Below the pieces are notes generated by a model. That model was given only the letters and a program-made list of their open reading frames with translations. It did no database searches and was not told the DNA's origin. DNA of 64,000 bases from Streptomyces sp. NBC_00708 (GTDB taxonomy: Bacteria > Actinomycetota > Actinomycetes > Streptomycetales > Streptomycetaceae): the NCBI GenBank assembly GCA_036226585.1, contig CP108997.1, positions 5,704,001 through 5,768,000 of the forward strand. The letters run 5' to 3'. Shown here piece after piece: positions 1 to 64,000 of the stretch (position 1 is the stretch's first letter; the number at the start of each line of letters is the position of its first letter). Both the position numbers and the translations under genes were made by a program.

Positions 1-2
1 CC

Positions 3-1328
3 CCGAACGGCGGCAGCGACCGCTGGGCCGTATCCCAGGCGGCCCCGTACCGCCGTATGCACGTACGCGGGAACCTCAAGCTGGACGACGGCGGCTGGTC
101 CAGCGGCGGCTTCATCTCCGACTCCAAGATCGACGGACAGATCCAGTCGGGCAGCCAGCAGCAGTTCCTCACCAAGAACACACAGATGGGCTCCTGGTCC
201 GGCTCCAACTGGAACATGGTCTTCGTCGGCGACCAGGGCGCCCCCGCCCAGTCCTTCCCGACCTACACCACCGTCGCCTCCGCCCCGGTCAACCGCGAGA
301 AGCCGTTCCTGTACGTGGACGACGCGGGCGCCTGGAAGGTGTTCGTCCCCGCCGTGCAGACCAACGCCTCGGCGACCACCTGGAGCGGCAAGACCCAGGC
401 GGGCTCGTCGCTGCCGCTGGACGACTTCTACATCGCCAAGCCCGGCGCGAGCGCGGCCGACATGAACGCCGCCCTGGCCGCCGGCAAGAACCTGCTGATC
501 ACCCCGGGCGTCTACCACCTCAACCAGACGCTCGACGTCACCCGCCCCGACACGGTCGTCCTCGGCATGGGCCTCGCCACGCTCATCCCGGACAACGGCA
601 TCACCGCACTCACCACCGCCGACGTCGACGGCATCAAGATCGCCGGGGTCCTCGTCGACGCCGGTACGACCAACTCCCAGACGCTGATGCGGATCGGCCC
701 CGACGGCTCGTCCGCGAACCACGCGGCGAACCCCGTCACGCTCAACGACGTGTTCTTCCGCATCGGCGGCGCCACCGTCGGCAAGGCCACCCAGTCGCTG
801 GTCGTCAACACCAGCAACACGATCATCGACCACACCTGGATCTGGCGTGCCGACCACGGCAACGGCGGCACGGTCGGCTGGAACACCAACACCGCCGACA
901 CCGGGCTCGTCGTCAACGGCCAGAACGTCACCGCGTACGGGCTGTTCGTGGAGCACTACCAGAAGACCCAGGTCATCTGGAACGGCAACGGCGGGCGCAC
1001 GTACTTCTTCCAGAACGAGCTGCCGTACGACCCGCCCAACCAGAGCGCCTGGAAGAACGGGAACACCAACGGCTACCCCGCGTACAAGGTCGGCGCGTCC
1101 GTGACCGGCCACGAAGCCTGGGGTCTGGGCAGCTACGCGTACTTCAACGTCAACCCCTCGGTGGTCGAGGACCACTCCTTCGAGGTGCCCCAGACCTCCG
1201 GCGTGAAGTTCCACGACATGGTCACCGTCGTCCTCGGCGGCGCCGGAACGATCAGCCACATCATCAACAGCACTGGGGCGGCGGTCACGCCCAGCAGCAA
1301 CGTCGCGTACCTCACCACCTACCCGTAA
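3..1328 (+). CDS. secreted right-handed beta-helix protein, 5' end outside window
   Basis: The reading frame is open from base 3 without a stop, so only the C-terminal part (about 441 residues) of a larger protein is present. The first in-window ATG at 57 is internal. The sequence is rich in Asn, Gly, Thr and short beta-strand periodicities (for example TPGVYHLNQTLDVTRPDTVV and later VDGIKIAGVLVDAG), typical of a pectate-lyase or GH55-like parallel beta helix. Close Streptomyces relatives are often labelled 'adenylyl cyclase' or 'coagulation factor 5/8 type domain protein'. Nothing here supports cyclase activity. The stop lies 16 bp before the chitinase start, so the two are probably co-transcribed and act on extracellular glycans. 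The exact substrate is unknown. Confidence 0.7.
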   Translation, partial: PNGGSDRWAVSQAAPYRRMHVRGNLKLDDGGWSSGGFISDSKIDGQIQSGSQQQFLTKNTQMGSWSGSNWNMVFVGDQGAPAQSFPTYTTVASAPVNREKPFLYVDDAGAWKVFVPAVQTNASATTWSGKTQAGSSLPLDDFYIAKPGASAADMNAALAAGKNLLITPGVYHLNQTLDVTRPDTVVLGMGLATLIPDNGITALTTADVDGIKIAGVLVDAGTTNSQTLMRIGPDGSSANHAANPVTLNDVFFRIGGATVGKATQSLVVNTSNTIIDHTWIWRADHGNGGTVGWNTNTADTGLVVNGQNVTAYGLFVEHYQKTQVIWNGNGGRTYFFQNELPYDPPNQSAWKNGNTNGYPAYKVGASVTGHEAWGLGSYAYFNVNPSVVEDHSFEVPQTSGVKFHDMVTVVLGGAGTISHIINSTGAAVTPSSNVAYLTTYP

Positions 1329-1344
1329 ACCGGAGGGACCCCCC

Positions 1345-2733
1345 ATGCCCCGATCCCGCAGCAGATGGCTCACCGCCCTGCTCGGCGTGCTGCCCCTGGC
1401 CGCCGCCGGCCTGGTCGCCACGGCCACCCCCGCCTCGGCCGCCGCCAACCCCGGACCCGGCTTCCCCGCCCACTACGCGGCCCCGTACGCGGAGATGTGG
1501 AACAGCCCGTCCAGCCTGATGAACGCGTACAACGCGACCGGCAACAAGTACTACACACTGGCCTTCATCATCAGCCAGGGCACCTGCAACGCCACCATCA
1601 ACGGCGACACCCCGGTCACCGACTCCGGCTGGAACAACGCCATCAACAGCCTGCGCGCGGCCGGCGGCGACGTCATCGCCTCCTTCGGCGGCGCGAGCGG
1701 CAACGAACTGGCCTCCTGCAGTTCGGTGTCCGCGATGCAGGCTCAGTACAAGAAGGTCATCGACCAGCTCAACCTGACCCGCATCGACCTGGACATCGAA
1801 GGCAGCACGCTCGACAACACCGCCGCCAACGACCGCCGCAACCAGGCCCTCGCCAACCTCCAGCAGGAGTACCGCGCGCAGGGCCGCAAGCTCGACATCG
1901 ACTACACGCTCCCGGTCAGCCCGAGCGGCCTGGAGTCCAACGGCATCGCGCTCCTCAAGAACGCCAAGAGCCACAACCTCGACGTCAACCTGGTCAACAT
2001 CATGACCATGGACTACGGCCCCGCCATGGACATGGGCCAGGCCGCGATCAGCGCCGCGAAGGGCCTGCACACCCAGCTCGGCCAGATCTGGACCGAGAAG
2101 TCCTCCGCCCAGCTCTGGGCGATGGAGGGCAACTGCCCGATGATCGGCGTCAACGACACCGCCGCCGAGGTCTTCACCACCCAGGACGCCCAGGAACTGG
2201 AGGCGTTCGCCGCGAGCAACGGCATCCAGGAACTCACCTTCTGGTCCCTCGGCCGCGACAACCAGGGCGAGAGCGGCACCCCGCAGAGCACCTGGCAGTT
2301 CACCAACACGTTCAAGGCCATCACGGGCGGCGGCGGCCCCGTCGATCCGCCGGCCGGCACGACCGCCATCAAGGGCTACGGTGGCAAGTGCGTCGACGTC
2401 GCCGGGGCCAACAGCGCCAACGGCACCAAGGTCGACCTCTACACCTGCAACGGCACCTCCGCCCAGCAGTGGACCCGTAACGGCAACACCTTCCGCGCCC
2501 TCGGCAAGTGCCTCGACGTCGCGGCGGCCGGCACGGCCAACGGTACGAAGGTCCAGCTCTACGACTGCAACGGCTCCGGCGCCCAGTCCTGGACGACCGG
2601 CGCCAACGGCAGCCTGGTCAACGCAGGTTCGGGCAAGTGCCTGGATGTCACGGACTGGAGCACCACGGACGGCAACCAGCTCCAGATCTGGACCTGCGGC
2701 GGCACGGCGAACCAGTCGTGGACGCTGGCATAG
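1345..2733 (+). CDS. secreted GH18 chitinase with C-terminal ricin-type (CBM13) lectin domain
   Basis: 462 residues, preceded by a GGAGG ribosome site at 1332. Residues 1-33 form a Sec signal peptide (Arg-rich start, Leu/Ala core, ASA-type cleavage). The GH18 barrel spans roughly 35-325 and shows the catalytic signature RIDLDIEG, with Asp148, Asp150 and acid Glu152 in the DxDxE arrangement. A Gly/Pro linker (about 328-337) leads to a ricin B-type trefoil with repeated CLDV...G..QxW units that bind sugars. The likely job is extracellular cleavage of chitin or related beta-1,4-GlcNAc polymers. It sits directly downstream of the beta-helix gene with no room for an obvious separate promoter. Confidence 0.92.
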   Translation: MPRSRSRWLTALLGVLPLAAAGLVATATPASAAANPGPGFPAHYAAPYAEMWNSPSSLMNAYNATGNKYYTLAFIISQGTCNATINGDTPVTDSGWNNAINSLRAAGGDVIASFGGASGNELASCSSVSAMQAQYKKVIDQLNLTRIDLDIEGSTLDNTAANDRRNQALANLQQEYRAQGRKLDIDYTLPVSPSGLESNGIALLKNAKSHNLDVNLVNIMTMDYGPAMDMGQAAISAAKGLHTQLGQIWTEKSSAQLWAMEGNCPMIGVNDTAAEVFTTQDAQELEAFAASNGIQELTFWSLGRDNQGESGTPQSTWQFTNTFKAITGGGGPVDPPAGTTAIKGYGGKCVDVAGANSANGTKVDLYTCNGTSAQQWTRNGNTFRALGKCLDVAAAGTANGTKVQLYDCNGSGAQSWTTGANGSLVNAGSGKCLDVTDWSTTDGNQLQIWTCGGTANQSWTLA

Positions 2734-2763
2734 CCCCTGCCGCCCGATCGGGTCCGGTTCCCT

Positions 2764-2787
2764 GTACGGGGGGAGCCGGGCCCGTAC
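2764..2787. terminator. weak hairpin between convergent chitinase and kinase genes
   Basis: GTACGGG at 2764-2770 pairs with CCCGTAC at 2781-2787, between the chitinase stop and the end of the convergent kinase gene. The stem is short and there is no clear U-tract, so this is only a candidate bidirectional terminator. Confidence 0.35.
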
Positions 2788-2797
2788 CGGTTCCGCG

Positions 2798-3790
2798 TCA
2801 GCGGGCGGCCAGCCGGTCGGCGAGGTCGCGGATCTCGCCGTAGGTCTCCGCCAGCCGGTCGGCCAGGCCGAGCCGGTGCAACTCGTGCAGCAGCGCGGTG
2901 GCGTGCCTCGCCTCGTAGACGAGCGCGCGCCACCGGGCGCTCTCGGTCCGGCCCACCCGGCCGTACGTCCCCCAGAAGGCATCGCGTTCGCCGCCCGGCT
3001 TGCGCAGCGCCAGATAGACCGGCCAGTCCGCCTCGGGGTCGCCCCACCAGAGCCTGTCGCAGTCGAAGACACCCGTGATCAACGGCTCCGGCGTGCCTTC
3101 GGCCAGCATGGTGTTCCCCACCCAGAGGTCCCCGTGCAGCAGGCGCGGCTCGGTGACCTCGTCGAGCACGGCGCGGTCGCGCTCGGCCAGCCGGACCAGC
3201 CTCGTGACGTCACCGGCATCGAGCCCGGCGTCGGTGAGGTCCGCGCACGCGTCGTCGAACCAGGCGAACAGCGCGTCGCTCCAGGACTCGTGCACGGGGC
3301 CGGCGACCCTGCCGAACCCCGGTCCGCGCACGCCGTGCACGGTGCGCGTGATGTCACCCAGCTGACGGAAGTACGCGCCGCGCGCGGGTTCCGGATACGC
3401 GGCGAGCGCCTTCGAGGCGGGCACACCGGCCAGGAACGTCTGGAACATGTAGTCGCGGCCGATCACCTGATGGGTGAAATCGATCGCGAGGGTACGCGGC
3501 AGCAGCCCCGCCACCGGCGCCAGGTACGGCACACCGGCGTGCTCGTTGCGCATCATCTCCGGGTCGGCCCTGGCCTGACGGTCCGGCTCCGGCGCGACGC
3601 GCAGCACGACGGGCCGGTCACCGCCCAGGTCGACCCTGTACGTGTTGTTGTAGTACCCACCCGCGAGTTCGACGGCCGCAAGCACGGCAGCGCCCTCGCC
3701 GAAGGCCGCCCGCACGACCGCCTCGATCTCGGCCGCGCTCAGGGGCTGCTGGAATGCTCCGGGATCCCGGTCGATCGGTGCGTAGTCCAT
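2798..3790 (-). CDS. APH/fructosamine-kinase-type phosphotransferase
   Basis: 330 residues. The fold signature is the APH family: N-terminal lobe with GGYYNNTYRVDL, catalytic loop HGDLWVGNTM (Asp as base, Asn for Mg2+) and the DFG-equivalent motif VFDCDRLWWGDPEADW. APH-family proteins transfer phosphate from ATP to small hydroxyl or amine substrates. This subgroup overlaps fructosamine kinases and choline or homoserine kinases, and the sequence does not fix the substrate. Single gene, convergent with the chitinase. An antibiotic-resistance role is possible but not shown. Confidence 0.82.
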   Translation of the reverse strand: MDYAPIDRDPGAFQQPLSAAEIEAVVRAAFGEGAAVLAAVELAGGYYNNTYRVDLGGDRPVVLRVAPEPDRQARADPEMMRNEHAGVPYLAPVAGLLPRTLAIDFTHQVIGRDYMFQTFLAGVPASKALAAYPEPARGAYFRQLGDITRTVHGVRGPGFGRVAGPVHESWSDALFAWFDDACADLTDAGLDAGDVTRLVRLAERDRAVLDEVTEPRLLHGDLWVGNTMLAEGTPEPLITGVFDCDRLWWGDPEADWPVYLALRKPGGERDAFWGTYGRVGRTESARWRALVYEARHATALLHELHRLGLADRLAETYGEIRDLADRLAAR

Positions 3791-3851
3791 GGCCCGTCGA
3801 CCCTATCCGCTCGCCGGAGCGGACCGGCCGTGCGTACAAAGCGGGCTTGTA

Positions 3852-4040
3852 CTACTCCGCCGTGGCGAGCCCGAGGAGCCCGGTCCAGGCGTGGCGGGAT
3901 ACGTGGAGGGCGGGCCCGGCTGCGACCTTGGAGTCGCGGATGTGTACGGCTGCGGGGGAGGCGGCGACCTCGATGCACTGGCCGCCTTCGGTGTTGCTGT
4001 AGCTGCTCTTGACCCAGATGAGGTGCTCAGTCGTGTCCAC
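3852..4040 (-). CDS. DUF397 small protein, copy 1
   Basis: 62 residues from a GTG at 4040. A GGGAG ribosome site lies just upstream, and the DUF397 domain starts within ten residues (WVKSSYSNTEGGQCIEVA ... VHIRDSK ... W..LL). DUF397 proteins in actinomycetes normally pair with an XRE-family regulator and act in signalling or development, partly as modulators of that regulator. This copy is 130 bp downstream of copy 2 and has no XRE gene of its own. A longer upstream extension of the frame is not domain-like and was rejected. Confidence 0.85.
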   Translation of the reverse strand: MDTTEHLIWVKSSYSNTEGGQCIEVAASPAAVHIRDSKVAAGPALHVSRHAWTGLLGLATAE

Positions 4041-4170
4041 GGCTCTCCCAACAACGTTTTGATGTAGGTGAGTTGCCCGTAGATGGTCCCACACCGGGTC
4101 CGCGCAGGCGAGAGCCCCGCCGGTCTGTTGCGGTCCGGCGGGGCTCGGGTGCGTACAAACGCTGCGTGTA

Positions 4171-4359
4171 CTACTCCGCCGTGGCGAGCCCGACGAGCCC
4201 GGCCCAGGCGTCGCGCGACAGGTGGAGGACGGGCCCGGCCGCGACCTTGGAGTCACGGACGTGCACGGCTTCCGCGCCGGCCGCGATCTCGATGCAATCG
4301 CCGCCTTCGGCTCCGCTGTAGCTGCTCTTGAACCAGGCGAGGGGCTCAGCGTTGTTCAT
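4171..4359 (-). CDS. DUF397 small protein, copy 2, coupled to XRE regulator
   Basis: 62 residues (MNNAEPLAWFKSSYSGAEGG...). The ATG at 4359 overlaps the TGA of the upstream XRE gene in an ATGA arrangement, so translation is probably coupled. Its sequence is very close to copy 1, with the same length and the same SKVAAGP and GLATAE end, so the two are likely a tandem duplication. By family, it should act together with the XRE protein encoded directly upstream. Confidence 0.9.
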   Translation of the reverse strand: MNNAEPLAWFKSSYSGAEGGDCIEIAAGAEAVHVRDSKVAAGPVLHLSRDAWAGLVGLATAE

Positions 4360-5210
4360 AGCTCTCCCAGCAACTTCTCGATGAACGCCAGTGACTCTCG
4401 CGGGGTGAGAGCCTGCGAACGGATGATCCCATAGCGCGCTGCGGCGAGCGCAGCCTGCTTCGGGTCCGTCTCCAGCGAACTCGTTCCCTGTGCCTCGACG
4501 TACAGGAACTTCTTGCCGTCCTCGCGAGTAACGACGGTGAACGGCCCGTCCACACCCGAGTTCTCCACCGAGTCGAGCGGCATGACCTGAAGCTCCACGT
4601 TCCGCCGCTGGCCGATCAGGAGAAGGTGCTCCAACTGGCCCCGCAGTACCTCGGTGCCGCCGAACTTCCGCCGCAGTACCGATTCGCACATGACGAAGCT
4701 GAGGAGCGGCGCGGGGCGGCGATCGAAGATCTCCTGGCGGGCCAGCCGGGCCGTCACCCGCTGCTCGATGATCTCCGAGTCGAGAACAGGACGCCGGAGA
4801 GCAAGAACCGCCCGCATGTACTCCTCTGTCTGGAGGAGGCCCTTCACAACCAGCGTGTCGTACGACAGCAGCTCGATCGCCTGCTTCTCCAACTGCGCCA
4901 TGCCCTGGAAGAACACCGGGTACTGCGCCTTCTCCACCGGTTCCTTCCACACCACCAGCAGGTTGTCCGCGCCAAGCTCCTTGTCCGCCTGGTCGATCGC
5001 CCTCGGCGGCGGAATCCTCCGGCCCTGCTCGAAGGAGGCGATGGTCGAAGCCGAGTACCCCAGCCGTCGGCCCAGTTCCTCGCGCTGCAAGCCCGCCCGC
5101 ACGCGTAACGTCTTCAACGTCTGACCGAAGGCGACGACCACGTCCTGCCCCGCCTTGTCCGCCGCCTGGACGCCGTCCATCTCCCCGGGGTCCACCCGCT
5201 CAACCGTCAT
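4356..5210 (-). CDS. XRE-family regulator with DUF5753-type C-terminal domain
   Basis: 284 residues from the ATG at 5210, which follows a GCAGGG ribosome site; an in-frame extension to 5297 looks non-coding. Residues about 30-95 form the helix-turn-helix (LKTLRVRAGLQREELGRRLGYSASTIASFEQGRR). The remainder (LQTEEYMRAVL ... RQEIFDRRPAP ... FVMCESVLRR ... EFMPL-type strand) is the DUF5753 domain usual in Streptomyces XRE/DUF397 pairs. It is coupled to the DUF397 gene. It probably controls a small developmental or stress circuit together with the HATPase protein encoded divergently at 5334. Confidence 0.9.
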   Translation of the reverse strand: MTVERVDPGEMDGVQAADKAGQDVVVAFGQTLKTLRVRAGLQREELGRRLGYSASTIASFEQGRRIPPPRAIDQADKELGADNLLVVWKEPVEKAQYPVFFQGMAQLEKQAIELLSYDTLVVKGLLQTEEYMRAVLALRRPVLDSEIIEQRVTARLARQEIFDRRPAPLLSFVMCESVLRRKFGGTEVLRGQLEHLLLIGQRRNVELQVMPLDSVENSGVDGPFTVVTREDGKKFLYVEAQGTSSLETDPKQAALAAARYGIIRSQALTPRESLAFIEKLLGEL

Positions 5211-5333
5211 CGCACCCTGCCTCGCTCGATCGCGCCGTGTTCCACGTACTGGTGCCGACAGCGCGCGTACAAGGAGATCGCGTCGGCGCGTCACCACTGG
5301 TCACGCTACGCCACTGCGAGGACGCTCGTAGTC

Positions 5334-5846
5334 ATGATGAGCAACATCGACAGCCCCCGCCGCACCACGCAACCCACCCACCACTTCCCCCACTTGGGCA
5401 CCCCGAGTTTCGCCATGCGGTTCACCTCGACGCCCCGGGGCGCGAGGCTCGCCCGCCGCCTGTCGGCGGTCCGGCTGGACGCCTGGGGCCTTCCGTACGG
5501 GACGGACACGCACGAGGCGGTCGTCCTGATCACGGCGGAACTGACGGCGAACGCGGTGCGCCACGGCCACGTAGCGGGCCGGGACTTCCACCTGCTGCTG
5601 CGCGTCGTGGAGCGGCCCGGTCCGACCGCGCGCATCGAGGTGACCGACACCCGGGGCGAACGGGTCCCGCCCCGCCCCGGCAAGCTCCCGGCGGCCGGCC
5701 TCGCGGACGACGGCCGAGGCCTGCTGCTGGTCGAGGGCCTGGCCACGCGCTGGGGCTGGTACCCCAGGACGCAGGCGCCGGGCAAGACGGTGTGGGCGGA
5801 GTACGAGATCCCCGGGGCGCGGGCCGGGGCGACGAGCGGCATCTGA
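5334..5846 (+). CDS. HATPase_c ATP-binding protein (anti-sigma/RsbW-like)
   Basis: 170 residues; ATG codons at 5334 and 5337 are both possible. The GHKL ATPase motifs are present in order: N box ELTANAVRHG, G1 box EVTDTRG and G2 box GRGLLLVEGLA. There is no dimerisation or sensor domain, as in the many RsbW/SpoIIAB-like Streptomyces proteins that phosphorylate anti-anti-sigma factors or sequester sigma factors. It is divergent from the XRE/DUF397 pair, a common arrangement in this genus. The partner sigma factor is not in the window. Confidence 0.85.
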   Translation: MMSNIDSPRRTTQPTHHFPHLGTPSFAMRFTSTPRGARLARRLSAVRLDAWGLPYGTDTHEAVVLITAELTANAVRHGHVAGRDFHLLLRVVERPGPTARIEVTDTRGERVPPRPGKLPAAGLADDGRGLLLVEGLATRWGWYPRTQAPGKTVWAEYEIPGARAGATSGI

Positions 5847-5880
5847 CGGCTGGCGGCCGACTTGGCGCTATGTTCGCTGG

Positions 5881-6414
5881 ATGCAGCAGCCTTCGCAGGA
5901 CGAGCCCGCGCCCCTCGACGGACCGGCCGTGGATGTCGCCGATGCCCGCGAACTCCTCCTCGGCTATCTGGATTGGTACCGCAAGGCCCTGATGCGAAAG
6001 CTCGCCGGGCTCCCCGACGATGTGCTCCGCACGCCTGTCGAACCCCTGGGCTGGTCGCCTCTGGGCCTGGTCCAGCACCTCGGCTGGGTCGAACGCCGCT
6101 GGTTGCGATGGGGGTTCGGCGCGGTGGACGTCGTGGCCTATCCGCCGGGCGGAGACACCGAGGAGTGGACGGTTGCCGCCCACACCCCCACCGCGCAGGT
6201 CATCGCCGACTACGAGGCGGAAGTGGCAGCCGCCAACGTGTTCGTAGCGGCAGCCGACTTGAGCGACAAGGCGCGTCTCGGTGGCCGCTTCAAGACACCC
6301 GACCAGGCGCCCGCGCTCAGCCGGATCCTCTTCCATCTCCTCCAGGAGTACGCCCGCCACGTCGGTCACCTCGACATCGCACGCGAACTCATCGACGGCG
6401 AGACCGGCGAGTGA
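5881..6414 (+). CDS. DinB-superfamily protein (DUF664)
   Basis: 177 residues. A four-helix-bundle DinB/DUF664 protein, with the conserved start of helix one (LLGYLDWYRKALMRKLAGLPDDVL), the metal-ligand region VQHLGWVERRW and the final ligand histidines in EYARHVGHLDIARE. Family members bind a divalent metal, and several in actinobacteria are mycothiol-dependent transferases. The specific reaction is not known. It lies 34 bp downstream of the HATPase gene, on the same strand. Confidence 0.85.
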   Translation: MQQPSQDEPAPLDGPAVDVADARELLLGYLDWYRKALMRKLAGLPDDVLRTPVEPLGWSPLGLVQHLGWVERRWLRWGFGAVDVVAYPPGGDTEEWTVAAHTPTAQVIADYEAEVAAANVFVAAADLSDKARLGGRFKTPDQAPALSRILFHLLQEYARHVGHLDIARELIDGETGE

Positions 6415-6453
6415 GGCCCCGGGCTGTCAGCGGTCGGGGCTAGCGTGCGGTGC

Positions 6454-7119
6454 ATGGGAGCGAAGACAGCGATTCTGGCGTACGCGGACGGGGATGTGGC
6501 CCCGGTACTGAAGGCGGCCGGTGAGCCGCAGGCAGCGGGAACGGCGGAGCTGGTCGCCCGGGTGTTCCCGGGCCGGGGGACGGAGCCGACGCAGGGCGAT
6601 GTCCTGGCCGAATCGACGTATCCGCCGGAGGGCATCACGTACGCGGCAAGCTTCCCCGGCGTGGACCTGGTCTGCGACCGGCGGCTGATGTTCGACCGCC
6701 CGTCGGAACTCCCGGCGCACCTCTTGGAGGCCGCCGCGGGCCGACGCGTGATCCTGCACGCGATGCACAGCGTCTCGGACTGGCTGGCGTTCGCGGTCTG
6801 GGAGGAGGGCCGCCTCCGCCGCTCCCTGAGCCTGTCGCCGGACGGCGGCGTCGTGGAGAACGTCGGCGGCCCGTTCCCCTTCGAGGCGCCGTACTGGGCG
6901 GGCGACCGGCCCGTGGAGTTCGACCCGGAAGGGGACGAGGAGCCGTACCCCTTGCCGTTCCACCCCCTGGAACTGGGCAACGAAGCGCTCCGGGCCCTCT
7001 TCGGCTTCGTCCTGGAGGGCCGCCCCTCGCCCGAGGACGTCGACCCGGACGAAATCCCCCTGCTGGGCTTCGCCCTCACGAACGATGGTGCGGTTCGCCG
7101 CCCGAGATCAGGCCGCTGA
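6454..7119 (+). CDS. DUF6928-type protein of unknown function
   Basis: About 221 residues starting MGAKTAILAYADGDV; a GTG at 6445 could add three residues. The start matches the conserved opening of a Streptomyces family (DUF6928) whose members often occur singly. No transmembrane segment, signal peptide or catalytic motif is visible. The C-terminal coding end overlaps the convergent methyltransferase gene by 12 bp. Confidence 0.7.
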   Translation: MGAKTAILAYADGDVAPVLKAAGEPQAAGTAELVARVFPGRGTEPTQGDVLAESTYPPEGITYAASFPGVDLVCDRRLMFDRPSELPAHLLEAAAGRRVILHAMHSVSDWLAFAVWEEGRLRRSLSLSPDGGVVENVGGPFPFEAPYWAGDRPVEFDPEGDEEPYPLPFHPLELGNEALRALFGFVLEGRPSPEDVDPDEIPLLGFALTNDGAVRRPRSGR

Positions 7120-7881
7120 GCTGCCCCTCCAGAGGCCGGCCCCGGCGGCGTACACGATCGGGTCCATGGTGGACAGCTCCGCCCGCACGCGGGCTTCGAA
7201 CTCGGTACGGGCATCGGCCGGCAGGGCGTCGAAGTAGGCGCGGGAGCCGTGCGAGAGCCCCCAGGCCCAGAAGGTGCCGGCGTCCGGGACGGGAAGGCGC
7301 TGCTCGATGGCGGCCTCACTGATGCCGGTGAACCCTGCGTCCGAGAGAAGCCCCTCCGCGTCCAGGGGACGGCTGAGCCGCCCTTGACCTTCGGGAATCA
7401 GGGGCTGGAACTCCCGGAAGAGGGCCCCGTAGAACTCCCACTCCGGCGCGTTCTCGACGTCGCGGGGGACGGAGAAGGAGAACACCCCGCCGGGGGCGAG
7501 GACACGCCGGATCTCGCGGGCCGCCACGGCCGGATCATCCAGCAGATGGACGACGAACCCCGCACAGACCAGGTCGAAGGAACCGTCGGGAAAGCCCAGT
7601 TGGTGAACGTCCATCACCCGCGCCTCATGCACCTGCGGGTACTGGGCCGCCAGCCGCTCGACCATCCCAGGTGCGCAGTCCACCGCCGTCACCCGACAGC
7701 CGCGGGCAAGCGCGGCAGCGGTCAGGGCACCGCGCCCGGCCCCCAGGTCGAGCACCCGGGTCCCGGGCCCGGGAGCGAGCCACGCCATGTGCTGTCGGGC
7801 GAACCCGGCGAAGAACGGCAGCACCTCGTCGTACACAGAGGCCAGTCGGTCGAAGAGGGCGGTGGCTCGCGTCGCGGTCAT
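7108..7881 (-). CDS. class I SAM-dependent methyltransferase
   Basis: 257 residues with the Rossmann methyltransferase motifs: motif I VLDLGAGRGAL, the acidic end of strand 2 (VTAVDCAPGMVERL), motif II/III DGSFDLVCAGFVVHLL and post-motif RVLAPGGVFSFSV. This is the methyltransf_11/25 group (UbiE/CouO-like). The substrate cannot be told from the sequence. It overlaps the DUF6928 gene tail to tail, so one of the two may be expressed under different conditions. Confidence 0.88.
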   Translation of the reverse strand: MTATRATALFDRLASVYDEVLPFFAGFARQHMAWLAPGPGTRVLDLGAGRGALTAAALARGCRVTAVDCAPGMVERLAAQYPQVHEARVMDVHQLGFPDGSFDLVCAGFVVHLLDDPAVAAREIRRVLAPGGVFSFSVPRDVENAPEWEFYGALFREFQPLIPEGQGRLSRPLDAEGLLSDAGFTGISEAAIEQRLPVPDAGTFWAWGLSHGSRAYFDALPADARTEFEARVRAELSTMDPIVYAAGAGLWRGSSAA

Positions 7882-8188
7882 GGCCGGCCATGCTGGCAGA
7901 GCAGTCAGGGGACCCGCACACCCTTTTCCGCCCCTGGCGCCCCCGGCTCATTCCCGGATCGGGAACCAGCGGAGGCCATCAACTCAGCTCCAGGGCGGGA
8001 TGCCAAGCGGCTGACGAAGACCGCCAGGCGTATCGCACAGTCGGTCGGCAACTCGTTCAGGCGGGAAGAGGCCCTGACGAACGTGGAAGCGGCCCAGATT
8101 GCCACAGGATAGCCGCCGGGCCCCCTGACGCGCCCGCGGTCGGGGCGAAGCTGCCCGTCGCGTTCCGCTTCGGGCACGGCCTCGTCGC
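7882..8188. other. intergenic region with possible remnant coding tail
   Basis: About 300 bp between the methyltransferase start and the end of the GH114 gene. On the plus strand a stretch ending at the TAG at 8110-8112 reads as plausible protein (KRLTKTARRIAQSVGNSF... ending QIATG) with G/C-rich third positions. It has no convincing start codon or ribosome site, and I do not recognise it. It may be a gene remnant or a chance frame. Confidence 0.3.
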
Positions 8189-9019
8189 TCAGCAGGCCTT
8201 GCGCCAGGTCCCCAGCTCCCATTTCTTGCGCATGGAGGAGAGGCCCAGCTTGCGGGACGCGGGGCAGAAGCGGTCGGTCGGCTCGGTGTACTCCACGTGA
8301 AAGACGGCCTTGCCCGCCTCGATGAACGGGGTGAGCTTCGTGCACTCGCCGTACTGCGCGCACTGCTCGTTGACCGCGAAGTCGAAGGTGCCCACCAGCT
8401 GCGGGATCTGTGCCAGATCGTTCTTCAGGCCCACCGCCAGGCCTCGTTCGTGGGCGATGCCGGCGATCATGCGGTTGTACCGCAACTGGTCCCGCGCGGT
8501 GAGCGGGAAGCCCGTGTCCTCTGTGTACGCCTCCACGAGATCGGGCTCCACCGCGTCGAACCCCTTCTTCAGGCACATGTCGAAGCGCCGTTCCATGATC
8601 GGCCGAAGCAGGGAGATCTGCCGGATGTCGAGCCAGCGTTCGCCCTGCCAGCCGTTCCGCCCGCCCCGTACCGAGTGGGGGAAGGCGTCCTTGTCCGGCC
8701 GGTAGTCCTCCCAGGCGCCCACGTTGATGTAGCAGATCACCTTGCGGCCGGCGCGGTGGAGCCGGGCGACGTCCTCGGCGTCGTTCTCGAAGCCGTCGAT
8801 GTCGTAGACCGGCACGTCGGCCGCCGTGGCGTCGACCTTCCCGTCGAGCTGCCACTGCCAGGCCAGCCCCGGACGAGGCTGCCACCGGCCCCCGCCCGGT
8901 CCGCCCGCCGCCGTGTCCGGGCTGCCGCCCGTAGCGGAACAGCCGGACAGCAGGGTGCTGGGAACCGCGACCGTCAGCACGGCCAGTAAGGTGCCCCACA
9001 TCCGGGCTCCGGGCCTCAC
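8189..9019 (-). CDS. GH114-family (endo-alpha-1,4-polygalactosaminidase-like) lipoprotein
   Basis: 276 residues from the GTG at 9019, which overlaps the stop of the upstream gene as GTGA; a secondary ATG lies six codons in. The N-terminus is a lipoprotein signal ending in the lipobox LLSGC (Cys27). The GH114 barrel follows, with strand-end motifs VPVYDIDGFEND, VICYINVGAWEDYRPD, KGFDAVEPDLVEAY and VGLKNDL; the Asp/Glu pairs are the expected catalytic site. Family members (fungal Ega3, bacterial polygalactosaminidases) cut alpha-1,4-galactosamine chains. It is the last gene of the exopolysaccharide operon and probably trims or releases the polymer at the cell surface. Confidence 0.88.
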   Translation of the reverse strand: MRPGARMWGTLLAVLTVAVPSTLLSGCSATGGSPDTAAGGPGGGRWQPRPGLAWQWQLDGKVDATAADVPVYDIDGFENDAEDVARLHRAGRKVICYINVGAWEDYRPDKDAFPHSVRGGRNGWQGERWLDIRQISLLRPIMERRFDMCLKKGFDAVEPDLVEAYTEDTGFPLTARDQLRYNRMIAGIAHERGLAVGLKNDLAQIPQLVGTFDFAVNEQCAQYGECTKLTPFIEAGKAVFHVEYTEPTDRFCPASRKLGLSSMRKKWELGTWRKAC

Positions 9020-9678
9020 CGCCCCGCTCCGGACAGCACCGGTGTCAGCCGGGCCCACGGGTTGGGCGGCTCCCCGGTCACCGGGCCCGACACAGCGGCG
9101 CCACGCTCGTGCGCGGTGTGCACGGCCAGCGGGGCCAGTGCCTCGGGTACGCCGTACACCAGGTGACAGAAGCGGTCGGGCGAACAGCGTGTCGTCCAGT
9201 CGGGTCTGCTGAAGGCCGACACGTAGGTGGACCAGGGGCCCTCGAACGTGACCAGGAGATCGGCGATCCTGGCGTAGCCGGGAGCCGGGTGCACGCCCGG
9301 GTTGAGCACCACGGGCGACGCGCCCCGCCGACGCAGCGCGCGTACCAGTTTCCGGTAAGCGGGCAGCGCGTCCCCGGCGGAGCTCACCCGGTCCAGGAAA
9401 CAGCCGTCGGCGGCGTACCACTCCCGGTGCCGGTCGGCATCGGCCATGACATCGGCGGTGGGCCGGATGCCGTAGTCGGTGTCCACGTAGCCGAGCACCC
9501 GGGCGCCCGCTCCGCGCAGAGCACCCGCCGCCGAGACGAATGCGGGATCGGGAGCGTCGCCCGGCCCGTCGGCGGGATTGAGCACGACCGCGTAGGTGCG
9601 GTCGGCTGCCTCGATGAGCCGGTGCCAGGCGGCAGGGTCCACAGCCGGGTGGACGTACAGCGGGATCAGCAGGCTCAC
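9016..9678 (-). CDS. spherulin-4 family (GH135-like) glycosidase
   Basis: 220 residues from the GTG at 9678, overlapping the stop of the upstream epimerase gene as GTGA. The sequence has the family's opening strand LLIPLYVHP and further barrel strands VVLNPADGPGDAPD, VLGYVDTDYG, GCFLDRV, SPVVLNPG and LLVTFEGPW. Aspergillus Sph3, the founding GH135 enzyme, is an endo-acting hydrolase needed to make galactosaminogalactan. No signal peptide is evident here, so the protein is either cytoplasmic or exported by another route. Its coupling to a GH114 gene parallels the fungal cluster, which holds both Sph3 and Ega3. Confidence 0.83.
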   Translation of the reverse strand: MSLLIPLYVHPAVDPAAWHRLIEAADRTYAVVLNPADGPGDAPDPAFVSAAGALRGAGARVLGYVDTDYGIRPTADVMADADRHREWYAADGCFLDRVSSAGDALPAYRKLVRALRRRGASPVVLNPGVHPAPGYARIADLLVTFEGPWSTYVSAFSRPDWTTRCSPDRFCHLVYGVPEALAPLAVHTAHERGAAVSGPVTGEPPNPWARLTPVLSGAGR

Positions 9679-10601
9679 GACGACGGTTCGCCTTCTTCGC
9701 GCGGGGCCGGCGGGTGTGCGGGGGCGGACCACAGGGCCGTCAGGGACTCCCGCAGCGCGTACGAGGGACGCCAGCCGAGGGCTGACCCGGCGGCGGAGAT
9801 GTCGGAACACTGCCAGGACACCTGCCCCGAGCGGGCGGAGCCCGCCCCCTGCTCCTCGACGCGTCCGCCGAAGCCCGCGATCTCCGCCAGGGTATGCACG
9901 AGGTCGCGCACCGGTACGGCGTCTCCGCCGCCGATGTTGAGCACGCGCGGCAGCGGCCCGGGTGCGGTCACCGCCCGTTCCACCGCCCGCGCCACGTCGC
10001 GTACGTCGACGAAGTCGCGGTACGCCGACAGGTCCCCCAGGCGGAGCACCGCGTCCGGGGCCGGACCCGCGTCGCGCAGGAGACGGGTGACCCGGCCGGG
10101 CAGTCCGCCGGGAGGCGCCCCGGGCCCCACCGGGTTGCCGACCCGCAGGACGAGCGCGTCCAGAGCCGAGGTCGAGACGGTGACCGTGCCGGCCAGTTTC
10201 GTGGCCCCGTAGGCGCTGAGCGGGCGTGTGGCCGCCGACTCCGCCGTCGGGATCCTGCCTGTCCCCGGGCCGTACTCGGCGGCCGAACCGAGATGGACCA
10301 GCCGGGCCGAGGGGCAGGCCAGAGCCATCGCCTCGCACAGGACGGCGGGCCCCCGGGCGTTGGCCTCCGCCAGCGTCACCGGGTCCCCGCCGGTCGCACC
10401 GGCGCAGTTGACCACGGCGTCCGGCGCCGCCGACGCCAGAGTCTTCGCGAGCCGGCCGGCGGAGTCGGTGGCGAGGTCGACGGGAACGCCGGCGGCGGGG
10501 GACCGTCCGCCGGCGAGGACCCACGCATCCTTGAGAGCGCCCAGCCGCTCGGCGACGTGGGCCCCCAGATAGCCGGTGGAACCAAGGACGAGAATGCGCA
10601 T
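9675..10601 (-). CDS. NAD-dependent epimerase/dehydratase (extended SDR)
   Basis: 308 residues. The Rossmann nucleotide-binding motif GSTGYLGAHVAERLG is at the N-terminus, and the catalytic YGATK (Tyr-x-x-x-Lys) follows LVHLGSAAEYG. Later segments (DFVDVRDVARAVERAV, NIGGG) match sugar-nucleotide epimerases and dehydratases. A ribosome site (GGGAG) overlaps the stop of the nucleotidyltransferase gene just upstream. In this operon it probably makes or epimerises the UDP- or dTDP-activated sugar for the polymer; the exact substrate is not determined. Confidence 0.82.
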   Translation of the reverse strand: MRILVLGSTGYLGAHVAERLGALKDAWVLAGGRSPAAGVPVDLATDSAGRLAKTLASAAPDAVVNCAGATGGDPVTLAEANARGPAVLCEAMALACPSARLVHLGSAAEYGPGTGRIPTAESAATRPLSAYGATKLAGTVTVSTSALDALVLRVGNPVGPGAPPGGLPGRVTRLLRDAGPAPDAVLRLGDLSAYRDFVDVRDVARAVERAVTAPGPLPRVLNIGGGDAVPVRDLVHTLAEIAGFGGRVEEQGAGSARSGQVSWQCSDISAAGSALGWRPSYALRESLTALWSAPAHPPAPREEGEPSS

Positions 10602-10608
10602 GCGGTGC

Positions 10609-11322
10609 TCAGGCTCCCTTGAGCAGCAGGGACTTGCGGGTGGTGAACTCCGCGTTGGCCCGGTCGTAGTCGTCGGGGCGGCCGATGTCCAGCCAGTAGC
10701 CGTCGAAATCGTAGGCGCTCGGCGGGTTACCGGAACCCAGCAGATCCAGGACCAACTCGTCGAAGCCCAGCGGCAGCCCGGCGGTGTACCCGTCGAGCGT
10801 GGCCCGGCTCAGCCCGTACACCCCCATCGAAACGCGGTAGTCCATGCTCGGCTTCTCGGTGAAGCCCACCACCTTGCTCGCGTCGGTGGTCAGCACACCG
10901 AAGTCGATGCGCACCTGGCGGGCGTACGTGGCTATGGTCAGCGGTGCTCCCGAGCTCCGGTGGCTGCGCAGGACGTCGGCGTAGTCGAGGTCGGTGAGGA
11001 TGTCCCCGTTCATCACCAGGAAGTTCTCCGGCAGCCGCTCACGCATCATCAGGAGCGGCCCCATGGTCCCCAGCGGCGACGCCTCGGTGGAGTAGTCGAC
11101 CTTCAGGCCCCACTGCGATCCGTCACCGACGTACGCCCGGATGATCTCCCCGAGATGGCCGATGGCGATGGTGCAGCCGGTGAAACCGGCCGAGGCGAGC
11201 TGGCGCAGAACGATTTCGAGGATGGCGTGCTGGTCGCCGATCGGCACCAGCGGCTTGGGCAGGGCCGTGGTGTAGGGCCGCAGCCGGACGCCCTTGCCGC
11301 CGGCCATGATCACTGCGTACAT
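10609..11322 (-). CDS. sugar-1-phosphate nucleotidyltransferase
   Basis: 237 residues from the ATG at 11322, chosen because AAGGGGA stands six bases upstream; a further ATG at 11343 has no good site. The pyrophosphorylase signature is plain: MAGGKGVRLRPYTTALPKPLVPIGDQ. NFLVMNGDIL (metal-binding Asp) and GFTEKPSMDYRVSMGVYG follow. These enzymes activate hexose-1-phosphates with NTP (dTDP-, UDP-, GDP- or CDP-sugar). No allosteric or hexapeptide acyltransferase domain is present. It supplies an activated sugar together with the two flanking SDR enzymes. Confidence 0.88.
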   Translation of the reverse strand: MYAVIMAGGKGVRLRPYTTALPKPLVPIGDQHAILEIVLRQLASAGFTGCTIAIGHLGEIIRAYVGDGSQWGLKVDYSTEASPLGTMGPLLMMRERLPENFLVMNGDILTDLDYADVLRSHRSSGAPLTIATYARQVRIDFGVLTTDASKVVGFTEKPSMDYRVSMGVYGLSRATLDGYTAGLPLGFDELVLDLLGSGNPPSAYDFDGYWLDIGRPDDYDRANAEFTTRKSLLLKGA

Positions 11323-11354
11323 GGTCTTCCCCTTGCTCGACATGCCGGATGTGG

Positions 11355-12356
11355 TCAGATGTTGTAGACGCCGGTCTTGTAGCGGGCGAGGTTGCCCGGC
11401 TCGCGGAAGAACTCCACCGTCTGCGCGAGGCCCTTCTCCAGGGTGTGCGCCGGGCTCCAGCCGGTCGCCGCACGCAGTCGCCCGGCATCCGCGACCAGTC
11501 GCATGACCTCCGAGTTCGCGGGCCGCAGCCGCTGCGCGTCCTCCCGGACGTCGAGCGCGGTGTCCATCACCTTGCCGATGAGGGCGACCAGGTCGCCGAC
11601 GGAGATCTCGCCACCCGTACCGGCGTTGAACGTACGGCCCACGACCTGCTCGGCGGGCGCGGTGCCGACCGCCAGGAACGCCTGCGCGGTGTCCTTGACG
11701 AAGGTGAAGTCCCGGGTGGGACGCAGGTCGCCGAGGGTGATGGTCCGCTCCCCGGCCGCGACCTGCCCGATGACGGTCGGGATCACGGCCCGCATGGACT
11801 GCCGCGGCCCGAAGGTGTTGAACGGCCGCAGCGTCACCACCGGGGTGTCGAAACTGGCGTGATAGCTGTCGGCCAGCCGGTCCCCGCCCGCCTTCGAAGC
11901 CGCATAGGGGGACTGGGTGTTGATGGGGTGGTCCTCGGTGATCGGCACGGTCTGCGCGGTGCCGTAGGTCTCACTGGTCGAGGTGTGCACCAGCCGTGGT
12001 GTGCCCGCGGTCCGTACCGCCTCCAGTACGTTCAGCGTGCCCGTGACGTTGGTGTCCACGTAGCTGTGGGGTGCCCGGTAGGAGTAGGGGATGGCGATGA
12101 GCGCGGCCAGGTGGTAGACGCTGTCGGCCCCTTCGACGAGATGACGGACCGAACCCGGGTCCCGGACGTCGCCGAGGACGATCTCGACCTGGTCCAGGAC
12201 GTCGGGGGACAGGGTTTCGAGCCAGCCGTACGAGGAGAAGGAGTTGTACTGCGCCATGGCCCTCACCCGGTATCCGGCGGTGACGAGCGCCTCGGTGAGG
12301 TGCGATCCGATGAAGCCCTCGGCTCCGGTGACGGCGGCAAGCGGTGGGCCGTTCAC
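11355..12356 (-). CDS. NAD-dependent sugar-nucleotide epimerase/4,6-dehydratase (extended SDR)
   Basis: 333 residues from the GTG at 12356, which has GGAGGAAA six bases upstream. Motifs: AVTGAEGFIGSHLTEALV (NAD-binding), VYHLAALIAIPYSY, TSTSETYGTAQ, YAASK (catalytic Tyr/Lys), RPFNTFGPRQS and RDFTFVKDTA. The TSTSETYG form is typical of GDP-mannose 4,6-dehydratase and WbpP/GalE-like SDRs. It is a candidate maker of UDP-GalNAc or another precursor for the polymer. The stop lies 32 bp before the start of the nucleotidyltransferase gene. A heptanucleotide repeat array lies just upstream of its ribosome site. Confidence 0.86.
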   Translation of the reverse strand: MNGPPLAAVTGAEGFIGSHLTEALVTAGYRVRAMAQYNSFSSYGWLETLSPDVLDQVEIVLGDVRDPGSVRHLVEGADSVYHLAALIAIPYSYRAPHSYVDTNVTGTLNVLEAVRTAGTPRLVHTSTSETYGTAQTVPITEDHPINTQSPYAASKAGGDRLADSYHASFDTPVVTLRPFNTFGPRQSMRAVIPTVIGQVAAGERTITLGDLRPTRDFTFVKDTAQAFLAVGTAPAEQVVGRTFNAGTGGEISVGDLVALIGKVMDTALDVREDAQRLRPANSEVMRLVADAGRLRAATGWSPAHTLEKGLAQTVEFFREPGNLARYKTGVYNI

Positions 12357-12394
12357 GATGGTTTCCTCCGGTGGTCGACGGTTGGTGTTCGGTC

Positions 12395-12463
12395 GGTGGC
12401 AGGTGGCAGGTGGCAGGTGGCAGGTGGCAGGTGGCAGGTGGCAGGTGGCAGGTGGCAGGTGGC
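12395..12463. repeat. tandem 7-bp repeat (GGTGGCA)x9 plus one imperfect unit
   Basis: Nine exact copies of GGTGGCA run from 12395 to 12457, followed by GGTGGCg to 12464. The array fills most of the non-coding gap between the membrane-protein gene (stop at 12491) and the SDR start at 12356. On the transcribed strand it reads as repeats of TGCCACC, ending about 26 bases before the SDR ribosome site. Arrays of this kind change copy number by slipped-strand mispairing. Here that would alter spacing or mRNA structure, not a reading frame. Confidence 0.95.
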
Positions 12464-12490
12464 GGTTGGCGATTGGTCCGTGGAGCGCCC

Positions 12491-13897
12491 TCAGCCGTGC
12501 GCGGCGGGCCGGCCCAGCTTCCGTACGGCCACCGCGGTGAGACAGAGCAGGGCGGCACCGCAGCTCAGAGGCAACGCCGCAGGGCCCGGCGGGGCGCCGG
12601 TCAGCATCCCCGCACCGGGGAACGCCGCCGCGCCGAGACACACGACGGCAGGTGGCCAGGCGGTGCCGAACGCCTGAAGCAGCAGGGAGATCCACAGCGT
12701 TCCGGCGAGCAGCAGAAGGGGGGCGGGCTCGGCGCCCACGAGCATCGCCGCCGGTCCCAGAGGGCCGAGGTACACCAGCAGGCAGCCGGCGAGAACGGCG
12801 GCGGAGCGTGCCCGGAACCCGCCGAGCGTCCTCGCGGACCGCAGCGCGGCCACCGACAGCCCGCGGTAGCGGTAGAGCAGCCACTCGGCCGGCCCCATGC
12901 TCAGGGTCAGCACGATCACGGCCCAGGGCTGGTCCCGGCCCGCCAGGAACGCGAGTGATCCGGCGGCCAGCCCGAACAGGCCGTACGGCAGGGACGGCCA
13001 CAGCCCCGGACGCGCGGTGCCGGGCGCGGCCGGGGCGGAGCGGGTGGCGCGCAGCGCCCAGCCGGCCGCGGCGGCGGCGCCGAGGAGCGACAGCAGCGGC
13101 AGCCCGGCGCGCAGCACGTTCCCGGGTTCCCACCACAGAAGGGACGTCCCACCGGCGGCGACCGGCAGGAGGACCGCCAGCAGCAGCCGCTCGCGGCCCA
13201 GTACGAGCAGCACACCGGCCGCCGCGAGGTAGGCGGACTGGACCGTGACGACCAGGGCCGTCACGCCCGATCCCGAAAGAGCGGTTCCGGCGGCGGCCGC
13301 CGCCGCGGCACCCAGCGGCGCCCCCTTCGCGAGGGTGCGGCCCGCCTCCCGCCGCCCGGCCGCCAGGCGCACGTAGGACCGGTGGCCCAGCGCCTGGTTC
13401 CAGGCCCAGGAAATGAGCCCCGCCACCACCAGCGCCCGCACCGTGCCGTCGGGAGGCAGCAGCCGCCCGGCCAGTGCGTACGCGAGGCCGGGAAGCGCGA
13501 ACAGCAGCCCGCGCAAGGCGCAACGCAGATGGTCGGGCCGCCAGGGGTCCTTGGGACGGGGCGGCTCGGGGAACGTCCGAGGGACGCGCCGGTACAACGC
13601 CGTCGCCAGCGAGAACAGGTCGGCGTGCCCGTACTTCTCCCGGATCACGTCGCCGGTGAGGCCCTCGGACTCCAGCAGGGCGGCGACCTCGTAGGGGTGG
13701 ACCGCCGGCGCGACACCGTCGGCCAGTGCGGCGGCCAGCCCGTCCACCGCGTCGGCTTGAGCCCTGCGGCGGGGCAGGACGGGGGCGCCCGGGTGCGCGT
13801 CGGCGAGGCGCAGGGCGAGGGTGCGGTCGTCGGCGAGGCGCAGGGCCAGCGTGTCCTGCTCCGCGCCGCCCGGTTCCAACGACATGGGTCCGCTCAT
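12491..13897 (-). CDS. polytopic membrane protein, candidate polysaccharide exporter (PelG-position)
   Basis: 468 residues; the ATG at 13897 overlaps the PelF-like stop as ATGA. The first 140 residues are soluble, with a tandem ten-residue repeat (TLALRLADDR / TLALRLADAH) and a helical segment HPYEVAALLESEGL. About ten to twelve hydrophobic segments follow (for example LLFALPGLAYALAGRLL, LLLAVLLPVAAGG, LLVYLGPLGPAAMLVG). Pel operons place a 12-TM PelG transporter directly next to PelF. Position, length and topology fit that role, but I see no diagnostic PelG motif, so homology is inferred. Confidence 0.62.
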   Translation of the reverse strand: MSGPMSLEPGGAEQDTLALRLADDRTLALRLADAHPGAPVLPRRRAQADAVDGLAAALADGVAPAVHPYEVAALLESEGLTGDVIREKYGHADLFSLATALYRRVPRTFPEPPRPKDPWRPDHLRCALRGLLFALPGLAYALAGRLLPPDGTVRALVVAGLISWAWNQALGHRSYVRLAAGRREAGRTLAKGAPLGAAAAAAAGTALSGSGVTALVVTVQSAYLAAAGVLLVLGRERLLLAVLLPVAAGGTSLLWWEPGNVLRAGLPLLSLLGAAAAAGWALRATRSAPAAPGTARPGLWPSLPYGLFGLAAGSLAFLAGRDQPWAVIVLTLSMGPAEWLLYRYRGLSVAALRSARTLGGFRARSAAVLAGCLLVYLGPLGPAAMLVGAEPAPLLLLAGTLWISLLLQAFGTAWPPAVVCLGAAAFPGAGMLTGAPPGPAALPLSCGAALLCLTAVAVRKLGRPAAHG

Positions 13898-15417
13898 CCG
13901 GCCGCGCTCCTCACCGGGAATCTGCCCACCGTCGCCGGCACGTGTTCCTCGACGGCCGAGGGCGCTCTCCGGCCGCCGGACTCGGACAGCTCCTGGTAGA
14001 TGGAACGGAAGGTGTCGATGGTCTGCCGGAGGGTGAACTGCTCGATCACCCTGAGCCGGGCCCCCTCGCCCATCCTCCGGCGCCGTCCGGCGTCGGCCAG
14101 CAGCTCCAGAGCGGCGGCGGCCATCGCGGCCGGGTCGCGGGGCGGCACGACGAGACCGGTGTCGCCGACCGCCTCCCGGACGCCGCCCACGTCCGTGGAG
14201 ACGGTGGCCCGCCCGCACGACATGGCTTCGATCAGGGTGAAGGGGAAGCCCTCGCTGATGCTGGAGAGCATCACGACGTTGCCCGCCGCGTAGGCGTCCC
14301 TGATGTCCTCGACCCGGCCCTCGAAGGTGACCGCGGCGGCATGGCCCAGCTCCGCGGCCAGCGCCTCGCACCGGTCCCGGTAGGCCTCCCCGCCGCGCGG
14401 CGTACCGCCGAACAGGCGCAGCCGCGCGGCCGGCACCCGCTCCCGTACGAGGGCGAAGGCGCGGATCAGGGTCTCCAGGTCCTTGATCGGGTCGACCCGG
14501 CCGGCCCAGCTGAGCACGGGGTCGGTGGGTTCCGGGCCGGCGGGCGGGAACGCGGCGGGGTCCACGCCGTTGTAGACCGTGCGGATCGCATCGGGCGCGG
14601 CGCCTCCGTGCTCCTCCCACAGCCGGTTGTAGCGGTTGCCCGGAGTGATCAGGGCGGCTCGCCGGTACGTCTCCTCGGCGAGCAGCCGGAAGAAGCCCAG
14701 CACGAGAGCCTTCACCGGCCACCGGTAGGGAGCGGTGCGGTATCCGAGGTAGCGCTCGCGCAGATACACCCCGTGCTCGGTGAGCAGCAGCGGCACGCCG
14801 TGCCGTTCCAGTGCGGCGAGGCCCGGAAGGCACGCCACGCCGCCGCTGACCGCGTGTGCCACCCCCGCCGTCGGGTACGGCGCGGCCAGCGGCCGCAGGG
14901 CGTGCTCCAGGAGCGCGGTCGCGGTCACCGCGTCGTGCAGGGTCGGCCGGGCCTCGCGCACCGCGAGTCCGGGCCGGTTCCAGACGGCCGTCAGGATGCC
15001 GAGCGCCTGGTCCCCGCGCAGGAAGGGACTGAGCCTGCCGTCCTCGCCGGCCCGTGCCAGCGCGTACAGAGCCGGGCCGAAGCCGCTCTCCGCGCGCGGG
15101 TCGAGCAGCGCGGTCACGAACCGCTCGTAGGACTCGGCGAGCCGTCGGCCGTGGCGCCCGTACGGCGCCTGCCCCTCGGGGGTGGGACCCCACATGGGGA
15201 CGGAGACGATGCGGCCGACGTGGGCGGGGACCTCCCAGACGACCGGTTCGCGGCCGGTGCCGGTGACGGCGAGCACGTCGAACGCGATGTCGGGCATGCC
15301 GGTCACGAGTTGGTCGCACCAGACGCTCACACCACCGTGACTGTGCGGGTAGGTGCCTTCGGTGAGCAGGGTGACGCGCGACGCGCCGGAGCGTCGCGCG
15401 CCGTGGGGAATGTGCAT
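13894..15417 (-). CDS. pelF: PelF-like GT4 glycosyltransferase (DUF3492 + GT-B)
   Basis: 507 residues. It opens with the DUF3492/PelF signature VTLLTEGTYPHSHGGVSVWCDQLV, then LLTEHGVYLRER and the GT4 C-terminal domain: VYNGVDPAAFPP, LSWAGRVDPIKDLETLIRAF, VTFEGRVEDIRDAYAAGNVVMLSSISEGFPFTLIEAM (EX7E-type motif) and TDVGGVREAV. PelF is the cytoplasmic UDP-sugar transferase that polymerises Pel (alpha-1,4-GalNAc-rich). GGAG stands about eight bases before the ATG. It is coupled to the membrane-protein gene by an ATGA overlap. It is the only glycosyltransferase in the operon and so the likely polymerase. Confidence 0.88.
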   Translation of the reverse strand: MHIPHGARRSGASRVTLLTEGTYPHSHGGVSVWCDQLVTGMPDIAFDVLAVTGTGREPVVWEVPAHVGRIVSVPMWGPTPEGQAPYGRHGRRLAESYERFVTALLDPRAESGFGPALYALARAGEDGRLSPFLRGDQALGILTAVWNRPGLAVREARPTLHDAVTATALLEHALRPLAAPYPTAGVAHAVSGGVACLPGLAALERHGVPLLLTEHGVYLRERYLGYRTAPYRWPVKALVLGFFRLLAEETYRRAALITPGNRYNRLWEEHGGAAPDAIRTVYNGVDPAAFPPAGPEPTDPVLSWAGRVDPIKDLETLIRAFALVRERVPAARLRLFGGTPRGGEAYRDRCEALAAELGHAAAVTFEGRVEDIRDAYAAGNVVMLSSISEGFPFTLIEAMSCGRATVSTDVGGVREAVGDTGLVVPPRDPAAMAAAALELLADAGRRRRMGEGARLRVIEQFTLRQTIDTFRSIYQELSESGGRRAPSAVEEHVPATVGRFPVRSAAG

Positions 15418-15472
15418 GGAGCTGCTCCACAGCCGGGAAGTGAGGGTGTCGGGCCCGGGGGCGCGGGCCCGC

Positions 15473-15497
15473 CCCGGCCGCCGCGGTGGCGGCCGGG
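15473..15497. other. hairpin between deacetylase and pelF-like genes
   Basis: CCCGGCCGCC at 15473-15482 pairs exactly with GGCGGCCGGG at 15488-15497, leaving a five-base loop. It lies in the 99-bp gap within the operon, 20 bases after the deacetylase stop. It may be an attenuator or a 3'-end stabiliser that separates deacetylase expression from the rest of the operon. Confidence 0.45.
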
Positions 15498-15516
15498 ACA
15501 GGAGGGCGTACGCCTG

Positions 15517-17664
15517 TCAGCGCTCCGCGCTGTGGGGGACCTGAGCCACGACGCCGGAAGGAACCTTGGTCCGGGGTGCGGTAGCCGTCGGCGCGCCGGT
15601 CACGGCAGGTGTCCGGTACGGTCCGTCCGTTGTGGCCGGCGCATCCGCGGACGTGGGGAGGTCCAGGGTGTAGGGCAGGACGCCGGCCGCGGCCCAGCCG
15701 GAGACCCGGCCGGCGTAGGAGGACCCGAAGGCGCTGCCGCCGTGCCGGGTGCCGGCGGGCATGGTGGCCGTGATCGCCACGCCTTCGGGCGCCTGTACGG
15801 TCACGCTGTCGCCGATGCGGTAGGCGGTGACCTGGCCCGCGTCGACGGCGGCCCGCCAGGCGGTACGGCGCTGCATCTCGGTGCCGATGTCCTTCATACG
15901 GAGGTTCACGACGGGGGTGTCGGCGGTGAACAGGTCGTCGTAGCCGTCGAGTACACCGTCGAGCACCGGATAGGCGATGCGGTCCTCGGAGAGGTTCGCC
16001 TGGTGGATGAAGTGGGGTCTGGGATCGTTGGAGAGGACGTGCCCCAGTGCGATCCGGGTCTCCAGCGGGACGATGTAGTCGGTGTAGCCGGTGGCGACGT
16101 CCAGCGGCGCGGCCAGGCAGGTGGTGGTGGCGGGGTTGTCCTCGCAGACCCCGCTGCCGCCCTGGGCACGGCTGGTGTAGAGCCAGTTGTACTCGTCCAC
16201 CTGTTCGGTCGCCCGCCCGGCGTTGTAGAAGATGTTCATCGGGTAGCGGGAGATGGTCGTGGCGGGCCCGACCTGGCGTTGCACGGGGTCACGGGAGTTG
16301 TCCGAGCCCAGCCACTGGATGCCCGTGTCGGCGAGGGCGAGTGCCAGGTTGGGGTTGTCCACCGGCTGCTGCGGGGTCACCTTCAGTCCGGAGTGCTCGC
16401 CGGTGACCAACTCCCCCTGGATGAGCGGAAGTCCGGCGGCCACGCCCCATGCCTGGTTGGTCGCGATCTCGTCGACGATTTCGTTCCGGCTGACCCACCG
16501 GGTGGATCCGTCCGTGTTCGTCGCGCACTTCCACGGCACCACGCTGATGTCCTGCACGCAGCCCAGGAAGGCGTGGGTGTAGGTGTGGTTGATCCAGCGG
16601 AATCGGCCGCGGTCGGCGATGAGCTTGTCGGCGAGCAGGTCCTGACCGCCGTTGTCCTCGCGGTGGTCGGCGCTGCCGGAGGCGTTGTAGGCCAGGTCGA
16701 AGGTGAAGTCATGGCTGTTCTGCCAGCCGATGGCGTGATCGACGTCGGCCGGGACCATGCGGACCGGGTCCGGGGTGCCCGCGCCCGGCTGGCAGTCCAC
16801 GTCTCCGGGTGTGCAGTTGAGAACGGTGTCCCAGCGGTCGTCGGCCGCGAAGACGTCGTCGACGTGGACCGCGAAGTAGTTGCGGTCGGCGCCGAGGTGC
16901 ACGCCGCCGGTCATCCACTCCACGATGCCCCGGGCCAGCAGCCGGTACTGCTGCTGGTACCGGTTGTAGACGAAGGTGACGACGAGCTCGCGCCGTCCGT
17001 CGTGCCGGTACTCGCCCACCAGGGAGCCCTTGGCCGTGCTGCCCGGGATGGTGGCCTGGACGTACGGGGTGAAGTCGGCGCCCGTCACCGGTGTCGAGAG
17101 GTAGGCGTAGGACTCGCCCACGGTGGGGGAGTTGTCCTCGAACGGAACCGTGCCCTCCAGGTAGCGGAAGGGCCCGGCCTTGCCGGCCTGCGTCACCTCG
17201 GCCGGCACCCCGTCGACGCTGCCCGCGTAGCCCGTGCCGACCGCCGCGTTGAGCCCCACCTGCGGACGGGCGTAGGTGTAGGCGTCGACCTGGGGGATCG
17301 AGTACGCCTGCTCGTAGGCCACGAGGGCCGCCATCTCGGCGGAGCCCGTGGGGAACGGGTTGTCGTTGGGCAGGACCACGGCCTGGTACTTGGCTCGCGG
17401 TCGGCCGTCGACGGTATCGGCGAGGAAGCCCGCGTCGATCGCGGCGCGGCCCGAGTCGTTCAGATCGACCTCGGTGTACGGCGTTCCGGCGTTCTCCAGT
17501 TCGGCGGCGATGGCGTCGGTGGACGGCCCCCCGTCGGATACGACGAGCACGCGCAGATCGACGCGCGGTACCGGATCGTCCGCCTGGGCGGTGGCAACGG
17601 GTAACCCGATGGTCGCCATCAGTGTGCCCACGACGAGCGCGGTGGTGCGAATGGTCCGCTTCAT
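15517..17664 (-). CDS. secreted Agd3-like (CE18) polysaccharide deacetylase
   Basis: 715 residues from the ATG at 17664, with GGAGGG upstream. Residues 1-28 are a Sec signal peptide (ending ATAQA-DD). A Rossmann-like region (40-250; RVLVVSDGGPSTDAIAAEL) precedes a deacetylase barrel with the metal-ligand motifs HVDDVF (Asp269/270) and NHTYTH (His360, His364). The C-terminus is beta-rich. This architecture matches the Aspergillus galactosaminogalactan deacetylase Agd3 (CE18) more than classic NodB enzymes. It would partly deacetylate a GalNAc polymer outside the cell, giving cationic GalN. It is the first gene of the operon and may be expressed separately, given the hairpin after it. Confidence 0.82.
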   Translation of the reverse strand: MKRTIRTTALVVGTLMATIGLPVATAQADDPVPRVDLRVLVVSDGGPSTDAIAAELENAGTPYTEVDLNDSGRAAIDAGFLADTVDGRPRAKYQAVVLPNDNPFPTGSAEMAALVAYEQAYSIPQVDAYTYARPQVGLNAAVGTGYAGSVDGVPAEVTQAGKAGPFRYLEGTVPFEDNSPTVGESYAYLSTPVTGADFTPYVQATIPGSTAKGSLVGEYRHDGRRELVVTFVYNRYQQQYRLLARGIVEWMTGGVHLGADRNYFAVHVDDVFAADDRWDTVLNCTPGDVDCQPGAGTPDPVRMVPADVDHAIGWQNSHDFTFDLAYNASGSADHREDNGGQDLLADKLIADRGRFRWINHTYTHAFLGCVQDISVVPWKCATNTDGSTRWVSRNEIVDEIATNQAWGVAAGLPLIQGELVTGEHSGLKVTPQQPVDNPNLALALADTGIQWLGSDNSRDPVQRQVGPATTISRYPMNIFYNAGRATEQVDEYNWLYTSRAQGGSGVCEDNPATTTCLAAPLDVATGYTDYIVPLETRIALGHVLSNDPRPHFIHQANLSEDRIAYPVLDGVLDGYDDLFTADTPVVNLRMKDIGTEMQRRTAWRAAVDAGQVTAYRIGDSVTVQAPEGVAITATMPAGTRHGGSAFGSSYAGRVSGWAAAGVLPYTLDLPTSADAPATTDGPYRTPAVTGAPTATAPRTKVPSGVVAQVPHSAER

Positions 17665-18081
17665 GCGGTGGAAATCCCTCCCCAGGGCAGGGGAGGTCGG
17701 GCTCCTGTCGGAGCCTGCTCTACCCCCATGACCGTGCCGCCGCCCCTTTGAGGCGCCGGTCGTTGACGCATCCGTCGAGTCACATGATGGGGTCCATGTG
17801 GAGTTTTTGTGTGACCAACAGGAAACTTGACGGAAAAGCATATGTCTCAATCAATCCGACAAGGTGTTCGCCTTCGTCGGCTGTGGCGCTCCCGGCCCTG
17901 GGTGCGGGGGTGGGTGCCGCCAATGGACTAGACCAAAATGGCCACGCGAGATGGAGCTGGATCAAGTCACTGCCGGACGCCATGCCGACGGCGGCCGGCG
18001 TGGAGCAGGGGCCGGCCGCCGCCGTCCATGAGGTCCCCGCTCAGTGGGGGCATGCACGGTGCGGGATGTGCGGGGGTGCGG
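17665..18081. promoter_or_regulatory. 417-bp upstream region of the exopolysaccharide operon
   Basis: Non-coding, and less GC-rich than its surroundings around 17800-17870. It holds an inverted repeat CACATG-N8-CATGTG at 17781-17800 and a DasR-like site at 17924-17935. I could not settle on a -35/-10 pair for the minus strand. It must also contain the 3' end of the transcript from the gene ending at 18082. Confidence 0.6.
17924..17935. promoter_or_regulatory. candidate DasR-responsive element upstream of the deacetylase operon
   Basis: TGGACTAGACCA differs from the DasR core TGGTCTAGACCA at one base. With flanks, the 16-bp site matches the dre consensus A(C/G)TGGTCTAGACCA(C/G)T at 12 positions. 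It sits 260 bp upstream of the deacetylase start. DasR is a GntR-family regulator that responds to glucosamine-6-phosphate and controls chitin and GlcNAc genes. Confidence 0.5.
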
Positions 18082-18606
18082 TCACGCGCACAGCACGCGG
18101 GTCTCCGGCGTGTAGACCGGGCCGCCGCTGACGCTGGTGCTGTCGCTGAACTCTGCGTAGAAGTAGGAGTAGAAGCCGATGTTGCCGTTGCAGCCGGAGT
18201 CGGCGGCGACTTGCAGGGTCAGGGTGACGGTACGGCTCTGACCGGGCGGGATGGTGGTGCCGTAGTTGCCGCCGAGGTCCGCCGGCCCGACGCCGGAACA
18301 CGGGACGGCCCCCGCGGCCGTCTCCAGGCTGCACCCGGCGAAGCTGTACTTGAGGTCGGGGCGCTGGGTGGTCAGCCATGTCGGATCGATGGTCTGATAG
18401 ATGAACCAGATGTCGTACGTCTGGTTGTTCCTGATCGTCATCGACAGGTTCACCGTGCCGCCGGGCGTGGTGGTGGCCGCGTCGGTGCTGAACGACAGTT
18501 CGGCGGCCGGATCGGCGGCGCTCGCGGCAGGCGCCAGGCCGAAGAGCGAGAGGGCGACGGCGACGATTGCGGCGAGACCGAGGCGTCTCGTGCGAGTGAG
18601 TCTCAT
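18082..18606 (-). CDS. small secreted protein of unknown function
   Basis: 174 residues from the ATG at 18606. Residues 1-30 are a clear Sec signal peptide (RLTRTRRLGLAAIVAVALSLFGLAPAASA). The mature part looks like one immunoglobulin-like beta sandwich (TPGGTVNLSMTIRNNQTYDIWF ... PPGQSRTVTLTLQVAADSGCNG), a composition shared with DUF11/CARDB-type domains, and has four cysteines that could form two disulfides. No catalytic motif is seen. It lies upstream of the exopolysaccharide operon on the same strand, separated by 417 bp. Confidence 0.75.
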   Translation of the reverse strand: MRLTRTRRLGLAAIVAVALSLFGLAPAASAADPAAELSFSTDAATTTPGGTVNLSMTIRNNQTYDIWFIYQTIDPTWLTTQRPDLKYSFAGCSLETAAGAVPCSGVGPADLGGNYGTTIPPGQSRTVTLTLQVAADSGCNGNIGFYSYFYAEFSDSTSVSGGPVYTPETRVLCA

Positions 18607-18991
18607 GGCCCGGGAGGGTAGGCACGACCCGCGCGCACCGTCTGCACCCCGAGCCCCACCGTGTTCACGGTGTGGCCAAAAGCGACTGAATGGTGAAGGT
18701 CTTGTGCGGCCATCTTCACACAGTGTGCGAGAGGACCGTTCCTGCACGATAACGCCATGGTGCGGCGCGGTTGCGGAGAGTTGCCGTACGTGGTCCTGCC
18801 GGAGGTGACGGTCGCGCGGGCAATGGCGGGATCCGTTGGTAGCGAGCCGGCAGTGCCCGCCGGGCGAAGGCTCTTCTGCTGCAGGGACTGTCGGCTGAGG
18901 CGGTCCGGCGAGGGTAAGCCTCGCCTGACGCGGACCGGGCGGCCCCTCGGAGCCGTACGGCTGCATGTGGCTATGTGCGACGATCGTTCGA
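18607..18991. promoter_or_regulatory. 385-bp divergent intergenic region
   Basis: Lies between the divergent secreted-protein and Imm5-type genes and must hold both promoters. GTGAAG near 18690 and CTTCAC near 18712 form a loose inverted repeat. Short frames here have no ribosome site or recognisable product. I see no other structure. Confidence 0.4.
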
Positions 18992-19540
18992 ATGATCAGC
19001 GTGAGCGGGGACTTCGAGCTCTCTACGGGCGAGTTGCGAGCTGTGGCGCGGTACGCCGCCGAGGCGGCGCAGGGCGTTCTGACGATGTTCGAGGACGCCC
19101 ATCCCGGTGATGACCGGCCGCGTGCCGCGATCGACGCCGCGTGGGAGTTCGTCGACGGCGCGCCCCGGACCAGGCTTCAGCGCGTCGCCTCGATGAACGC
19201 GCACCGCGCGGCGAAGGACGCGGCCACCGAAGCCGCAAGGCTCGCAGCACAGGCGGCCGGCGACGCCGCATCCGCCGCCTACCTGCACCCGATCGCGAAG
19301 GCCCACCAGGTCGCCCACATCCTGCGCGCGGCGGCCAACGCGGCCCGCATCGCGGAGATCGAGGACCCCGGAGCGGGGGACCGGGCACTCGAAGGGGCCC
19401 GCGAACGAGCCACCCCCGTCCTGATCGACGTCCTCCGCCGCTACCCTCCCGCCCCCAACGGCAGGAGCCGCACCGCACAGCTCATGACAGCGCTGGACAC
19501 TGCGCTGCGAGGCGGAGTGGATCCAGCGCGCCTTGCGTGA
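18992..19540 (+). CDS. Imm5-family putative immunity protein
   Basis: 182 residues from the ATG at 18992; an ATG at 18965 would add nine poorly conserved residues. It is alpha-helical and very Ala-rich. Family hallmarks are ELSTGELRAVARYAAEAAQGVL, DRPRAAIDAAWEFVDG, RTRLQRVASMNAHRAAKDA and SAAYLHPIAKAHQVAHIL. Imm5 proteins are bioinformatically assigned antidotes in polymorphic-toxin loci. No toxin gene, WXG100 or T7SS gene lies nearby, so this copy is an orphan whose function may differ. Confidence 0.78.
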   Translation: MISVSGDFELSTGELRAVARYAAEAAQGVLTMFEDAHPGDDRPRAAIDAAWEFVDGAPRTRLQRVASMNAHRAAKDAATEAARLAAQAAGDAASAAYLHPIAKAHQVAHILRAAANAARIAEIEDPGAGDRALEGARERATPVLIDVLRRYPPAPNGRSRTAQLMTALDTALRGGVDPARLA

Positions 19541-19610
19541 GACACACGACGCCGGAGGGGTAGCAAGCCGTTCGCAAACCATTCGACGGCGTCTTCCTCA
19601 TGCCGCATAG

Positions 19611-19853
19611 TGGCGCGCTGAGCAGAATCGATCTCGGGGCGCCCTGTCAGAGCTGTGGTCGCGGCAGTGGCCGGCGCCGGAGGGCGACTCTCGGACGCGT
19701 TACGCGTATGCGGACCGGTGGGTTCGTTTTCACAGCCTTCCCGAGTCCAAACGCTATGCCGACGACGAAGCCCAGTACGCCGTGATACTCGACCGGCATC
19801 ACACGCTGCTGAGCGAACTGGGGCCGGACGACGAGGAGCGGCTCTCCGCGTAA
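19611..19853 (+). pseudogene. truncated DUF3885-like gene fragment
   Basis: A short open stretch (from a stop at 19608 to TAA at 19851) encodes a coherent fragment, LSELWSRQWPAPEGDSRTRY followed by YADRWVRFHSLPESKRYADD and AVILDRHHTLLSELG. This resembles the N-terminal half of DUF3885-type proteins. It has no start codon in frame and stops early. An ATG at 19600 leads into a different frame, which suggests a frameshift at the 5' end as well as loss of the 3' half. Confidence 0.5.
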
Positions 19854-19868
19854 CCCTTGGGCCTGTAG

Positions 19869-20324
19869 TCCCCCGCGGACCGCTCGGGCGTGCCGCAGTT
19901 CCACGACCGGCTGCCCACCCTCATGGGCGCGCTGCCCACCGCCGTGCTCGCCGACCCCGACCGGCTGCACGAACTCGGCGCCCATATCCTCCTGCTGGGC
20001 GTGGGCCACAACCGCAACTCCTTCCTGCACTACGCCGAGTCCCTGATAGCCAACCACCGCCGCAAGCTGCGCCGCTTCCCGTACGTCGTCGACGGCGAAC
20101 GGGTCTGGGTGGAAGTGCCGGACGTGGGCGACGACAACGGCCGGCACTTCCCGGGCGTCGGAGCGGAGGCGGAGGAAGCGGGACTGGTACGCGTCCGTGT
20201 GATCGGTGCCGCCGAGTGCCGCCTGATGGAGAGCCGCCCCTTCATCGAGTTCGCCGCCCGACGGCTCCGGGAGCGGTTGGCGGGGGAGGGACGCGGCGTC
20301 ACCGGGGGCGAAGCGGAGGCGTAG
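19869..20324 (+). pseudogene. 5'-truncated aminoglycoside 3-N-acetyltransferase-like fragment
   Basis: The frame is open only from 19869; the first possible start is a GTG at 19890, giving 144 residues. The sequence matches the C-terminal half of the AAC(3) family: LHELGAHILLLGVGHNRNSFLHYAE with the conserved HNRNxxLH and AE elements, then VDGERVWVEVPD and the CRLMESRPFIEFAA tail. The N-terminal half, including the region before HPxxS, is absent. It is directly next to another decayed fragment, so it is probably a pseudogene, although a short product could still be made. Confidence 0.6.
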
Positions 20325-20331
20325 CGGACGC

Positions 20332-21759
20332 TCAGCAGCTCACGCTGCCCCGCCGCAACGCGTGCCCGCCGTCGTTCGCGTCGTCCGACCAGTACACCGG
20401 CTTCGACCCCGCCACGCACTCGTCCGCGCCGGACAGCGCGAAGCCCTCGTTGTTGTAATTCGGCATGCCGGACGGGCGGTTGTACGCGGCGACCGTGGCG
20501 AACGCGCCCATCGCGTCGACCTTCAACGTGCGGTGCTGCCCGTCACAGGTGTCGTCGCAGACCGCCCAGAGGCGGGACGCCTGGGGCTCCCACTGGAGCT
20601 CCATCACGCCGGACATGCCGCTGCTGAAGGAGGCGACCCGGGTGTACGAACCGGAGTCGGCCAGGACGTAGCCGTACACCGTGCCGGTGCCCTCGACGCC
20701 GACGAAGAAGACCCCGCCGCTGTGGGCGGCGTAGTGCGCCGGATCGTACGCCGCGCCCGTCGACGCGTCCTTGAAGCCGGCGCCCGTCAGCGACGCGTCC
20801 GGGACCCAGGTGATCGCTTCGAGGCCCAGGTTGGAGCCGGTCGACGGGAGGTCCGAGGTGAGGTTCCACTCCTTGGTGGCCGTCAGCGACGAGCCCGAAC
20901 CGCTCACGTCGTACCGCAGCACGGACAGGCGGCTCGTGCCCGAGGCGTCCCCGTTGCGCTCGCTGGCGACGAAGATCCCGCCGCTCGTCGCGGTGACGCC
21001 CTCGCTGTCCGGGCTGCCGGAGCCGCCGGGGAAGCGGAGGGTCTTGCCGGAGGACCAGCCGTTCGCGGTGTCCGGCTTCCAGCCGGCGCCGTCCCGGACC
21101 AGGCGCCACAGCTTGCCGCTGTTCTGCGCCGCCCACAGCACACCGCCGTCCTGGTACAGGCCGCTCAGGTCCTCGCCGAACACGTTGGAGCCGTCCGCCG
21201 TGGCGACCGCGCCGCCCCCGGGCCACGCCACGGGCGTCGTGGTGTCCCCGCCGCCCCCGCCGCCGCAGGCGTTCGCCGCGCCCAGCGTCACCGAGGCCGC
21301 CTGCTTGAACGCACCGGTGCCGTCGGCGCAGCGCGACCAGGACGGGTCGGAGTGCTTGCTCCAGGAGAAGCCGTCCACCTGCGTCTTGCCGTCCGCGAGG
21401 TACAGCCGCGCCTCGTCCGCCGAGCCGAGCCCGAACGCGCCGCTCACGTCGAACGCCCGGAACCCGCCGGGCGCCAGCGTCGTCCCGGAGGCGATCTTGT
21501 ACGCGTGGTCCTTGTCGTCGTCCTTCAGCACCCACCCCGAGACGTCGACCGAGGCCGTGCCCTTGTTGTACAGCTCCACGGAGTCGTTGACGCCGCCGGT
21601 GGTCACCACCTCGTTGATACGCACGTCGTCGGCCGGGGCCGCGTGCGCCGCCGGCATCCCGGTCAGCGCACCGGCGGCCAGCAGCGGCGCGGCGACGAGG
21701 AAGCGGGCGAGAGCGCGGGGCCGCCGTGGGCGGAAGGTCGATGCGGTCACGGAATCCAT
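20332..21759 (-). CDS. secreted lamin-tail-domain protein with beta-propeller-like region
   Basis: 475 residues. Residues 1-41 are a long Sec signal (PRALARFLVAAPLLAAGALTGMPAAHA). A lamin-tail domain follows (DVRINEVVTTGGVNDSVELYNKG...DVSGWVLKDDD...HSDPSWSRC; about 45-165), then a Gly-rich linker. A repeat-rich region of about 300 residues (NVFGEDLSGLYQDGGVLWAAQNSGKLWRL ... SEGVTATSGGIFVASERN ... MELQWEPQASRLWAVCDDTCDG) resembles esterase-like or SdiA-regulated beta-propellers. Extracellular; the function is unknown. It ends eight bases from the AAC(3)-like fragment. Confidence 0.82.
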   Translation of the reverse strand: MDSVTASTFRPRRPRALARFLVAAPLLAAGALTGMPAAHAAPADDVRINEVVTTGGVNDSVELYNKGTASVDVSGWVLKDDDKDHAYKIASGTTLAPGGFRAFDVSGAFGLGSADEARLYLADGKTQVDGFSWSKHSDPSWSRCADGTGAFKQAASVTLGAANACGGGGGGDTTTPVAWPGGGAVATADGSNVFGEDLSGLYQDGGVLWAAQNSGKLWRLVRDGAGWKPDTANGWSSGKTLRFPGGSGSPDSEGVTATSGGIFVASERNGDASGTSRLSVLRYDVSGSGSSLTATKEWNLTSDLPSTGSNLGLEAITWVPDASLTGAGFKDASTGAAYDPAHYAAHSGGVFFVGVEGTGTVYGYVLADSGSYTRVASFSSGMSGVMELQWEPQASRLWAVCDDTCDGQHRTLKVDAMGAFATVAAYNRPSGMPNYNNEGFALSGADECVAGSKPVYWSDDANDGGHALRRGSVSC

Positions 21760-21891
21760 CCTGGGAGGTCGTCGTGGGGCGGGCGGCCCGACGCTCCCGG
21801 CCCCGCCCGAACGGGATACCTACCCCCGGGAGGACGGCTCGCGAACGCCGGGCAAATTCTGCGCCGCCCCCCACATCGGCGTCCGGATGCG

Positions 21892-21905
21892 TGAATGCGC
21901 TTCCA
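21892..21905. promoter_or_regulatory. LacI-type operator O1 (autoregulatory)
   Basis: TGAATGCGCTTCCA fits the LacI/GalR half-palindrome TGNAANCGNTTNCA except for one base. It lies 64 bp before the lacI-family start codon. The same core is found at 23233-23246 and 31120-31133, all next to genes of the same carbohydrate locus. Confidence 0.75.
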
Positions 21906-21968
21906 AACCGGCGCCCCGCATGTGGGAACATCTCGGGAACCACAGGGGAAGAGAGGTGACGCGGCGCG

Positions 21969-23030
21969 ATGAGTACTCCGACGGTGTACGACGTTGCCGA
22001 GCGGGCGGGGGTCTCCATCGCGACGGTGTCGCGGGTGTACCGCAACCCGGATTCGGTGCGCGGGGAGACCCGCGAACGCGTACTGGCCAGCGCACGCGAA
22101 CTCGGGTACGTGCCCAGCGGCAGCGCACGCGGACTCGCCAGCCGCAGCACCGGCGTACTCGGCCTGTGCTACCCGGACTTCCACGACGCGGAGGCCGACA
22201 GCGCGACCGCGTCCGACCCCGGCGAGGTGACCCTCTACTCCGACGAGGTCATACGGGGCATGGAGCGGGCCGCGAGGCGCCACGGCTACGCGCTGCTCAT
22301 CGCCTCCTCGCACGCCGACGAGGCCGGCGCCCGGCTCACCGAGGTCGCGGGCCGGGTCGACGGGCTCGCCGTGCTCGCCCAGGCCGTGCCGGACGAGGTC
22401 CTGGACATGGTGGCGAGGCGGGTGCCCGTCGTGGTGCTCGCGGGGGAGCCGTACGACGGTCTGGATCATGTGAAGGTGGCCAACTTCGACGGCCAGTTGC
22501 AGATCACCAGGCACCTGCTCAGCGCCCACCGGCTGCGCCGGCTCGCCTTCGTCGGCGGGCCCGCGGACTCCCCGGACGGCGAGGCCCGGTTCCTCGGATA
22601 CCAGGCCGCGCACCTCGAAGCCGGCCTCCCGCTCCCCGCCGAACCCGACCTGCGGGGCGACCTCACCCAGGCCGCCGGGCGCCAGGCGGTGGAGGCCCTT
22701 TTCGGGGCGTCCGCGAAGGGGCCGCGGCCCCAGGGTCTGGTGTTCGCCAACGACCAGATGGCCGTGGGTGCGCTGCACGCCCTGCAGGAGCGGGGCATCG
22801 ACGTGCCCGGCGACATCGCCGTGACCGGGTTCGACGGCATCCCCCTCAGCCGCCTGGTCCGGCCGACGCTCACCACGGTCCTGCAGCCCATGGGGCGGCT
22901 CGGCGTGGAGGCGGTCGAACTGCTCGTGGCGCGGCTCGCCGAGCGCGACAGAGCGCCGGAAGCGAGACTTCTGCCCGTCGCGGCGGTCCTGCGCGAGAGC
23001 TGCGGCTGCCCGGCGGGCACGGGGGCGTAG
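21969..23030 (+). CDS. LacI-family transcriptional regulator of the sulfatase/GH locus
   Basis: 353 residues. The N-terminal helix-turn-helix and hinge (TVYDVAERAGVSIATVSRVY; about 3-60) are classic LacI, including the hinge stretch SGSARGLASRSTGVLG. The periplasmic-binding-like domain carries FVGGPADSPDG, FANDQMAVGAL and DIAVTGFDGIPLSRLVRPTLTTV, which bind a sugar effector. An operator lies just upstream of its own gene, and matching operators precede the downstream transporter operon and the GH3 gene. It is therefore likely a local repressor and self-regulator. Confidence 0.92.
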   Translation: MSTPTVYDVAERAGVSIATVSRVYRNPDSVRGETRERVLASARELGYVPSGSARGLASRSTGVLGLCYPDFHDAEADSATASDPGEVTLYSDEVIRGMERAARRHGYALLIASSHADEAGARLTEVAGRVDGLAVLAQAVPDEVLDMVARRVPVVVLAGEPYDGLDHVKVANFDGQLQITRHLLSAHRLRRLAFVGGPADSPDGEARFLGYQAAHLEAGLPLPAEPDLRGDLTQAAGRQAVEALFGASAKGPRPQGLVFANDQMAVGALHALQERGIDVPGDIAVTGFDGIPLSRLVRPTLTTVLQPMGRLGVEAVELLVARLAERDRAPEARLLPVAAVLRESCGCPAGTGA

Positions 23031-23058
23031 GGCCGGGCACGGGCGCGTAGGGCCGGGC
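23019..23058. repeat. 20-bp tandem duplication across the lacI stop codon
   Basis: Two adjacent 20-base units (ACGGGGGCGTAGGGCCGGGC and ACGGGCGCGTAGGGCCGGGC) differ at one base. The first contains the TAG stop of the regulator gene; the second holds a repeated TAG. It looks like a recent replication-slippage duplication. Confidence 0.85.
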
Positions 23059-23232
23059 AGGGACCGCGGGCGCGCCAGGACGCCCCGGACCGCCCGCCTG
23101 CCCGGACCGCCCGCCCGGACCCGGGAGCCCCGCGCCCGCCCCCGTAACACCCCGGTCAACCCCGGCACCGCTCACGTTACGCAAGCGTTACCCCATCCCC
23201 CTTGAGTGATTCTGACCCGTGTCGCAGAGTTC

Positions 23233-23259
23233 TGTATGCGCTTTCAGATAGCGCATACA
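23233..23259. promoter_or_regulatory. LacI-type operator O2 with perfect inverted repeat
   Basis: TGTATGCGCT (23233-23242) and AGCGCATACA (23250-23259) are exact inverted arms around TTCAGAT. Within them TGTATGCGCTTTCA matches the operators at 21892 and 31120. The site is only 20 bp before the binding-protein start codon and close to its ribosome site, so bound repressor would block transcription. Confidence 0.82.
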
Positions 23260-23278
23260 CAGCTCGAGGAGGAGCTCC

Positions 23279-24535
23279 ATGGCACGCCCCGCCAAGACCG
23301 TCACAGGCATCTCCGTCGCAGTGGCCGCCGCGCTGTCCCTCACCGCCTGCGGCGGCGGCAGTGGCGCGCAGCAGTCCGCCGACGCCAAGCAGACCCTGAC
23401 CGTCTGGGGCATGGGCGAGGAGGCCAAGCGGCTGGCCGAGGTCGCCAAGGACTTCGAGAAGGACAACCCGAACGTCACCGTCAAGGTGACCCCCATCGGC
23501 TGGGACGTCGTCGGCCAGAAGATGACCGCCGCCGCCGCTGCCGGGAAGCTCCCCGACATGGCGCAGATGGGCTCCACGATGATGGGGCAGTACATCGCGC
23601 TCGACGTGCTGGAGCCGGTGAACACCAAGACCTTCAAGAAGTCGGACTTCTTCCCCGCCACCTGGAACAGCAACGTGGTGGACGGCACCGCCTACGGCGT
23701 CCCGTGGTACGCCGACGTACGCGGCCTCTACTACCGCACCGACCTCGCGAAGAAGGCGGGCGTCGACAAGGCCCCGGTCACCTGGGCGGACCACCACGCG
23801 CTGGCGGAGGCGTACAAGAAGAACGGCGCCCAGTACGGCACCGCCCTCCAGCCCGGCAACACCGGCGCCTGGCAGAGCTGGCTCCAGTTCCTGTACTCCG
23901 AGGGCGGCAGCCTCACCGACGCCGACGGCAAGTCCGCGCTCGGCTCCCCGGAGGCCGTGAAGGCGTTCGAGACGTGGGGCAGCTACTTCAAGGACGGGCT
24001 GGCCAAGAAGAACTTCGTGCCCGGCGCCGACGTGGCCAAGACCTTCGCCAAGGGCGAGGAGCCGACGTTCATGTCCGGCCCCTGGATGGTCCAGAACCTC
24101 AACGAGCAGCAGCCGCAGCTCAAGGGCAAGTGGAAGACCGCCCCGCTCCCCGCGGGCCCGAAGGGGTCCGTCTCCTGGGTCGGCGGCGCCTCGCTGGTGA
24201 CCTTCAAGGACAGCGAGCACAAGGCCGCCGCCGAGAAGTTCACCCAGTACCTGACCACCCCCGAGACGCAGGCCGCCTGGTACGGGGCGACCAAGTCGCT
24301 GCCCGCCAACAAGGCCGCCTACGACCGGCCGGAGATCAAGGACAGCGCCGAGGCCGACAGCCTGAAGGTCTTCCGCGGCGCCCTGGACACCGGCAAGGAG
24401 ATCCCGGCCCTGGAGAAGTGGAACGAGATCGCCGCGGCCATCGAGGGCACCCTGGAGAAGATCGCGCAGGGCGGTGACCCTGCCACCGAGGCCAAGAAGC
24501 TCCAGGCGACCACGGAGGGGCTGATCTCCCGGTGA
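23279..24535 (+). CDS. sugar ABC transporter substrate-binding lipoprotein
   Basis: 418 residues behind a GAGGAGGAG ribosome site. Lipoprotein signal with lipobox LTAC (Cys at about 24). The cluster-B type 1 sugar-binding fold is shown by TLTVWGMGEEAKRLAEVAKDF, YGVPWYADVRGLYYRTDLAKK and GPWMVQNLN. It captures an oligosaccharide for the two permeases encoded directly downstream, whose first start overlaps its stop (GTGA). The substrate is unknown; the sulfatase in the same operon suggests a sulfated or plant/algal sugar. Confidence 0.9.
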   Translation: MARPAKTVTGISVAVAAALSLTACGGGSGAQQSADAKQTLTVWGMGEEAKRLAEVAKDFEKDNPNVTVKVTPIGWDVVGQKMTAAAAAGKLPDMAQMGSTMMGQYIALDVLEPVNTKTFKKSDFFPATWNSNVVDGTAYGVPWYADVRGLYYRTDLAKKAGVDKAPVTWADHHALAEAYKKNGAQYGTALQPGNTGAWQSWLQFLYSEGGSLTDADGKSALGSPEAVKAFETWGSYFKDGLAKKNFVPGADVAKTFAKGEEPTFMSGPWMVQNLNEQQPQLKGKWKTAPLPAGPKGSVSWVGGASLVTFKDSEHKAAAEKFTQYLTTPETQAAWYGATKSLPANKAAYDRPEIKDSAEADSLKVFRGALDTGKEIPALEKWNEIAAAIEGTLEKIAQGGDPATEAKKLQATTEGLISR

Positions 24536-25521
24536 AGACCGCCGCCACCCGGGCCGGGGCCGGCCCGGACCGCACCCCGGCCCAGGCCGGCGGCTCTATC
24601 GGGCAGCAGGCCCCGACGGGCCCGGAGCTCCGCCCCGACCGGCTCTCCCGGCAGAACCTCGCCGGCTGGCTGTACTCGACGCCGTTCCTGGCCCTGTTCC
24701 TGACCTTCATGGCGTTCCCGATCATCGCGACGCTCCTCATGAGCTTCACCGACTTCGGCCTGCGCAACGTCACCCACCCGCTCGACGCGCGGTTCGTCGG
24801 CCTGGACAACTACACCGCGCTCTTCGGCGACCCGAAGTTCATGAAGGCGCTCTTCAACACCTGCTACTTCGTGGTGCTGGGCGTCCCCCTGACCATCGGC
24901 AGCGGACTGGTCGCGGCCGTGCTCCTCAACTCCGGCATCGACCGCTTCCGGACCTTCTTCCGGGTCGGCTTCTACGTACCCGTCGTCACCGCCATCGTCG
25001 CGGTGGCCGTCATCTGGCGGTTCGTGCTCGACCCCTCGGAGGGCCTGATCGCCGGGCTCGGCGCGCAGCTCGGCTTCTCCACACCGGACTTCCTCGCCTC
25101 CAAGGCGCTCGCGATGCCGTCCCTGATCGTCATGGCGGTCTGGCGCAACATGGGCACCGCGATGGTCCTCTTCCTCGCCGGCCTCCAGGCCATCCCGGTC
25201 GAAGTCCGCGAGGCCGCCAAGCTGGACGGCGCGGGCGCCTTCCAGGAGTTCCGCCGGATCACGGTCCCCCTGCTGCGGCCGACCATGCTGTACGTCGCGG
25301 TGATGACCACCATCGGCTTCCTCAACGTCTTCGAGGAGCCCTTCGTGATGACCGACGGCGGCCCCGGCGACAGCACGCTCACGGTGTCGCTGCACATGTA
25401 CAAGGAAGGGTTCAGCTTCTTCCACATGGGCTCCGCGAGCGCCATGGCCTACGTCCTGTTCACGATCGTCCTGGCCGTCACGCTGCTCCAGTTCCGTCTG
25501 CTGAAGGACAAGACCCGATGA
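24532..25521 (+). CDS. sugar ABC transporter permease (MalF-type)
   Basis: 329 residues from a GTG at 24532, overlapping the binding-protein stop. A soluble Pro/Gly-rich N-terminus of about 40 residues precedes six membrane helices. The binding-protein-dependent permease EAA loop (EVREAAKLDGAGAFQEFRRITVPLLRPT) lies near residue 225. Pairs with the next permease; no ATPase gene is in the operon. Confidence 0.92.
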   Translation: MKTAATRAGAGPDRTPAQAGGSIGQQAPTGPELRPDRLSRQNLAGWLYSTPFLALFLTFMAFPIIATLLMSFTDFGLRNVTHPLDARFVGLDNYTALFGDPKFMKALFNTCYFVVLGVPLTIGSGLVAAVLLNSGIDRFRTFFRVGFYVPVVTAIVAVAVIWRFVLDPSEGLIAGLGAQLGFSTPDFLASKALAMPSLIVMAVWRNMGTAMVLFLAGLQAIPVEVREAAKLDGAGAFQEFRRITVPLLRPTMLYVAVMTTIGFLNVFEEPFVMTDGGPGDSTLTVSLHMYKEGFSFFHMGSASAMAYVLFTIVLAVTLLQFRLLKDKTR

Positions 25522-26402
25522 GCGCAACCGAGCCCCGCACCACGCGCCCGCCGAAGCCGGGGCGCACGGCCACCTCGCGCAGGCCGGGAACCACGGCACT
25601 CACGTACACGCTGCTCACCGTGGGTCTGGTCGTCATGTCCGCGCCCTTCCTGTGGATGGCGATATCCGCCTTCAAGACGCCGAAGGACCTGGGCGCGAGC
25701 CCGCCGGTCTGGATCCCCACCGAGTGGACCCTCGCGAACTTCCGCGAACTGCTCGACCTGATGGACATCGCGCGCAACTTCATGAACTCCGCGGTGGTCG
25801 CGGTCGTCGTGACCGTCTGCAACCTGGTGTTCTGCTCGATGCTCGGGTACGCCCTGGCCAAGCTGAACTTCGCGGGCAAGAAGGCCGTGCTCGGGGTCGT
25901 CCTGGGCGCCCTGATGGTGCCGGGCAACCTGATGCTGCTGCCCCAGTTCGTAATGATGAGCAAGATGGGCCTGCTCGACAGCTACGCGGGGCTCATCCTG
26001 CCCTTCGCGGCCGGCGCGTTCGGCGTCTTCCTCATGCGGCAGTTCATGATGGCCATCCCCGACGAACTCCTCGAAGCGGCCCGCATCGACGGCGCCGGCG
26101 AGTGGTACATCTTCTGGCGGATCGTGCTCCCCCTGGTCAAGCCCGCCCTGGCCACCCTGTCGATCTTCGTGTTCCTCGGCTCCTGGAACAACTTCCTGTG
26201 GCCGCTCGTCGCGACGAACGACCCCGACAAGTACACCCTGCCGGTCGCCCTCGCCACCTTCGCCACCGACCCGACCAAGGCCGCCGGCTCCAACGGTGTG
26301 CTGATGGCCGGCGCCTTCCTCGTGGTGCTCCCGGTCGTCGCCGTCTTCCTCGTCCTCCAGCGCCACTTCACGCAGGGCATCGCGACCTCCGGCCTGAAGT
26401 GA
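25518..26402 (+). CDS. sugar ABC transporter permease (MalG-type)
   Basis: 294 residues, ATGA overlap with the previous permease gene. Six membrane helices. The EAA loop is IPDELLEAARIDGAGEWYIFWRIVLPLVKP, and the end (LQRHFTQGIATSGLK) is typical of MalG-type subunits. Forms the membrane channel with the MalF-type partner; energy is presumably supplied by the shared ATPase MsiK. Confidence 0.92.
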   Translation: MSATEPRTTRPPKPGRTATSRRPGTTALTYTLLTVGLVVMSAPFLWMAISAFKTPKDLGASPPVWIPTEWTLANFRELLDLMDIARNFMNSAVVAVVVTVCNLVFCSMLGYALAKLNFAGKKAVLGVVLGALMVPGNLMLLPQFVMMSKMGLLDSYAGLILPFAAGAFGVFLMRQFMMAIPDELLEAARIDGAGEWYIFWRIVLPLVKPALATLSIFVFLGSWNNFLWPLVATNDPDKYTLPVALATFATDPTKAAGSNGVLMAGAFLVVLPVVAVFLVLQRHFTQGIATSGLK

Positions 26403-27139
26403 ACGGGCGCCCCGGCCCCCTCCTCGGCGCCCCGACCACCTCCGAAAGGCAGGTCGTGCGCCCGCACCGCACGCTGCTGCGGTCCCGGGACGGCATCGGT
26501 CACGTCCAGCTCGACTGGGCGCCGGCACCGGGCACGGCCGGTTACGTCGTCCTCCGCGCCGACCACTACGAGGGCCCGTACGCACCGCTGCACCCGAGGC
26601 CGGTCCTGCCGCCGTACGCGGACACACACGCCGAGGCCGGCCGCGGCTACTGGTACCGGATCGCGCCGAGGACCGCCGAAGGCCCGCAGCCGCCCCTGCC
26701 GGGACCCGTGCGCGGCTGCGCACTCGCCCCGGGCAGCGAACCCGCCCACGTACGGGTCCGGGTCGACGCCGGTACGCCGCACCGCCCCGCGCACCTCACC
26801 GGCGACGGAGCCCGCGCCCTGGTCACCGCCACGACCGCCGTGACCGCCGCGGACGACGGCGCGATCGAGGTACGCCTGGTCAACGCCGCCCCCGACCGGC
26901 CCGGCGCCGCGCCGGTCCCGGTACTGGGCCGCCGCGTCACCGTCGAGATCGCCGGTCTCGAACCCGGCGCCCCCTACCGGCTGCGCGCCGACGACCCCGG
27001 CTGCGAACCCACCGCGCACCCGGGCCCCGACGGGCTCGTACGCACCACGCTCACCCTTTCCCTGCCCGGCCGCCGCACCCTTCGGCTCGCCCGCGACCGG
27101 ACCCGCCCCGCACCCGTCAAGGAGGACTCCGGGCCATGA
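26399..27139 (+). CDS. fibronectin-III-like protein of unknown function
   Basis: 246 residues. The GTG at 26399 overlaps the permease stop, and its own TGA overlaps the sulfatase ATG, so it is tightly coupled within the operon. The first 110 residues form an FN3-like beta module (VQLDWAPAPGTAGYVVLRADHYEG ... YADTHAEAGRGYWYRIAP), a motif also found in the accessory domains of some beta-xylosidases. A second beta-rich part follows. No signal peptide or catalytic motif is seen. Its job, possibly as an intracellular partner or broken-off accessory domain, is unknown. Confidence 0.75.
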   Translation: MNGRPGPLLGAPTTSERQVVRPHRTLLRSRDGIGHVQLDWAPAPGTAGYVVLRADHYEGPYAPLHPRPVLPPYADTHAEAGRGYWYRIAPRTAEGPQPPLPGPVRGCALAPGSEPAHVRVRVDAGTPHRPAHLTGDGARALVTATTAVTAADDGAIEVRLVNAAPDRPGAAPVPVLGRRVTVEIAGLEPGAPYRLRADDPGCEPTAHPGPDGLVRTTLTLSLPGRRTLRLARDRTRPAPVKEDSGP

Positions 27140-28554
27140 GCACCACCGGCACCCAGGGGCAGCGCCCCTCCCTCGTCTTCTTCATGACCGACGACCACGC
27201 CGTACCGGCCATCGGCGCGTACGGCAGCGTCATCAACAGCACCCCGGCCGTCGACCGGCTGGCCGACGAAGGCATGCGGTTCGACAACGCCTTCTGCACC
27301 AACGCGATCTGCTCACCGGCCCGTGCCTCCCTGCTGACCGGCACCTACAGCCACGTCAACGGCATGACGACCCTCGAACAGGAGGGCCAGAAGTTCGACG
27401 CCACGCAGCCCTCCTTCCCGGAGATGCTCCAGGAGGCCGGCTACCAGACCGCCATCGTCGGCAAATGGCACCTGGGCCACGGCGGGACGTCCGACCCGGT
27501 CGGCTTCGACCACTGGGAGGTGCTGCCCGAGCACGGCGTCTACCACGACCCGTCGTTCGTCACGCGGGACGGCGAGCGGCAGTACACCGGTTACGTCACC
27601 GACCTCATCACCGACCTCGCCCTGAACTGGCTCGACCGGCGCGACCCCGGCCGGCCCTTCGCGCTGTTCATCCAGCACAAGGCCCCGCACCGCGCCTTCG
27701 AGCCCGCCGAACGCCACCGGCACCTGTACGAGAACGTGGACATCCCGGCCCCGCGCACCCTCCACGACGACTACAGCGACCGGGCGAGCGCAGCGGCCGA
27801 GGCAGCGATGCGCATGAGCGATCTGCTCCCGCACGACCTCAAGGAGCCCGTACCCGAAGGTCTTGACGAGCGCGAGGAGCGCGAGTGGCGCTACCAGCGC
27901 TACATCAAGGAGTACCTACGGGTCGTCGCGGCGCTCGACGAGAACGTCGGCCGGGTCCTGCACTACCTGGACATCACCGGCCTGGACCGGAGCACGGCCG
28001 TCGCGTACACCTCGGACCACGGCTTCTACCTGGGCGAACACGGCTGGTTCGACAAGAGATTCATGTACGACCCGTCGATGCGCATCCCCCTGGTGGTGCG
28101 CTGGCCGGGCGTCACCCCGCCGGGCAGCAGCTGCGACGAGCTCGTGATCAACGTCGACTACGCGCAGACCATCCTCGGCCTGGCCGGAGTGGAAGCGCAT
28201 CCACGGATGCAGGGCAGAAGCCTGGTGCCGCTGCTCAGGGGCGAACGGCCGGACGACTGGCGGCAGTCGGTGTACTACCGCTACTTCGAGCACCTGGACG
28301 TCTGCCACCACGTCCAGGCCAGCTACGGCGTCCGCACCCGCACCCACAAGCTCATCCACTACCCGGGCCACGGCTCCGGGCAGCCCGGCGCCAAGGACGA
28401 GACCCGGACGCCCGAGTGGGAGCTGTTCGACCTGGCCGCCGACCCGGACGAGCTGCACAACCGGTACGAGGACCCCGCATACCAGGACCTCGTCCGGGAG
28501 CTGACCGCCGAACTCGCCGCGCTGCAAAGGCAGTACGGGGACACCCCCGGCTGA
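27136..28554 (+). CDS. type I (formylglycine) sulfatase
   Basis: 472 residues. It has the alkaline-phosphatase-fold sulfatase start with metal-binding Asp19-Asp20 (VFFMTDDHA) and the modification motif CSPAR at 59-63, where the Cys is converted to formylglycine by an FGE enzyme encoded elsewhere. GKWHLGHGG, HKAPHRAF and YTSDHGFYLGEHGWFDKRF supply further metal and substrate ligands. No signal peptide, so it acts in the cytoplasm on imported sulfated substrates. It is the last gene of the transporter operon. Confidence 0.92.
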   Translation: MSTTGTQGQRPSLVFFMTDDHAVPAIGAYGSVINSTPAVDRLADEGMRFDNAFCTNAICSPARASLLTGTYSHVNGMTTLEQEGQKFDATQPSFPEMLQEAGYQTAIVGKWHLGHGGTSDPVGFDHWEVLPEHGVYHDPSFVTRDGERQYTGYVTDLITDLALNWLDRRDPGRPFALFIQHKAPHRAFEPAERHRHLYENVDIPAPRTLHDDYSDRASAAAEAAMRMSDLLPHDLKEPVPEGLDEREEREWRYQRYIKEYLRVVAALDENVGRVLHYLDITGLDRSTAVAYTSDHGFYLGEHGWFDKRFMYDPSMRIPLVVRWPGVTPPGSSCDELVINVDYAQTILGLAGVEAHPRMQGRSLVPLLRGERPDDWRQSVYYRYFEHLDVCHHVQASYGVRTRTHKLIHYPGHGSGQPGAKDETRTPEWELFDLAADPDELHNRYEDPAYQDLVRELTAELAALQRQYGDTPG

Positions 28555-28570
28555 CGTACGGCATCCGCCC

Positions 28571-28600
28571 CCGCCCCCGCCCGGGACCGGGCGGGGGCGG
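28571..28600. terminator. bidirectional terminator hairpin after the sulfatase operon
   Basis: CCGCCCCCGCCCGG (28571-28584) and CCGGGCGGGGGCGG (28587-28600) are exact 14-bp arms with a two-base loop. It lies between the convergent sulfatase and GH13 genes. Confidence 0.85.
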
Positions 28601-28606
28601 AACCGC

Positions 28607-30199
28607 TCAGCCCGCGTCGAGCGCGAAGACGCCGAAGCCGAAGCCCTCGGCGCGGATGCGGCCTTCCGCGACCGTCACCCCGCGCGCCTCGACGGCGGTC
28701 GCCCGGCCCGCCGGAGCGGCGGTCTCGGCCGCCTCGGAGCGCGGGTTGACCACGACCAGGTAGCGCCCGCCCCGGACGTACACCAGCGGATAGCCGTCGT
28801 GCAGCACCTCCGTGGAGCCGCCGCTGCCCAGTTCCGGCGTGGCCCTGCGCAGCGTGATCAGGCGCCTGACCAGGTGGAGAAGGGAGTCCTCGTCGGCGCG
28901 CTGGGCGGCGACCGTCGGACGGCCCGGGTCCGGGTCGACCGGCAGGTACAGGGCGTCGGCGGGCGCGGTGGAGAAGCCCGCGTTCGGTGAGTCGTCCCAC
29001 TGCATGGGCGTACGGGAACCCGCCCGGTCGTAGCGCGGACCCAGCCGGCTGCCCTCGCGGGTGGGCGTGCCCGGCACGTACCGCATGCCGATCTCGTCCC
29101 CGTAGTAGATCGCGGGCAGCGTCGGCCAGGTCAGCTGGAACGCGAAGGCGGCGGGCAGCTGTTCGGCGGTGCGCGGCCCCGTGGCGAGCCGGGAGAAGTC
29201 GTGGTTGGACGTGGGCAGCGAGATGAACCCGGCGTCCCCGATGATCCCCGTCGCCTCGCGCCAGGCGTCGAGGAAGGTGGCGAAACCGCCCTCGCCCCGC
29301 GCCCCGAAATACGGCTCCAGCGGCTCCCAGGGCTCGCTGACCGTGCCCTCCCAGTTGTTCCACAGCGACCGCAGCGGCAGACCGTCGCCGCGCGGACCGA
29401 ACTGGAGGAAGAAGTCCGCGTGGAAACCGGCCGGAACCGAGACCTGCGGGTCGCCCCACTCGGAGAGCAGCGCCGCCCGCGGGTGCGCCCGGTCGAGCCA
29501 GCCGCGCAGCTCCGTCCAGAGCTTCGCCGTCTCCGCGTGGCCCGGGTCGTCCTTGACCAGCGAGGCGGCCATGTCGACCCGGAAACCGGACAGGCCGAGG
29601 CCCAGCCAGTGGTCCATGATCTCGCGCAGCGCCTGCCCGTTGGCGCGGGGCCCCTCGGCGTCGACGGGCAGCCGCCACGGCTCCGCCGGGTCCATGCGCG
29701 CATGCCCGAAGTTGAGCGCGGGCTGGGACTCGAAGAAGTTCGGCTGGTAGAAGCCGGACCGGCTGCCGGGCGAGGCGACGAACCCGGGCGGCGCCTCCGG
29801 GGTGTCGGCCCAGATGAAGCGCTGGTCGGCGGGGTCGTTCGCGGAGGCCCGGAACCAGGGGTGCCGGTCGGAGGTGTGCCCGGCGACCAGGTCGAGCAGC
29901 ACGCGGATGCCCCGGCGCCCGGCCGCCTCGGTGAGCCGGGCCAGGTCCTCGTTGGTGCCGTAGCGCGGGGCGACGTTCAGGTAGTCGGCGACGTCGTACC
30001 CGGCGTCGTCGAAGGGCGAGACGAAGCACGGGTTGAACCACACGGTGTTCACGCCGAGCCACTGGAGATGGTCGAGCCGGGCCTCGATCCCCGCGAAGTC
30101 ACCGATCCCGTCACCGTTGGAGTCGGCGAAGGACTGCGGGTAGATCTGGTACAGCACGGCGTCGGCGAGCCATTCGGTCGCCGGACGGTCGGACGGCAT
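28607..30199 (-). CDS. GH13 alpha-glucosidase-type enzyme (cytoplasmic)
   Basis: 530 residues from the ATG at 30199, with GGAGGAAT seven bases upstream. Alpha-amylase-family conserved regions: VLYQIYPQSFADSNGDGIGD, DLVAGHTSDRHPWF, GFRVDMAASL (nucleophile Asp), LLSEWGDP (acid Glu) and PTSNHDFSR (transition-state Asp). The form resembles oligo-1,6-glucosidase or trehalose-synthase-like enzymes with a C-terminal beta domain. It has no signal peptide. It is 56 bp downstream of the EEP gene and likely co-transcribed with it, under control of the LacI operator at 31120. Confidence 0.9.
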   Translation of the reverse strand: MPSDRPATEWLADAVLYQIYPQSFADSNGDGIGDFAGIEARLDHLQWLGVNTVWFNPCFVSPFDDAGYDVADYLNVAPRYGTNEDLARLTEAAGRRGIRVLLDLVAGHTSDRHPWFRASANDPADQRFIWADTPEAPPGFVASPGSRSGFYQPNFFESQPALNFGHARMDPAEPWRLPVDAEGPRANGQALREIMDHWLGLGLSGFRVDMAASLVKDDPGHAETAKLWTELRGWLDRAHPRAALLSEWGDPQVSVPAGFHADFFLQFGPRGDGLPLRSLWNNWEGTVSEPWEPLEPYFGARGEGGFATFLDAWREATGIIGDAGFISLPTSNHDFSRLATGPRTAEQLPAAFAFQLTWPTLPAIYYGDEIGMRYVPGTPTREGSRLGPRYDRAGSRTPMQWDDSPNAGFSTAPADALYLPVDPDPGRPTVAAQRADEDSLLHLVRRLITLRRATPELGSGGSTEVLHDGYPLVYVRGGRYLVVVNPRSEAAETAAPAGRATAVEARGVTVAEGRIRAEGFGFGVFALDAG

Positions 30200-30254
30200 A
30201 CGGATTCCTCCGGTACGGGGGTGGGGTGGGGCGAGTTCCTGGGCGGGCACGGGT

Positions 30255-31055
30255 TCAGCGGGGTGTCAGGGGCAGCTCGACCACGGCGCGCACCGGCAGG
30301 TGATCGCTCGGCGCCACCGCACCCGGCAGCACGGCGGACGCCTCCCGCACCCGGGTCCCGCGCGAGGCGAGGATCCAGTCGATGCGCGGTCCGCCCGCGA
30401 CCGGCGGGCGGTAGTCGTGAAAGGTGCCGTACGCGGGACCGCGCTCCCCGGCGCACTCCCAGGTGTCCTCCAGGGAGCCCTTCGCGAGGAGCGCGCCGTG
30501 GACCTCGGGGTCGTCCGCCGGGGTGTTGAAGTCGCCGGTGAGGACGACGGGCAGGCCGGGCGCGAGTGCGTCGAACCGCTCCGCGAGCAGGTCGGCCGCG
30601 CGGGCGCGCGCGTAAGCGCTGACATGGTCGAGGTGGGTGTTGACGGCGAGGAACCCGCCCCCGGTGACCAGGTCCCGGAAGCGGATCCAGGTCGCCATGC
30701 GCGGGCAGGCGCCGCCCCAGGTCTCGGAGGCGGGCACCTCGGGCGTACCGGAGAGCCAGAAGTCCCCGTGCTCCAGGGCTTCGAGCCGTCCGCGGTCGTG
30801 GAAGACGGCCATGTGCTCGCCCTCGTCGCCGCCGTCGCGCCCCTGCCCGGTCCTGGCGTACCCCGGTCCGAGCGCGGTGAGCACGTCGTCGATCTGGTGC
30901 GGGCGGCCCTCCTGGGTGCCGAGCAGCTGGGGCCGCTCGGCCCGCAGCACCGCCGCCACCGCCTCCCGGCGGGCCTGCCACGGCCGGGGCGAACCCTCCC
31001 AGTCCACATGGAGGTTGAAACTCATGACGCGCAGGGCCGACGGGCTGTTGGCCAT
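30255..31055 (-). CDS. endonuclease/exonuclease/phosphatase (EEP) family hydrolase
   Basis: 266 residues from the ATG at 31055, chosen because GGAGG precedes it by eight bases; an upstream ATG at 31100 has no such site. EEP motifs: MSFNLHVDW, GTQEGRPHQIDDV (metal Glu), VNTHLDHVS, VVLTGDFNTPADD and SDHLPVRAVVEL. Bacterial members range from DNases to sugar-phosphate or lipid phosphatases. Its place in a sugar operon suggests a small-molecule phosphatase role, which is inference. Confidence 0.85.
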   Translation of the reverse strand: MANSPSALRVMSFNLHVDWEGSPRPWQARREAVAAVLRAERPQLLGTQEGRPHQIDDVLTALGPGYARTGQGRDGGDEGEHMAVFHDRGRLEALEHGDFWLSGTPEVPASETWGGACPRMATWIRFRDLVTGGGFLAVNTHLDHVSAYARARAADLLAERFDALAPGLPVVLTGDFNTPADDPEVHGALLAKGSLEDTWECAGERGPAYGTFHDYRPPVAGGPRIDWILASRGTRVREASAVLPGAVAPSDHLPVRAVVELPLTPR

Positions 31056-31119
31056 GGATGCCTCCGGTGCCGAGTCATCGATTCTGTCACGAGGGGCCAT
31101 GACTCCTTGCCCCCTCGTC

Positions 31120-31133
31120 TGAATGCGCTTACA
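31120..31133. promoter_or_regulatory. LacI-type operator O3 between EEP-GH13 and GH3
   Basis: TGAATGCGCTTACA matches TGNAANCGNTTNCA except for one base and shares the core ATGCGCTT with O1 and O2. It sits in the divergent region and so may control both the EEP-GH13 transcript and the GH3 gene. Confidence 0.75.
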
Positions 31134-31219
31134 TTTCTGCTGCGAGCGACGTTAGCCCCCGCTGTTCCGTCCGGCAAGGGTCCCGCTCACCTCCCGCTTT
31201 CCGCCACGAAGGACCCGAC

Positions 31220-33364
31220 ATGCTCCGATCGCACGACGACAAGGTCAAGGAACTCCTCGGCCGGATGACGACCGAGGAGAAGCTCGGCCAGGTCCAGCAG
31301 CTGACCTGGACCGGGGACACGGGGCCCGGCGGCGGCCAGACCAAGGAGATCGAGGCGCTGGCCCGTGCCGGGCGGCTGGGTTCGGTGCTGAACCTGCACG
31401 GCGCGAAGTGGACCAACGACCTCCAGCGCCTGGCCGTCGAGGAGTCCCGGCTCGGCATCCCGCTGCTCTTCGGCTTCGACGTCATCCACGGCTTCTGGAC
31501 GACCTTCCCGATCCCGCTCGCGCAGGCGTCCGCCTTCGACCCGGCCGTGGCCGAGACGGACGCCCGGGTGTCCGCCGCCGAGACCCGCTCACAGGGCGTG
31601 CGCTGGACGTTCTCGCCGATGATGGACGTGACCAGCGAACCGCGCTGGGGCCGGATCGCCGAATCGAGCGGCGAGGACCCGTACCTCAACGCCGTCCTGG
31701 CCGTGGCGAAGGTACGCGGCTACCAGGGGCCCGCCGACGGCTCGGGGCTCCGGTCCGAGGAACACGTCGCGGCCTGCGCCAAGCACTTCGTGGCCTACGG
31801 CGGTGCCGAGGGCGGCCGGGACTACAACACCGTGGACATCTCCGAGCAGCGGCTGCGCAACCACTACCTGCCGCCGTTCAAGGCCGCGCTCGACGCGGGC
31901 GCGGCCACGGTGATGGCCGCGTTCAACACGGTGGGCGGCGTACCCGCGCACGCCAACAGCCACACCATGAACACCATCCTCAAGGGGGAGTGGGACTTCG
32001 ACGGCTTCGTGGTCAGCGACTACACGGGCGTCATGGAGCTGGTAGCGCACGGATACGCCGAGGACGCCGCCCACGCGGCCGAACTCTCCCTCATGCACGG
32101 CCTCGACATGGAGATGGTCTCCACCCACATCGCCGACCACGGCAAGGACCTGCTCGACGCGGGCCGCATCACCATGGACCGGCTCGACGACGCCGTCACC
32201 CGCATCCTGCGCCTGAAGTACGCCCTCGGCCTCTTCGACGACCCCTACACCGACGAGGCCGCCGAGATCGCCGGCCCCACCGACGAGGCACGGGCCGCCG
32301 CGCGGGAGGCCGCGGCCCGGTCGATGGTGCTCCTGAAGAACGAGGGCGGTGTCCTGCCGCTGAAGCCGGGCGGCACGATCGCCGTGGTCGGCCCGCACGC
32401 CGACTCCACCGACCAGCACGGCACCTGGGCGGGCCCCGGCCGGCTGGTGTTCGACACGGTCGGCGTGCTCGACGCGGTACGCGAGGCCGCGCCGGACGCC
32501 GATGTCCGGCACTGCGGCGGCGACCCGGCCATGGCCGCTGCCGCCGCCTGGGCGGCCGACGTCACCGTGATCGTGGCCGGCGAGGACTCCGCGATCAGCG
32601 GCGAGGCCGCGTCCCGCAGCGAAATCGGCCTGCCCGCCGGCCAGCAGCAGCTGATCGAGGCCGTCGCCGCGACCGGCAAGCCCTTCGTCGTCGTCCTCGT
32701 CAACGGCCGCCCGCTCACGGTCGGCGGCTGGATCGACCGGGCACCGGCCGTCCTGGAGGCCTGGCACGCGGGCAGCGAGGCAGGGCACGCGGTCGCGGAC
32801 ATCCTCTTCGGCGCGGTCAACCCGGGCGGCAAGCTGCCGGTGTCCTTCCCCCGGACCGTCGGCCAGATCCCGGTCTACTACAACCGGGAGGCGACCGGCC
32901 GCCCCTACGACGAGGCGGAGAAGTACGTCTCCAAGTACCTGGACCTGCCGGACGGCCCCCAGTTCGTCTTCGGCCACGGGCTGAGCTACACCACCTTCAC
33001 CACGGGCGAGCCCGAGCTGAGCCGTACGGAGATCGCGGTGGACGCCCTGGAGCGCGGCGAGCACGTCGAGGTCACGGTCTCCGTCGCCAACACCGGCGAC
33101 CGCACCGGCGACGAGGTCGTCCAGCTCTACATCCACGACGTCGCGGCGTCCGTGGTCCAGCCGGTCCGCAGGCTCCGCGGCTTCGAACGCGTCACCCTCG
33201 CCCCGGGCGAGCAACGCCGCGTCCGCTTCACCCTGACCGCGGAAGACCTCGGCTACTGGACCAACGACCCCTCGGGCACGTACGTCCTGGAACGCGGCCG
33301 CATCGACGTCTACACGGGCACCAGCTCGGCGGCGACGGCGCGGGGGAGTCTGAGGCTGGTCTGA
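31220..33364 (+). CDS. GH3 beta-glucosidase/xylosidase-type enzyme (cytoplasmic)
   Basis: 714 residues, ATG at 31220 after a short GA-rich site. Full GH3 layout: N-terminal barrel (FGFDVIHGFWTTFP, SSGEDPYL, AAFNTVGGVPAHAN) with nucleophile Asp at about 267 in VVSDYTGV; an alpha/beta sandwich (VVGPHADSTDQHGTW, EDSAISGEAASRSEIGLPAGQQQLIEAV); and a C-terminal FN3-like domain (VSVANTGDRTGDEVVQLYIHD). No signal peptide, so it acts on imported oligosaccharides. Operator O3 precedes it. The aglycone specificity cannot be told from the sequence. Confidence 0.93.
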   Translation: MLRSHDDKVKELLGRMTTEEKLGQVQQLTWTGDTGPGGGQTKEIEALARAGRLGSVLNLHGAKWTNDLQRLAVEESRLGIPLLFGFDVIHGFWTTFPIPLAQASAFDPAVAETDARVSAAETRSQGVRWTFSPMMDVTSEPRWGRIAESSGEDPYLNAVLAVAKVRGYQGPADGSGLRSEEHVAACAKHFVAYGGAEGGRDYNTVDISEQRLRNHYLPPFKAALDAGAATVMAAFNTVGGVPAHANSHTMNTILKGEWDFDGFVVSDYTGVMELVAHGYAEDAAHAAELSLMHGLDMEMVSTHIADHGKDLLDAGRITMDRLDDAVTRILRLKYALGLFDDPYTDEAAEIAGPTDEARAAAREAAARSMVLLKNEGGVLPLKPGGTIAVVGPHADSTDQHGTWAGPGRLVFDTVGVLDAVREAAPDADVRHCGGDPAMAAAAAWAADVTVIVAGEDSAISGEAASRSEIGLPAGQQQLIEAVAATGKPFVVVLVNGRPLTVGGWIDRAPAVLEAWHAGSEAGHAVADILFGAVNPGGKLPVSFPRTVGQIPVYYNREATGRPYDEAEKYVSKYLDLPDGPQFVFGHGLSYTTFTTGEPELSRTEIAVDALERGEHVEVTVSVANTGDRTGDEVVQLYIHDVAASVVQPVRRLRGFERVTLAPGEQRRVRFTLTAEDLGYWTNDPSGTYVLERGRIDVYTGTSSAATARGSLRLV

Positions 33365-33401
33365 GCCCCCGGAAGGCGGCCCCGGAGGGATGGCTACTCT
33401 C

Positions 33402-33836
33402 ATGCCCATGTCATCCCAAGGACGCAACGCCGGAGCCGCCTTCTGCATCGTCATGGCGATGCTCAGCATGACTGCGGCCGTCATCCTCGCCGCGGTCGCG
33501 ATGTCCGATTCCGCAAAGGTCTCGGACAAGCCCCTGGACGAGTACGCCGGCGAACTCACCCTCTTCGAGGACGCCGACTGCAAGCCCAAGCAGGAGGGCA
33601 CCCCGCCCGACCAGCTCTTCCAGAAGTGCTACTTCGAACACGAGGCCCAGACCCAGAAGGACGCGGCCCTCTGGTCCCGCGAGATCGCCTCCCGCCAGTC
33701 GGCCGCCCAGACCAAGGGCTACCTGGCGATAGTCCTCGGCCTGTTCGGCGTGACCTTCGCGATCTGCGCCGCCGTGCCCGCGGGCGCCAGGCACACCGAG
33801 CCCACACCGACGGCGCCTCCCACCCCGTCGGCGTGA
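33402..33836 (+). CDS. small two-TM membrane protein, unknown function
   Basis: 144 residues. The ATG at 33402 is preferred because the GGAGGG at 33384 directly abuts the earlier ATG; another ATG lies at 33408. One hydrophobic helix is near the start (AAFCIVMAMLSMTAAVILAAVAM) and one near the end (YLAIVLGLFGVTFAICAAVPAG). A polar middle of about 75 residues with two cysteines is probably extracytoplasmic. Not recognised as a named family. Confidence 0.65.
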   Translation: MPMSSQGRNAGAAFCIVMAMLSMTAAVILAAVAMSDSAKVSDKPLDEYAGELTLFEDADCKPKQEGTPPDQLFQKCYFEHEAQTQKDAALWSREIASRQSAAQTKGYLAIVLGLFGVTFAICAAVPAGARHTEPTPTAPPTPSA

Positions 33837-33858
33837 GCCGAGATCAGGAGCCCCGGCC

Positions 33859-33902
33859 GGCCGCCGCGCGCGTCCCGGACGGCCGGGCAGCGCGCGGCGG
33901 CC
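33859..33902. terminator. hairpin between convergent small-membrane and MurA-like genes
   Basis: GGCCGCCGCGCGC (33859-33871) and GCGCGCGGCGGCC (33890-33902) are exact 13-bp arms around an 18-base loop, in the 76-bp gap between converging genes. Likely a bidirectional terminator. Confidence 0.65.
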
Positions 33903-33912
33903 TCGCCGGCCC

Positions 33913-35442
33913 TCAGATGTCCCGGAAGATCTCGATCTGCGCCCCCACCGAGTTCAGCCGCTCCGCCAGTTCCTCGTAACCGCGGTTGATCACGTACACG
34001 TTGCGCAGCACCGACGTGCCCTCCGCCGCCATCATCGCGAGGAGGACGACCACCGCCGGGCGCAGGGCCGGCGGGCACATCATCTCGGCGGCGCGCCAGC
34101 GGGTGGGGCCCTCGACCAGGACGCGGTGGGGGTCCAGGAGCTGGAGGCGGCCGCCGAGGCGGTTGAGGTCGGTGAGGTAGATGGCGCGGTTGTCGTAGAC
34201 CCAGTCGTGGATCAGGGTCTGGCCGTGGGCCGAGGCGGCGATGGCCGCGAAGAAGGGCACGTTGTCGATGTTGAGGCCCGGGAAGGGCATCGGGTGGATC
34301 TTGTCGATCGGCGCCTCCAGTTTGGAGGGGCGGACCGTCAGGTCGACCAGGCGGGTGCGGCCGTTGTCCGCCGCGTACTCCGCCGTGCGGTCGCAGTCGA
34401 CGCCCATCTCCTCCAGGACCGCGAGCTCGATCTCCAGGAACTCGATGGGCACCCGGCGGATCGTCAGCTCGGACTCCGTGACGACGGCGGCGGCGAGCAG
34501 GCTCATCGCCTCGACCGGGTCCTCGGAGGGGGAGTAGTCGACGTCCACGTCGATGTCGGGCACGCCGTGGACGGTGAGCGTCGTCGTGCCGACGCCGTCC
34601 ACGCGTACGCCCAGCGCCTCCAGGAAGAAGCAGAGGTCCTGGACCATGTAGTTGGAGGAGGCGTTGCGGATGACCGTGGTGCCGTCGTGGCGGGCGGCGG
34701 CCAGCAGGGCGTTCTCGGTCACGGTGTCGCCGCGCTCGGTCAGCACGATGGGGCGGCCGGGCGTGACGGAGTGGTCGACGCGGGCGTGGTAGATGCCCTC
34801 GGTCGCGGCGATGTCCAGGCCGAAGCGGCGCAGCGCGATCATGTGCGGCTCGATCGTCCGCGTACCGAGGTCGCAGCCACCGGCGTACGGCAGCTTGAAC
34901 GCGTCCATGCGGTGCAGCAGCGGGCCGAGGAACATGATGATGGAACGCGTGCGGCGGGCGGCGTCCGCGTCGATGGCGTCCATGTCCAGCCGGGCCGGCG
35001 GGACGATCTCCAGGTCGGTGCCGTCGTTGATCCAGCGGGCGCGCACACCGATGGAGTTGAGCACTTCGAGGAGCCGGTAGACCTCCTCGATACGGGCCAC
35101 GCGGCGCAGCACCGTACGGCCCTTGTTGAGCAGCGACGCGCAGAGCAGTGCCACGCAGGCGTTCTTGCTCGTCTTGACGTCGATGGCGCCGGAGAGACGG
35201 CGCCCGCCGACCACACGCAGATGCATGGGACCGGCGTAGCCGAGGGAGACGATTTCGCTGTCGAGTGCTTCACCGATGCGGGCGATCATCTCAAGGCTGA
35301 TGTTTTGATTGCCGCGCTCGATGCGGTTCACGGCGCTCTGGCTGGTGCCGAGCGCTTCGGCGAGCTGGCTCTGTGTCCAGCCCCGGTGCTGACGGGCGTC
35401 ACGGATGAGCTTGCCGATACGTACGAGGTAGTCATCTGACAT
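33913..35442 (-). CDS. murA2: MurA-like UDP-GlcNAc 1-carboxyvinyltransferase with N-terminal XRE domain
   Basis: 509 residues. Residues about 5-65 form a Cro/XRE helix-turn-helix (LIRDARQHRGWTQSQLAEAL followed by GTSQSAVNRIERGN). From about 73 the EPSP-synthase-fold MurA enzyme follows, with the catalytic Lys93-Asn94 (TSKNA) and the PEP/fosfomycin Cys190 in GGCDLGTRTIEPH. MurA adds enolpyruvate to UDP-GlcNAc in peptidoglycan synthesis. The key residues are intact, so the enzyme may be active. The fused DNA-binding domain suggests it also senses cell-wall precursor levels. The palindrome at 35453-35470 lies 10 bp upstream. It corresponds by context to SCO5998 of S. coelicolor. Confidence 0.9.
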   Translation of the reverse strand: MSDDYLVRIGKLIRDARQHRGWTQSQLAEALGTSQSAVNRIERGNQNISLEMIARIGEALDSEIVSLGYAGPMHLRVVGGRRLSGAIDVKTSKNACVALLCASLLNKGRTVLRRVARIEEVYRLLEVLNSIGVRARWINDGTDLEIVPPARLDMDAIDADAARRTRSIIMFLGPLLHRMDAFKLPYAGGCDLGTRTIEPHMIALRRFGLDIAATEGIYHARVDHSVTPGRPIVLTERGDTVTENALLAAARHDGTTVIRNASSNYMVQDLCFFLEALGVRVDGVGTTTLTVHGVPDIDVDVDYSPSEDPVEAMSLLAAAVVTESELTIRRVPIEFLEIELAVLEEMGVDCDRTAEYAADNGRTRLVDLTVRPSKLEAPIDKIHPMPFPGLNIDNVPFFAAIAASAHGQTLIHDWVYDNRAIYLTDLNRLGGRLQLLDPHRVLVEGPTRWRAAEMMCPPALRPAVVVLLAMMAAEGTSVLRNVYVINRGYEELAERLNSVGAQIEIFRDI

Positions 35443-35452
35443 GCCGAAAGGC

Positions 35453-35470
35453 TATCTCAGATATGAGATG
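35453..35470. promoter_or_regulatory. palindromic operator upstream of the MurA-like gene
   Basis: TATCTCAGATATGAGATG holds the exact inverted repeat ATCTCA-GATA-TGAGAT. It has the same layout as TATCTCGACATCGAGATA at 36308-36325 upstream of aconitase, so one regulator may bind both. Confidence 0.65.
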
Positions 35471-35589
35471 GCACCCGCTTGGGGGTGTGCCGTTCGGGTG
35501 AGAGTGGCGTGCCGGAAGGAGCGGGGCGGGTGAAGAGGGAGGCCAAAACCCTTCGCGCCCGCACCGCGTGGCTCGTAGGGTCCCGCCCC

Positions 35590-36282
35590 ATGGATTCCCA
35601 CGGCATGAGCGTGCTCTCCGTCAACATCGGCCGTCCCCGCCCCAACCCGTGGAAGGGGCTGAGCGCGACCGGCATCGACAAGCGGCCCGTCGAGGGGCCG
35701 GTCGCGGTGACCGCACCCGGGCCCAAGGGCACCGGCGCCGTCGGACTCGCCGGTGACCGCGTCTACGACGTCAAGCACCACGGCGGCACCGACCAGGCCG
35801 TGTACGCCTACGCGCGCGAGGACCTCGACGGCTGGGAGGGCGAGCTGGGCCGGCCGCTCGCCAACGGGGTGTTCGGCGAGAACCTGACCACCCTCGGCGT
35901 GGACGTCAACGGTGCCCTGATCGGCGAGCGGTGGCGGATCGGGCCGGACGTCGTCCTGGAGGTGTCGTGCGCGCGGATACCGTGCGGGACGTTCCAGGGC
36001 TGGCTGGAGCGGGACGGCTGGATCAAGCGGTTCACCGGGGCGGCCCTGCCTGGCGCGTATCTGCGCGTGATCGAGCCCGGCGAGATCCGCTCGGGCGACC
36101 CGCTGGAGATCGTGCACCGTCCCGCGCACGAGGTGACCGTCGCGATGGAGTTCCGGGCCACCACCCTGGAGCCGGAACTGCTGCCGCGCCTCCTCGTCGC
36201 CGACGCGCTGCCCGACGAGACCAGGGAGGCGGTCCGCCGCCGTACGGGCGCCACGCACCCCGAACGGGGCGCCCGGACATGA
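35590..36282 (+). CDS. MOSC-domain protein
   Basis: 230 residues from the ATG at 35590; an ATG at 35605 is also possible, and the frame runs back to 35479 without conserved sequence. MOSC signature: GLAGDRVYDVKHHGGTDQAVYAYAREDL (YiiM-like), FGENLTTLGVDV, and the conserved cysteine region EVSCARIPCGTFQ. MOSC domains bind molybdenum cofactor or a related pterin and act in sulfur/N-hydroxylated compound handling. This is the YiiM-type stand-alone form. It lies between the MurA-like gene and aconitase. Confidence 0.85.
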   Translation: MDSHGMSVLSVNIGRPRPNPWKGLSATGIDKRPVEGPVAVTAPGPKGTGAVGLAGDRVYDVKHHGGTDQAVYAYAREDLDGWEGELGRPLANGVFGENLTTLGVDVNGALIGERWRIGPDVVLEVSCARIPCGTFQGWLERDGWIKRFTGAALPGAYLRVIEPGEIRSGDPLEIVHRPAHEVTVAMEFRATTLEPELLPRLLVADALPDETREAVRRRTGATHPERGART

Positions 36283-36307
36283 CCCGTCCGCGGTCATGTA
36301 CTAGAGT

Positions 36308-36325
36308 TATCTCGACATCGAGATA
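36308..36325. promoter_or_regulatory. palindromic operator upstream of aconitase (TamR-like candidate)
   Basis: TATCTCG-ACAT-CGAGATA is a perfect inverted repeat, 157 bp before the aconitase start. In S. coelicolor the MarR-family regulator TamR controls the aconitase gene; I infer that this could be its site, but I cannot check the published sequence. Confidence 0.65.
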
Positions 36326-36364
36326 TATGCCGAAGGCGCACAGCGAGCCGCCCCACGGTAAGGG

Positions 36365-36388
36365 TTACCTAACTAAGCCTTACCTTAG
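36365..36388. promoter_or_regulatory. candidate iron box (DmdR/IdeR-like) before aconitase
   Basis: The AT-rich stretch holds TTACCTAAC (36365-36373) and TTACCTTAG (36380-36388). The 19 bases 36369-36387 match the consensus TTAGGTTAGGCTAACCTAA at 12 positions, so the fit is partial. An iron-responsive control of a [4Fe-4S] enzyme gene would make sense. Confidence 0.35.
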
Positions 36389-39196
<2,808 letters not shown>

Positions 39197-39214
39197 GGGC
39201 CACGGCGGTACGAC

Positions 39215-39254
39215 GAGAGGGCCGCATTCCCGGCGACGGGGATGCGGCCCTCTC
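39215..39254 (+). terminator. terminator hairpin after acnA
   Basis: GAGAGGGCCGCATTCCC (39215-39231) pairs with GGGGATGCGGCCCTCTC (39238-39254) with one G-T pair and a six-base loop, 18 bp after the aconitase stop and before the end of the convergent FG-GAP gene. Confidence 0.85.
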
Positions 39255-39294
39255 TCATGTCCCGGAAGGAACTACCCGGTCACTGCCGAGTGGC

Positions 39295-40197
39295 TCAGAA
39301 CAGGAACTTGTAGCTGTTCCAGCCGCTGGTGCCGATCAGGGCCTTGGCCTTGTACGGGGCCGCGGCGTTGCCGGTGCCCTTGTACAGGTAGAGCTCGCCG
39401 CCCTTGCGGGCGATGAGGTCGGCCTTGCCGTCCAGGTCGACGTCACCGGTGGAGACCAGCAGGTTGTACTGGTTCCAGCCGCTGCCGATCTTGGTGCGCT
39501 TGGCGAACGGCGCGTTCTGGTTGCCGGTGCCCTTGTACAGCCACAGGACGCCGGCCTTGTCGCGGGCGACGACGTCGTTCTTGCCGTCACCGTTCAGGTC
39601 GCCGTTGCCGGCGATCTCGTTGTAGATGTCCCAGCCGTAGCCCACCTTGATGCGCTTGGTGACCTTGCCGTCGCCGTACCCGAGGTACACGTACAGGTCG
39701 CCGTTGGTGGCGCGGGCGAGCATGTCGCCGGCGGCGGCTCCGCCGATCTGACCGGGGGAGATGATCTTGTTGTAGATGTTCCACCCGGTGCCGATCTTGA
39801 TGGCCGACGAGTCGAACTTCAGGTAGCCCATGTTGCCGTTGGTCTCGCGGAACCAGAGACCGTCGCTCTTGCCGTCGGCCTGGTGGCCGACCTGCATCAT
39901 CGCGGAGACGCCGACCCAGCCCGAGCCCGAGTTCTCGCGGGCGCTGAGCCCGCCCTTGCCGTTCGGGGCGTACGAGTAGGCGGTGCCCGCGGAGTTCACG
40001 CCGTACAGCGCGAACGACGGGGTGGCCGCGGCGGCCGAGGTGGCCGCCGCCGGCTGGTCTGCCGCGGCACCGAGCGAGGGCTGCGGGGCGTCGGCGGCCA
40101 CGGCGGAGGTGCCGGTGGCGACGAGGGCGGCGGTGAGCGCCGCGGCTGCCGCGCGAGCGGCGGTGCGCATGTGGTGCCGGCCAGTGGTTTTGGCCAC
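39295..40197 (-). CDS. secreted FG-GAP/VCBS repeat protein, paralogue A
   Basis: 300 residues from the GTG at 40197, which has GGAG upstream and the same VAK start as its neighbour paralogue. A signal peptide (AARAAAAALTAALVATGTSAVAA) is followed by an Ala-rich spacer and five to six repeats of the FG-GAP/VCBS type (GNGDLNGDGKNDVVARDKAG, STGDVDLDGKADLIARKGGE) with Ca-binding DxDxDG-like loops, forming a beta-propeller. Extracellular; such modules bind polysaccharide or proteins, and no catalytic residues are seen. Confidence 0.85.
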   Translation of the reverse strand: MAKTTGRHHMRTAARAAAAALTAALVATGTSAVAADAPQPSLGAAADQPAAATSAAAATPSFALYGVNSAGTAYSYAPNGKGGLSARENSGSGWVGVSAMMQVGHQADGKSDGLWFRETNGNMGYLKFDSSAIKIGTGWNIYNKIISPGQIGGAAAGDMLARATNGDLYVYLGYGDGKVTKRIKVGYGWDIYNEIAGNGDLNGDGKNDVVARDKAGVLWLYKGTGNQNAPFAKRTKIGSGWNQYNLLVSTGDVDLDGKADLIARKGGELYLYKGTGNAAAPYKAKALIGTSGWNSYKFLF

Positions 40198-40333
40198 AAG
40201 TACTCCATGGATCGTGAAGTGGGACGTGGCCCGCCGCACGTGGCGGCGGGCCACTGATTCAGCCGAATCGTGTCACGATTTCCGGCGCGAAACCTTCACG
40301 TTTCGTCATGAGTGTGTAACCACTGGGCCGGGA

Positions 40334-41185
40334 TCAGAAGAACAGGCGGTACGTGTTCCAGCCCGAGGTCCCGATGAGAGCCTTCGCCTTGTACGGAGCG
40401 GCCGCGTTGCCGGTGCCCGCGTACAGGTACAGCTCACCCTTCTCGTTGCGCGCGACCAGGTCGGTCCGGCCGTCCATGTTCAGGTCACCGGCGGCGAAGA
40501 GGTTGTTGTACTGGTTCCAGCCGCTGCCGATCTTGGAGCGCTTGGCATACGGGGCCTTCTGGTTGCCGGTGCCCTTGTAGAGCCACAGGACGCCGGCCTT
40601 GTCGCGGGCGACGAGGTCGTTCCTGCCGTCGCCGTCCAGGTCGCCGTTGCCCGCGATCTGGGTGTAGATGTCCCAGCCGTAGCCGACCTTCAGGCGCTTG
40701 GTGACCGTACCGTCGCCGTAGCCCAGGTACAGGTAGATGTCGCCCTTGTCGTCACGGGTGAGCAGGTCACCGCCCTCGCCGCCGCCGAACTGGCCGACCG
40801 AGACGACGGTGTTGTAGGTGTCCCAGCCGTAGCCGATCTTCTTCGCGGGGGAGTTGCCCTCGTAGTAGTAGATGTTGCCCGCGGTGCCGAGCTGCCAGCG
40901 GCCGTCCGCGATGTTGTCCGCGTTGTTGTCGACCTGGCCGACGAACGCGAGGCCCGTCCAGCCGCTGTCGATCTTGACGCGCGCCGAGAGGGTGCCGTCA
41001 CCCTGCGGCGCGTAGGTGTAGGCGTTGCCGGAGGCGTCGACGCCCGAGAGGCCGAACAGAGGTGCGTCGCCCGGCTCGGCGGCGAAGGCTGCGGAAGCGC
41101 CGGTGGCGACCAGGGCCGCGGTTATCGCGGCGGCGGCGAGACGGGTGGCAGCCCGTCCGGGCCGACGGCCAGAGATCTTGGCCAC
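40334..41185 (-). CDS. secreted FG-GAP/VCBS repeat protein, paralogue B
   Basis: 283 residues from the GTG at 41185 (VAKISGRRPGRAA). The last 115 residues are nearly identical to paralogue A (GYGWDIYTQIAGNGDLDGDG and the shared ending PYKAKALIGTSGWN), while the N-terminal half has diverged and a different linker precedes the repeats. A tandem gene duplication is evident. The gene is upstream of A on the same strand, with 136 bp between them. Confidence 0.85.
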   Translation of the reverse strand: MAKISGRRPGRAATRLAAAAITAALVATGASAAFAAEPGDAPLFGLSGVDASGNAYTYAPQGDGTLSARVKIDSGWTGLAFVGQVDNNADNIADGRWQLGTAGNIYYYEGNSPAKKIGYGWDTYNTVVSVGQFGGGEGGDLLTRDDKGDIYLYLGYGDGTVTKRLKVGYGWDIYTQIAGNGDLDGDGRNDLVARDKAGVLWLYKGTGNQKAPYAKRSKIGSGWNQYNNLFAAGDLNMDGRTDLVARNEKGELYLYAGTGNAAAPYKAKALIGTSGWNTYRLFF

Positions 41186-41454
41186 GTGTGTTCTCCATGG
41201 ATGGTGGGACGAGGCGTGACGCGCCGCGGGATACGGGGACACGCCACGGAATTGAGGGTGATCCTTTCATGAGTCCCTCACGCGTCCAAGGGTTTGGCGA
41301 AATGAGGCCAACGCCGCGATTTCGCCCCGTTATGCGGACGTTGACGGGCCCCGGCGGCATGCGTTCCGGAGAGCCATGCGTACACCGGCGTCTGCCGGGC
41401 AGGCGGAAGTCAGCTTCCCGAAACGGATCGGACAGCGGTAGAAGAGGAGTTGTC

Positions 41455-41715
41455 GTGTCATTTCTGTGGGCCATCATCGCGGGACTCATCATCGGCCTGC
41501 TGGCCAAGCTGGTCGTTCCCGGCCGTCAGCCCATCCCCCTGTGGCTGACCGTCCTGCTCGGTATCGTGGGTGCGCTCGTCGGCAACGCCCTCGCCACCGC
41601 CTTCGGTGTGCGTGACACCGGGGGCATCGACTGGATCCGGCACATCTTCCAGATCGGTGTCGCCGCCGTGCTCATCGCCTTCATCAGCCCCATGTGGGCC
41701 CGACGACGCGCCTGA
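41455..41715 (+). CDS. GlsB/YeaQ/YmgE-type membrane stress protein
   Basis: 86 residues from a GTG at 41455 with AGAGGAG upstream. Three hydrophobic helices with the Gly-rich family pattern: FLWAIIAGLIIGLLAKLVVPG, LTVLLGIVGALVGNALA and FQIGVAAVLIAFI. These transglycosylase-associated/GlsB proteins are linked to envelope stress in many bacteria, but their biochemistry is unresolved. Confidence 0.85.
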   Translation: MSFLWAIIAGLIIGLLAKLVVPGRQPIPLWLTVLLGIVGALVGNALATAFGVRDTGGIDWIRHIFQIGVAAVLIAFISPMWARRRA

Positions 41716-41728
41716 CCCCCCTGCGGGT

Positions 41729-41780
41729 ACGACGAACGCCCTGCCCGGCCGCGAGGAGCGGCGGGCAGGGCGTTCGTCGT
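41729..41780. terminator. strong bidirectional terminator
   Basis: ACGACGAACGCCCTGCCCG (41729-41747) and CGGGCAGGGCGTTCGTCGT (41762-41780) are exact 19-bp arms around a 14-base loop, between the converging GlsB-type and GH1 genes. Confidence 0.9.
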
Positions 41781-41789
41781 GTCCCGGGC

Positions 41790-43169
41790 TCAGGCCCGGT
41801 GCGCCGCGATCAGGCCCTGATACCAGCGGTAGCTGTCCTTCGGTGTGCGCTCCAGGGTGTCGTAGTCGACCCGGATGACGCCGAACCGCTTCGCGTACCC
41901 GAGCGCCCACTCGAAGTTGTCGAGCAGCGACCACACGTAGTAGCCCCGCACATCGACCCCCGCGTCCATCGCCGCCCGGAGCGCCGTGAGATGGGTACGC
42001 AGGTACTCCACCCGGTCCGCGTCCCGCACCGACCCGTCCGCCTCCACGGTGTCGTGCTCCGCCGAGCCGTTCTCCGTGATGTGCACCGGCGGCAGCGCGT
42101 CCCCGTAGGTCTCCTTCAGCGCGGTCAGCAGATCGGTGAAGGACTCCGGGACGACCGGCCAGCCCATCGCCGTCCTCCGTACACCCGGGTACTCCGTCTC
42201 GGCGTACCGGTTGTCGGTGGCGACCCGGAGCGCGGGGTCCGGCTCGCGGTGCGGGGCGTCGGCCACCACGATCGGGCGGTAGTAGTTGATGCCCAGGAAG
42301 TCCAGGGGCTGGGAGATCAGTTCCAGGTCGCCGTCGCGCCGGAAGTCCTGGCCGGTGATCAGCTCGCCCCAGGTGTCCTCCTCGGTGGCCGGGTAGCGGC
42401 CCGCGAGGACCGGCTCGGTCCACACCAGGTTGTGCTGGGTGTCCGCGCGGACGACGGCGGCCCGGTCGGCGTCCGAGCCGGTGGCGGGCACATTGCGGTC
42501 CAGGTTCAGCGTGATGCCGGCCTCCCGGACCCCCGCCGCCCGCAGCGCCTTCATCGCCAGGCCGTGGCCGACGAGCAGGTGGTGCGCGGCGGCCAGGGCG
42601 CCGCGCCCCTCCTGCGCACCCGGAGCGTGCCGGCCCACGGAGTAGCCGAGGAAGGCGCTGCACCACGGCTCGTTGAGGGTGATCCAGCGCGGCACCCGGT
42701 CGGCCAGGTGCTCCGCCACGAGCGCGGTGTACTCACCGAAGCGCTCGGCCGTCTCCCGTACGCGCCAGCCGCCCCGGTCCTCCAGGGCCTGCGGGAGGTC
42801 CCAGTGGTAGAGGGTGGCGGCGGGTTCGATGCCCGCCTCCAGGAGTGCGTCGACGAGCCGGGAGTAGAAGTCCAGGCCCTTCGGGTTCACCGCGCCGGAG
42901 CCCTCCGGCAGGATGCGGGACCAGGCGATCGAGAAGCGGTACGAACCGACGCCCAGCTCACGCAGCAGCGCCACGTCCTCCCGGTAGCGGTGGTAGTGGT
43001 CGCAGGCCACGTCACCCGTGTCGCCGCCGTTCGTCTTCCCGGGCGTGTGGCTGTAGGTGTCCCAGATGGACGGGCCGCGGCCGTCCTCCCGCGCGGCGCC
43101 CTCGATCTGGTACGAGGCCGTGGCCGCGCCGAAGACGAAGCCGGGCGGGAAGGTCGGGAACTCACTCAT
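41790..43169 (-). CDS. GH1 beta-glucosidase (cytoplasmic)
   Basis: 459 residues from the ATG at 43169. GH1 hallmarks: GAATASYQIEGAAREDGRGPSIWD at the start, acid/base Glu167 in TLNEPW, YHWDLPQAL, and nucleophile Glu near 360 in HITENG, then GYYVWSLLDNFEW. No signal peptide. It hydrolyses beta-linked glucosyl or related ends of imported oligosaccharides. Its start is eight bases downstream of the permease stop, so it is the last gene of this ABC operon. Confidence 0.94.
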   Translation of the reverse strand: MSEFPTFPPGFVFGAATASYQIEGAAREDGRGPSIWDTYSHTPGKTNGGDTGDVACDHYHRYREDVALLRELGVGSYRFSIAWSRILPEGSGAVNPKGLDFYSRLVDALLEAGIEPAATLYHWDLPQALEDRGGWRVRETAERFGEYTALVAEHLADRVPRWITLNEPWCSAFLGYSVGRHAPGAQEGRGALAAAHHLLVGHGLAMKALRAAGVREAGITLNLDRNVPATGSDADRAAVVRADTQHNLVWTEPVLAGRYPATEEDTWGELITGQDFRRDGDLELISQPLDFLGINYYRPIVVADAPHREPDPALRVATDNRYAETEYPGVRRTAMGWPVVPESFTDLLTALKETYGDALPPVHITENGSAEHDTVEADGSVRDADRVEYLRTHLTALRAAMDAGVDVRGYYVWSLLDNFEWALGYAKRFGVIRVDYDTLERTPKDSYRWYQGLIAAHRA

Positions 43170-43177
43170 GCATACCC

Positions 43178-44032
43178 CTACTTGACGGAGCCGCCGGTGA
43201 TCCCGGCGGCGATGTACTTCTGCGAGAGGACGAGCAGGACCGCCGCGGGGATCGCGGAGAGCACGGACGCGGCCATCACCGAGCCCCAGTCGCCGACATG
43301 GGCGCCGATGTACTGGTAGATCCCGAGCGTGATCGGCTTGACGTCGTCCGTGGTGTTCAGCGTCAGCGCGAACATGAAGTCGCTCCACGCGTACAGGAAC
43401 GCGAAAAGACCGGCCGTGATCAGCGAGTTCCGGCTCATCGGCAGCACGACCCGCACGAAGGTGCGGAAGCGCCCGGCCCCGTCGACCTCGGCCGCCTCGA
43501 TGACCTCGCGCGGGATGGCGACCATGAACGACCGCATCAGGACGATCGCGAACGGGATGCCGAGCGAGGCGTCGGCCAGCATCAGACCGGCGTACGAGTT
43601 GACCAGGCCGAGGTCCACGTACGCGCTGTACAGGGCGTTGGCGATGACGATGCCCGGCACCATCTGGGTGATCAGCGTGCCGAACACGATCGTCCGGGTG
43701 CCGCGCAGCCCGAACTGCGCCAGCCCGTACGCGGCCGGCGCCGAGACCGCCAGGCAGATGGCGACCGCGCCGAGCGCGACGGCCAGCGAGGTCAGCAGAT
43801 TGCCGCCCTGGTCCGTGAGCGCCGAGCGGAAGCCCGACAGGTCCAGGCCGTGCGGGACGGGGTCCACCTCCAGCAGCCCGGACTCGGGCTGGAGCGCGGT
43901 GTTCACCATCCAGTACAGCGGGAACAGCATCACGCACAGCACCAGGATGCCGAAGGCCATGGCGCCCCAGCGCCGCTTCGGACGGCCGGTGGTACGCGTG
44001 GGGGCGGCGGGGGTACGCACGGTGCTCGCCAT
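43178..44032 (-). CDS. sugar ABC transporter permease (MalG-type)
   Basis: About 284 residues from the ATG at 44032, which has GGGGAA nine bases upstream; a GTG at 44041 would add three residues and overlaps the upstream stop as GTGA. Six membrane segments and the EAA loop VAIPREVIEAAEVDGAGRFRTFVRVVLP. It ends LLVLSQKYIAAGITGGSVK, typical for MalG-type subunits. Partner of the gene just upstream. Confidence 0.9.
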   Translation of the reverse strand: MASTVRTPAAPTRTTGRPKRRWGAMAFGILVLCVMLFPLYWMVNTALQPESGLLEVDPVPHGLDLSGFRSALTDQGGNLLTSLAVALGAVAICLAVSAPAAYGLAQFGLRGTRTIVFGTLITQMVPGIVIANALYSAYVDLGLVNSYAGLMLADASLGIPFAIVLMRSFMVAIPREVIEAAEVDGAGRFRTFVRVVLPMSRNSLITAGLFAFLYAWSDFMFALTLNTTDDVKPITLGIYQYIGAHVGDWGSVMAASVLSAIPAAVLLVLSQKYIAAGITGGSVK

Positions 44033-44037
44033 GCCGG

Positions 44038-44997
44038 TCACTTCCCCTCGTTGCGGTTGGCCCGCAGATAGAACACCGCGAAGACGGCGGAGATCAGGAT
44101 CAGGATGTTGCCGACCACGGCACCCGCTCCGAAGTCCAGCTGGACGAAGGAGTTCTGGTAGGTGAGGGTGCCGAGGGTCTGGGTGGAGTCGGCGGGTCCG
44201 CCGTCGGTGAGCGCCAGGATCAGGTCGAGGATCTTGACCGTCGACATGAAGCCGAGCACCAGCACCACGGTGATCACCGGCCGCAGCATCGGCAGCGTGA
44301 TCGAGCGGAACGTCCGCCAGGCGGAGGCACCGTCCAGCGAGGCGGCCTCGTACAGCTCCTTCGGGACCTCCTGGAGGCCGCCGTAGAGGATCACCATGTT
44401 GAACGGGATGCCGATCCAGATGTTCACCAGGATCACGGAGATCAGCGCCATGCTCGTACTGGTCAGCCACGGGGTGTCGCCACCGAGGCCGATCGTGCCG
44501 AGGAAGGAGTTGAGGACGCCGGTGTCCTGGTCGAGGATGCGCCGCCAGACGACACCCGAGACCACCATCGGCACCAGCCACGGCAGCAGGATCAGCGACC
44601 GCAGCACGCCGTTGAGCGGGAAGCGGCGGGTGAAGAAGACCGCCAGGCCCAGGCCGACGCAGAACTGCCCGATCAGGGAGCCGATCGTGAACAGGATGGT
44701 GTGCCACAGGGCCTTGCCGAAGAGCTCGTCGTTGAAGACGTTGCTCCAGTTGTCGGTCCCGTTGAACGGGGACTCGCCCGTGAAGAAGGTGGACGGGGAG
44801 TAGTCCTGGAAGCTCATCACGATGTTGCGGACGAGCGGGTAGCCGAAGAACAGCGCCATGAAGATCACGGCGGGGGCGATGAAGCCCCACTGGGCGAGCC
44901 GCCTGCGGCGCCGGATGCGGGCCGGGTTCGGCGGCTTCGCGGCCTTCTTCGTCACGGGCGCCGGGCCCGCGGTCGCGGCAGCGGTGGTGGTCGACAT
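44038..44997 (-). CDS. sugar ABC transporter permease (MalF-type)
   Basis: 319 residues, with an N-terminal basic stretch (IRRRRRLAQWG) before the first of six helices. EAA loop: EVPKELYEAASLDGASAWRTFRSITLPMLRP. It lies 12 bp after the binding-protein stop, in the same operon as the MalG-type permease and GH1. Confidence 0.9.
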   Translation of the reverse strand: MSTTTAAATAGPAPVTKKAAKPPNPARIRRRRRLAQWGFIAPAVIFMALFFGYPLVRNIVMSFQDYSPSTFFTGESPFNGTDNWSNVFNDELFGKALWHTILFTIGSLIGQFCVGLGLAVFFTRRFPLNGVLRSLILLPWLVPMVVSGVVWRRILDQDTGVLNSFLGTIGLGGDTPWLTSTSMALISVILVNIWIGIPFNMVILYGGLQEVPKELYEAASLDGASAWRTFRSITLPMLRPVITVVLVLGFMSTVKILDLILALTDGGPADSTQTLGTLTYQNSFVQLDFGAGAVVGNILILISAVFAVFYLRANRNEGK

Positions 44998-45009
44998 GGT
45001 TCGGATACC

Positions 45010-46239
45010 TCAGTTCCCGCTCGTCGCGCGCTTCTGGGCGCGGGTGAGGGCGGCCTCGCTCGACTCGCCGGTCAGGGCGGACTGGAACGCGCTCTGCAGC
45101 GCGAGGGACACGGACGACCACCGCGCGCCGAGCTTGGCGGTACGTGAACGGGCCGTGGCGACCTGGTCGGCCAGGGCGGCCAGCTCCGGTGCCTTCGTGC
45201 GCCAGACGGCCGCGGCCTTCTTGTTGGCCGGGACCATCCAGCTGTTGATGGCGTAGGTGATCTGTTCCTGCTCGCCGGACATGCAGCCGATGATCTTCGC
45301 GGACATCTTCTCGCGCGCGTCGTTGCCGGTGTTGGGCACGGTCAGCACCCCGCCGCCCAGCGGGCCCACGGAGTCGTCGCCGGCCTCCGGGACGGGGATC
45401 TGCGCGATGCCCCAGTTCAGCCCCTTCCTGGCGTTCAGGGTCTCCACCTGCCAGGGGCCGTTGATCATCATCGCGGCGTTGCCGGCCATGAACTGGTCGT
45501 TCACGTCGGCCTGGGTCCAGTTGACCGTCGACTTGGACAGCGAGCCGTCCTTGAGGAGGCCCTTCCAGTAGTCCAGTGCGCCGGCGACCTCGGGGCTGTC
45601 GAGCTTCGTCTCGTCGCCGCCGTTGGACCACATGAACGGGGTGAACTGGAAGACGCCGTCCTCCGCGCCGCCCGCGCTGAGCGCCAGCCCGTACTGCCTG
45701 CCGTGGGTGAGCTTCTTCGCCGTCTCGCGCATGTCGGCCCAGGTGGTGGGGACCTTCAGCCCGGCCTTGTCGAGCGTGTCCTTGTTGTAGAAGAGCGCCA
45801 GTGTGTTCACCGTGCGCGCGGCCCCGTAGTAGGTGCCCTCGTACGAGCCGAAGTTCACGATCCCCTCGGGGATGTCCTTCGTGGTCAGCCCGAGGTCCTT
45901 CAGCGGGATCAGCCCGCCGGCCTCGGCGAACGTCGGCATCTCGGAGGCGTCCAGCTGGAGCACGTCCGGCAGCGACTTGGACGAGGCCATCCGCAGCGCC
46001 TTCGTCATCACCTGCGCGGCCGGGACGCTCTGCTGCTCGATGGTCACACCGAGCCGCTTGCCGCACCGGGCCAGCGTCTGGGCGTCCCAGCGGTGGTAGG
46101 ACTCGTCGGTCGACGAGTTCAGGACGGTGTACACGTCCGGGTCCCGCTGCTGGCCGCAGCCCGACAGGACCGCACCGCCGATCAGCGCGGACACGACGGT
46201 GAGCGGGACGGCGACCCGTGGGGTGAAGCGGTTCGACAT
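45010..46239 (-). CDS. sugar ABC transporter substrate-binding lipoprotein
   Basis: 409 residues. Lipoprotein signal with lipobox LSGC (Cys at about 28). Cluster-B sugar-binding domain: YTVLNSSTDESYHRWDAQTL, VTIEQQSVPAAQVMTKALRM, SYEGTYYGAARTVNTLALFYNKDTLDKAG and AMMINGPWQVETLN. First gene of the minus-strand operon, divergent from the alpha-xylosidase gene across a LacI-type palindrome. It probably binds a xyloglucan-type or other alpha-xylosyl or beta-glucosyl oligosaccharide; this is inferred from the neighbours. Confidence 0.9.
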   Translation of the reverse strand: MSNRFTPRVAVPLTVVSALIGGAVLSGCGQQRDPDVYTVLNSSTDESYHRWDAQTLARCGKRLGVTIEQQSVPAAQVMTKALRMASSKSLPDVLQLDASEMPTFAEAGGLIPLKDLGLTTKDIPEGIVNFGSYEGTYYGAARTVNTLALFYNKDTLDKAGLKVPTTWADMRETAKKLTHGRQYGLALSAGGAEDGVFQFTPFMWSNGGDETKLDSPEVAGALDYWKGLLKDGSLSKSTVNWTQADVNDQFMAGNAAMMINGPWQVETLNARKGLNWGIAQIPVPEAGDDSVGPLGGGVLTVPNTGNDAREKMSAKIIGCMSGEQEQITYAINSWMVPANKKAAAVWRTKAPELAALADQVATARSRTAKLGARWSSVSLALQSAFQSALTGESSEAALTRAQKRATSGN

Positions 46240-46439
46240 TCAGCTGCCTCTTGTCGGCAAGGGCCCGGATGGCTGCGCTGCCGTCCGACCGATTTGTTTG
46301 CTGCCAGTACTAATACGTCATGCGGCCGTCCGTTTCCAGACCGTCCTGGTGACGTGCACGTCACACAGGGGCAACATGCCCGCTCACCGGGGGTTCCGAG
46401 GCCCCTGCTCCGCCGGATCCATAGGTTCCGGGCCTCGAA

Positions 46440-46453
46440 TCGAAGCGCTTCGA
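46440..46453. promoter_or_regulatory. LacI-type palindrome between GH31 and its ABC operon
   Basis: TCGAAGCGCTTCGA is a perfect 14-bp palindrome with the LacI-family core AAGCGCTT. It lies 54 bp upstream of the alpha-xylosidase start and about 200 bp from the divergent binding-protein start. No LacI gene is adjacent; the regulator may be elsewhere. Confidence 0.75.
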
Positions 46454-46506
46454 AAAACATTTGTTTTGTGTACGATCAAATCAGGACCCACAGGAACGGA
46501 CCCCCC

Positions 46507-48759
46507 ATGAAGTTCACCGACGGCTTCTGGCAGATGCGAGACGGTGTCCACGCCTCGTACGCCACCGAGCTCCGCGACCTCCGCATCGACGAGGACCGCC
46601 TCACCGCGTACGCCGCCGTCCAGCGCGTGACGCGGCGCGGGGACACCCTGAACGCGCCCCTGATCACCGTGGAGGCGTACGCCCCCGCCGAGGGAGTCAT
46701 CGGCGTCCGCGTCACCCACCTGGCGGGCAAGCGCCACCCGGGCCCGGACTTCGCCCTGCCCGGCGCCACCGGCGACGCCCGTGCCACCGCCCGCGAGGAC
46801 GGCGCCGCCGCCGAGCTGACCAGCGGGCCGCTCACCCTCCGGCTCCCCACGGCCGGCGGCTTCGGCCTGGAGTTCCTCGACGCGGACGGCCGGCTCCTGA
46901 CCGCCGCCGGACGCAAGGGGACCGCCTTCGCCACGACCGGCGACGGCGCCCACCACATGGTCGCGCAGCTCGCGCTCGGCGTCGGCGAGAACGTCTACGG
47001 CCTCGGTGAGCGCTTCACCCCGTACGTCAAGAACGGCCAGGCCGTCGACATGTGGCAGGCGGACGGCGGCACCAGCAGTGAGCAGGCGTACAAGAACGTC
47101 CCGTTCTACCTCTCCTCGCGCGGCTACGGCGTCTTCGTCAACCACCCCGGCAAGGTCTCCTTCGAGGTCGGCTCCGAGGCGGTCGGCCAGGTGCAGTTCA
47201 GCGTCGAGGACCAGACGCTGGAGTACTTCGTCGTCGCCGGGCCGACGCCCAAGGAGGTGCTGACCCGCTACACCGCGCTCACCGGCCGCCCGGCCCTGCC
47301 CCCGGCCTGGTCCTTCGGGCTCTGGCTCACCACCTCGTTCACCACCTCCTACGACGAGGCGACCGTCACCTCGTTCGTCGACGGCATGGCCGAGCGCGGC
47401 ATCCCGCTCTCCGTCTTCCACTTCGACTGCTTCTGGATGCGCGAGTACCAGTGGTGCGACTTCGCGTGGGACCCGGCCGTCTTCCCCGACCCGGAGGGCA
47501 TGCTCGCCCGGCTCAAGGACAAGGGCCTGCGGATCTGCGTGTGGATCAACCCGTACATCGCGCAGAAGAGCCCCCTGTACGCGGAGGGCGCGGCCAAGGG
47601 CTACTTCGTCCGCACGGCGGACGGCGATGTCTGGCAGTGGGACAAGTGGCAGGCGGGCATGGCCCTGGTCGACTTCACCGACCCGGAGGCCACCGCCTGG
47701 TTCCAGGGCAAGCTGCGCACGCTCCTCGGCCAGGGCGTCGACGGTTTCAAGACCGACTTCGGCGAGCGCATCCCCACCGACGTCGTCTGGCACGACGGCT
47801 CCGACCCGGAGCGCATGCACAACTACTACACGCACCTGTACAACAAGGCCGTCTTCGAGCTCCTGGAGAAGGAGCGCGGCCAGGGCGAGGCGGTCCTCTT
47901 CGCCCGCTCCGCCACGGCCGGCGGCCAGCAGTTCCCCGTGCACTGGGGCGGCGACTGCTGGTCCTCCTTCGAGGCGATGGCGGAGTCCCTGCGCGGCGGC
48001 CTCTCGCTCTCGCTCTCCGGGTTCGGCTTCTGGAGCCACGACATCGGCGGCTTCGAGGGCACCCCGGACCCGGCGGTCTTCAAGCGCTGGCTCGCCTTCG
48101 GACTGCTCTCCTCGCACAGCCGGCTGCACGGCTCCTCGTCGTACCGCGTGCCGTGGGAGTTCGGCGACGAGGCCGTCGAGGTCGCCCGGTGCTTCACGGA
48201 GCTGAAGCACCGCCTCATGCCCTACCTGTACGGGGCGGCCGTCGAGGCCCACCGCACCGGCGTCCCCGTGATGCGTCCGATGCTCCTGGAGTTCCCGGAC
48301 GACCCGTCCGCCCGCACCGCCGACCGGCAGTACATGCTCGGCCCGGACCTCCTGGTCGCCCCGGTCTTCGGCGAGGACGGGCAGGCCGAGTACTACGTCC
48401 CCGAGGGCACCTGGACCCATCTCCTCACCGGTGAGACGGTCACCGGCCCGGCCTGGCACCGGGACACCTACGGCTTCGACAGCCTCCCGCTGCTGGTCCG
48501 CCCCGGCGCGGTCCTCCCGCTCGGCGCGGACACCTCCCGCCCCGACGCCGACTGGACGGAGAACCTCGAACTGCGCGTGTACGCCCCCGAGGGCACCGGC
48601 GACCTCACCCGCACGGTGACCGTCCCCGGCCTCACGGGCGAACCCGCCGCCACGTACGAGGTGGTCCACGAGGGCGGCACCCTCCGCGTCACCGCCGACA
48701 CGGACCGGCCGTACGAGGCGGTGCTCGTCACGCCCGGGGCGACCGCTCCCGCGTCCTGA
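46507..48759 (+). CDS. yicI: GH31 alpha-xylosidase (YicI-like)
   Basis: 750 residues, ATG at 46507. The N-terminal beta domain begins MKFTDGFWQMRDGV as in E. coli YicI. Nucleophile Asp, about residue 417, lies in GVDGFKTDFGERIPTDV, the alpha-xylosidase form of the GH31 signature. Acid/base Asp, about 483, lies in HWGGDCWSSFEAM. Other matches are VFHFDCFWMREYQWCDF and MRPMLLEFPDDP. The enzyme releases alpha-1,6-xylose from isoprimeverose or xyloglucan oligosaccharides. It is divergent from an ABC importer with GH1, a combination suggesting xyloglucan oligosaccharide use. Confidence 0.94.
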   Translation: MKFTDGFWQMRDGVHASYATELRDLRIDEDRLTAYAAVQRVTRRGDTLNAPLITVEAYAPAEGVIGVRVTHLAGKRHPGPDFALPGATGDARATAREDGAAAELTSGPLTLRLPTAGGFGLEFLDADGRLLTAAGRKGTAFATTGDGAHHMVAQLALGVGENVYGLGERFTPYVKNGQAVDMWQADGGTSSEQAYKNVPFYLSSRGYGVFVNHPGKVSFEVGSEAVGQVQFSVEDQTLEYFVVAGPTPKEVLTRYTALTGRPALPPAWSFGLWLTTSFTTSYDEATVTSFVDGMAERGIPLSVFHFDCFWMREYQWCDFAWDPAVFPDPEGMLARLKDKGLRICVWINPYIAQKSPLYAEGAAKGYFVRTADGDVWQWDKWQAGMALVDFTDPEATAWFQGKLRTLLGQGVDGFKTDFGERIPTDVVWHDGSDPERMHNYYTHLYNKAVFELLEKERGQGEAVLFARSATAGGQQFPVHWGGDCWSSFEAMAESLRGGLSLSLSGFGFWSHDIGGFEGTPDPAVFKRWLAFGLLSSHSRLHGSSSYRVPWEFGDEAVEVARCFTELKHRLMPYLYGAAVEAHRTGVPVMRPMLLEFPDDPSARTADRQYMLGPDLLVAPVFGEDGQAEYYVPEGTWTHLLTGETVTGPAWHRDTYGFDSLPLLVRPGAVLPLGADTSRPDADWTENLELRVYAPEGTGDLTRTVTVPGLTGEPAATYEVVHEGGTLRVTADTDRPYEAVLVTPGATAPAS

Positions 48760-49900
48760 CCCAGGCCGTGAACGCCTCGACCGCGTCGACCACCGCCTCG
48801 AACCGGAGCGAGTGGTACAGGTCGAAGGCATGGTGCCCGCCGCGCAGCTCGGCGTGGACGACCGGGTTCCCGGACGCGGCGCGCAGCCCGTCGGCGACCT
48901 CCCGGATGTCGGCGGCGGGCACCAGCGGGTCCAGGTCGCCGTGGACGATCAGCATGGGCGGCGCGTCCGGCCGGGCATGGCCCATCGGGGACGACTCGGG
49001 GCCCTGGTGCCAGTACGCGCCCAGGAAGCCGTTCAGCACGACGACCCCGGAGACCGAGGTGTCGGCGTCCTCGAAACCCGGCTGGAACGCGGGGTCGTTG
49101 GGGGTCAGCGCGGCGATCGAGCCCATGTGGCCGCCCGCCGAGCTGCCCGCCACGAACAGGGTCGACGGATCGGCGCCGTACTCCTGGGCGTGCTCCCGCG
49201 CCCAGGCGATCACCTTCTTCAGGTCGATCATGTGCTCGGGGTGCCGGACCTGGGGCTTCAGCCGGTAGTTGGCGCTGATGGTCACCCAGCCCCGGCTGGC
49301 CAGCCGGTAGTGGAGGGGGAGCGACTGGCTGTTCTTGTGCCCGCCGCTGTAGTGGCCGCCGTGCATGTGGATCAGCACGGGCGCGCCCTGCGGGCGGGCA
49401 CGGTGGTGGTACACGTCGAGCAGGTTGCGGCGGCCCGCGTCCCCGTACGACAGGTTGGCCACGCGCCGGACGTCCCAACGGCGCTTGAGGATCGGCACGA
49501 ACAGGATGCGGAGCCACGGCGGCCGGTGCCGCAGCCCCTCGGTGAGGTCCGCGTCGATGGAGGCGCGCCACCCCTCGCCGAGCCCCTCGGTCATCGCGCG
49601 CTCGATCCGGTCCCGCTCGCCCCAGGCGCGGTGGGCGATCACCGCGAGCCCGGGTACGGTCAGGGCGGCCAGCGCGACGATCCCCCAGGCGCCCGGCGAG
49701 TCCGTGACGTCGCCCTGGACGAAGGCCATCGCCGTGGGGACCAGCAGCATCCAGAAGAAGGCGGCGAACGGCAGCTCGTTGGCGGCCAGGCCGAAGAGGT
49801 AGCTGGGGCGGCCCAGCGGATGCTCCCAAGGCACCGGTCTCAGCGCGCACCACGTGCCGATCGCGGCGATGGCGACGGGGATCAGATATCCGACAGGCAC
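48728..49900 (-). CDS. membrane-anchored alpha/beta hydrolase (HSL/BD-FAE-like)
   Basis: 390 residues from a GTG at 49900 with AGGAGG upstream. The first 100 residues hold three hydrophobic helices (LIPVAIAAIGTWCAL, FAAFFWMLLVPTAMAFV, IVALAALTVPGLAVI). The hydrolase domain has the oxyanion motif HMHGGHYSGG, nucleophile GSSAGG, acid Asp in HGDLDPLVP and catalytic His in GGHHAFD. Related to hormone-sensitive-lipase and feruloyl-esterase-like acyl hydrolases. Its 3' end overlaps the GH31 gene by 32 bp, tail to tail. Confidence 0.85.
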   Translation of the reverse strand: MPVGYLIPVAIAAIGTWCALRPVPWEHPLGRPSYLFGLAANELPFAAFFWMLLVPTAMAFVQGDVTDSPGAWGIVALAALTVPGLAVIAHRAWGERDRIERAMTEGLGEGWRASIDADLTEGLRHRPPWLRILFVPILKRRWDVRRVANLSYGDAGRRNLLDVYHHRARPQGAPVLIHMHGGHYSGGHKNSQSLPLHYRLASRGWVTISANYRLKPQVRHPEHMIDLKKVIAWAREHAQEYGADPSTLFVAGSSAGGHMGSIAALTPNDPAFQPGFEDADTSVSGVVVLNGFLGAYWHQGPESSPMGHARPDAPPMLIVHGDLDPLVPAADIREVADGLRAASGNPVVHAELRGGHHAFDLYHSLRFEAVVDAVEAFTAWVRTRERSPRA

Positions 49901-50022
49901 GGCACCTCCTGGAACGGCAGCCGGCACTGCCTGCGCGCGCACCCCCGGGCGAGGGCGGCGTCCACCAGTCTCCCGTGGCGTCCCCGGGGCATCAACGACG
50001 GTCCTGGTAATGTCTGTTGACT

Positions 50023-50040
50023 CTGGACTAAAGAATCCAG
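50023..50040. promoter_or_regulatory. candidate LysR binding site
   Basis: CTGGA-N8-TCCAG lies in the divergent region between the hydrolase and LysR genes, 11 bp before the LysR start. Position and inverted repeat suit an autoregulatory LysR operator controlling both directions. Confidence 0.5.
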
Positions 50041-50051
50041 GGGGGCCGCGC

Positions 50052-50951
50052 GTGGAGATGCGGGAGATCGAGATCTTTCTGACGCTGGCGGAGGAGCTGC
50101 ACTTCAGCCGCACCGCCGAGCGGCTGGGCATCAGCCCGGGGCGCGTCAGCCAGGCGGTCAAGAAGCAGGAACGGCTCATCGGCGGCTCCCTGTTCGACCG
50201 CACCACGCGCAGCGTCCGCCTCTCGCCCCTCGGCGAGGAGCTGTACCGCGCGCTCAAGAGCGGACACGGGCAGATCAAGCAGGGCATCGAGGCGGCCAGG
50301 GCCATCGCCCGGGGCGCCACGGGCACCCTGACCCTCGGCACCATGGGCCCGTACTCCCTCCGGATCAAGGACGCGCTCGACCTGTTCCTGGCCCGCCACC
50401 CCGACGCCCGCGTCCGGCACCGCGAGATCCAGCCCGCATCCCCGCTGGACCTGCTCCTGTCGGGCGACGTGGACGTGGCGTACGTATGGCTGCCGGTCGA
50501 CGAGCCGGGCCTCACCACCCTGCCGACCGCGCGCACCTCCGCACTGCTGCTGATGACGGCGGCCGATCACCCCTTCGCGGAGCGGGAGTCCGTCTGTCTG
50601 GAGGACTTCGGCGACTGCGCCGTGGTCGAGGGCGGATCGATCCCCGCTGCCATGGAGGAGGTCCTCAACCCCCGGCACACCCCCTCCGGCCGCCCGGTCC
50701 GCCGAGGCCCCCGGGTCGCCACCTGGCAGGAAGCGCTCAGCGTCGTCGCCTCGGGCCAGGCCACCGCGGCCGTCCCGGCCGAGGTGCCCGACTTCTACGC
50801 CTGGCCCGGGTTGGCCTTCCTCCCCGTCCGCGACGCACCCCCCTGCCGGTGGGCCTTCGCGTGGCGGACCGCCGTCGAGACACCGCTCATCCGCGCGTTC
50901 GCCGAGGCGTCCGCCGACGCCGACCGGCTCGGGGCCGGCCCGTCCGCGTAG
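50052..50951 (+). CDS. LysR-family transcriptional regulator
   Basis: 299 residues from the GTG at 50052 (VEMREIEIFL). N-terminal winged HTH (EIEIFLTLAEELHFSRTAER ... GRVSQAVKKQERLIGG), then the substrate-binding domain with TLTLGTMGPYSLRIKDALDLF. Divergent from the alpha/beta hydrolase gene, which is the most likely target, as usual for LysR pairs. Confidence 0.9.
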   Translation: MEMREIEIFLTLAEELHFSRTAERLGISPGRVSQAVKKQERLIGGSLFDRTTRSVRLSPLGEELYRALKSGHGQIKQGIEAARAIARGATGTLTLGTMGPYSLRIKDALDLFLARHPDARVRHREIQPASPLDLLLSGDVDVAYVWLPVDEPGLTTLPTARTSALLLMTAADHPFAERESVCLEDFGDCAVVEGGSIPAAMEEVLNPRHTPSGRPVRRGPRVATWQEALSVVASGQATAAVPAEVPDFYAWPGLAFLPVRDAPPCRWAFAWRTAVETPLIRAFAEASADADRLGAGPSA

Positions 50952-51070
50952 CCGCATCAGGCCGCTCACGGGCGCGCCCGCTCGGCCCCGCCCCGCCGGA
51001 ATGGGATCGTGGGCCGACGGGTTGGCGCCTGTACAGAACGTGAACAGCACTGAGAGCGGATGGCCTTCAC

Positions 51071-51715
51071 ATGGGCGAGCTGATCCTGATCCGGCACGGC
51101 GAGACCGAGTGGTCCCGCAACGGGCGGCACACGAGCCACACCGATCTGCCCCTGACCCCCCTCGGCGAACGCCAGGCCCGCGCCCTGGCCCCCCTGCTCG
51201 CCGACCGCGCCGTCGCGCTCACCCTGGTCAGCCCCCTGGTCCGGGCCCGGCGCACCGCCGAACTCGCCGGGCTCGCCGCGCCCCGCATCACCCCGGAGCT
51301 GCGGGAGTGGGACTACGGAGGTTACGAGGGCATCACCACGGACGAGATCCGCCGCACCCGGCCCGGCTGGAACCTGTGGACCGACGGCGTCGGCGCCGGA
51401 CCGGCGGCCCACCCCGGCGAGACCCCGGCGGAGGTCGGCGAGCGGGCCGACCGGGTGCTGGCCGAGGTCGCGGAGGCGGCCGGGCGGGCCGGTGACGAGG
51501 ACATCGCCCTCGTCGCCCACTCGCACTTCCTGCGCGTCCTGACCGCCCGCTACCTCGGCCTGACCCCGGCCGAGGGCACGCTGTTCCAGCTCGCCACGGG
51601 CGCGGTGTCGCGGCTGGGCAGGGAACACGGGAACCCGGTCATCACCGCGTGGAACGTCACCCTGCCGGAGAGCCTGTTCCCGGCGGCGGTCCCGGAGACA
51701 CCCGGACGCACCTGA
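51071..51715 (+). CDS. histidine phosphatase (phosphoglycerate mutase-like)
   Basis: 214 residues. The phosphohistidine motif LIRHGETEWSRNGRHTSHTDLPLTPLGERQA is at the N-terminus and the second catalytic His is in ALVAHSHFLRVL, with LREWDYGGYEG between. These branch-1 phosphatases act on small phosphorylated metabolites; the substrate is not clear. It has its own short upstream gap and ends at a strong terminator. Confidence 0.9.
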   Translation: MGELILIRHGETEWSRNGRHTSHTDLPLTPLGERQARALAPLLADRAVALTLVSPLVRARRTAELAGLAAPRITPELREWDYGGYEGITTDEIRRTRPGWNLWTDGVGAGPAAHPGETPAEVGERADRVLAEVAEAAGRAGDEDIALVAHSHFLRVLTARYLGLTPAEGTLFQLATGAVSRLGREHGNPVITAWNVTLPESLFPAAVPETPGRT

Positions 51716-51723
51716 GAAACGCC

Positions 51724-51759
51724 GACGGCCGGCAGCCCCCGGAGGAGCTGCCGGCCGTC
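51724..51759. terminator. bidirectional terminator between histidine phosphatase and GH92
   Basis: GACGGCCGGCAGC (51724-51736) and GCTGCCGGCCGTC (51747-51759) are exact 13-bp arms around CCCCGGAGGA, located between the two convergent stop codons. Confidence 0.9.
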
Positions 51760-51776
51760 CGCGTTCGCGGGGCGGG

Positions 51777-54700
51777 TCAGGCGATCAGTTCCACCTCCGC
51801 GAGCGAGGCCTCACCGTCGAACACCAGCCGGTAGTGCGCGTAGCTGCCGGGGGACTTCACCGAGAAGGCCCGCGTCTGCTTGTCCCAGGTGAAGGTCTGG
51901 CCGGACCGCTTGTCGAGGTCCTTCCAGCTCTTTCCGTCCGAGGAGCCCTGGAGCACCCATCCGGCCGGGGCCGTCGCCCTGGCCGCCGAGGTCAGCGTGT
52001 ACTGGACGCCCTTCGTGGCGGACGGGACGGGCAGCTCGACCGTGGCGGCGGTGCCGGTGGTGGCCGAGGTGTCGTCGAACAGCGGGCCCTCGCCCTTCAG
52101 CACGTCCCGCTTCGGCGACGGCACCTGGTCGTCCTGGGTGATGGAGACCGGGGCGTCGTTCTTTCCGGTGCCCCAGGCGGACGGCTTGGAGCCCATGTCG
52201 AAGTCCAGCGTCCCGCCCCTGGCCAGCAGGTCGTGCGGCAGCGAGGTGGAGGTCCACTTCTTGCCGTTGACCTTCAGGCCCTGGATGTAGATGTTCTTCG
52301 CGCTGTTCTTCGGCGCCTTCACGACCAGCTCGCGGCCGTTCTCCAGGTGCACGGTGGCCTTGGTGAACAGGGGCGAGCCGATGGCGTACTCGCCGCTGCC
52401 CATCACCAGCGGGTAGAAGCCGAGCGAGGAGAAGAGGAACCAGGCCGACTGCTCGCCGTTGTCCTCGTCGCCGTGGTAGCCCTGGCCGATCCCGCTGCCC
52501 GTGTACAGACGGCCGAGGACCTCGCGGACCTTCTCCTGCGTCTTGTACGGCTGGGAGGCCGCGTCGTACATGTACGTCACGTGGTGGGCGACCTGGTTGC
52601 TGTGCCCGTACTGGCCCATCCGTACGTCACGGGCCTCCGTCATCTCGTGGATGACGCCGCCGTAGCTGCCCGCGAACTCCGGGGTGCCCGTCTCCGGGGT
52701 GGCGAAGTACGTGTCCAGCTTCTTGGCGAGCCCGTTCCGGCCGCCGTACAGGTTGGCCAGGCCCTTGCTGTCCTGCGGGGCGGTGAAGGCGTAGCCCCAG
52801 CCGTTGGTCTCCGTGTAGTCGTAGCCCCAGACCCGGGGGTCGTAGAGGCCGGACGGCAGGCGCCAGTCGCCCTTGGCGTCCTTGCCCTGGAAGAAGCCGG
52901 CCTTGTCGTCGAACAGCTCGACGTAGTCGCGGGCCCGGTTCATGAAGTACGCGGACTCGTCCTTGTAGCGCTGCTCGTGCGTCTTCTCGTACAGCGCCTC
53001 GCCCATCTTCGCGATGCCGTAGTCGTTGACGTAGCCCTCCATCGACCAGGACATGCCCTCGTGGGTCGTGGTGTCGGCGTACCCCTTGAACGGGGACGTC
53101 TCCATGCCCTTGCGGCCCACACCGGAGCTCGGCGGGACGACCGTGGCGTTCTTCACGGCCGCGTCGTACGCCGCCTTCGCGTCGAACTTCACGCCCTTGA
53201 CGTACGCGTCGGCGAAGGCCACGTCCGAGGAGGTGCCGGTCATCAGGTCCGCGTAGCCGGGGGAGGACCAGCGGGAGATCCAGCCGCCGTCCTTGTACTG
53301 CTGGACGAAGCCGTCGACCATCTCACCGGCCTTCTTCGGCGTCAGCAGCGAGTAGGCCGGCCAGGTCGTCCGGTAGGTGTCCCAGAAGCCGTTGTTGACG
53401 TACACCTTGCCGTCGACGATCTTCGCGCCGGTGTGCGTCGGGGTGTCCGAGCCGGTCTGCGGGGAGAACGGGGAGGCGTACTTGTCCTTCCCGTCGACCT
53501 TCTCGAAGCCCGAGTTCGGGTAGAGGTAGAGCCGGTACATGCTGGAGTAGAGCGTGGTCAGCTGGTCGGCGGTGGCGCCCTCGACCTCCACCTTGCCCAG
53601 CAGGTCGTCCCAGGCGTCCTGCGCCTTGTCCTCGACCCGTGCGAAGGAGCGCGAGGCGGGGATCTCGGCGGCCAGGTTCTTCTTCGCCTGGTCGATGCTG
53701 ATCAGCGAGGTCGCCAGGCGCAGGTTCACCGTGCGGTCCTTGCCGGCGTCGAAGCGCAGATAGCCGGTGACATCGGCACCGCCGCCGCCGGAGAGCTTGC
53801 CGCTCGCGGTGACGGGCGCGTCGAAGACGCCGTACACGAACAGGCGCGTCGCCCCGGTCGAGCCGCCGCTCTTGACGTCCGAGAAGCCGGTGAACGAGCT
53901 GGTCGCCGGGTCCAGGGTGAGCCCGCCGTCGTTGGAGACGTTGTCGAAGACGATGCTCGCGTCCTTGCCGGGATACGTGAACCGCATCCGCGCCGCGTGA
54001 TCGGCCGGCGTCATCTCGGCCTTGAGCCCGTTCTCGAACGTCACCCCGTAGTAGTGGGGCCGCGCGGTCTCGTTCTCGTGCTTGAACGGCAGCGCGCGGC
54101 CCGTGCGGGAGGCGTCCGGGGTGCCGGAGGCCACCGAGGGCATCATCTGGAACGTCTGCCGGTCACCCATCCAGGGGCTCGGCTCATGGCTCGCGCTGAA
54201 CGCCTGCAGGGTGGGCAGGTTGTCCTCGTTGTTGCCGCGCGCGTAGTCGTAGAGCCAGCTGGTCGAGCCGGCGTTGGTGACCGGGGTCCAGAAGTTGAAC
54301 CCATTGGGCACGGCGGTCGCGGGGAAGTTGTTGCCGCGCGAGAAGGAACCGCTGGAGTTGGTGCCGCGCACGGTCGACGCGTAGTCCGAGAGGTGCGCCC
54401 TGCGCTTCTCCGGCTTCTTCGGCGCGATCTTCAGGTCGTCGATCCAGCCCTGGAACTTCGCCGGGCCCTTGGGGGAGTCGTACGCGACCAGGATGCGGTC
54501 CACGGTCTTGCCCGCCGCGACGGTGCCGATGCCGGCCTCGACCTTGTTCCACTGGTTGACGTAGAGCCGCTTGGCGTCGGCCTGGCCCTGCGGGGTGAGC
54601 AGCCCGCCGTTGGTGTCGGTGGCGCGCAGGTCGCTCAGGTAGGTGCCGTCCGTGAACGCCAGGTCCACCGCGACGTGCGTGGCCGGGTAGGACAGATCCG

Positions 54701-55622
54701 TCTCGCCCATCTGGGGATAGACCAGGTAGGACAGCTCGGTGTCCCGGTCGATCCGCGTGTTGACGTCGAAGATCTTGTTGTACGAGTACGCCCGGCCGTC
54801 CGCCTTGTGGGTGCCCGCGTACCGCAGCGCCTTCTTGCCGGTGAAGCCCGCGCCGGCCTTGGCGGTGGGGGAGCCGCTGGGGCCGTTGCCGGTCTGGCTG
54901 CGCATGTCGTCGGGGGCGGGCGCCGAGGTGTCGCCGTCGGAGAACTGGACGTCGGCGAGCTGGGTGGCGTCGGTGGCGCCGTTGTTCCTGGTGATGTCGA
55001 GGCGGAAGTGCTGGTAGGCCTTGTCCGTCTCGAAGTCGTACGACTTGGTCTGGAAGCGCTCGCTGAAGGTCTGGCCGGTCCGGGTGTCCAGGTCCGTCCA
55101 GGTCTTGCCGTCCTCGGAGCCCTGGAGCGTCCAGTCCTTGGGGTCGCGCTCGTCGTGGTCGTCGGCCGAGGTCAGCGCGTACGTCACGACCTTCACCGGC
55201 TCGGTGAGGTCGAACTCCAGCCAGGCGGTGGACTCGAACGACAGCCACTTGGTGGCGGACTCGCCGTCGACGAGGTTCTCCTTCACCTCGCCGCCGCCGG
55301 TGTTCTCGTCACTGGCGCGGACCCCGGTGACCTTGTCGGTCACATTGCCCGGTATTCCGGAGGAGAATCCGCCATCGACACCCGATGACCGCTTCTTTCC
55401 GTCAGGACCCTCTTCTACGGTATTGCGCCAGTCGGGCTGCTTTTCGTCCTCCTCGAAGGACGTGCTGAATGTCCGGTCGCCCGAGGGCCTTTGGCCTCTC
55501 TCACCTGATCCGGCCGATTGGGCGGCGGCCGCCGTGGGGGCTGTCACGACCAGGACCAAAGAGGCCGCGATCAGCGCTGCCGAGCTGCTTTTTCTCGTAC
55601 GAGAACGGTGTCGGGGGTGCAT
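51777..55622 (-). CDS. secreted GH92 alpha-mannosidase with flanking F5/8-type domains
   Basis: 1281 residues from the ATG at 55622, which has GGGAGGA upstream. A Sec signal (AALIAASLVLVVTAPTAAAA) is followed by an N-terminal discoidin-like domain (WLSFESTAWLEFDLTEPVKVVTYALTSADDHDERDPKDWTLQGSEDG). The GH92 beta-sandwich and (alpha/alpha) barrel follow, with WDTYRTTWPAYSLLTPKKA, GYHGDEDNGEQSAWFLFSSLGFYPL and DVAFADAYVKG. A second F5/8-type domain closes the protein (TSAARATAPAGWVLQGSSDG). GH92 enzymes are Ca-dependent exo-alpha-1,2/1,3-mannosidases acting on fungal or host N-glycans. The catalytic Glu-rich stretch HGDEDNGEQSAW is intact. Confidence 0.92.
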   Translation of the reverse strand: MHPRHRSRTRKSSSAALIAASLVLVVTAPTAAAAQSAGSGERGQRPSGDRTFSTSFEEDEKQPDWRNTVEEGPDGKKRSSGVDGGFSSGIPGNVTDKVTGVRASDENTGGGEVKENLVDGESATKWLSFESTAWLEFDLTEPVKVVTYALTSADDHDERDPKDWTLQGSEDGKTWTDLDTRTGQTFSERFQTKSYDFETDKAYQHFRLDITRNNGATDATQLADVQFSDGDTSAPAPDDMRSQTGNGPSGSPTAKAGAGFTGKKALRYAGTHKADGRAYSYNKIFDVNTRIDRDTELSYLVYPQMGETDLSYPATHVAVDLAFTDGTYLSDLRATDTNGGLLTPQGQADAKRLYVNQWNKVEAGIGTVAAGKTVDRILVAYDSPKGPAKFQGWIDDLKIAPKKPEKRRAHLSDYASTVRGTNSSGSFSRGNNFPATAVPNGFNFWTPVTNAGSTSWLYDYARGNNEDNLPTLQAFSASHEPSPWMGDRQTFQMMPSVASGTPDASRTGRALPFKHENETARPHYYGVTFENGLKAEMTPADHAARMRFTYPGKDASIVFDNVSNDGGLTLDPATSSFTGFSDVKSGGSTGATRLFVYGVFDAPVTASGKLSGGGGADVTGYLRFDAGKDRTVNLRLATSLISIDQAKKNLAAEIPASRSFARVEDKAQDAWDDLLGKVEVEGATADQLTTLYSSMYRLYLYPNSGFEKVDGKDKYASPFSPQTGSDTPTHTGAKIVDGKVYVNNGFWDTYRTTWPAYSLLTPKKAGEMVDGFVQQYKDGGWISRWSSPGYADLMTGTSSDVAFADAYVKGVKFDAKAAYDAAVKNATVVPPSSGVGRKGMETSPFKGYADTTTHEGMSWSMEGYVNDYGIAKMGEALYEKTHEQRYKDESAYFMNRARDYVELFDDKAGFFQGKDAKGDWRLPSGLYDPRVWGYDYTETNGWGYAFTAPQDSKGLANLYGGRNGLAKKLDTYFATPETGTPEFAGSYGGVIHEMTEARDVRMGQYGHSNQVAHHVTYMYDAASQPYKTQEKVREVLGRLYTGSGIGQGYHGDEDNGEQSAWFLFSSLGFYPLVMGSGEYAIGSPLFTKATVHLENGRELVVKAPKNSAKNIYIQGLKVNGKKWTSTSLPHDLLARGGTLDFDMGSKPSAWGTGKNDAPVSITQDDQVPSPKRDVLKGEGPLFDDTSATTGTAATVELPVPSATKGVQYTLTSAARATAPAGWVLQGSSDGKSWKDLDKRSGQTFTWDKQTRAFSVKSPGSYAHYRLVFDGEASLAEVELIA

Positions 55623-55656
55623 GCCGAGCGATTCCTCCCGGGGAAGCGTGCGCTTG

Positions 55657-55668
55657 GACAACGTTGTC
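55657..55668. promoter_or_regulatory. LacI-type palindrome before the GH92 gene
   Basis: GACAACGTTGTC is a perfect 12-bp palindrome with the LacI-family central ACGT, 35 bp upstream of the GH92 start. A distinct LacI-type repressor would be expected to bind it. Confidence 0.65.
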
Positions 55669-55867
55669 AGAAGATGCGCAGGAACAAGTAGGGAGTGAAG
55701 TGCCGGGTGGTGTCAAGGGAGTTGGATCAGAGCCCGTCGGTGAATCGACCGGAATGCGGAAAACGTTACATCCGGAGGGGGGTCCGGAGTGTCGAGGTAT
55801 CCGCGAGGTCTCAACTCGGGAAAGACTGCCGTGCAACCTTGCTTTCGATCTTGCTCACTTGGCGGCA

Positions 55868-55883
55868 AGTGGACTATACCTGT
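55868..55883. promoter_or_regulatory. DasR-like site overlapping the ngcE promoter
   Basis: AGTGGACTATACCTGT matches the dre consensus A(C/G)TGGTCTAGACCA(C/G)T at 13 of 16 positions. It covers the -10-like TATACC of a TTGCTC-N18-TATACC promoter, a good place for a repressor. Confidence 0.6.
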
Positions 55884-56121
55884 CGGCGTCTGCACAGCTG
55901 GTTCACCGGTTGTGCGGCCGGGGGACACGGGGGCAGGACAGTGCGACGCCGCAGGTGCGTCGGCCGTTCGGTCCCCCGACGCCCCCCACGGCAATGGTTA
56001 GCCTGAAATCTGTACCACCCAAGCGCAACCGACCGCGGTGGCGGGGCCCTTCGCTGAGGCGAATTTCTACGGGGCGACCGGTACACACCGCCTGAGTCCT
56101 GGAGAAGGCGAGGACTTGAGC

Positions 56122-57567
56122 ATGGGATCCACCTCCGCCCACAAGAATGAGGGCCTTGGCCGTCGCGATGTGATCAAGCGTTCTGCCGCACTCGGTCTGA
56201 TCGCCGTCCCGACGATGAGCTTCCTGTCGGCGTGTGCGAGCAGCGACAGCAGCAGCGACGACACGGTCAAGAAGGGCAAGACCAGCGCGAAGAACCCGCT
56301 GGGCGTCAACGAGACGGCCGCGCTCGACGTGGTCATCTTCAACGGCGGCTTCGGCGACCAGTACGCCAAGGACGCCGAGAAGAAGTACGGCGAGGCCTAC
56401 CCCAAGGCCAAGGTCAAGCACACCTCGACGCAGAAGATCCAGTCGCAGCTGCAGCCGCGCTTCAACGGCGGCACCCCGCCGGACCTGATCGACAACTCCG
56501 GTGCCGAGCAGATGGACATGGGTGTCCTCGTCGGCAAGAAGCAGCTGCTCGACCTGACGCCGCTCATGGACGCCCCGTCCATCGACGACCCGAGCAAGAA
56601 GGTCCGCGACACCCTGCGTCCCGGCGTTCTGGAGATGGGCCAGTTCGACGGCGAGCAGGTCTGGATCATGAACTACGCCTACACCGTGTACGGCGTCTGG
56701 TACTCGCAGACGGCGCTGGACGGCCTGGACGCCCAGTACCCCGAGAACTGGGACGACATGCTCGCGCTCTGCGCGAAGGCGAAGAAGAAGGGCATCGCCG
56801 GCTGGACGTACGCCGGTAAGTACCCGTACTACCTGCCGTTCTCGCTCTACCCGTTCATCGGCAAGATCGGTGGCCGCGAGGTCCTCGACAAGATCGACAA
56901 CCTGGAGCCGAACGCCTGGAAGGACCCGGCCGTCAAGTCGGCGTTCGAGGCGTACTACGAGCTGTACAAGAAGGGGTACATCCTCAAGGGCACCCCGGGC
57001 CTGACCCACATCCAGTCGCAGACCGAGTGGACGAAGGGCAAGGCGCTCTTCATCCCGAACGGCTCCTGGGTGGAGAACGAGGCGGCGCCGACCACGCCCA
57101 AGGACTTCAAGATGATGGTCGGGGCGCCGTCCAGCCTGGACTCGTCCGACAAGCTGCCGTTCGGCACCATCTGGGCCGCCGGCGGCGAGCCCTTCATCGT
57201 CCCGGCGAAGGCGAAGAACCCGCAGGGCGGCATGGAGCAGCTGCGCATCATGCTCTCCGAGGAGTCCTCGAAGAACTTCACCAAGCAGGTCAAGTCCCTG
57301 AGCGCCTTCAACGGCGGCACCGACGGCCTGACCCTGTCCACGGCCCTGCAGTCCGGCGTCGACGCGCTGAAGAAGGCCGGCGACAACGTGGTGAACCCGC
57401 GGCTGCAGGACTGGTACGGCAAGCTCCAGAAGGAGCAGATCGGTACCGCCTGCCTCGGCGAGATGATGGCCGGGCGTCTGACGCCCGCCGAGGCCATCAA
57501 GAAGATCCAGGACTACGCGGACGCCGCGGCCAAGGATCAGTCCATCAAGCACTACAAGCACCAGTGA
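56122..57567 (+). CDS. ngcE: N-acetylglucosamine/chitobiose ABC importer binding protein (NgcE-type)
   Basis: 481 residues from the ATG at 56122. The signal has a Tat-like RRDVIKR and a lipobox LSAC, suggesting a Tat-exported lipoprotein. The sugar-binding fold includes VVIFNGGFGDQYAKDAEKKYGE, YGVWYSQTALDGLDAQYPENW and FIPNGSWVENEAAPTTPKDFKM. Length, signal type and synteny with rok7B7/xyl genes match NgcE (SCO6005). It would bind GlcNAc or N,N'-diacetylchitobiose from chitin breakdown. Operon with ngcF and ngcG. Confidence 0.88.
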   Translation: MGSTSAHKNEGLGRRDVIKRSAALGLIAVPTMSFLSACASSDSSSDDTVKKGKTSAKNPLGVNETAALDVVIFNGGFGDQYAKDAEKKYGEAYPKAKVKHTSTQKIQSQLQPRFNGGTPPDLIDNSGAEQMDMGVLVGKKQLLDLTPLMDAPSIDDPSKKVRDTLRPGVLEMGQFDGEQVWIMNYAYTVYGVWYSQTALDGLDAQYPENWDDMLALCAKAKKKGIAGWTYAGKYPYYLPFSLYPFIGKIGGREVLDKIDNLEPNAWKDPAVKSAFEAYYELYKKGYILKGTPGLTHIQSQTEWTKGKALFIPNGSWVENEAAPTTPKDFKMMVGAPSSLDSSDKLPFGTIWAAGGEPFIVPAKAKNPQGGMEQLRIMLSEESSKNFTKQVKSLSAFNGGTDGLTLSTALQSGVDALKKAGDNVVNPRLQDWYGKLQKEQIGTACLGEMMAGRLTPAEAIKKIQDYADAAAKDQSIKHYKHQ

Positions 57568-57617
57568 GCAACCGTCACCAGCGGCGGCACCCGCGGAAAG
57601 ATCGGGGTCGGTAAACG

Positions 57618-58541
57618 ATGCAGCACGGCAAGTACCGCTTCATTGTGGGGTTCTTGGTGGTCCCACTGGTGTTGTACGCGGTCTTCGTCATCTGGCCGTT
57701 CATCCAGGCCATCTACTATTCGTTCACGGACTGGACAGGTCTGAGCCCGGATTTCAAGATGGTCGGCTTCGACAACTACACGAGGATGCTGAAGGACGAC
57801 ATCTTCTGGAAGTCGTTGCAGCACAGCCTCCTGCTCGTGCTGGTGCTGCCGCTGGTGACGTTGGGCCTCGCACTCTTCTTCGCCTTCATGCTCAATGTCG
57901 GCGGCCGTCGGCGGAAGAACGCCACGGTCTCCGGGGTGCGGGGCTCGGGCTTCTACAAGATCGCCTACTTCTTCCCGCAGGTGCTCTCGATCGTCATCGT
58001 GGCCCTGCTGTTCCAGTTCGCGTTCAACCCGCGCAGCGGAATGGTGAACTCGGCGCTCAAGGGCGTCGGGCTCGGCTCCTTCCAGCCGGACTGGCTCGGC
58101 GACCCCAGCCTGGCGCTCATCTGCGTCATGTCGGTGCTGATCTGGTCGACGGTCGGATTCTTCGTCGTCCTCTTCTCCGCCGGTATGGCGTCCATCCCGA
58201 AGGACTTCTACGAGGCGGCGCTCCTGGACGGGGCCAGCCGCATCACGACGTTCTTCAAGATCACCGTGCCGCTGCTCTGGGACACCATCCAGTCGGGCTG
58301 GGTCTACATGGGCATCCTGGCGCTCGGCGTCGAGGCGTTCACGGCCGTCCAGGTCATGACCGTGGGCCCCGGCGGCCCCGACTACTCGACCACCGTCCTG
58401 CCGTTGTACGTCTACCAGACGGCCTTCCGCGACGGTCAGGCCGGATACGCGACGACGATCGGTGTGGGGCTGCTCATCATCACCATGGCGTTCGCCGCCG
58501 TCGTGATGCGACTGGGCCGGCGCGAGCGGCTGGAGTTCTGA
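57618..58541 (+). CDS. ngcF: NgcF-type ABC permease
   Basis: 307 residues, ATG at 57618. Six hydrophobic segments (IVGFLVVPLVLYAVFVIWPF, LLLVLVLPLVTLGLALFFAF) and EAA loop IPKDFYEAALLDGASRITTFFKITVPLLWD. First permease of the GlcNAc/chitobiose importer, 50 bp after ngcE. Confidence 0.88.
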   Translation: MQHGKYRFIVGFLVVPLVLYAVFVIWPFIQAIYYSFTDWTGLSPDFKMVGFDNYTRMLKDDIFWKSLQHSLLLVLVLPLVTLGLALFFAFMLNVGGRRRKNATVSGVRGSGFYKIAYFFPQVLSIVIVALLFQFAFNPRSGMVNSALKGVGLGSFQPDWLGDPSLALICVMSVLIWSTVGFFVVLFSAGMASIPKDFYEAALLDGASRITTFFKITVPLLWDTIQSGWVYMGILALGVEAFTAVQVMTVGPGGPDYSTTVLPLYVYQTAFRDGQAGYATTIGVGLLIITMAFAAVVMRLGRRERLEF

Positions 58542-58635
58542 TGCCGCGCCTTCCGGGCCGCGGCGCCCGGACCTCCAGCAGGCAAGACAACCCGGCCCCG
58601 GCGGCCGGCTCGACAGCAGTACGAGGTGATCACAC

Positions 58636-59556
58636 GTGAAGGCCACTGACACCCCTCCCGTGGTAGCGGTGACGGAACCGGCCCCCGTGTCCAAGTCGTC
58701 CGCACCGGGCGGCAAGCAGGAGAAGGGCGGCGAGGGCCAGGTCCTCAACGTCTTCTCGCACGGCGTGCTGATCATCTGGGCGATCCTGGTGGTCCTGCCG
58801 CTGCTCTGGGCCATCGTGGCCTCGTTCAAGACCGACGACTCGATTCTGTCGACGCCCTGGGCGCTGCCGGACAAGCTTCACTTCGAGAACTGGTCGCGCG
58901 CCTGGAGCCAGGCGCACATGAGCGACTACTTCTTCAACACGATCGTCGTGGTGGGCGGTTCGCTCATCGGCACGCTGCTGCTCGGCTCGATGGCGGCCTA
59001 TGTGCTCGCCCGGTTCGACTTCCCGGGCAACCGCTTCATCTACTACCTGTTCATCGGCGGGATGAGCTTCCCGATCATCCTGGCGCTGGTCCCGCTGTTC
59101 TTCGTGATGAACAACATGGGGATGCTCAACACGCGGCACGGGCTGATCCTGGTCTACATCGCGTACTCGCTGCCCTTCACCGTCTTCTTCCTCACCTCGT
59201 TCTTCCGGACGCTACCGGGGTCCGTGGCGGAAGCGGCGATGATCGACGGGGCCTCGCACACACGGACCTTCTTCCAGGTCATGCTGCCGATGGCCAAGCC
59301 CGGCCTGATCAGCGTGGGCATCTTCAACTTCCTCGGCCAGTGGAACCAGTACCTGCTGCCGACGGTGCTGAACACCGATCCGAAGTACCGGGTGCTCTCC
59401 CAGGGCCTGGTCGAACTGGCCAACGGCCAGGGGTACAAGGGCGACTGGTCCGGGCTCTTCGCCGGTCTGGTGATGGCGATGCTGCCGGTCCTCGCGGCCT
59501 ACATCATCTTCCAGCGCCAGGTCGTGGCGGGGCTGACCGCGGGTGCGGTGAAGTAA
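58636..59556 (+). CDS. ngcG: NgcG-type ABC permease
   Basis: 306 residues from a GTG at 58636. A polar N-terminus of about 35 residues precedes six helices. EAA loop: PGSVAEAAMIDGASHTRTFFQVMLPMAKPG. It ends FQRQVVAGLTAGAVK. Second permease of the importer. The operon has no ATPase gene; MsiK elsewhere probably drives it. Confidence 0.88.
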   Translation: MKATDTPPVVAVTEPAPVSKSSAPGGKQEKGGEGQVLNVFSHGVLIIWAILVVLPLLWAIVASFKTDDSILSTPWALPDKLHFENWSRAWSQAHMSDYFFNTIVVVGGSLIGTLLLGSMAAYVLARFDFPGNRFIYYLFIGGMSFPIILALVPLFFVMNNMGMLNTRHGLILVYIAYSLPFTVFFLTSFFRTLPGSVAEAAMIDGASHTRTFFQVMLPMAKPGLISVGIFNFLGQWNQYLLPTVLNTDPKYRVLSQGLVELANGQGYKGDWSGLFAGLVMAMLPVLAAYIIFQRQVVAGLTAGAVK

Positions 59557-59592
59557 CGCCCCGTATCCCCTGAACGCACCTAACGAACGAAG

Positions 59593-59630
59593 CGAACCGC
59601 CCGCCGGCTTCCCAGCCGGCGGGCGGTTCG
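59593..59630 (+). terminator. terminator hairpin after ngcG
   Basis: CGAACCGCCCGCCGGCT (59593-59609) and AGCCGGCGGGCGGTTCG (59614-59630) are exact 17-bp arms with a TCCC loop, 36 bp after the ngcG stop. Confidence 0.92.
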
Positions 59631-59746
59631 TCTGTGTACGGGCGAGTTCGACGCGGTCGCGGGGTGTGGGCCCGGTGCTCATCGGTGGCTCGGACTGCTC
59701 AAGGTCTTGACGGGGAGGACCCCAAAACGGTCAGCTTAGAGTTCAC

Positions 59747-60979
59747 ATGTTGGAGAATATGGCAGGAGTGAGTGAGTCGATGGAGACTCCGGGGTCGCAG
59801 ACGTCTCTGCATCGCGCCAACCTTGAGCGGGTCGTGCGCGCCGTACGTATGGCTGGTTCGCTCACCCAGGCGGAGATCGCCAGGAGCACGGGCCTGTCCG
59901 CGGCCACCGTCTCCAATATCGTTCGCGAACTGAAGGACAGCGGCACGGTCGAGGTGACCCCCACCTCGGCGGGCGGCCGCCGGGCCCGCAGCGTCTCGCT
60001 CAGCGGGGACGCGGGCATCGTGATCGGCGTCGACTTCGGCCATACGCATCTGCGCGTGGCCGTCGGCAACCTGGCCCACCAGGTGCTCGCCGAGGAGTCC
60101 GAGCCGCTGGACGTCGACGCCTCGTCCGCCGAGGGCTTCGGACGGGCCGAGCAGCTGGTCAACCGCCTGATCGAGACCACCGGGATCAGCCCCGGCAAGG
60201 TCATCGGGGTGGGGCTCGGTGTACCCGGCCCGATCGACGTCGAGTCCGGCACGCTGGGCTCCACGTCGATCCTGCCGGGCTGGACGGGCATCAACCCCAG
60301 CGAGGAGCTCGCCGCACGCCTCGGAGTGCCGGTGTACGTCGACAACGACGCCAACCTGGGCGCGCTCGGCGAGCTGGTGTGGGGGAGCGGCCGCGGGGTC
60401 AGGGACCTGGCATACATCAAGGTCGCGAGCGGTGTCGGCGCCGGTCTGGTGATCGACGGGCACATCTACCGGGGGCCCGGCGGCACGGCAGGCGAGATCG
60501 GCCACATCACCCTCGACGAATCGGGCCCGGTCTGCCGCTGCGGCAACCGCGGCTGCCTGGAGACCTTCACGGCCGCGCGGTACGTCCTGCCCCTGCTCCA
60601 GCCCAGCCACGGCCCCGATCTCACCATGGAGCGGGTGGTCCAGCTGGCCCGCGAGGGCGATCCCGGGTGCCGGCGGGTGATCGGCGACGTCGGGCGGCAC
60701 ATCGGCAGCGGGGTGGCCAACCTCTGCAATCTGCTCAACCCGAGCCGCGTGGTGCTCGGCGGCTCGCTGGCGGAGGCCGGGGAGCTGGTCCTGGGGCCCA
60801 TCAGGGACTCCGTGTCCCGTTACGCCATTCCCAGCGCCGCACGGCAGCTCTCCGTGCTCCCGGGGGCCCTGGGGGGCCGCGCCGAGGTGCTGGGCGCCCT
60901 GGCGCTCGTCCTCAGCGAGATGGGGGATTCAACCCTTTTGGAGAGCACCCTGCCCGCGGCCACTCCTGCCTTCACTTAG
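59747..60979 (+). CDS. rok7B7: ROK-family regulator Rok7B7
   Basis: 410 residues from the ATG at 59747; ATGs at 59759 and 59780 are alternatives. N-terminal winged HTH (LTQAEIARSTGLSAATVSNI and following) then the ROK kinase-like fold: GVDFGHTHLRVAVG, VDNDANLGALGELVWG, GGTAGEIGHITLD and the zinc motif CRCGNRGCLETF. In S. coelicolor the homologue SCO6008 affects xylose use, carbon catabolite repression and antibiotic production. It sits between ngcEFG and xylFGH, as expected, and probably controls xylFGH. Confidence 0.93.
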   Translation: MLENMAGVSESMETPGSQTSLHRANLERVVRAVRMAGSLTQAEIARSTGLSAATVSNIVRELKDSGTVEVTPTSAGGRRARSVSLSGDAGIVIGVDFGHTHLRVAVGNLAHQVLAEESEPLDVDASSAEGFGRAEQLVNRLIETTGISPGKVIGVGLGVPGPIDVESGTLGSTSILPGWTGINPSEELAARLGVPVYVDNDANLGALGELVWGSGRGVRDLAYIKVASGVGAGLVIDGHIYRGPGGTAGEIGHITLDESGPVCRCGNRGCLETFTAARYVLPLLQPSHGPDLTMERVVQLAREGDPGCRRVIGDVGRHIGSGVANLCNLLNPSRVVLGGSLAEAGELVLGPIRDSVSRYAIPSAARQLSVLPGALGGRAEVLGALALVLSEMGDSTLLESTLPAATPAFT

Positions 60980-61102
60980 ATAACGAATGGCACCGTTGTC
61001 ATCTCGTTAAGGATTTACTCCTTGACGCCGCCCCTGCGGCCGAGTTGACTTCCAGCCACCTCGGCCGCGACGTTGCGGCCTCGTCAGGGAGGCAAACCCC
61101 CA

Positions 61103-62170
61103 ATGAACGCAATGACGCGACGCATCGTCATAGGCACGGCCGCGGCCTCGATGGCCCTCTCCCTCGCCGCGTGCGGCAAGGCCGGCGACGACAAGAAGGA
61201 CTCGGCGGACTCGGGCAGCAAGACCAAGATCGGTCTGCTCCTCCCGGAGAACAAGACCGCCCGCTACGAGACGCTCGACAAGCCGCTGTTCATCGAAGCC
61301 GTCAAGAAGGACTGCGCGGACTGCGAGGTCGTCTACAACAACGCGGCCGGTGACGTCGGCCAGCAGAAGCAGCAGTTCGAGCAGCAGATCGCCGACGGCA
61401 TCAAGGTCATCGCGATCTCCTCGGTCGACGCCGAGAAGTCCGCCGCCTGGGTCGCCACCGCGCACAAGAAGGGCGTCAAGGTCGTCGCGTACGACCGCGC
61501 CATCGCCGGTGCCGACGCCTACGTCAGCCACGACAACGAGAAGATCGGCAAGCTCCAGGGCCAGGCCATCCTCGACGCCCTGGGCTCCAAGGCCGCCGGT
61601 GCCAACCTCGTCATGATCAACGGTGACGAGAAGGACCCGAACGCCGGTCTGTTCAAGAAGGGCGCCCACGCGTCCCTCGACGGCAAGATCAAGGTCGCCT
61701 ACGAGGCGTCCGGCGAGTGGGACCCGAAGATCGCCGGCGAGAAGATGACCGCCGCCATCTCCTCGGTCGGCAAGGGCAAGATCGACGCCGTCTACTCCGC
61801 CAACGACGGCATGGCCGGCGGCATCATCACGTCCCTGGGCAACGCCGGCATCAAGGACATCCCGGTGGGAGGCCAGGACGCCGAGCTCCCCGGCATCCAG
61901 CGGATCATCGCCGGTACGCAGACCTTCACGATCTACAAGTCGCCGAAGCAGCTCGCCCCGGCGGCCGCCCAGTTCGCGGTCAACCTGCTCCAGGGCAAGG
62001 ACATCGGCGCCCAGGGCGAGACGGACGGCGTTCCGTCCACGCTGCTCGAGCCGACCGTCGTGAACAAGGACAACATCGAGTCCACCGTGGTCAAGGACGG
62101 CATCTACCAGGCCTCCGCGATCTGCGTCAAGGACATCGCCGCCAAGTGCACCGCGCTGGGCATCAAGTAG
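61103..62170 (+). CDS. xylF: xylose ABC transporter binding lipoprotein
   Basis: 355 residues from the ATG at 61103, with GGGAGG upstream; an ATG at 61073 is not conserved-looking. Lipobox LAAC (Cys at about 25). Type I periplasmic-binding fold: IGLLLPENKTARYETLDKPLF, IAISSVDAEKSAAWVATAHKKG, AYDRAIAGADAYVSHDN and DAVYSANDGMAGGIITSL. Captures xylose for XylGH. Downstream of rok7B7. A hairpin follows the gene. Confidence 0.92.
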   Translation: MNAMTRRIVIGTAAASMALSLAACGKAGDDKKDSADSGSKTKIGLLLPENKTARYETLDKPLFIEAVKKDCADCEVVYNNAAGDVGQQKQQFEQQIADGIKVIAISSVDAEKSAAWVATAHKKGVKVVAYDRAIAGADAYVSHDNEKIGKLQGQAILDALGSKAAGANLVMINGDEKDPNAGLFKKGAHASLDGKIKVAYEASGEWDPKIAGEKMTAAISSVGKGKIDAVYSANDGMAGGIITSLGNAGIKDIPVGGQDAELPGIQRIIAGTQTFTIYKSPKQLAPAAAQFAVNLLQGKDIGAQGETDGVPSTLLEPTVVNKDNIESTVVKDGIYQASAICVKDIAAKCTALGIK

Positions 62171-62178
62171 TCCCTCCG

Positions 62179-62206
62179 CGCGCCGGGGCCGGTGAGCCCC
62201 GGCGCG
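62179..62206 (+). other. hairpin in the xylF-xylG gap
   Basis: CGCGCCGGGGC (62179-62189) and GCCCCGGCGCG (62196-62206) are exact 11-bp arms around CGGTGA, nine bases after the xylF stop. Likely a partial terminator or 3'-stabiliser that keeps binding-protein mRNA in excess over xylGH. Confidence 0.6.
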
Positions 62207-62409
62207 TACGGGCGTGATCCGCTCCGCACGGCGGAGTCCGCCCACCCCCATGACTGTCCGGCCCCGGCCGGCTCACCCCGCTTCCGGCCGGGTGCCGGGC
62301 ACTCTTCCCCCCAGTACTTCCCGTACGTCGACGCTGCCCCCGTGGCGCGGCGTCTCCGCCGGTCAGGCGGCACATCCCCGCCGGTCAGGCGGCGAAGGAG
62401 ATGGTTCAC

Positions 62410-63189
62410 GTGTCACAGACGCCCGTGCTGGCGTTGCGTGGGGTCTTCAAGCGATTCGGAGCGGTCCAGGTCCTCTCCGGTGTCGATCTCGAAGTCCACG
62501 CCGGAGAAGTGGTCGCCCTGGTCGGCGACAACGGTGCAGGAAAGTCCACGCTCGTCAAGACGATCGCCGGCGTGCACCCCATCGATGAGGGCGTCATCGA
62601 GTGGGAGGGCACGAAGGTGGACATCAACCGTCCGCACGATGCCCAGAACCTCGGCGTCGCGACCGTCTACCAGGACCTCGCGCTCTGCGACAACCTGGAC
62701 GTCGTCGCCAACCTCTTCCTCGGTCGCGAGATCAAGAAGGGCGGCGTCCTCGACGAGGTCGCCATGGAGAAGCGGGCCCAGGACCTCCTGTCCACGCTCT
62801 CCATCCGCATTCCCAGTGTCCGTATCCCGGTCGCCGCGCTCTCCGGCGGCCAGCGCCAGGTCGTGGCCATCGCCCGTGCCCTGGTCGGCAACCCCAAGAT
62901 CGTGATCCTGGACGAGCCCACCGCGGCCCTCGGCGTCGAGCAGACCGCCCAGGTCCTCGACCTGGTGGAGCGGCTGCGCGAGCAGAACCTCGGCGTCATC
63001 CTCATCAGCCACAACATGGCCGATGTGAAGGCCGTCGCCGACAAGGTCGCCGTGCTGCGGCTCGGCCACAACAACGGCATCTTCCCCGTGGCGACGACCA
63101 GCCACGAAGAAATCATCGCCGCGATCACGGGCGCCACCGACAACGCCGTGACCCGCCGCAAGTCCCGCAGCGCGGAGGCATCCAAGTGA
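62410..63189 (+). CDS. xylG: xylose ABC transporter ATP-binding protein
   Basis: 259 residues from the GTG at 62410, since GAAGGAG directly abuts the in-frame ATG at 62401. Walker A GDNGAGKSTLVK, signature LSGGQRQ, Walker B IVILDEP and the H-loop ISHNMAD are intact. Only one ABC domain, unlike the duplicated XylG of enterobacteria, but normal for actinobacterial homologues. Its stop overlaps the xylH start as GTGA. Confidence 0.94.
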   Translation: MSQTPVLALRGVFKRFGAVQVLSGVDLEVHAGEVVALVGDNGAGKSTLVKTIAGVHPIDEGVIEWEGTKVDINRPHDAQNLGVATVYQDLALCDNLDVVANLFLGREIKKGGVLDEVAMEKRAQDLLSTLSIRIPSVRIPVAALSGGQRQVVAIARALVGNPKIVILDEPTAALGVEQTAQVLDLVERLREQNLGVILISHNMADVKAVADKVAVLRLGHNNGIFPVATTSHEEIIAAITGATDNAVTRRKSRSAEASK

Positions 63190-64000
63190 GCAACATCAAC
63201 GAGACCCCGGCCAAGGTCCCGGCCCAGGCGGACGCCACCACCGAGGTCCCCGAGGCCGCGGCCGGCGCGGTCCCGGTCGTCGACCCCCGTCTGCTCGTCC
63301 GTGAGCAGGGCTTCAAGGGTTACTGGACCGAGTTCAAGCGCAAGGTGCGCTCGGGCGAGATCGGCTCGCTGCCCGTCGTGGTGGGCCTGATCATCATCGG
63401 GATCGTCTTCCAGCTCGAGACCGGCAACTTCCTCACCTCGTACAACCTCGACCAGATCACGCTGTACGCGGCCGGCCCCGGCATCATGGCCGTCGGCATC
63501 GTCTTCGTCCTGCTGCTCGGTGAGATCGACCTCGCGGTCGGCTCCGTCGCCGGTCTCGCGGGTGCGGTGTGGGCCGTGGTCGGCACGGACATCCCCGACT
63601 CCCTCGCCATCGTGGTCGGCATCCTGTCCGGCACGGTCATCGGCGCCTTCCACGGCATCGTCTTCGCCAAGATCGGCGTGCCCGCGTTCGTCGTGACCCT
63701 GGCGGGCTTCCTGGGCTGGGCCGGCATGCAGACCTGGGTGATGGGCGAGAAGTCCACCATCACCACCCCGCTCGGCAGCTTCGTCCGCGACCTGACCAGC
63801 TACTACTTCGAGGACGTCGCGGCCGCCTACGGGCTCGCCGTGTTCGTGATCGTCGCCTTCTACCTCGCGCAGCTGCGCGACTCGAAGCGCCGCAAGTCCG
63901 CGGAGCTGCCGCACCGCCCGCAGAGCGAGATCATCCTGCGCACCGCGCTGCTCGCGGTCCTGTGCCTCCTCGCCGCGTACGCGTTCAACCAGGAGCAGGG
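63186..64000 (+). CDS. xylH: xylose ABC transporter permease, 3' end outside window
   Basis: Starts at a GTG (63186) overlapping the xylG stop, and stays open to the window edge, giving the first 271 residues. A polar N-terminus (about 60 residues) is followed by ribose/xylose-type permease helices (GSLPVVVGLIIIGIVFQ, IMAVGIVFVLLLGEIDLAVGS with the conserved GEIDLSxGS-like motif, LAIVVGILSGTVIGAFHG, VPAFVVTLAGFLGWAG). The C-terminal part lies outside the window. Confidence 0.93.
   Translation, partial: MSNINETPAKVPAQADATTEVPEAAAGAVPVVDPRLLVREQGFKGYWTEFKRKVRSGEIGSLPVVVGLIIIGIVFQLETGNFLTSYNLDQITLYAAGPGIMAVGIVFVLLLGEIDLAVGSVAGLAGAVWAVVGTDIPDSLAIVVGILSGTVIGAFHGIVFAKIGVPAFVVTLAGFLGWAGMQTWVMGEKSTITTPLGSFVRDLTSYYFEDVAAAYGLAVFVIVAFYLAQLRDSKRRKSAELPHRPQSEIILRTALLAVLCLLAAYAFNQEQ

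Follow-up and report, generated by a model that had tools for sequence, protein, structure and literature searches.

The window, a 64,000-nucleotide stretch of Streptomyces DNA, carries eight collinear genes on the minus strand between positions 17664 and 8189, an arrangement that is kept across many Streptomyces. The first (agd3-like, 17664-15517) encodes a putative secreted de-N-acetylase of 715 amino acids that is Agd3/CE18-like and has an N-terminal signal recognized by eye. It is followed by pelF (15417-13894), whose PelF-like GT4 glycosyltransferase product (DUF3492 plus GT4) is the presumed polymerase, and by a membrane gene (13897-12491) for a protein with a predicted MOP/MATE fold, presumed to be an exporter in the PelG role. 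Three genes of a sugar-nucleotide module come next: SDR1 (12356-11355), encoding a candidate LegB-like NDP-hexosamine 4,6-dehydratase with the motifs TSTSETYG and YxxxK; a nucleotidyltransferase gene of the sugar-1-phosphate type (11343-10609, PF00483); and SDR2 (10601-9675), encoding a candidate 4-keto reductase or 4-epimerase with the motifs GSAAEYG and YGATK. The series ends with a GH135/spherulin-4 gene (9678-9016, PF12138), whose product has no visible export signal and is presumed to be cytoplasmic, and a gene for a GH114 lipoprotein (9001-8189, PF03537), a member of the endo-alpha-1,4-galactosaminidase family with an LSGC lipobox identified by eye. A sequence-only reading of this DNA had listed eight minus-strand genes joined by ATGA and GTGA overlaps. 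All eight are in place, and the overlaps are seen where pelF meets the membrane gene (ATGA) and where SDR2 meets the GH135 gene (GTGA); an alternative GH114 start, the GTG at 9019, would create another GTGA overlap. A neighbor overlooked by that reading (18606-18082, minus strand) adjoins agd3 and encodes a small secreted protein of 174 amino acids, with a signal peptide recognized by eye, for which Pfam and NCBIfam scans gave no family above cut-off.

Related Streptomyces loci exist in two versions, an observation that goes beyond the sequence-only reading. We termed a locus type I, the kind found in the window, if it carries SDR1, and type II if it has no SDR1 but matches agd3 or pelF strongly; counts of SDR1 by type are therefore circular, whereas those of the nucleotidyltransferase, SDR2 and the small secreted protein are not, nor are the tree results (the Agd3 tree was built by a quick method without bootstrap). 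Type II (32 loci) has at most agd3, pelF, the membrane gene, GH135 and GH114, and type I (31 loci) adds the nucleotidyltransferase, the LegB-like SDR1 and SDR2. Indeed, the nucleotidyltransferase and SDR2 are both present in 31 of 31 loci with SDR1, and neither occurs in any of the 32 without it. In 20 of 31 type I loci, agd3 has the gene for the small secreted protein next to it (left ends no more than 2.7 kb apart), and none of the 32 type II loci shows this. The genes found per locus share one strand and a collinear order in all 31 type I loci, window included, and in all 30 type II loci that bear pelF (the other two, L043 and L098, have agd3 but no pelF), which rules out chance adjacency. 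As sampled, agd3 is absent from 2 of the 31 type I loci and GH114 from 10. In the window, the membrane gene and SDR1 are separated by a spacer that holds a perfect 7-bp tandem repeat of 9.9 copies (12395-12463); among the corresponding spacers of the remaining 30 type I loci, one (L066) has a comparable array.

Across 199 Streptomyces genomes, a close SDR1 was found in 48 and both operon versions together in 18. In 43 of the 48, SDR1 lies no more than 8 kb from agd3, with four of these adjacent agd3 genes (G016, G476, G521 and G580) being partial matches only. Three of the remaining five genomes (G548, G553 and G502) have agd3 on another contig, and in the other two (G527 and G221) SDR1 sits inside an operon that runs from pelF to GH135 and yielded no agd3. 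The agd3 table holds 107 of 114 rows, the seven omitted being second fragments of genes already counted. Its 64 rows without an adjacent SDR1 include the three with agd3 on another contig and two more, from G505 (78%) and G438 (69%), that resemble the window type and have no SDR1 match.

The core proteins of the two versions differ at type-specific positions: 19 in PelF, six in Agd3, three each in GH135 and the membrane protein, and two in GH114. None of the 19 PelF positions was placed in the active site. The assignment of the transferase as PelF-like holds, with the equivalog model NF038011 scoring 167.6 bits against a cut-off of 100. The model of the membrane protein has about 12 transmembrane helices and, at the N-terminus, a soluble domain of helices (roughly residues 42-104), the top 28 Foldseek rows are all MATE, WzxE or MurJ, and 49 of the best 50 rows of the VIA fold comparison carry such titles (the other, 5c6n, is titled just “protein A”). 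The predicted structure thus has a MOP/MATE flippase fold. A family link to PelG did not emerge: PF16933 (PelG) gave no match at E 1, hhalign against a profile of 40 PelG sequences returned a probability of 0.2%, and no PelG title appears among the best 50 rows of either fold comparison. The families listed for nine scanned proteins of the operon region (up to 25 for each protein) include none of PelD, PelE, PelB or PelC, in agreement with the earlier statement that outer-membrane and PelD parts are missing.

The proposed Agd3/CE18-like deacetylase is upheld as a distant relative. It scores 17.3 bits with the Agd3_CE model PF25115, under the 27.6 cut-off, although 34 of 46 members of set A2 match that model with E-values of at most 0.01, the lowest being 9.2e-07. 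Profile-profile comparison with three Agd3 relatives, which carry CBM87, pass PF25115 (43.5-129.8 bits) and PF25116, gave an hhalign probability of 100% (E 9.4e-51, 542 columns), and residues D269/D270, H360/H364, R473 and H554 correspond to Agd3 motifs CM1-CM4. These six residues (DD, HxxxH, R and H) are invariant in 61 sequences (29/29 type I and 32/32 type II). The CM4 methionine is not kept: Met666, which Agd3 activity requires according to the text of PMC7229062, corresponds to Phe552 in the window protein, and 28 of 29 type I sequences have Phe at this site, whereas all 32 type II sequences have Tyr. The homology is established by this comparison and not by fold, an AlphaFold model from 46 close sequences having reached a pLDDT of only 45.7. 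A PDB sequence search gave no match, and a PDB profile search returned only two microcompartment proteins, whose matches (E-values of 0.0086 and 0.28) we attribute to chance. Judged from its sequence, the protein is a divergent Agd3/CE18 relative that keeps the metal and acid/base residues and would be expected to keep the activity.

Both predicted hydrolases are confirmed at the family level. The GH135 protein matches PF12138 (Spherulin4) with 119.1 bits (cut-off 30.2) and spherulin-4 chain 5c5g at E 3.8e-13; at position 9, type II and not type I differs from 5c5g. No leader or export signal is visible in 58 copies whose N-termini were read by eye, with gene starts in relatives picked by script, which suggests a cytoplasmic protein. 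The deacetylase is separate from the hydrolase, but the idea that the PelA role is split over several proteins is weakened by the leaderless GH135, which in this respect is unlike a secreted PelA domain. The GH114 protein matches PF03537 with 286.8 bits (cut-off 27) and 6oj1 at E 8.8e-55, and its D154 and E212 align with D189 and E247 of Ega3 (numbering from PMC12054363). Directly after the nucleophile, position 155 is Leu, as in the window, in 20 of 21 type I proteins (one gap), whereas it is Asn in 22 of 22 type II proteins and in Ega3; at position 93, 20 of 21 type I proteins have Asn and 22 of 22 type II proteins have Ser. Among GH114 relatives from 29 loci beyond the window (the search gave 36 matches), position 155 is Asn in 22, Leu, Val or Ile in six and Asp in one, the nucleophile being unaligned in L159 (Asp) and L167 (Leu). 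Neither SDR1 nor the nucleotidyltransferase was detected (E 1e-6) in the neighborhoods (7-19 kb each) of 20 of these 29 loci (five hydrophobic and 15 Asn at position 155), so that Leu in place of Asn is also found in GH114 genes without the module nearby. A secreted deacetylase and a GH114 enzyme of families known from fungi could also suit a locus that attacks or eats fungal galactosaminogalactan and makes no polymer. We rejected this reading as highly improbable, given the PelF-type synthase, the flippase-fold protein, the leaderless GH135 and the sugar-nucleotide genes.

The module bears on the monomer. SDR1 scores 455.7 bits with the LegB model TIGR04180, just below the cut-off of 475 and with the next best model at 166.9; a relative in L128 reaches 531.2 bits. 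All 31 type I loci keep its motifs TSTSETYG and YxxxK unchanged, along with a Glu at the place of the catalytic Glu of the TDP-glucose-4,6-dehydratase 1r66 (TSTSETYG versus STDEVYG). The LegB of C. jejuni is a GDP-GlcNAc 4,6-dehydratase (PMC7439481). The nucleotidyltransferase matches PF00483 with 131.9 bits, and its best NCBIfam models, all under cut-off, are of the mannose-1-phosphate guanylyltransferase, MurU and Arch_glmU types. SDR2 (PF01370, 126.1 bits) aligns with the reductases 6x3b (GDP-6-deoxy-mannose) and 2pk3 (GDP-6-deoxy-lyxo-4-hexulose), but scores about equally, indeed slightly higher, to the epimerase/dehydratase-family chains 6wjb and 6wj9. Thus, from alignment, SDR2 could be a 4-epimerase instead of a 4-keto reductase. 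A second PelF-like gene in the same genome (L035) adjoins a related SDR2 without SDR1 or a nucleotidyltransferase, which would suit the 4-epimerase role. Against the galE cut-off of 262.3, SDR1 scores 142.6 and SDR2 61.9 bits, so the supply genes do not point to the alpha-1,4-GalNAc monomer proposed earlier, which we retain as a possible unit.

A rival reading is a plain analogue of GAG or Pel, an alpha-1,4-GalNAc/GalN(/Gal) polymer for which the nucleotidyltransferase and SDRs only boost UDP-GalNAc, with SDR2 (or SDR1) as the 4-epimerase. The PelF equivalog match, the SDR2 scores to epimerase-family chains, the action of the nearest characterized hydrolase and deacetylase relatives on GalNAc polymers, and the Streptomyces galactosamine-containing polysaccharides and endogalactosaminidase cited in PMC7229062 all accord with it. 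We nevertheless regard it as rather unlikely, because SDR1 is LegB-like with a dehydratase-type Glu and falls far short of galE, and because type II manages without all three module genes. Another rival is a module that supplies a minor decoration, or a different glycan altogether, and shares only its transcription with the polymer genes. In its favor, SDR1-like genes with a neighboring nucleotidyltransferase are present in other actinobacterial loci; in one (L131) the SDR1-like gene accompanies CBS-nucleotidyltransferase and cytidylyltransferase genes, as in legionaminic acid loci. This rival seems improbable when only one of the eight genes encodes a glycosyltransferase, the module is flanked by the membrane gene and GH135 in all 31 type I loci, and agd3 adjoins 43 of the 48 close SDR1 genes.

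We favor, with a probability of roughly 55%, a Pel/GAG-like, partly de-N-acetylated hexosamine exopolysaccharide with a dedicated building-block pathway, plausibly one for an NDP-6-deoxy-HexNAc. On its side, SDR1 and the nucleotidyltransferase are the best conserved operon genes (median identities to the window of 90% and 86%, versus 61-83% for the other six), and elsewhere in Actinomycetota nine of 13 loci with SDR1 relatives outside type I operons have a nucleotidyltransferase-like neighbor. The nucleotidyltransferase would activate a hexosamine-1-phosphate, SDR1 would remove water to give a 4-keto-6-deoxy intermediate, and SDR2 would reduce the ketone. The PelF-type GT4 would polymerize the nucleotide-activated N-acetylhexosamine at the membrane, while the predicted MOP-fold protein, in place of PelG, may export the chain or act as partner of the glycosyltransferase. 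Outside the cell, the Agd3-like enzyme would strip part of the N-acetyl groups and the GH114 lipoprotein may trim the chain, with GH135 probably acting on nascent chains inside. The polymer would then contain 6-deoxy-HexNAc (FucNAc- or QuiNAc-like) as a main or additional residue, and not only GalNAc. More tentatively, and as less likely than not, Streptomyces may possess two parallel machines that share a synthase-exporter-deacetylase-hydrolase core and differ in monomer, one drawing on ordinary hexosamine pools and the other on a dedicated NDP-6-deoxy-HexNAc branch; the window product would be a partly de-N-acetylated poly-6-deoxyhexosamine (“deoxy-Pel”), with the GH114 change from Asn to Leu beside the nucleophile.

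Several observations count against the favored reading. Characterized GH114, GH135 and CE18 enzymes act on GalN/GalNAc polymers in the literature consulted, SDR1 is below the LegB cut-off, the SDR2 scores do not separate reductase from epimerase, and Leu155 also occurs in module-free GH114 genes. Replacement of Met666 in the Agd3-like proteins, and the type I loci without agd3 or GH114, are further counterpoints, as are the related SDR2 in L035, the GH135 difference at position 9, which sets type II and not the window type apart from 5c5g, and the 19 PelF positions, none of them placed in the active site.

If the favored reading is true, Pel/GAG-class cationic biofilm polymers extend beyond galactosamine, and Streptomyces offers a natural comparison of the machinery with and without a monomer module, inside one genome in 18 of 199 cases. 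The galactosamine-containing polysaccharides of Streptomyces cited in PMC7229062 would become genetically testable. The leaderless GH135 and the putative MOP-fold exporter outside the PelG family also offer themselves for study.

The operon had been read as a new joining of Pel and fungal functions, but this gene combination is not new, because Bamford et al. described bacterial agd3 operons with these parts in 2020: an agd3 homolog, a cytoplasmic glycosyltransferase, a polytopic membrane protein and GH114, with spherulin-4 in some Actinobacteria (PMC7229062). Section 13 of that text, figure 8c and supplements apart, makes no mention of a LegB-like/nucleotidyltransferase/SDR module or of two coexisting versions. 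Gram-positive pelDEA(DA)FG loci, as described in PMC7112168 and PMC13254593, also precede the window in having PelF and a deacetylase apart from the hydrolase (separate PelA domains, PMC7112168); the B. cereus PelADA is CE26, whereas the window deacetylase aligns with Agd3/CE18 relatives. No PelD, PelE or PelG-family protein was found in the window operon. The fungal galactosaminogalactan cluster, which comprises Agd3, Sph3 and Ega3 together with Uge3 and Gt4c, resembles the window in its deacetylase, GH135, GH114 and GT-type synthase. A Neurospora gene list is given in PMC11356417. Unlike that cluster, the window has no gene above the GalE cut-off and the LegB-like trio instead, a separate MOP-fold protein and a leaderless GH135. 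The start of the legionaminic acid pathway includes a nucleotidyltransferase step. Like the window, it has this enzyme together with an SDR of the LegB kind, but in the window another SDR follows, and Pfam and NCBIfam scans of the eight genes gave none of the enzymes that act later in the Leg pathway, for which reason we rejected a legionaminic acid locus. Rubrobacter xylanophilus (L053) likewise has PelF, an Agd3 relative and GH135 together, and differs by a true PelG (PF16933, 463.6 bits; 100% match to R. xylanophilus) and by what looks like a signal sequence on its GH135. Thus, the general gene set is already published, and the three extra genes suggest a different, perhaps 6-deoxy, amino sugar.

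Type I denotes the version of the operon found in the window, assigned by the presence of the LegB-like SDR1 gene, and type II the shorter version without it. In the window, eight same-direction genes on the minus strand (17664-8189), separated by short gaps or overlapping, encode an Agd3-like deacetylase, a PelF-type GT4, a membrane protein, the LegB-like SDR1, a nucleotidyltransferase, a second SDR (SDR2), a GH135/spherulin-4 protein, and a GH114 lipoprotein. Family searches bear out the gene list of the sequence-only reading, which is therefore correct; the operon is real, conserved, and mostly as described there. By its relatives, the window belongs to a Streptomyces genome: for two of its proteins, every source named within the best 120 homologues is Streptomyces. 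One named source, S. avermitilis, has close homologues of both the membrane protein and the deacetylase. No link to the operon is apparent for a flanking methyltransferase gene (7881-7108, minus strand), an Imm5-like protein with a putative immunity function, encoded shortly upstream of the operon region (18965-19540, plus strand), or a flanking lamin-tail/phytase-like protein (21759-20332, minus strand). A small secreted protein (18606-18082) accompanies the operon in 20 of 31 type I loci.

The gene combination that the same reading puts in its heading is already known, since bacterial agd3 operons with these parts are in print. Homologues of agd3 in 45 bacterial species were described by Bamford et al. 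(2020; PMC7229062), and agd3 lies in or near carbohydrate-active enzyme operons in 30 of the 35 species in their tree. They describe a cytoplasmic glycosyltransferase and a multi-spanning membrane protein in all identified bacterial agd3 operons, GH114 as highly consistent, and spherulin-4 in the agd3 operons of some Actinobacteria (PMC7229062). The general kind of operon is thus published; what is new is a version that carries its own sugar-nucleotide module (SDR1, nucleotidyltransferase, and SDR2). No functional study of the operon in Streptomyces was found in the literature searched, whose coverage left out most subscription journals. The further proposals of a PelG-family exporter and a GalNAc polymer exceed the evidence.

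An agd3 gene is present in 88 of 199 Streptomyces genomes, and 48 have a close SDR1 (E 1e-100); 43 of these 48 SDR1 genes lie within 8 kb of agd3, the distance taken as adjacency. Three others lie on a contig other than that of the genome's agd3. The last two, in genomes G527 and G221, belong to operons of pelF, membrane gene, SDR1, nucleotidyltransferase, SDR2, and GH135, joined in G527 by GH114; no agd3 was found in either of these SDR1-bearing operons. Conversely, 64 of 107 agd3 rows have no adjoining SDR1, and both operon kinds occur together in 18 genomes. The nucleotidyltransferase and SDR2 are present in all 31 SDR1-bearing whole loci (window included) and in none of the 32 SDR1-less loci. 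As fetched, the 31 type I loci carry agd3 in 29 cases, pelF, the membrane gene, and GH135 in 31 each, and GH114 in 21; the 32 type II loci carry agd3 in 32, pelF and the membrane gene in 30, GH135 in 27, and GH114 in 22.

A single branch sets off the shorter type in the trees of PelF (99/99) and Agd3 (SH-aLRT 100). Because locus L054, from outside Streptomyces, has pelF (47%), the membrane protein, the nucleotidyltransferase (67%), and SDR2 (42%) adjoining an agd3 relative, all or part of the module may be an old feature that the shorter type has lost. The spacer directly ahead of SDR1 in the window holds a perfect 7-bp tandem repeat of 9.9 copies (12395-12463), which could change module expression; of 30 other type I spacers, only that of L066 has a comparable array, with a different unit.

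SDR1 scores 455.7 bits against the LegB model (cut-off 475), compared with 166.9 for the next-best model, and all 31 sequences have both YxxxK and Glu at the position defined by the TDP-glucose-4,6-dehydratase 1r66. The C. jejuni LegB is described as dehydrating GDP-GlcNAc (PMC7439481). In alignments, SDR2 resembles two GDP-4-keto-6-deoxy-hexose reductases (GSAAEYG versus GSSEEYG in 2pk3) but matches the epimerase/dehydratase-family chains 6wjb/6wj9 slightly better. Later legionaminic acid enzymes are absent from the eight operon genes. Judged from families and gene order, the simplest chain would be activation by the nucleotidyltransferase, 4,6-dehydration, and 4-keto reduction, yielding an NDP-6-deoxy-HexNAc. 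Conservation within the operon is highest for SDR1 and the nucleotidyltransferase, and a nucleotidyltransferase-like gene lies near 9 of 13 SDR1 relatives outside type I operons in Actinomycetota (approximately 3-4 kb around each). The module-bearing version turns polymer composition into a sharp test.

The deacetylase reaches 17.3 bits against the Pfam Agd3 model (cut-off 27.6). A profile of 46 close sequences nevertheless aligns by hhalign with three bacterial Agd3 relatives at 100% probability (E 9.4e-51), with the DD, HxxxH, R, and H motifs (as defined in PMC7229062) in register; these relatives pass PF25115 (93.6, 129.8, and 43.5 bits) and PF25116/CBM87 (45.7, 50.9, and 53.4 bits). The catalytic DD, HxxxH, R, and H residues do not vary among the 29 sequences of type I and 32 of type II. 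Agd3 activity is reported to require Met666 of catalytic motif CM4 (PMC7229062), and at this position type I has Phe (28 of 29 sequences; the remaining one has Tyr) and type II has Tyr (all 32), which counts against assigning an Agd3-type activity. Agd3 homologues (46-47%) also occur in three other Streptomyces loci (L060, L061, and L062), where the other operon genes had no match within 20 kb of locus sequence. Because aligned metal-binding positions are altered in the L060 homologue, it is possibly not a deacetylase.

In the window GH114, alignment shows that the nucleophile and acid/base of the fungal Ega3 (numbered as in PMC12054363) are both kept; the numbering offset of 41, counted by eye, is consistent at Trp154, Asp189, and Glu247. 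Directly following the nucleophile, type I copies have Leu (20 of 21, the other having a gap), and both Ega3 and all 22 copies of type II have Asn. This Leu is only a hint, because Leu, Val, and Ile also occur at the position in GH114 genes with no module nearby. A second GH114 of the window's genome, outside the operon (L170:8622-9422, minus strand), is 61% identical and resembles the shorter type: Asn follows its nucleophile, and the second switch position (93) holds Ser. At GH135 position 9, it is the shorter type, not the window's, that deviates from chain 5c5g. The window GH135 begins right at its conserved first motif, and none of 58 copies has a visible export signal (N-termini inspected by eye, starts chosen by script), so that an intracellular role is likely.

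The window's genome contains a second PelF-like locus (L035:9371-14435; G000:C1 about 4767370-4772435), whose pelF-like gene scores 99.8 bits (cut-off 100) and which also has an SDR2-like SDR, GH135, and a membrane protein whose N-terminal domain, at least, is related to that of the operon; agd3, SDR1, and the nucleotidyltransferase had no match there within 20 kb of locus sequence. In another actinobacterium, an SDR1 relative adjoins a CBS-nucleotidyltransferase and a cytidylyltransferase (L131:6906-11377), a set that resembles a legionaminic acid locus. In Rubrobacter xylanophilus (L053:5321-12078), PelF, a true PelG, and an Agd3 relative are consecutive, with GH135 on the opposite strand and, unlike the operon copies, bearing an apparent signal sequence. 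This locus is a natural link between the Pel and agd3 systems.
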